Shown: one piece after another, positions 1-13,054 of the stretch
Position numbering within the stretch: position 1 is the stretch's first letter
How the letters are laid out: the number at the start of each line of letters is the position of its first letter
Origin: Candidatus Desantisbacteria bacterium CG1_02_38_46
Lineage (GTDB): Bacteria > Desantisbacteria > UBA1551 > UBA1559
Direction of reading: 5' to 3'
Assembly: GCA_001871015.1 (NCBI GenBank)
Contig: MNUO01000124.1
Span: 3,531 to 16,584 of the forward strand
DNA: 13,054 bases
Notes under the pieces: generated by a model
What the model was told of the DNA's origin: nothing
Database searches by the model: none
Seen by the model: the letters and a program-made list of their open reading frames with translations, nothing else
Made by a program: the position numbers and the translations under genes

Positions 1-6
1 TGTCAT

Positions 7-56
7 GGTGTCATATCAGGACTAAAGTCCTGAGTTACATGTCAAGACCTGACACC
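7..56. repeat. Nested inverted repeat containing a hairpin repeat copy
   Basis: The outer arms GGTGTCA (7-13) and TGACACC (50-56) are perfect complements. Between them lies the hairpin TCAGGACT-AA-AGTCCTGA (16-33), followed by the tail GTTAC (34-38). The unit from 16 to 38 is the same repeat family, in the same orientation as the first two copies, that forms the cluster at 1602-1727. No T-tract follows, so it does not look like an intrinsic terminator. It lies just upstream of the ribosome binding site of the gene at 76 and may mark the end of an unseen upstream gene. Confidence 0.75.
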
Positions 57-75
57 TAATTAGAAGGGGGGATAG

Positions 76-1335
76 ATGAAGGTTTGTATTTTTGAGGATG
101 ACAAGTTTGAACAGTTATATCCACTTACATACTTGCGTCCGACGTTTGAGTTGAAGTGCGGAGCAATAAAATTATGGGAAAGAATTTCCAGATTTTACAA
201 AGACTGTGAAGTGATTTTCTGGATGAGGGAAGTGCTTGTTCCAGTATTTAAGAAGAGTCTGGAGCGAGTTAATGAGCCACAGCTTTTAAATGATGATGTT
301 TTGTGCATTAACGGAAGGTTTCTTCTTCTTGATGACAATGCTCCATCTCTGAAAGGCGATGAGGAAATAGGTATTCAGGGTGATTCAATAGTTTATGCGA
401 GAATTAACAAAGAAAGAATTTCGGGAAAAACCGTAGCCAATCTTTTTGAATCCCTGCAGAATATGAAAACAGTGCTTTCTAAAAAAGAAGTAAATTTTCC
501 ACTTATTTCATATCCGTGGGACCTGATTAATAACAACGGCAAGGCGATTAAAAACGACTTTGAGATTTCTGGTGGCTATGTCCTAAAAGGCGAACTGCAT
601 CCACAGTCATGCATCTATGGAGATAGTAAGAAAGTTCAAATAGCCAATGGAGCTAAAGTTCATCCTTTTGTAGTACTTGATACAACACTGGGGCCGGTTA
701 TTATTGAAGAAAATGCACAAGTTCTGCCGTTTTCAAGGATAGAAGGTCCTAGTGTAGTCGGAAAGAATTCCCAGATATTAGGAGCAACGAGAATTCGTGA
801 AGGAACCTCTATAGGTCCGGTTTGTAGAATTGGCGGAGAGATAGAAGAAAGTATTGTCCATGGGTATTCCAATAAATACCACGACGGATTTTTAGGCCAT
901 GCCTATGTTTGTGAATGGGTAAATCTCGGGGCACTAACCACTAACAGCGATTTGAAAAATGACTACAGTTCAGTTTCGGTTTATGTAAAAGGTGAACCGA
1001 TGGATTCAGGCAGCACAAAAGTTGGCTCATTTATAGGTGACCACACAAAAACAAGTATAGGTACTTTTTTTAATACGGGAGCTGTAATCGGTATAATGTG
1101 TAATGTTGTTGGAAGCGGCGGTGTTGCACCAAAATTCATTCCTTCGTTTTGCTGGTATTTGAATAATATGTTCTCAAAGGGTTATGGTTTCAGAATGCAG
1201 GTTGAGACAGCAAGAACCGCAATGTCGAGGAGGAAGGTTGAGCTGACGCAGGAAGATATAGCGCTGTTAAAATATGTGCATGAAATTACTACCGACGCAC
1301 GCGAGAAAATGGTTAAAAAATCAAGAATGGGATGA
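76..1335 (+). CDS. GlmU-like sugar nucleotidyltransferase / hexapeptide acyltransferase
   Basis: This 419-residue protein resembles the alternative bacterial GlmU-type family (UDP-GlcNAc diphosphorylase/GlcN-1-P acetyltransferase). The N-terminus has the short nucleotidyltransferase-like motif LRPTFELKCG (20-29), where classical GlmU has a G-rich uridylyltransferase loop. Residues about 172-345 form a left-handed beta-helix with hexapeptide periodicity (for example VIIEENAQVLPFSRIEG and VVGKNSQILGATRI). The acyltransferase region carries HGYSNKYHDGFLGH (262-275) and the segment WVNLGALTTNSDLKNDY (281-297), both typical of the family. An AGGGGGG stretch (65-71) precedes the ATG at 76 and supports this start. 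The stop codon overlaps a possible upstream start of the acyl carrier protein gene. Known for the family: GlcN-1-P acetylation and/or UTP-dependent uridylylation in the cytoplasm. Inference: the sugar and acyl donor are unproven, and the neighbouring acyl carrier protein leaves open an acyl-ACP donor, as used by LpxA. Confidence 0.85.
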   Translation: MKVCIFEDDKFEQLYPLTYLRPTFELKCGAIKLWERISRFYKDCEVIFWMREVLVPVFKKSLERVNEPQLLNDDVLCINGRFLLLDDNAPSLKGDEEIGIQGDSIVYARINKERISGKTVANLFESLQNMKTVLSKKEVNFPLISYPWDLINNNGKAIKNDFEISGGYVLKGELHPQSCIYGDSKKVQIANGAKVHPFVVLDTTLGPVIIEENAQVLPFSRIEGPSVVGKNSQILGATRIREGTSIGPVCRIGGEIEESIVHGYSNKYHDGFLGHAYVCEWVNLGALTTNSDLKNDYSSVSVYVKGEPMDSGSTKVGSFIGDHTKTSIGTFFNTGAVIGIMCNVVGSGGVAPKFIPSFCWYLNNMFSKGYGFRMQVETARTAMSRRKVELTQEDIALLKYVHEITTDAREKMVKKSRMG

Positions 1336-1346
1336 GGAGGAGCAAT

Positions 1347-1613
1347 ATGACAATTGAAGAAGTTGCGGAAAGGGTTAAAAAAGTGGTTTCAAAGCAATTG
1401 AAGGTACCGGTAGAGGAAATCAAAGATAGTTCTGATTTCGTAAAAGACCTCGGAGCTGAGTCAATTCAGAGTATAGAACTTGTGGCTGCGTTTGAGCAGG
1501 AATTTGACATAACTATGGATGAAGAGGCAGCTCTTGAAGTAAAAAATGTCGGTAGCGCAATAGGGTTTATTAAAAAAATATTGGACCAGCAGGGCAAGAA
1601 AAATCAGACCTGA
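1347..1613 (+). CDS. Acyl carrier protein
   Basis: This is an acidic 88-residue carrier protein. The motif DLGAESIQSIELV (34-46) contains Ser39, the expected attachment site for 4'-phosphopantetheine in the DSL-type helix-II motif. The length and four-helix pattern match the standalone ACP family. The in-frame ATG at 1332 is possible, but GAGGAGGAG (1334-1342) is an excellent ribosome binding site for the ATG at 1347, so the later start is chosen. The ATG at 1332 overlaps the end of the upstream gene, so the two are probably co-transcribed and coupled. The last residues (NQT) and the TGA stop lie inside the first copy of a hairpin repeat, so the native 3' end appears to have been overwritten by the repeat. 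It could be the housekeeping ACP or a dedicated one for the neighbouring enzyme. No fatty-acid synthesis genes are visible to decide this. Confidence 0.93.
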   Translation: MTIEEVAERVKKVVSKQLKVPVEEIKDSSDFVKDLGAESIQSIELVAAFEQEFDITMDEEAALEVKNVGSAIGFIKKILDQQGKKNQT

Positions 1614-1652
1614 AGGTCTGAGTTACGAATCAGACCTGAAGGTCTGAGTTAC
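1602..1652 (+). repeat. Two direct copies of hairpin repeat, form A
   Basis: The 25-bp unit occurs twice (1602-1626 and 1628-1652), separated by one base. Each copy is a hairpin, CAGACCT-GA-AGGTCTG, with the tail AGTTAC. The first copy contains the TGA stop of the acyl carrier protein (1611-1613). The tail and size match the copy at 16-38, but the stem sequence differs by paired changes that keep it complementary (AGACCT/AGGTCT versus AGGACT/AGTCCT). The second copy meets the inverted form-B copy at an 18-bp perfect palindrome (1644-1661). Confidence 0.85.
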
Positions 1653-1727
1653 GTAACTCAGGACTTTAGTCCTGAAGGTTTGAGTTACAACATACAGACG
1701 TAACTCAGGACTTTAGTCCTGAAGGTT
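1653..1727 (-). repeat. Two copies of hairpin repeat in inverted orientation, form B
   Basis: Copies start at 1653 and 1700 and share 28 identical bases, beginning GTAACTCAGGACTTTAGTCC. Each contains the hairpin TCAGGACT-TT-AGTCCTGA. The first copy is also enclosed by outer arms GTAACTCA (1653-1660) and TGAGTTAC (1681-1688), giving a hairpin within a hairpin. The second copy lacks a clean right arm. After base 1727 it diverges into ATGGATAAC, which runs into the promoter before nagB. Relative to form A and the copy at 16-38, these units are inverted, as in paired REP/BIME elements. Confidence 0.82.
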
Positions 1728-1739
1728 ATGGATAACTTT

Positions 1740-1748
1740 TGGTATAAT
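1740..1748 (+). promoter_or_regulatory. Candidate extended -10 promoter for nagB
   Basis: The sequence TGGTATAAT is an exact extended -10 (TGnTATAAT). The position 17 bases upstream (about 1720-1725, TGAAGG) is a poor -35, which extended -10 promoters tolerate. Transcription would start near 1755, leaving a short leader before the strong AGGAGGT ribosome site (1771-1777) and the ATG at 1782. The -35 region overlaps the end of a hairpin repeat copy, so the repeat may form part of the promoter. Confidence 0.5.
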
Positions 1749-1781
1749 TTCCTTAGCTATCAAGTAAAAAAGGAGGTAATC

Positions 1782-2579
1782 ATGCAGGTCGTTATAAAAG
1801 CAAACTATGACGAGATAAGTAAGGAGGCAGCATTAACAGTCAAACAGCGGTTGATGGAGAAACCCAGTTTTGTTCTCGGGCTTGCTACAGGAAGTACACC
1901 TTTAGGGTTATATAAGGAACTCATAAGGATGCACAAAGAAGAAGGTTTAAGTTTTTCCCATATGGTAACTTTTAACCTTGATGAATATCTGGGCCTTGCG
2001 CCTGACCATCCGCAGAGTTACAACTTCTTTATGTGGGAAAACCTGTTTAAACATATCAACATCAACCCCAGGAATGTCTACATTCCTGATGGTAAGGTTA
2101 AGCCTGTTGATGTTGAAGAATATTGTGAATGGTATGAATCCCGTATTAAGAAGTTTGGCGGAATTGATTTGCAGATACTCGGTATTGGCAGGGACGGGCA
2201 TATCGGATTTAATGAACCAGGTTCTTCGTTAGGTTCCCGCACAAGAGTGAAAACCCTGACTGAGGAAACTATGCAGGACAATGCCCGTTTCTTTAAAGAC
2301 CCATCTGAAGTTCCCACCTATTCAATTACAATGGGAGTAGGAACGGTTATGGAAGCAAAAGAAATATTAATGGTTGCAAGTGGAAAAAATAAGGCACAGG
2401 TAATCGCAACAGCTATTGAAGGAGGAGTTACGGCTCAGGTTACTGCCTCGGTATTACAGTTACACAAGAAAGTCACCGTATTTCTTGATGAAGAGGCTGC
2501 ATCGCTCCTGAAAAGAAAAAAATATTATAATTTTGTTGCCGAGGCAGTTAAAAAGTTCCAGGCGATAAAGGAAAGCTGA
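1782..2579 (+). CDS. Glucosamine-6-phosphate deaminase (NagB)
   Basis: This 265-residue cytoplasmic enzyme is predicted to convert glucosamine 6-phosphate to fructose 6-phosphate plus ammonia, the committed step of amino-sugar catabolism. Phosphate-binding LGLATGSTPLGLY (32-44) and FNLDEYLGL (64-72, catalytic base Asp67) are present. So is GIGRDGHIGFNEPGSS (134-149), which holds Asp138, His140 and Glu145 of the ring-opening relay, followed by SRTR (152-155) and Lys202. The length matches the compact NagB family. In-frame codons reach back to an ATG at 1728, but AGGAGGT at 1771-1777 fits the ATG at 1782, and the extra residues have no family resemblance. The gene probably begins a transcript from the extended -10 at 1740, continuing into rpmB 9 bases downstream. 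The allosteric C-terminal tail of some long NagB proteins is absent. Confidence 0.95.
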   Translation: MQVVIKANYDEISKEAALTVKQRLMEKPSFVLGLATGSTPLGLYKELIRMHKEEGLSFSHMVTFNLDEYLGLAPDHPQSYNFFMWENLFKHININPRNVYIPDGKVKPVDVEEYCEWYESRIKKFGGIDLQILGIGRDGHIGFNEPGSSLGSRTRVKTLTEETMQDNARFFKDPSEVPTYSITMGVGTVMEAKEILMVASGKNKAQVIATAIEGGVTAQVTASVLQLHKKVTVFLDEEAASLLKRKKYYNFVAEAVKKFQAIKES

Positions 2580-2588
2580 GGAGAATTT

Positions 2589-2774
2589 ATGGCAAAATGT
2601 GAGGTATGCGGTAAAATTCACCAGACCGGGTTTCAGGTGAGCCATTCTCATCACGGGACAAAACGAGTATGGAAACCAAATCTGCACAAGGTGAAGGTTC
2701 TAATAAAAGGGCGTGTTAAACGTATCAATATCTGTACCAGGTGTTTGCGTTCTGGCAAGATACAAAAAGTTTAA
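2589..2774 (+). CDS. rpmB: 50S ribosomal protein bL28, zinc-binding form
   Basis: This is a basic 61-residue ribosomal protein of the large subunit. It opens MAKCEVCGK and ends with NICTRCLRSGKIQKV. The two CxxC pairs (Cys4/Cys7 and Cys49/Cys52) form the zinc site of the C+ type of bL28, whereas zinc-independent C- paralogues lack them. The central WKPNLHKVKV (28-37) is a family hallmark. The start codon lies 6 bases after GAGGAG at 2578-2583, which overlaps the nagB stop, so translation is probably coupled. The kinase start codon follows the stop by 2 bases. Placement between an amino-sugar enzyme and a kinase is unusual, since rpmB is more often beside rpmG or stands alone. Confidence 0.95.
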   Translation: MAKCEVCGKIHQTGFQVSHSHHGTKRVWKPNLHKVKVLIKGRVKRINICTRCLRSGKIQKV

Positions 2775-2776
2775 AA

Positions 2777-4279
2777 ATGAAGAATTTTGGGAACTACGAG
2801 ATATTGTGTGAAATTGGTCAGGGAGGAATGGCTCAGGTTTTTAAGGCAAGACAAAACGATTTAAAGAGGACTGTAGCCATAAAAAAAATAAAAGAAACTT
2901 TCTCAGAGGATGAAGATTTTCTGAGGATGTTCAAAGACGAAGCAGTTATAGCAGCAAATTTAAATCATCCCAACATTATTGGTATTTATGAACTGGGCAA
3001 ATTGGGCCATTCCTATTATATTTCAATGGAGTATGTGGATGGGCAATCATTAAAAAAGATAATAGAGAGTTTAAAGACATTAAATGAGAGGATTCCCTTG
3101 AGTTTATCTTTGTTTATTGTGATGGAGGTAGCCAGAGCTCTTCAATTTGCACATCGTCTGAATGTAATTCACAGGGATGTCAGCCCTTCAAATATTCTTG
3201 TTTCTTATCAGGGAAGGGTAAAACTTGTTGATTTTGGTATTGCAAAAGCAGAACATTCCATTTCCAGGTCTACGAGGGTAGGAATTCTTAAGGGTAAATT
3301 AAATTACCTTGCTCCTGAACAGGCAAAAGGTGAGAAAATTGACCATAGAGCAGATATTTTTGCCCTCGGGATTATTATGTATGAATTAATATCGGGTAGA
3401 ACCCTTTTTGCAGGGGAAACCGAACTGGAAATTTTAGAGAAGGTGAGAAATGCACAGACAGAAAATATGCTGTCTTCACTTACTATACATAACTGCAAGC
3501 ATGTTGATGTATCTGTGGATTTGAAGAATGTAATCAGAAAATGTCTTCAGAACAACCCAGACAAAAGATACCAGGATATTTCGTCTTTTATAATGGATAT
3601 GGAAAACATAACTCGTAGTTATGGATTATTGAGCGATGAGGAAGAATTGAGTGCGTACCTTGCAAGGTTATTTGGAAGAGAAAATGAAAATCTTCAGGGC
3701 AGGGTTAATGAGGCAGTGTATCCCCGAGTGCCAGGCCCCAATGGGTGGGAAAAAGTGTCAAGTCCGGAGATAATTTATCAGACCAAAGTTATGAGAGGGA
3801 TAGATGCTGCAAAATTGAAAAATTTAAGATTATTTTTTATCTGCAGTCTTGCTGGTGCTGTCTTCATATTTCTTTTCATTTTTTTAAAACACGGGCAGAA
3901 TCTATCAACAGAACACATAGTGGATGCCCTGCCAGCAGCATCGCCAGAAAATAAGTCAGCAGATGCTCCACAGACTCCACAGGTTCCACAGTCGGACAGG
4001 ATTCAGGGGAACTTGGACATCGGGGAGGTAAAGGAGCCAGAAAAAGAGATTTCGGGCACCATTTTCATAAATGTCCAACCTCCTGATGCATTAATCTATA
4101 TTGACAATACCTTTCAGGGTGAGGGAAATAGAGCTTTGAAAAACCTTAAACCGGGAGAACATATTATAAAAATTACTCACCCTGATTATGAAGATGAAAT
4201 TCGTTTAATAAAAATAACTTCTGAAAAACAAAAATTTCATTTACTCTACCGAAACGGCGAGATTCAAGTTCAAGATTAA
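2777..4279 (+). CDS. Membrane Ser/Thr protein kinase with PEGA domain
   Basis: This 500-residue Hanks-type kinase has a cytoplasmic catalytic domain at about 7-280. Visible motifs are the glycine loop GQGGMAQVFKA (14-24), VAIKK with Lys36, and the catalytic loop HRDVSPSNIL (132-141; Asp134, Asn139). DFG (152-154) and APEQ (179-182) follow. All catalytic residues are present, so activity is expected. One transmembrane helix lies at about 351-370. A Pro/Ala-rich linker then leads to a C-terminal PEGA-type beta domain (about 427-480, with NVQPPDALIYIDNTFQGEG), predicted to be extracytoplasmic. A GTG at 2741 is in frame but overlaps bL28. The ATG at 2777 begins exactly at the kinase fold and is preferred, although it has no clear ribosome site and probably depends on coupling to rpmB. 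The substrate is unknown. An FHA protein encoded about 5.4 kb downstream is a conceivable partner. Confidence 0.92.
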   Translation: MKNFGNYEILCEIGQGGMAQVFKARQNDLKRTVAIKKIKETFSEDEDFLRMFKDEAVIAANLNHPNIIGIYELGKLGHSYYISMEYVDGQSLKKIIESLKTLNERIPLSLSLFIVMEVARALQFAHRLNVIHRDVSPSNILVSYQGRVKLVDFGIAKAEHSISRSTRVGILKGKLNYLAPEQAKGEKIDHRADIFALGIIMYELISGRTLFAGETELEILEKVRNAQTENMLSSLTIHNCKHVDVSVDLKNVIRKCLQNNPDKRYQDISSFIMDMENITRSYGLLSDEEELSAYLARLFGRENENLQGRVNEAVYPRVPGPNGWEKVSSPEIIYQTKVMRGIDAAKLKNLRLFFICSLAGAVFIFLFIFLKHGQNLSTEHIVDALPAASPENKSADAPQTPQVPQSDRIQGNLDIGEVKEPEKEISGTIFINVQPPDALIYIDNTFQGEGNRALKNLKPGEHIIKITHPDYEDEIRLIKITSEKQKFHLLYRNGEIQVQD

Positions 4280-4384
4280 TTGTCCGAAGTGTAATAGCGA
4301 AAAGGTAACCAGGTTATTTTCGGTCTTTGGATATTTGGGTGGGACAAAAAAATCTTCGTGCAGCAGAAAGGATGTGAAAAATGA
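4275..4384 (+). pseudogene. Remnant of small zinc-ribbon protein gene
   Basis: In the frame +1 to the kinase, the supposed spacer translates to INCPKCNSEKVTRLFSVFGY from 4275, continuing with LGGTKKSSC. This resembles the CxxC half of FmdB-like small zinc ribbons (CPKCGS-x-VxRLFS). No ATG, GTG or TTG starts this frame after the TAA at 4215, so a start codon is missing unless ATT is used. The second cysteine pair is incomplete. A one-base shift after SSC would give KGCEK and a TGA at 4382-4384 that overlaps the next gene's ATG, the same coupling used elsewhere here. That suggests a once-intact operon gene damaged at the start and by a frameshift. A chance match or a sequencing error is possible. 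Confidence 0.4.
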
Positions 4385-5019
4385 AGAAGCTAATGTCTTT
4401 GCTATTTTCGTTGTTAATTTTGCAGGTTCAATCTTATGAATGTTGGGGGCAGTCTGGAACAGCGGTTAATCCCCCTCCTCAGCCGCTTTCTGCAGAGGAT
4501 GCTAATCTTATATTGAAAAAGGGAAAGAATTTATTTGACAGCGCCCATTATGAAGAAGCGAGCAGGGAATTTTTAGTCGTCGCCCAATCAAATGATGCGC
4601 CCCAAGAAGACAGAATTAAAGCACGTTATTTTCTGATGAAGATATATCGTGCCTATGGAGAAGATGAAAAAGTAAAGAACGAAATAATAGAAATCCTGAA
4701 ATTGAATCCCAATTATACACCTTCGTCCAGAGAGCCAGCTTCTGTTAGAAAATTATTCAAAGAGGTTAAGGAGGAATTTTTGAAAGGACAGAGTGCAAAA
4801 GAATCAGGTATCCGCCCAGAAGCAGGTGTTCTTCAGTCCATGCTAATGGAGGATATGGCGACGCTCGAGCGTTCCCTGGCCCAGGCCTCCTCCTATCAGG
4901 AGAGTTTCAGCCTTAAAGTGGGCAAAATGGAAAAAGAATTCAAGAAATTAAAATTAAGTTTTTATACTACTTCCTTAACCCTTTTTTTGCTTTTAGCAGT
5001 AGGAATTGGATTTAAATGA
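4381..5019 (+). CDS. Exported TPR-like protein with C-terminal membrane anchor
   Basis: I do not recognise a named family. The 212-residue product opens with a signal-like segment (MKKLMSLLFSLLILQVQS, 1-18). A proline-rich linker and a helical TPR-like region (about 38-135) follow, including KGKNLFDSAHYEEASREFL (47-65) and a LNPNYTP motif (108-114) ahead of a VRKLFKEVKEEF helix (122-133). A charged, probably coiled-coil stretch occupies 150-192, and a hydrophobic helix (about 194-210) ends the protein. The topology suggests a periplasmic scaffold anchored in the inner membrane. AAAGGA (4367-4372) supports the ATG at 4381. The stop overlaps the murG start (ATGA), so the two are co-translated, which suggests an envelope role. 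Interaction with the upstream PEGA kinase is possible but unproven. Confidence 0.8.
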   Translation: MKKLMSLLFSLLILQVQSYECWGQSGTAVNPPPQPLSAEDANLILKKGKNLFDSAHYEEASREFLVVAQSNDAPQEDRIKARYFLMKIYRAYGEDEKVKNEIIEILKLNPNYTPSSREPASVRKLFKEVKEEFLKGQSAKESGIRPEAGVLQSMLMEDMATLERSLAQASSYQESFSLKVGKMEKEFKKLKLSFYTTSLTLFLLLAVGIGFK

Positions 5020-6158
5020 AAAATGATGTGAAAATAATAATTGCTACCGGTGGGACAGGAGGACACCTTTATCCTGCGCTGGCTGTAGCGCGAATGCTTG
5101 GAACGCGTGCAAATCTAAAACTGTTGTTCGTCGGCGGAAAAGGAAGTTTAGAAGAAAAAAAAGTAAGCAGTATTTGTATACCTTTTAGAGGAATAGTGGT
5201 AAGGAAGTTTCTTCGCGGACAATTTATTTTCTTACCATCTTTTATATTGAATTTATGCATTGCTTGTATTCAATCCTTTTTTATCATTATGGAATTCAGG
5301 CCTGATGTTGTTGTTGGAATGGGTGGTTATGTAAGTGGTCCAGTGCTTCTAACAAGTGCATTATGTGGCATACCTACTTTGATTCATGAGCAGAATACTG
5401 TTGCGGGACTTACCAACAGAATTCTGGCTAAGTTTGTCCGCAGGATAGGTATTACATTTGAAATGTCAAGAAGATATTTTCCCAATACTAAAACTGAGTT
5501 TATTGGTAATCCTGTCAGGGAAGAAGTGCTTACAGCTCAAAGGGACTCATCAGTTAAGAAACTTGGTTTGCAGCCAAATAAGAAAACAGTTATTGTATTT
5601 GGTGGAAGCAGCGGAGCGAAGAAAATTAATAAGGCTATAGTAGATGCCCTTAAATTTCTGGACGGCTCCAATCTTCAAATCTTACACATCACCGGGCCCA
5701 ATGACTACAACTATGTAAAATCATTAACTTCTGCTTTACACCTTACAAATTGCGCCTTATACTTATATTCATATCTCGACAACATATGGGATGCCCTGGC
5801 GTCAGCAGACCTTGTTGTCTCACGTGCAGGAGCTACAAGTATCGCAGAAATTACAGCAAGGGGACTTCCATCAATTCTAATTCCATATCCGTATGCTTCT
5901 GAAAATCACCAGGAATTAAACAGTCGCGTATTAGAGGAAAAGGGTGCTGCCAGAGTTCTGTTAGACAGGGAACTTACTGGTGAGAATTTAGCAAGGGAGA
6001 TTTTGAATTTAATTGGTGATGATGAAAAAATGAAAAGGATGGCTTATCAAAGCAAATCCTTTGGACAGCCAGATGCAACCAAGAAATTGGTAAACGCTAT
6101 TTATCAATTGGCTCTTCCAGAGAGCCTACTTTCGGTCGCAAGACCTACTCGGTCGTAA
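5016..6158 (+). CDS. murG: MurG, lipid II-forming GlcNAc transferase
   Basis: MurG transfers GlcNAc from UDP-GlcNAc to undecaprenyl-PP-MurNAc-pentapeptide (lipid I) on the inner face of the cytoplasmic membrane, giving lipid II. The 380-residue GT-B glycosyltransferase shows glycine loops TGGTGGHLYPALA (11-23), VGMGGYVSGPV (100-110) and VFGGSSGAKKINKAI (194-208), plus HEQN (124-127). The UDP-GlcNAc site is AGATSIAEITARGLP (271-285) with Glu278, and then His298, Gln299 and Asn302. The length is slightly above the usual 355-365 because the last residues (about 373-380, SVARPTRS) are encoded by a 17-bp hairpin tandem array that supplies the TAA. The downstream TPR-SPOR gene is in the same frame beyond that single stop. 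The usual mur/fts neighbours are not present in the window. The start overlaps the upstream stop (ATGA). Confidence 0.96.
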   Translation: MKNDVKIIIATGGTGGHLYPALAVARMLGTRANLKLLFVGGKGSLEEKKVSSICIPFRGIVVRKFLRGQFIFLPSFILNLCIACIQSFFIIMEFRPDVVVGMGGYVSGPVLLTSALCGIPTLIHEQNTVAGLTNRILAKFVRRIGITFEMSRRYFPNTKTEFIGNPVREEVLTAQRDSSVKKLGLQPNKKTVIVFGGSSGAKKINKAIVDALKFLDGSNLQILHITGPNDYNYVKSLTSALHLTNCALYLYSYLDNIWDALASADLVVSRAGATSIAEITARGLPSILIPYPYASENHQELNSRVLEEKGAARVLLDRELTGENLAREILNLIGDDEKMKRMAYQSKSFGQPDATKKLVNAIYQLALPESLLSVARPTRS

Positions 6159-6220
6159 GACCTACTTGGTCGCAAGACCTACTTGGTCGCAAGACCTACT
6201 TGGTCGCAAGACCTACTTGG
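6134..6220. repeat. 17-bp tandem hairpin array at murG 3' end
   Basis: Five head-to-tail copies of GGTCGCAAGACCTACTT start at 6134, 6151, 6168, 6185 and 6202, flanked by partial copies (CCTACTT at 6125-6131 and GG at 6219-6220). Each unit is a hairpin GGTC-GCAA-GACC whose loop has the GNRA form. Copy 1 ends in C instead of T, and copy 2 has loop GTAA instead of GCAA. That second change creates the murG stop TAA (6156-6158). Units 3-5 are identical, which suggests recent expansion. On the complementary strand each unit reads GTAGGTCTTGCGACC, a GTAG-plus-hairpin pattern like REP elements. There are no spacers, so this is not a CRISPR. Confidence 0.9.
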
Positions 6221-6227
6221 CAAAAAA

Positions 6228-7151
6228 ATGAATAATTACCACCTGAAACATTCCTTTGTGCTTTTATGGTTCATCTTATTGGTCATTTTGGCTCCTCGCT
6301 CTTTTTGTATGGACCCCGCCAAGGTTCTGTTTGAAGATGCTACCAGAGAATCAAACCAAAATATCGTTGTTGATAAACTCAGGGAGATTGTAGAAAAATA
6401 TCCAGAGAGTCCACTGGCAATTGAATCGCTATACATAATTGCAGAGCAGGAATATCTGAAAGAAGACTATGCGCAGGCTTACCGGGAATTCCAGACTTTA
6501 ATTGAGAAGTTTCGCAGAAACAAATATTCATCATTGGCCTGGTATAGAAGAGCATCCTGTTTATTCGCCGTATGCGAATATGATGAGGCAATCAAGGAAT
6601 TTCGACAATCAATTTCCCTTAACCCCTGGGGTGAACAGTGCAGTCTTGCAAAGATTGGAATCGCTGATGCATATTTTGCAAAGAATGATTATCACAGAGC
6701 CCTCAGAGAATATAAATCCATCTCAGGCGGACCATTTCATCAATACATTCTCTATAAGATAACCCTGTGTCATCAAAATCTTCACAATGAAAGAGAATTT
6801 AAAATGTCAAAAGAAGAATTGATAAAAAAATATCCACTGAGTGTAGAATCTATGCTAATAGCCAATGCAACAGAATTGAATCTTGCGACAGACGAATCTT
6901 TGAAGGTTCCCTTAGAAGCAGTATGGACGATTCAGGTTGGTTCATTCACCAGAGAGGAAAATGCCCGAAACTTAAGTGCTACTCTGAGGAAAAAAGGGTA
7001 TATTTCGTGGATACAACGTGTAAAAATAGGGGAGGGATTTTTTTATCGGGTATATCTTGGAAAATTTAAAACTGAAGAAGAAGTGAAGAGGAAAGCAGAA
7101 GAGGTAAATCGTAAAGAAGACCTTCCTACCCGCATCGTCGAGTTAAAGTAG
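6228..7151 (+). CDS. TPR-SPOR envelope protein
   Basis: The 307-residue product has an N-terminal signal or anchor helix (about 8-27, ending APRSFC). A TPR-like region covers about 30-205, including KYPESPLAIESLYIIAEQEY (57-76) and YDEAIKEFRQSISLNPW (118-134). The C-terminal SPOR domain spans about 232-306 (WTIQVGSFTREENARNLSA, 233-251; FFYRVYLGKF, 271-280). SPOR domains bind peptidoglycan strands stripped of stem peptides, and TPRs mediate protein contacts, so a periplasmic role in wall growth or division is inferred. The organisation resembles YbgF/CpoB-type proteins plus SPOR. The ATG at 6228 is chosen because the signal sequence starts there. An upstream in-frame extension lies wholly in the tandem repeat. 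No ribosome site is visible before the ATG, since the repeat occupies that position. Expression may rely on reinitiation after murG, or on readthrough, because both genes share one frame. Confidence 0.87.
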   Translation: MNNYHLKHSFVLLWFILLVILAPRSFCMDPAKVLFEDATRESNQNIVVDKLREIVEKYPESPLAIESLYIIAEQEYLKEDYAQAYREFQTLIEKFRRNKYSSLAWYRRASCLFAVCEYDEAIKEFRQSISLNPWGEQCSLAKIGIADAYFAKNDYHRALREYKSISGGPFHQYILYKITLCHQNLHNEREFKMSKEELIKKYPLSVESMLIANATELNLATDESLKVPLEAVWTIQVGSFTREENARNLSATLRKKGYISWIQRVKIGEGFFYRVYLGKFKTEEEVKRKAEEVNRKEDLPTRIVELK

Positions 7152-7162
7152 AAGGGGGAAGA

Positions 7163-8083
7163 ATGGCGACAAAATTGCATCTTGGAATCAATCTGGCATT
7201 CGCACGAATGCGATGGCCACAACCAGTTGAATGGCTCTGGGTTGTGAATAAATTAGGTATTAAATATGTGGAATTCTGTTCTGATTTTCTTGACCCAATT
7301 TTAATTTCCAAGCCAACACGTTTAGAGGTGGCACGCAAGACCCGGAAAGAAGCAGATGAGGATGGAGTCATAATTTATGATTACTACACAGGAATGATTC
7401 CTCATTGTTTAAATCTTCTGTCCGATGCACGTCCCAGTGTTAGGAAAGATGGGCTGCGGTGGTGCGAGGAGGCAATAAAGGTTGCAAGCGCTCTGGGTGT
7501 AAGGGCAATCGGTGGGCATTTTGACCACATTTCATACCGGGCTCTCATCAGACCTCGCAAGAGAATATTCCTGATTCAATGTCTTTTTAAGGCATATCAA
7601 CACCTTTCAGAATTAGCCAGGAAAGAGGGTCTGGAATTCATGATGTTAGAACAGATGTATGTCCCTGGAGAGAAACCCTATACTATTGAAGAATCAGAAG
7701 AATTTTATCGGAAATTAAATGAAAGTTCAGCGGTCCCGATCTATCTTACAATTGATGTCGGGCATTCCTGCTGCCTGAATTATTTGCACAAGGAAGAGGA
7801 CCTTGACCCGTATGAATGGCTGCGCAGATTTGCACACATATCACCTGTGATTCATATACATCAGACAAATGGAAAAGAGAGTCAGCATCATCCATTCACT
7901 AAAATTTACAATCAGGTTGGTATTATAACTCCGGAAAAGGTAATTAAAGCCATTGAGGCCTCGGGTTCAAAGGAAAATTACCTGATGTTAGAGATATTTT
8001 TTCCTCTAACCGTTAACGAGAAACAATTAATCAATGACCTTTATGAAACCGTGATTTACTGGAGAAAGTACGTTGTGGATTAA
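7163..8083 (+). CDS. Sugar phosphate isomerase/epimerase family TIM barrel
   Basis: This 306-residue protein fits the xylose-isomerase-like/AP endonuclease 2 TIM-barrel superfamily. It opens LHLGINLAFARMRWPQP (5-21), which resembles the epimerases of tetrulose-phosphate and related sugar pathways. Likely divalent-metal ligands are Glu163 (MLEQM), Asp198 (TIDVGHS) with His201, His231 or His233 (HIHQTNG), and Glu277 (MLEIFFP). AIGGHFDH (115-122) lies on a central strand. AGGGGGAAG upstream (7152-7160) supports the ATG at 7163. No kinase, dehydrogenase or transporter for a sugar pathway is next to it, so the substrate cannot be deduced. Family members isomerise or epimerise ketose phosphates or inositol derivatives. 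It lies 11 bases after the SPOR gene and 12 bases before tadB, so it could be part of either operon. Confidence 0.83.
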   Translation: MATKLHLGINLAFARMRWPQPVEWLWVVNKLGIKYVEFCSDFLDPILISKPTRLEVARKTRKEADEDGVIIYDYYTGMIPHCLNLLSDARPSVRKDGLRWCEEAIKVASALGVRAIGGHFDHISYRALIRPRKRIFLIQCLFKAYQHLSELARKEGLEFMMLEQMYVPGEKPYTIEESEEFYRKLNESSAVPIYLTIDVGHSCCLNYLHKEEDLDPYEWLRRFAHISPVIHIHQTNGKESQHHPFTKIYNQVGIITPEKVIKAIEASGSKENYLMLEIFFPLTVNEKQLINDLYETVIYWRKYVVD

Positions 8084-8095
8084 AAAGGTATAAAA

Positions 8096-8803
8096 ATGAA
8101 TATGTTAATACTAAAGGTTATAGCATTTGTCCTTGTTTTTGCTGCAGGTGCACTCATTGCTCCCCTGTTAATAAAAGTCCTCAAGAATTGTCCGAATGGA
8201 TCCTGCTGGAAGATGAAAATGGGGTATATTGTAATGCGGATAAAGAATTTATTAAGGCGGCGTTCTAAGAAATTTGAGGACCAGTTAATAGGGGGGTTGG
8301 ACCTTCTTTCAAATTCTCTAAAGAGTGGATTCAGTCTATTCCAGGGATTAAATTTGTTAAGCGAGGAGATGCCTCCTCCAATTTCTGAAGAATTTCGCCT
8401 GGTTCTTCAGGAAGTAAAGTTAGGGCTTTCGTTAGAGGAAGCACTCCAGAATCTTACAAAGAGGGTGAAGTCTGAGGAACTCGGTATTGTTATTACAGCC
8501 ATTGAAATTTCAAGGGAAACAGGTGGAAGTCTTTCAGAGTCCCTTGTCAGGGTAGCTTATACCCTCAGGGAGAGAAATAAAATAATAGAAAAGATAAAGG
8601 TGCTGACAAGCCAGGGAAGAATGCAGGCTTTAATTATGGGTTTGCTGCCAATTTTTCTCTGTATTGCCATACTTGGAATTGATTCCCAGTTTATAATGCC
8701 ATTATTCCGTCAGCCATTAGGCTGGATGATGTTAGGTATTGCAACTGGAATGGAGATAATGGGGATAATCGTGATCAGAAGAATTATGAGAGTTGATGTG
8801 TAA
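8096..8803 (+). CDS. tadB: TadB-like type II secretion system F-domain protein
   Basis: This 235-residue inner-membrane protein has one T2SSF (GspF-like) cytoplasmic domain at about 60-170, with FEDQLIGGLDLLSNSLKSG (60-78) and ISRETGGSLSESL (138-150). It is flanked by an N-terminal helix (about 5-27) and two C-terminal helices (about 178-196 and 207-228). TadB and TadC form the membrane platform that works with the TadA ATPase to assemble Flp/Tad pili. The family is often near 300 residues, so this copy has a reduced N-terminal part. AAAAAGG (8084-8090) lies before the ATG. An internal ATG at 8102 is equally compatible with the protein. The next gene, a second T2SSF protein, follows after 3 bases. 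TadA and the pilin are not in the window. Confidence 0.85.
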   Translation: MNMLILKVIAFVLVFAAGALIAPLLIKVLKNCPNGSCWKMKMGYIVMRIKNLLRRRSKKFEDQLIGGLDLLSNSLKSGFSLFQGLNLLSEEMPPPISEEFRLVLQEVKLGLSLEEALQNLTKRVKSEELGIVITAIEISRETGGSLSESLVRVAYTLRERNKIIEKIKVLTSQGRMQALIMGLLPIFLCIAILGIDSQFIMPLFRQPLGWMMLGIATGMEIMGIIVIRRIMRVDV

Positions 8804-8806
8804 AAA

Positions 8807-9664
8807 ATGGCAGGGGTAATTCTGTTACTTACATTTGGGGCAGTGTTTGTCCTGTGTTTTGAATTTCTCCCAGAGGAAATGAGTTTCTCCAGAGTAAGAA
8901 GGAAAAATTTTGGACGATGGATAATATATAAAATTGCAAATATTAATGGGAAATGGTTCGACAGGTTCACCACCCTGAGGGTACTCAAAGGGTTGGGTAT
9001 CGAAAATTTTAGAAACGGTATTCAAAAAAAATTGAATGCAGCGGGAAGTCCATTCGGATGGAATCCTGATGAATTCCTTGCCCTAAAAGAATTACTAGCC
9101 GTAGGATTCTTCTCAATGTTCTGGTTGGCATCTAAGAGTTTTTCGGTTTCTTTAGTGTTACTGATAGTTGGTTTTTTCCTTCCTGATTTATGGCTTAATG
9201 AGAGTGTTGTGCGCAGAAAAAGGAAGATGGTAAAAGAATTGCCATATTTCATAGACATACTGACTTTTTCTGTAGAGGCGGGGCTTGATTTTGCAGCGGC
9301 AATCAATAAAATTGTTCAGAAGAGTTCGCCAACACCCCTGATTGAAGAATTGATAAAAACACAGGAGGAAATAAGGGTGGGAAGGACAAGAGAAAATGCA
9401 CTGCATAATTTAGCTAAACGAGTCGATATTCCAGAGATTTCATCTTTTACATCTGCTTTAATTCAGGCGGATAATATGGGCTCTCCGCTTGGAACCACAC
9501 TGCGAACCCAATCTGAACAGATGCATTTAGCCAGGTTTTTGCGGGCAGAGAAAAAAGCACAGGAAGCGCCCGTCAAAATGCTTTTTCCGTTGATTATTTT
9601 CATATTTCCTGTCATCTTCATTGTGCTCTTTGGACCGGTAATTTTGCAATTATTGTCGCAGTAA
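8807..9664 (+). CDS. tadC: TadC-like type II secretion system F-domain protein
   Basis: This 285-residue membrane protein is the partner of the preceding tadB product. It has an N-terminal helix (about 3-20), a second hydrophobic region (about 97-130), and a T2SSF domain at about 140-255. That domain includes ELPYFIDILTFSVEAGLDF (144-162) and ADNMGSPLGTTLRTQSEQMH (221-240), and a terminal helix follows (about 259-282). ELPxxIDxLxxxxEAGLDxxxA is the typical TadC signature. The length is normal for the family. The start lies 3 bases after the tadB stop without a strong ribosome site, so translational coupling is expected. Together the two proteins would form the Tad pilus inner-membrane platform. 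Confidence 0.88.
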   Translation: MAGVILLLTFGAVFVLCFEFLPEEMSFSRVRRKNFGRWIIYKIANINGKWFDRFTTLRVLKGLGIENFRNGIQKKLNAAGSPFGWNPDEFLALKELLAVGFFSMFWLASKSFSVSLVLLIVGFFLPDLWLNESVVRRKRKMVKELPYFIDILTFSVEAGLDFAAAINKIVQKSSPTPLIEELIKTQEEIRVGRTRENALHNLAKRVDIPEISSFTSALIQADNMGSPLGTTLRTQSEQMHLARFLRAEKKAQEAPVKMLFPLIIFIFPVIFIVLFGPVILQLLSQ

Positions 9665-9683
9665 AGTATTTTCAGGGGTTGTC

Positions 9684-10469
9684 ATGGCAAAAACAGTTGT
9701 AACAAAAGGGGAAAATACGGGAAAGGAATGGACTCTCTCAAAAGGTAAATTCAAAATTGGCAGAGGACAGGATAATGATCTTTTGCTGGTTGAACCCACT
9801 GTTTCGAGGAGGCATGCTTCAATAAAATATAAAAATGGAAAATATCTTCTTATCAATTTTAGCAGAAACGGGACAAAAATTAACGGTGAATTGATTAAGT
9901 CCAGGTACTTAAAGGATGGCGACAAAATAGAGATTGGTTCAACTACAATCCTGTATCAAGAGGAGCCTGGAGGTATTCAGGATGGTAGCCGGAAGAAGTT
10001 AATTTTTACATTTTTATTTCTGGCGGTAATTATATCCGCGATTTTTTTAGTCTCATTCAGGTTTGACAAAAGAGGTGTAGTGTCCCTGGTACCTCCGATG
10101 AGAGGAACTTATTGGACAGAAAAAACTGATAATCCCCAGAATTATTTTAATCTTGCAAGAAGGTTGTACCGCGAGAGAGAAATTAAAGATGAGAATTTAT
10201 TCCTTGCAATTCAGTCCTGGCACAAGGGCTTGAGTTTACTAGAAAAATCAAGTAGGACAGAGACAATAACCCTGCAACTAAAAAAGGCGGAGGAGGAACT
10301 GGACAGAAAAATAAAAAATGAGATGTTTAAGGCATATCAATCCTATCATCTCGGTAATTTATCAAGTTGCAGGTTGCATTTAGAGCGGGTATTGAAATTA
10401 ATTCCATCACCTGCTGACAGACGCTATCAAACTGCACTGGCAAAACTTAAAGTCCTGAATCAAAAATGA
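9684..10469 (+). CDS. FHA-domain membrane protein with TPR-like tail
   Basis: The 261-residue protein has an N-terminal FHA domain (about 4-92), a phosphothreonine-binding fold. It shows GR (26-27), SRRHA (41-45) and NGTKING (62-68), which together form the phosphopeptide-binding face. A transmembrane helix lies at about 105-126. A predicted helical, TPR-like region of about 150-260 follows (YFNLARRLYRE, 154-164; YQSYHLGNLSSCRLHLERVL, 218-237), placed on the far side of the membrane. AGGGG (9673-9677) supports the ATG at 9684. FHA proteins occur beside secretion genes, including some Tad and type VI loci. The position after tadC suggests that it regulates or scaffolds the Tad platform. The Ser/Thr kinase in this window could supply the phospho-ligand, but that is inference. 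The stop overlaps the next gene's start (ATGA). Confidence 0.85.
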   Translation: MAKTVVTKGENTGKEWTLSKGKFKIGRGQDNDLLLVEPTVSRRHASIKYKNGKYLLINFSRNGTKINGELIKSRYLKDGDKIEIGSTTILYQEEPGGIQDGSRKKLIFTFLFLAVIISAIFLVSFRFDKRGVVSLVPPMRGTYWTEKTDNPQNYFNLARRLYREREIKDENLFLAIQSWHKGLSLLEKSSRTETITLQLKKAEEELDRKIKNEMFKAYQSYHLGNLSSCRLHLERVLKLIPSPADRRYQTALAKLKVLNQK

Positions 10470-11053
10470 TTTCTAAAAGACTTTCAAGAAATTTTTGGAC
10501 ACGGCCGACCTTAAAAGTGGCTAAAGATTTGTTAGGTAAATTTATTGTTAGGCAAATTGGAAAAAGAAAGAGCAAAGGCATGATTGTTGAAACCGAGGCT
10601 TATATTGGACCGGAAGATAAAGCCTCTCATGCTTATGGGGGGAAAGTTACCAAACGCAATAGAGCTGAATATTTAATCGGAGGACACATCTATATTTATC
10701 TTGTGTATGGTATGTACTGGCAGTTAAATATTTCAACTGGTGATGAGGGCAAGCCGGAGTGTGTTTTATTGAGAGCGATTGAGCCAGCCAACGAGAGAGA
10801 ACGGAAAAATTCGAATTTGAGAGTTGTTCCTAACGGACCCGGAAAACTCTGCCAGTATTTAAAACTTGATAAATCTTTTTATGGAGAAGACGTAACAAAA
10901 AGTAAAAGGCTCTGGTTAGCTGACAACGATATTAAAATTAAGAAATTAGAAATTGCAGTTGGTACCAGAATAGGCATTGACTATGCAGGCGAATGGGCTA
11001 AAAAACCCTGGCGTTTTTATATTAAAGGCAATCCTTTTGTTTCAAAAAGGTGA
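10466..11053 (+). CDS. mpg: 3-methyladenine DNA glycosylase (AAG/MPG family)
   Basis: This 195-residue base-excision repair enzyme is predicted to remove alkylated or deaminated purines. GMIVETEAYIGPEDKASHAYGG (38-59) contains Glu44, Tyr46 and His55, which correspond to the catalytic Glu125, intercalating Tyr127 and His136 of human AAG. The helix-turn segment IYIYLVYGMYWQLNIST (75-91) and the VVPNGPGKLCQYLKL motif (120-134) are also typical. The length is normal for bacterial members. The ATG overlaps the stop of the FHA gene and has no independent ribosome site, so it must be translated by coupling within the Tad-associated operon. That is an odd location for a repair gene, and it probably reflects operon packing rather than function. 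Confidence 0.92.
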   Translation: MISKRLSRNFWTRPTLKVAKDLLGKFIVRQIGKRKSKGMIVETEAYIGPEDKASHAYGGKVTKRNRAEYLIGGHIYIYLVYGMYWQLNISTGDEGKPECVLLRAIEPANERERKNSNLRVVPNGPGKLCQYLKLDKSFYGEDVTKSKRLWLADNDIKIKKLEIAVGTRIGIDYAGEWAKKPWRFYIKGNPFVSKR

Positions 11054-11058
11054 GGTGA

Positions 11059-11772
11059 GTGAAGTACGGGATTGTATCAGATATTCACGGGAATCTTGAG
11101 GCACTTATGACAGTACTTTCCTATTTAAGGGATAAGGTTTCTTCATATATTTGTTCCGGCGACATTGTTGGATATGGTCCTTATCCAAATGAGTGCGTAG
11201 AGGTTATGAGAACTCTTGAGGGATTAATCCTTGTCGCAGGAAATCATGATCTGGGTGCTGTTGGTATGAAAGATATCGCAGAGCTTAATTCAGATGCTCG
11301 CACTGCGATAATCTGGACAAGTAAGGTGCTTAATCCTGAAAATAGAGAATACTTACGAAATCTGAAATGTAAAGTTGAAGAGAAAAAATTCACAGTAGTG
11401 CATGGTAGCCCACAGGATCCAACCAATGAATATCTTCTTGACTCCTGCACAATGGAGAAGAACCTTTCCTTTTTTAATACAGCACTTTGTTTTATCGGGC
11501 ATTCACATATTCCGTTATATTACCATAAGAAGAAAATAGAAATACTGGGGGATGACGAAAGAATAAATCCAGAGGAGAAGGCAATTGTCAATTTAGGTTC
11601 AGTGGGGCAGCCCAGGGATAGAAATCCTATGGCGTCATTTGGAATTTATGATGATGAAAAAGGAGAGATAGAAATAAAGAGATTGAGTTATGATATTCGC
11701 AAGACCCAGGAAGCAATGATAAAAGTGGATTTACCTCCATTTTTAATTATACGACTCACTATTGGTATGTAG
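11059..11772 (+). CDS. Calcineurin-like metallophosphoesterase
   Basis: The 237-residue cytoplasmic enzyme has the five metallophosphoesterase motifs: SDIHGN (7-12), GDIVGYGP (34-41), GNHD (61-64), VHGSP (114-118) and GHSH (147-150). Asp8, His10, Asp35, Asn62, His63, His115, His148 and His150 would bind two metal ions and catalyse. NLGSVGQPRDRNP (178-190) is typical of the YfcE-like and diadenosine-tetraphosphatase-like subgroup. The start is GTG with GAGGTG (11052-11057) just before it, and no better ATG exists. The substrate cannot be told from the sequence. Phosphodiester, nucleotide and phosphoprotein substrates are all known in the superfamily. The last codons overlap a chance T7-promoter look-alike (11747-11766). 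Confidence 0.9.
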   Translation: MKYGIVSDIHGNLEALMTVLSYLRDKVSSYICSGDIVGYGPYPNECVEVMRTLEGLILVAGNHDLGAVGMKDIAELNSDARTAIIWTSKVLNPENREYLRNLKCKVEEKKFTVVHGSPQDPTNEYLLDSCTMEKNLSFFNTALCFIGHSHIPLYYHKKKIEILGDDERINPEEKAIVNLGSVGQPRDRNPMASFGIYDDEKGEIEIKRLSYDIRKTQEAMIKVDLPPFLIIRLTIGM

Positions 11773-11826
11773 AAAATTAGGGACGTATGCAAAAATAGAA
11801 CCCGTCTAGAATTTCCGGAGGGAAAG

Positions 11827-12318
11827 ATGATACAGGTGAAAATAGAAGGAGTTGTGTTAGATTTGAAGTCCAACCTGCCTATTATTATGTTAAAGGATGA
11901 TAGGCAGAGATTGCTCCCGATTTCTGTAGGAATATTCGAGGCACAGGCGATTGCCTTTGCATTAGAGAAAGTGCATATTCCCCGTCCATTAACACATGAC
12001 CTCATCAGTTCCATCATAGAAGTATTAGGTTCAAGTCTTCTGCGAGTTGAAATTACAGAACTGAAAGGAAATACTTACTTTGCTTGGTTAGTTTTGAAAA
12101 CCATGGAAGGTGAAGAAACAAAAATTGATTCCAGACCAAGCGATGCTATAGCTATAGCGTTGCGGTTAAAAGCATCCATATATGCCAATGAGTCATTACT
12201 TATTAAAAAAGAGATTCGCTCAAGGCCTATTGATGACAATGAGATTGAACAATTTAAGGATATGCTGAATAAACTTACTCCCAATATGTTATGGAAATAC
12301 CTGAAGGAGAAAATTTAA
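11827..12318 (+). CDS. Bifunctional nuclease (BFN/DUF151) domain protein
   Basis: This 163-residue protein carries the DUF151 domain. Visible features are LLPISVGIFEAQAIAFALE (29-47), RPLTHDL (53-59) and the DSRPSDAIAIALR segment (101-113). The family is described as having both DNase and RNase activity in plant and bacterial members. The in vivo role in bacteria is unclear. The C-terminal extension (about 125-163) is helical and acidic, as in many bacterial versions. GGAGGG (11816-11821) precedes the ATG. The gene is 54 bases after the phosphoesterase and 15 before the AMMECR1 gene, so it is likely transcribed with them. Confidence 0.9.
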   Translation: MIQVKIEGVVLDLKSNLPIIMLKDDRQRLLPISVGIFEAQAIAFALEKVHIPRPLTHDLISSIIEVLGSSLLRVEITELKGNTYFAWLVLKTMEGEETKIDSRPSDAIAIALRLKASIYANESLLIKKEIRSRPIDDNEIEQFKDMLNKLTPNMLWKYLKEKI

Positions 12319-12333
12319 AAAGGAGGAGTTTCA

Positions 12334-12876
12334 ATGCTTGATAAAGGACAACAGGAAAGATTGTTAAAGATTGCACGACAAACACTGGAAGAACATATCA
12401 GGAAAGGAAGGATTTCTGAGTTTAAAGAGATTGACCCTGCCCTGACTCAAAAATGCGGGGTATTTGTAACGCTTACTAAAAAAGGTCAACTTCGCGGTTG
12501 TATCGGATATATTCAACCAATTCTTCCATTGGACGAAACAATCTCAAAAATGGCAATAGAATCATCTACTGGAGACCCTCGTTTTCCACCTGTTTCTTCT
12601 GAAGAATTGAAAGAGATTCACATCGAAATTTCAGTACTTACTCCTCTGCAACTTATTAATGATGTTAACAAAATTGAAGTTGGAAAGCACGGACTCTATA
12701 TTCGCAAGGGGCTTTTTTCTGGCTTGCTCCTTCCTCAGGTGGCGACTTCATATGCCTGGGATAAATGGCAATTCTTAGACCAGACCTGTATCAAGGCAGG
12801 ATTATCACCCGGTGACTGGAGAGAGAAGGATAGCCAGATTTTTATTTTCAGCGCCCAGATTTTTGGTGAAGAATAG
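12334..12876 (+). CDS. AMMECR1-domain protein (AmmeMemoRadiSam protein A type)
   Basis: The 180-residue protein has the invariant motif LRGCIGY (53-59) of the AMMECR1 family, followed by DPRFPPVSSEEL (81-92), IEISVLTP (97-104) and LLLPQVATSYAWD (131-143). The length fits the stand-alone domain. Many bacteria and archaea encode it with a Memo-like protein and a radical SAM protein, and the trio is thought to act together. Neither partner is in this window, so they may lie beyond it. The biochemical activity is unknown. AAAAGGAGGAG (12317-12327) makes the ATG at 12334 certain. It appears to be the last gene of its operon. No terminator hairpin is visible in the 77-base gap after it. Confidence 0.93.
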   Translation: MLDKGQQERLLKIARQTLEEHIRKGRISEFKEIDPALTQKCGVFVTLTKKGQLRGCIGYIQPILPLDETISKMAIESSTGDPRFPPVSSEELKEIHIEISVLTPLQLINDVNKIEVGKHGLYIRKGLFSGLLLPQVATSYAWDKWQFLDQTCIKAGLSPGDWREKDSQIFIFSAQIFGEE

Positions 12877-12953
12877 AAAAAAACAGATATTTAAAAAATG
12901 TCTATGTCAATTAATTTAAAAACCGTGTTGAATTATATAACTAGGTGACCGAA

Positions 12954-13054
12954 ATGCGATTGGTTGAACTAAAAATGCTTGCGAATCAGAAAGATGTTCC
13001 TTATCAATCTTTGATGAAAGTCTATCTTGCTGAGAAAGTAAAGGAAGAACTCAA
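12954..13054 (+). pseudogene. CopG/BrnA-type antitoxin fragment, runs off the window
   Basis: Reading from the ATG at 12954 gives MRLVELKMLANQK, then DVPYQSLMKVYLAEKVKEEL, and the frame is still open at the window end. This matches the C-terminal ribbon-helix-helix part of CopG/BrnA-like antitoxins (typically LxELKxLAxxKxIPYQxLIKxxLxE). Such proteins normally carry about 40-60 residues before this point, including the beta-strand ISLRLP-type segment. Here a TAG at 12942 closes the frame just upstream, so that part is missing. It is therefore an N-terminally truncated gene, or a very short variant starting at GTG 12945 or ATG 12954. No toxin gene is adjacent on the left. Confidence 0.5.

Follow-up and report, generated by a model that had tools for sequence, protein, structure and literature searches.

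The 3′ end of murG contains dispersed repeat units

The window analysed here (the whole 13,054 nt stretch of contig MNUO01000124.1) encodes MurG followed by a TPR-SPOR protein, with a block of repeat DNA at the junction of the two genes. The features of the locus are as follows.

5016–6158, + strand: murG, 380 aa as it stands, with the last ~13 residues repeat-encoded (TIGR01133, 310 bits, residues 1–362)
6112–6220, + strand: the whole inserted element, 109 bp (24 + 5 × 17), composed of two unit types that are both dispersed in the genome
6112–6135, + strand: a unit of the 24 bp family (family B), CTCTTCCAGAGAGCCTACTTTCGG, with a GTAG tag on the minus strand, encoding ALPESLLSV in MurG
6136–6220, + strand: five units of the 17 bp family (family A), TCG(C/T)AAGACCTACT(C/T)GG, with the hairpin GGTC-GCAA-GACC
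6156–6158, + strand: the TAA stop codon of MurG, from the GTAA loop of the second 17 bp unit
6228–7151, + strand: a separate TPR-SPOR protein with a signal-peptide-like N-terminus, the orthologue of which adjoins murG in genome G001, a member of the same order

The original prediction described a 17 bp tandem repeat beginning at position 6134. The repeat is present (TRF at 6134–6220: period 17, 5.1 copies, 95% match), but the repeat DNA actually starts at 6112 and consists of one 24 bp unit and five 17 bp units, with insert junctions of CAATTGG^CAAAAAAATGA. The array is far from chance expectation, as reversed-pattern controls yielded 0 compared with 12 and the RNA folding z-score is −3.98. 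Units identical to the 24 bp unit were found on contigs C45, C59 and C89, and elsewhere. A scan of the window against Rfam at gathering thresholds gave no matches. The predicted C-terminal peptide of MurG is ALPESLLSVARPTRS, and in a model of the protein based on a 28-sequence alignment the pLDDT was 92.9 overall and 61 for residues 371–380.

The 17 bp family is dispersed across the genome

The genome searched for units comprises 1.73 Mb in 133 contigs and is 87.8% complete. We identified 36 units of 17 bp on 12 contigs of the window's own genome, in arrays of 1 to 8 units. Every 17-mer forms a small perfect hairpin, GGTC-GCAA-GACC, with TACTT after it; the opposite strand reads AAGTAG plus the hairpin. 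The loop is variable (GCAA in 16 units, GTAA in nine, GTTA in five, ATCA in three, TTAA in two and TTAG in one; n=36), and the variants cluster by locus (permutation p = 0.0017). Within the murG array, the GTAA loop of unit 2 is indeed the odd one, the other four units having GCAA, but it is a standard variant of the family and not a private mutation: nine of the 36 units genome-wide carry it.

The 17-mer, insertion of which would cause a frameshift, was found inside a gene at 0/12 loci. Like murG, two more genes (L009 and L021, on contigs C26 and C89) take their stop codon from a 17-mer unit. The 17-mer pair pattern had no match in 58 other genomes, the exact pair had none in the genome-contig database, and neither the 17 bp nor the 24 bp unit pattern had a match in IMG/VR.

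It is very improbable that the array arose by local tandem duplication through slippage alone, without mobility. Such an origin would fit the homogenization of loop variants within arrays, but the same 17-mer units occur on 11 other contigs and the 24-mer on many more, as near-identical copies with clean junctions. Slippage is refuted as the origin of the array, although it is likely to have shaped array length. Copy-number change within the arrays is plausible, given their range of sizes (1 to 8 units) and their local homogenization. With a period of 17 bp and a GGTC/GACC stem of 4 bp, counting the G of GTAG, the unit is smaller than GTAG REPs, which are 20–40 bp long with stems of 5 bp or more; it works like a canonical REP, while not being filed as one.

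The murG–SPOR junction is very probably an insertion scar

The original prediction correctly identified the TAA at 6156–6158 as the sole in-frame stop across 5016–7151, which is otherwise open. When the insert was removed and its flanks joined, MurG ended ...NAIYQLAKK* and its TGA overlapped the SPOR start codon as ATGA, giving ...CAATTGGCAAAAAAATGA... as the probable empty-site sequence. The inferred overlap is of the same type as those at other junctions in the window (1332/1335, 5016/5019 and 10466/10469), and the MurG tail beyond the domain reference point would be ~11 residues if restored, compared with 23 at present and a homologue median of 13. From the rejoined sequence, we infer that before the insertion murG and the SPOR gene were already distinct genes, overlapping at ATGA. 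The two genes now share a frame because 109 = 1 mod 3 and because of this likely ancestral overlap; the prior for two genes sharing a frame is 1/3. The consensus 17 bp unit has zero stops in all forward frames, so any array on the murG strand would be open in all three, and one GTAA unit closes one of them. The reverse strand has TAG in every unit.

In G001, murG and the SPOR gene are adjacent, separated by ~245 bp containing several stops, and there is no murG–SPOR fusion. The intergenic region is unalignable, and G001 itself therefore does not show the empty junction. The G001 murG end (L096, G001:C106) carries a different 8 bp tandem repeat, AACAAGTA ×4, unrelated to the array in the window; this gene end has thus collected repeats twice.

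These data bear on the proposal that a regulated MurG–SPOR fusion or phase switch operates here, through readthrough of the TAA or a change in unit number. The shared frame interrupted by one stop is compatible with a switch, as are a unit length that is not a multiple of 3 and the differences in array length among loci. However, the stop variant is common across the 17 bp family, the likely ancestral junction held separate genes, and comparison with the related genome, where gene order is kept, revealed no fusion. In addition, a signal-peptide-like N-terminus begins the SPOR protein at 6228, and a fusion would bury it. The absence of a clear Shine–Dalgarno sequence upstream of this ATG had been offered as a reason to consider readthrough or reinitiation; the observation holds, but an obvious ribosome site is likewise missing at some five further gene starts in the window. 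We consider the switch most unlikely. The stop and tail of MurG were donated by an insertion, and what looks like a murG–SPOR switch is very probably the scar that a mobile palindrome left behind; the two proteins would be made separately. The last alternative of the original prediction, a repeat insertion, was right, in the form of dispersed hairpin units. Its observations were confirmed in part, and its interpretation is partly supported. As a caution, tandem repeats that suggest a ‘switch’ where a gene ends may be a routine insertion.

A different function for the array would be that of an RNA hairpin maintained because it protects the 3′ end, acts in attenuation or uncouples the translation of murG and SPOR. 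The array RNA folds better than shuffled sequences (z-score −3.98), and REPs are often transcribed and located downstream of genes (PMC3733652). On the other hand, copies occur in both orientations and also within coding regions, and the array is not conserved at this site in G001. We regard such a role as unlikely, and it is not exclusive of insertion by a mobile element, with which it is compatible.

The 24 bp family is found in frame within protein genes

The 24 bp family, CNCTTCCAGAGNGCCTACTTYYGG, gave 53 right-end matches for GCCTACTTYNGG, compared with one in the reversed control. The unit is dispersed over about 36 loci, within the 20–40 bp size range of multi-copy REPs, and GTAG adjoins its palindrome, the minus strand reading CCRAAAGTAGGCNCTCTGGAAGNG, as in GTAG-tagged REPs. 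The stems vary with compensation (CTCT/AGAG, CACT/AGTG and CCCT/AGGG), which keeps the palindrome intact.

At 13/36 loci, 24 bp units lie in frame within protein genes (at least 13 genes), a count that depends partly on ORF calls and leaves out antisense and very short ORFs (e.g. L109 and L128). The host genes encode MobA, a mannose-1-phosphate guanylyltransferase-like protein (ManC-like), AroA-Cmk, a CCA-adding enzyme, a LarA-like protein, a P-type ATPase, a RecB/AddA-like protein, an aminotransferase, a CoA activase, a radical SAM protein, a VCBS-like protein, a ferredoxin-ETF alpha protein and a purine nucleoside phosphorylase (PNP). Names were derived from translations and homologues; for AroA, PNP and CoA activase, solved structures provided further matches. 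The in-gene frequency of the 24-mer contrasts with 0/12 loci for the 17-mer and 1/30 for a 26 bp family described below, the single case being L140, within an ORF near its C-terminus (Fisher p = 0.00015, 24-mer vs both).

Orthologues in G001, G025 and G028 (up to about 73% identity in G001, lower in the others) do not have the inserts; for two of the 13 genes (L204 and L209) no orthologue alignment spans the insert. Relative to orthologues, the inserts lengthen CoA activase by exactly 8 residues, AroA by 16, the ManC-like protein by 23 and PNP by 18. Removal of the insert resulted in a higher bit score and fewer gaps in 10/10 cleanly excised genes; L196, where the excision was one base off (49 bp), was not counted. 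The CoA activase insert corresponds to an 8-residue gap against 1hux, and in a weak AroA model, built from only 3 sequences, the insert is modelled with low confidence and joins a helix to a strand. Together, the sequence comparisons show that the 24 bp family inserts without frameshift in at least 13 protein genes other than murG.

Mitochondrial byp elements offer a comparison in which in-gene inserts are spliced or bypassed. Given that the hairpins lie within essential genes, the in-gene copies might likewise go untranslated, but every cleanly measured insert is open and a multiple of 3, so bypass is unneeded and we consider it highly improbable. Even less probable is an assembly or binning artefact: the assembly is a draft, but each copy has unique gene flanks, the inserts have exact 24n lengths in real genes, and synteny with G001 is retained.

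A nested 48 bp copy lies in frame in a RelE-type toxin gene of G001 (L245, G001:C19), a possible horizontal carrier of the family. It was the single copy found in a relative, with zero copies of the 24 bp family in 384 further genomes.

24 bp units are nested within one another

The compound copies can be written as (CxCTTC)n C (AGAGxGCCTACTTTYGGC)n, with left and right n equal: 2/2 at seven loci (L171, L174, L182, L187, L192, L196 and L197) and 5/5 in MobA (L195), the one exception being L166 (2/1). In all four mixed-stem compounds (L174, L182, L192 and L197) the unit order is L1 L2 R2 R1. Each compound would be explained by a unit entering at CACTTC^CAGAG, and the pattern of half-units indicates that the family nests inside its own copies in 24 bp steps. 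The same rule of insertion before a C also fits the insertions into two other hairpin families, at CTCTG^CCACTAC and GCTTTCG^CAAGAAAGC.

These observations lead us to speculate that the element is a self-nesting mobile palindrome, in which a new 24 bp unit enters a hairpin loop, either that of a pre-existing unit (CACTTC^CAGAG) or that of a different hairpin (GCTTTCG^CAAG), with no target duplication. Arrays would then grow inside-out, always by a multiple of three, so that the element could persist and expand within essential proteins, reaching five layers in MobA. We put this model forward as a serious possibility that falls somewhat short of being probable.

Origin and mobilization of the units

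The HUH enzyme TnpA-REP cleaves folded single-stranded DNA beside GTAG hairpins (PMC8266576). By analogy, the GTAG tag, the hairpin, the lack of target duplication and the preference for hairpin loops most likely match REPs handled by TnpA-REP. The units would spread to new sites by copying of folded single strands, carried out by a TnpA-REP/RAYT-type HUH transposase, and 17 bp arrays may then gain or lose length through slippage, as local homogenization suggests. Harmless copies would survive: those between genes, at gene ends, or present as multiple-of-three units in tolerant protein loops.

In this 88% complete genome we found an IS200-like fragment and two RAYT-like genes, of which one is interrupted by a stop and the second scores 79.9 against a cut-off of 80. 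No 17 bp or 24 bp unit was found beside any of these. As no RAYT-like gene is flanked by units, we infer that mobilization would occur in trans. The flanks of the RAYT-like genes were rejected as a source of the units, as no unit is present there and the ends are other inverted repeats. The inverted repeats flanking the RAYT-like genes (L051, L052 and L115) are unrelated to the units, and AGGGTCAGACCTCAACATC surrounds L052. The L051 gene is the one broken, by TAA, and an end matching the flanks of a RAYT-like gene sits upstream of the CoA activase gene.

Overall, the feature at the 3′ end of murG is very probably an inserted GTAG-tagged, REP-like palindromic mobile element.

Comparison with known palindromic elements

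GTAG-tagged REPs have been reported within ORFs of several species and can donate stop codons through GTAG (Di Nocera et al. 2013, PMC3733652), so that neither the location within genes nor the donation of stops is new as a phenomenon. The elements described here resemble them in being short, dispersed and palindromic, with unpaired GTAG on one side, some wholly in ORFs, with frequent stop donation and stem variants that still pair (PMC3733652). They differ in having stems of 4–5 bp (24-mer) or 3–4 bp (17-mer) rather than the 5–13 bp described, and the 17 bp unit is also shorter than GTAG REPs as described. Self-nesting in the order L1 L2 R2 R1, in fixed 24 bp steps, is not mentioned for GTAG-tagged REPs in PMC3733652, and the host here belongs to an uncharacterized lineage.

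The best-known in-frame palindromes are the Rickettsia palindromic elements (RPEs) (PMC10969869). Like these, the 24 bp unit is inserted in a wide range of unrelated protein genes without disturbing the frame (PMC10969869, PMC3733652); however, RPEs are ~150 bp or have a CGTC tag, whereas the unit is 24 bp with GTAG. REPtron Mb of Marinomonas is similar in its small perfect palindrome and GTAG. Its palindrome has a 5 bp stem and is processed by a TnpA-REP, and its REPs are concentrated near the transposase gene (PMC8266576), whereas no unit flanks a RAYT-like gene here. Judged by the open-access papers searched, three things seem to be new: a frame-neutral unit of 24 bp, the nesting of this unit within itself and how densely it occurs in this lineage.

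The repeat family itself is more interesting than the murG–SPOR junction. It amounts to a dense, naturally occurring collection of insertions in which a very small mobile palindrome has entered core enzymes without disturbing the reading frame, in a host lineage that is deep-branching and poorly sampled. It is also an example of mobile DNA writing gene ends and protein loops. The junctions allow tests of REP-like spread by loop-targeted, single-stranded insertion.

Other hairpin families

A further dispersed palindrome family lies upstream in the window.

1602–1653, + strand: two 26 bp units, which supply the TGA stop of an acyl carrier protein gene (KKNQT*)

This family, CAGACCTGAAGGTCTGAGTTAC (window 1602–1725), has 85 matches genome-wide, with compensatory stem changes, and an identical KKNQT* ends three other genes (L135, L142 and L144). 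We read the gene-end cases of both the 26-mer and the 17-mer as stop donation. Arrays of another GTAG family, GTAGTGGCAGAGTTTACTCTGC, were observed at L120, L126 and L132, with 24 bp units inserted at CTCTG^CCACTAC. Finally, a larger C-rich...G-rich hairpin element carries in its loop either the 17-mer (L032, L033, L036 and L098) or the 24-mer (L195, L204 and L205), and three of these composites lie in frame in genes, namely those encoding MobA, the RecB-like protein and the aminotransferase.
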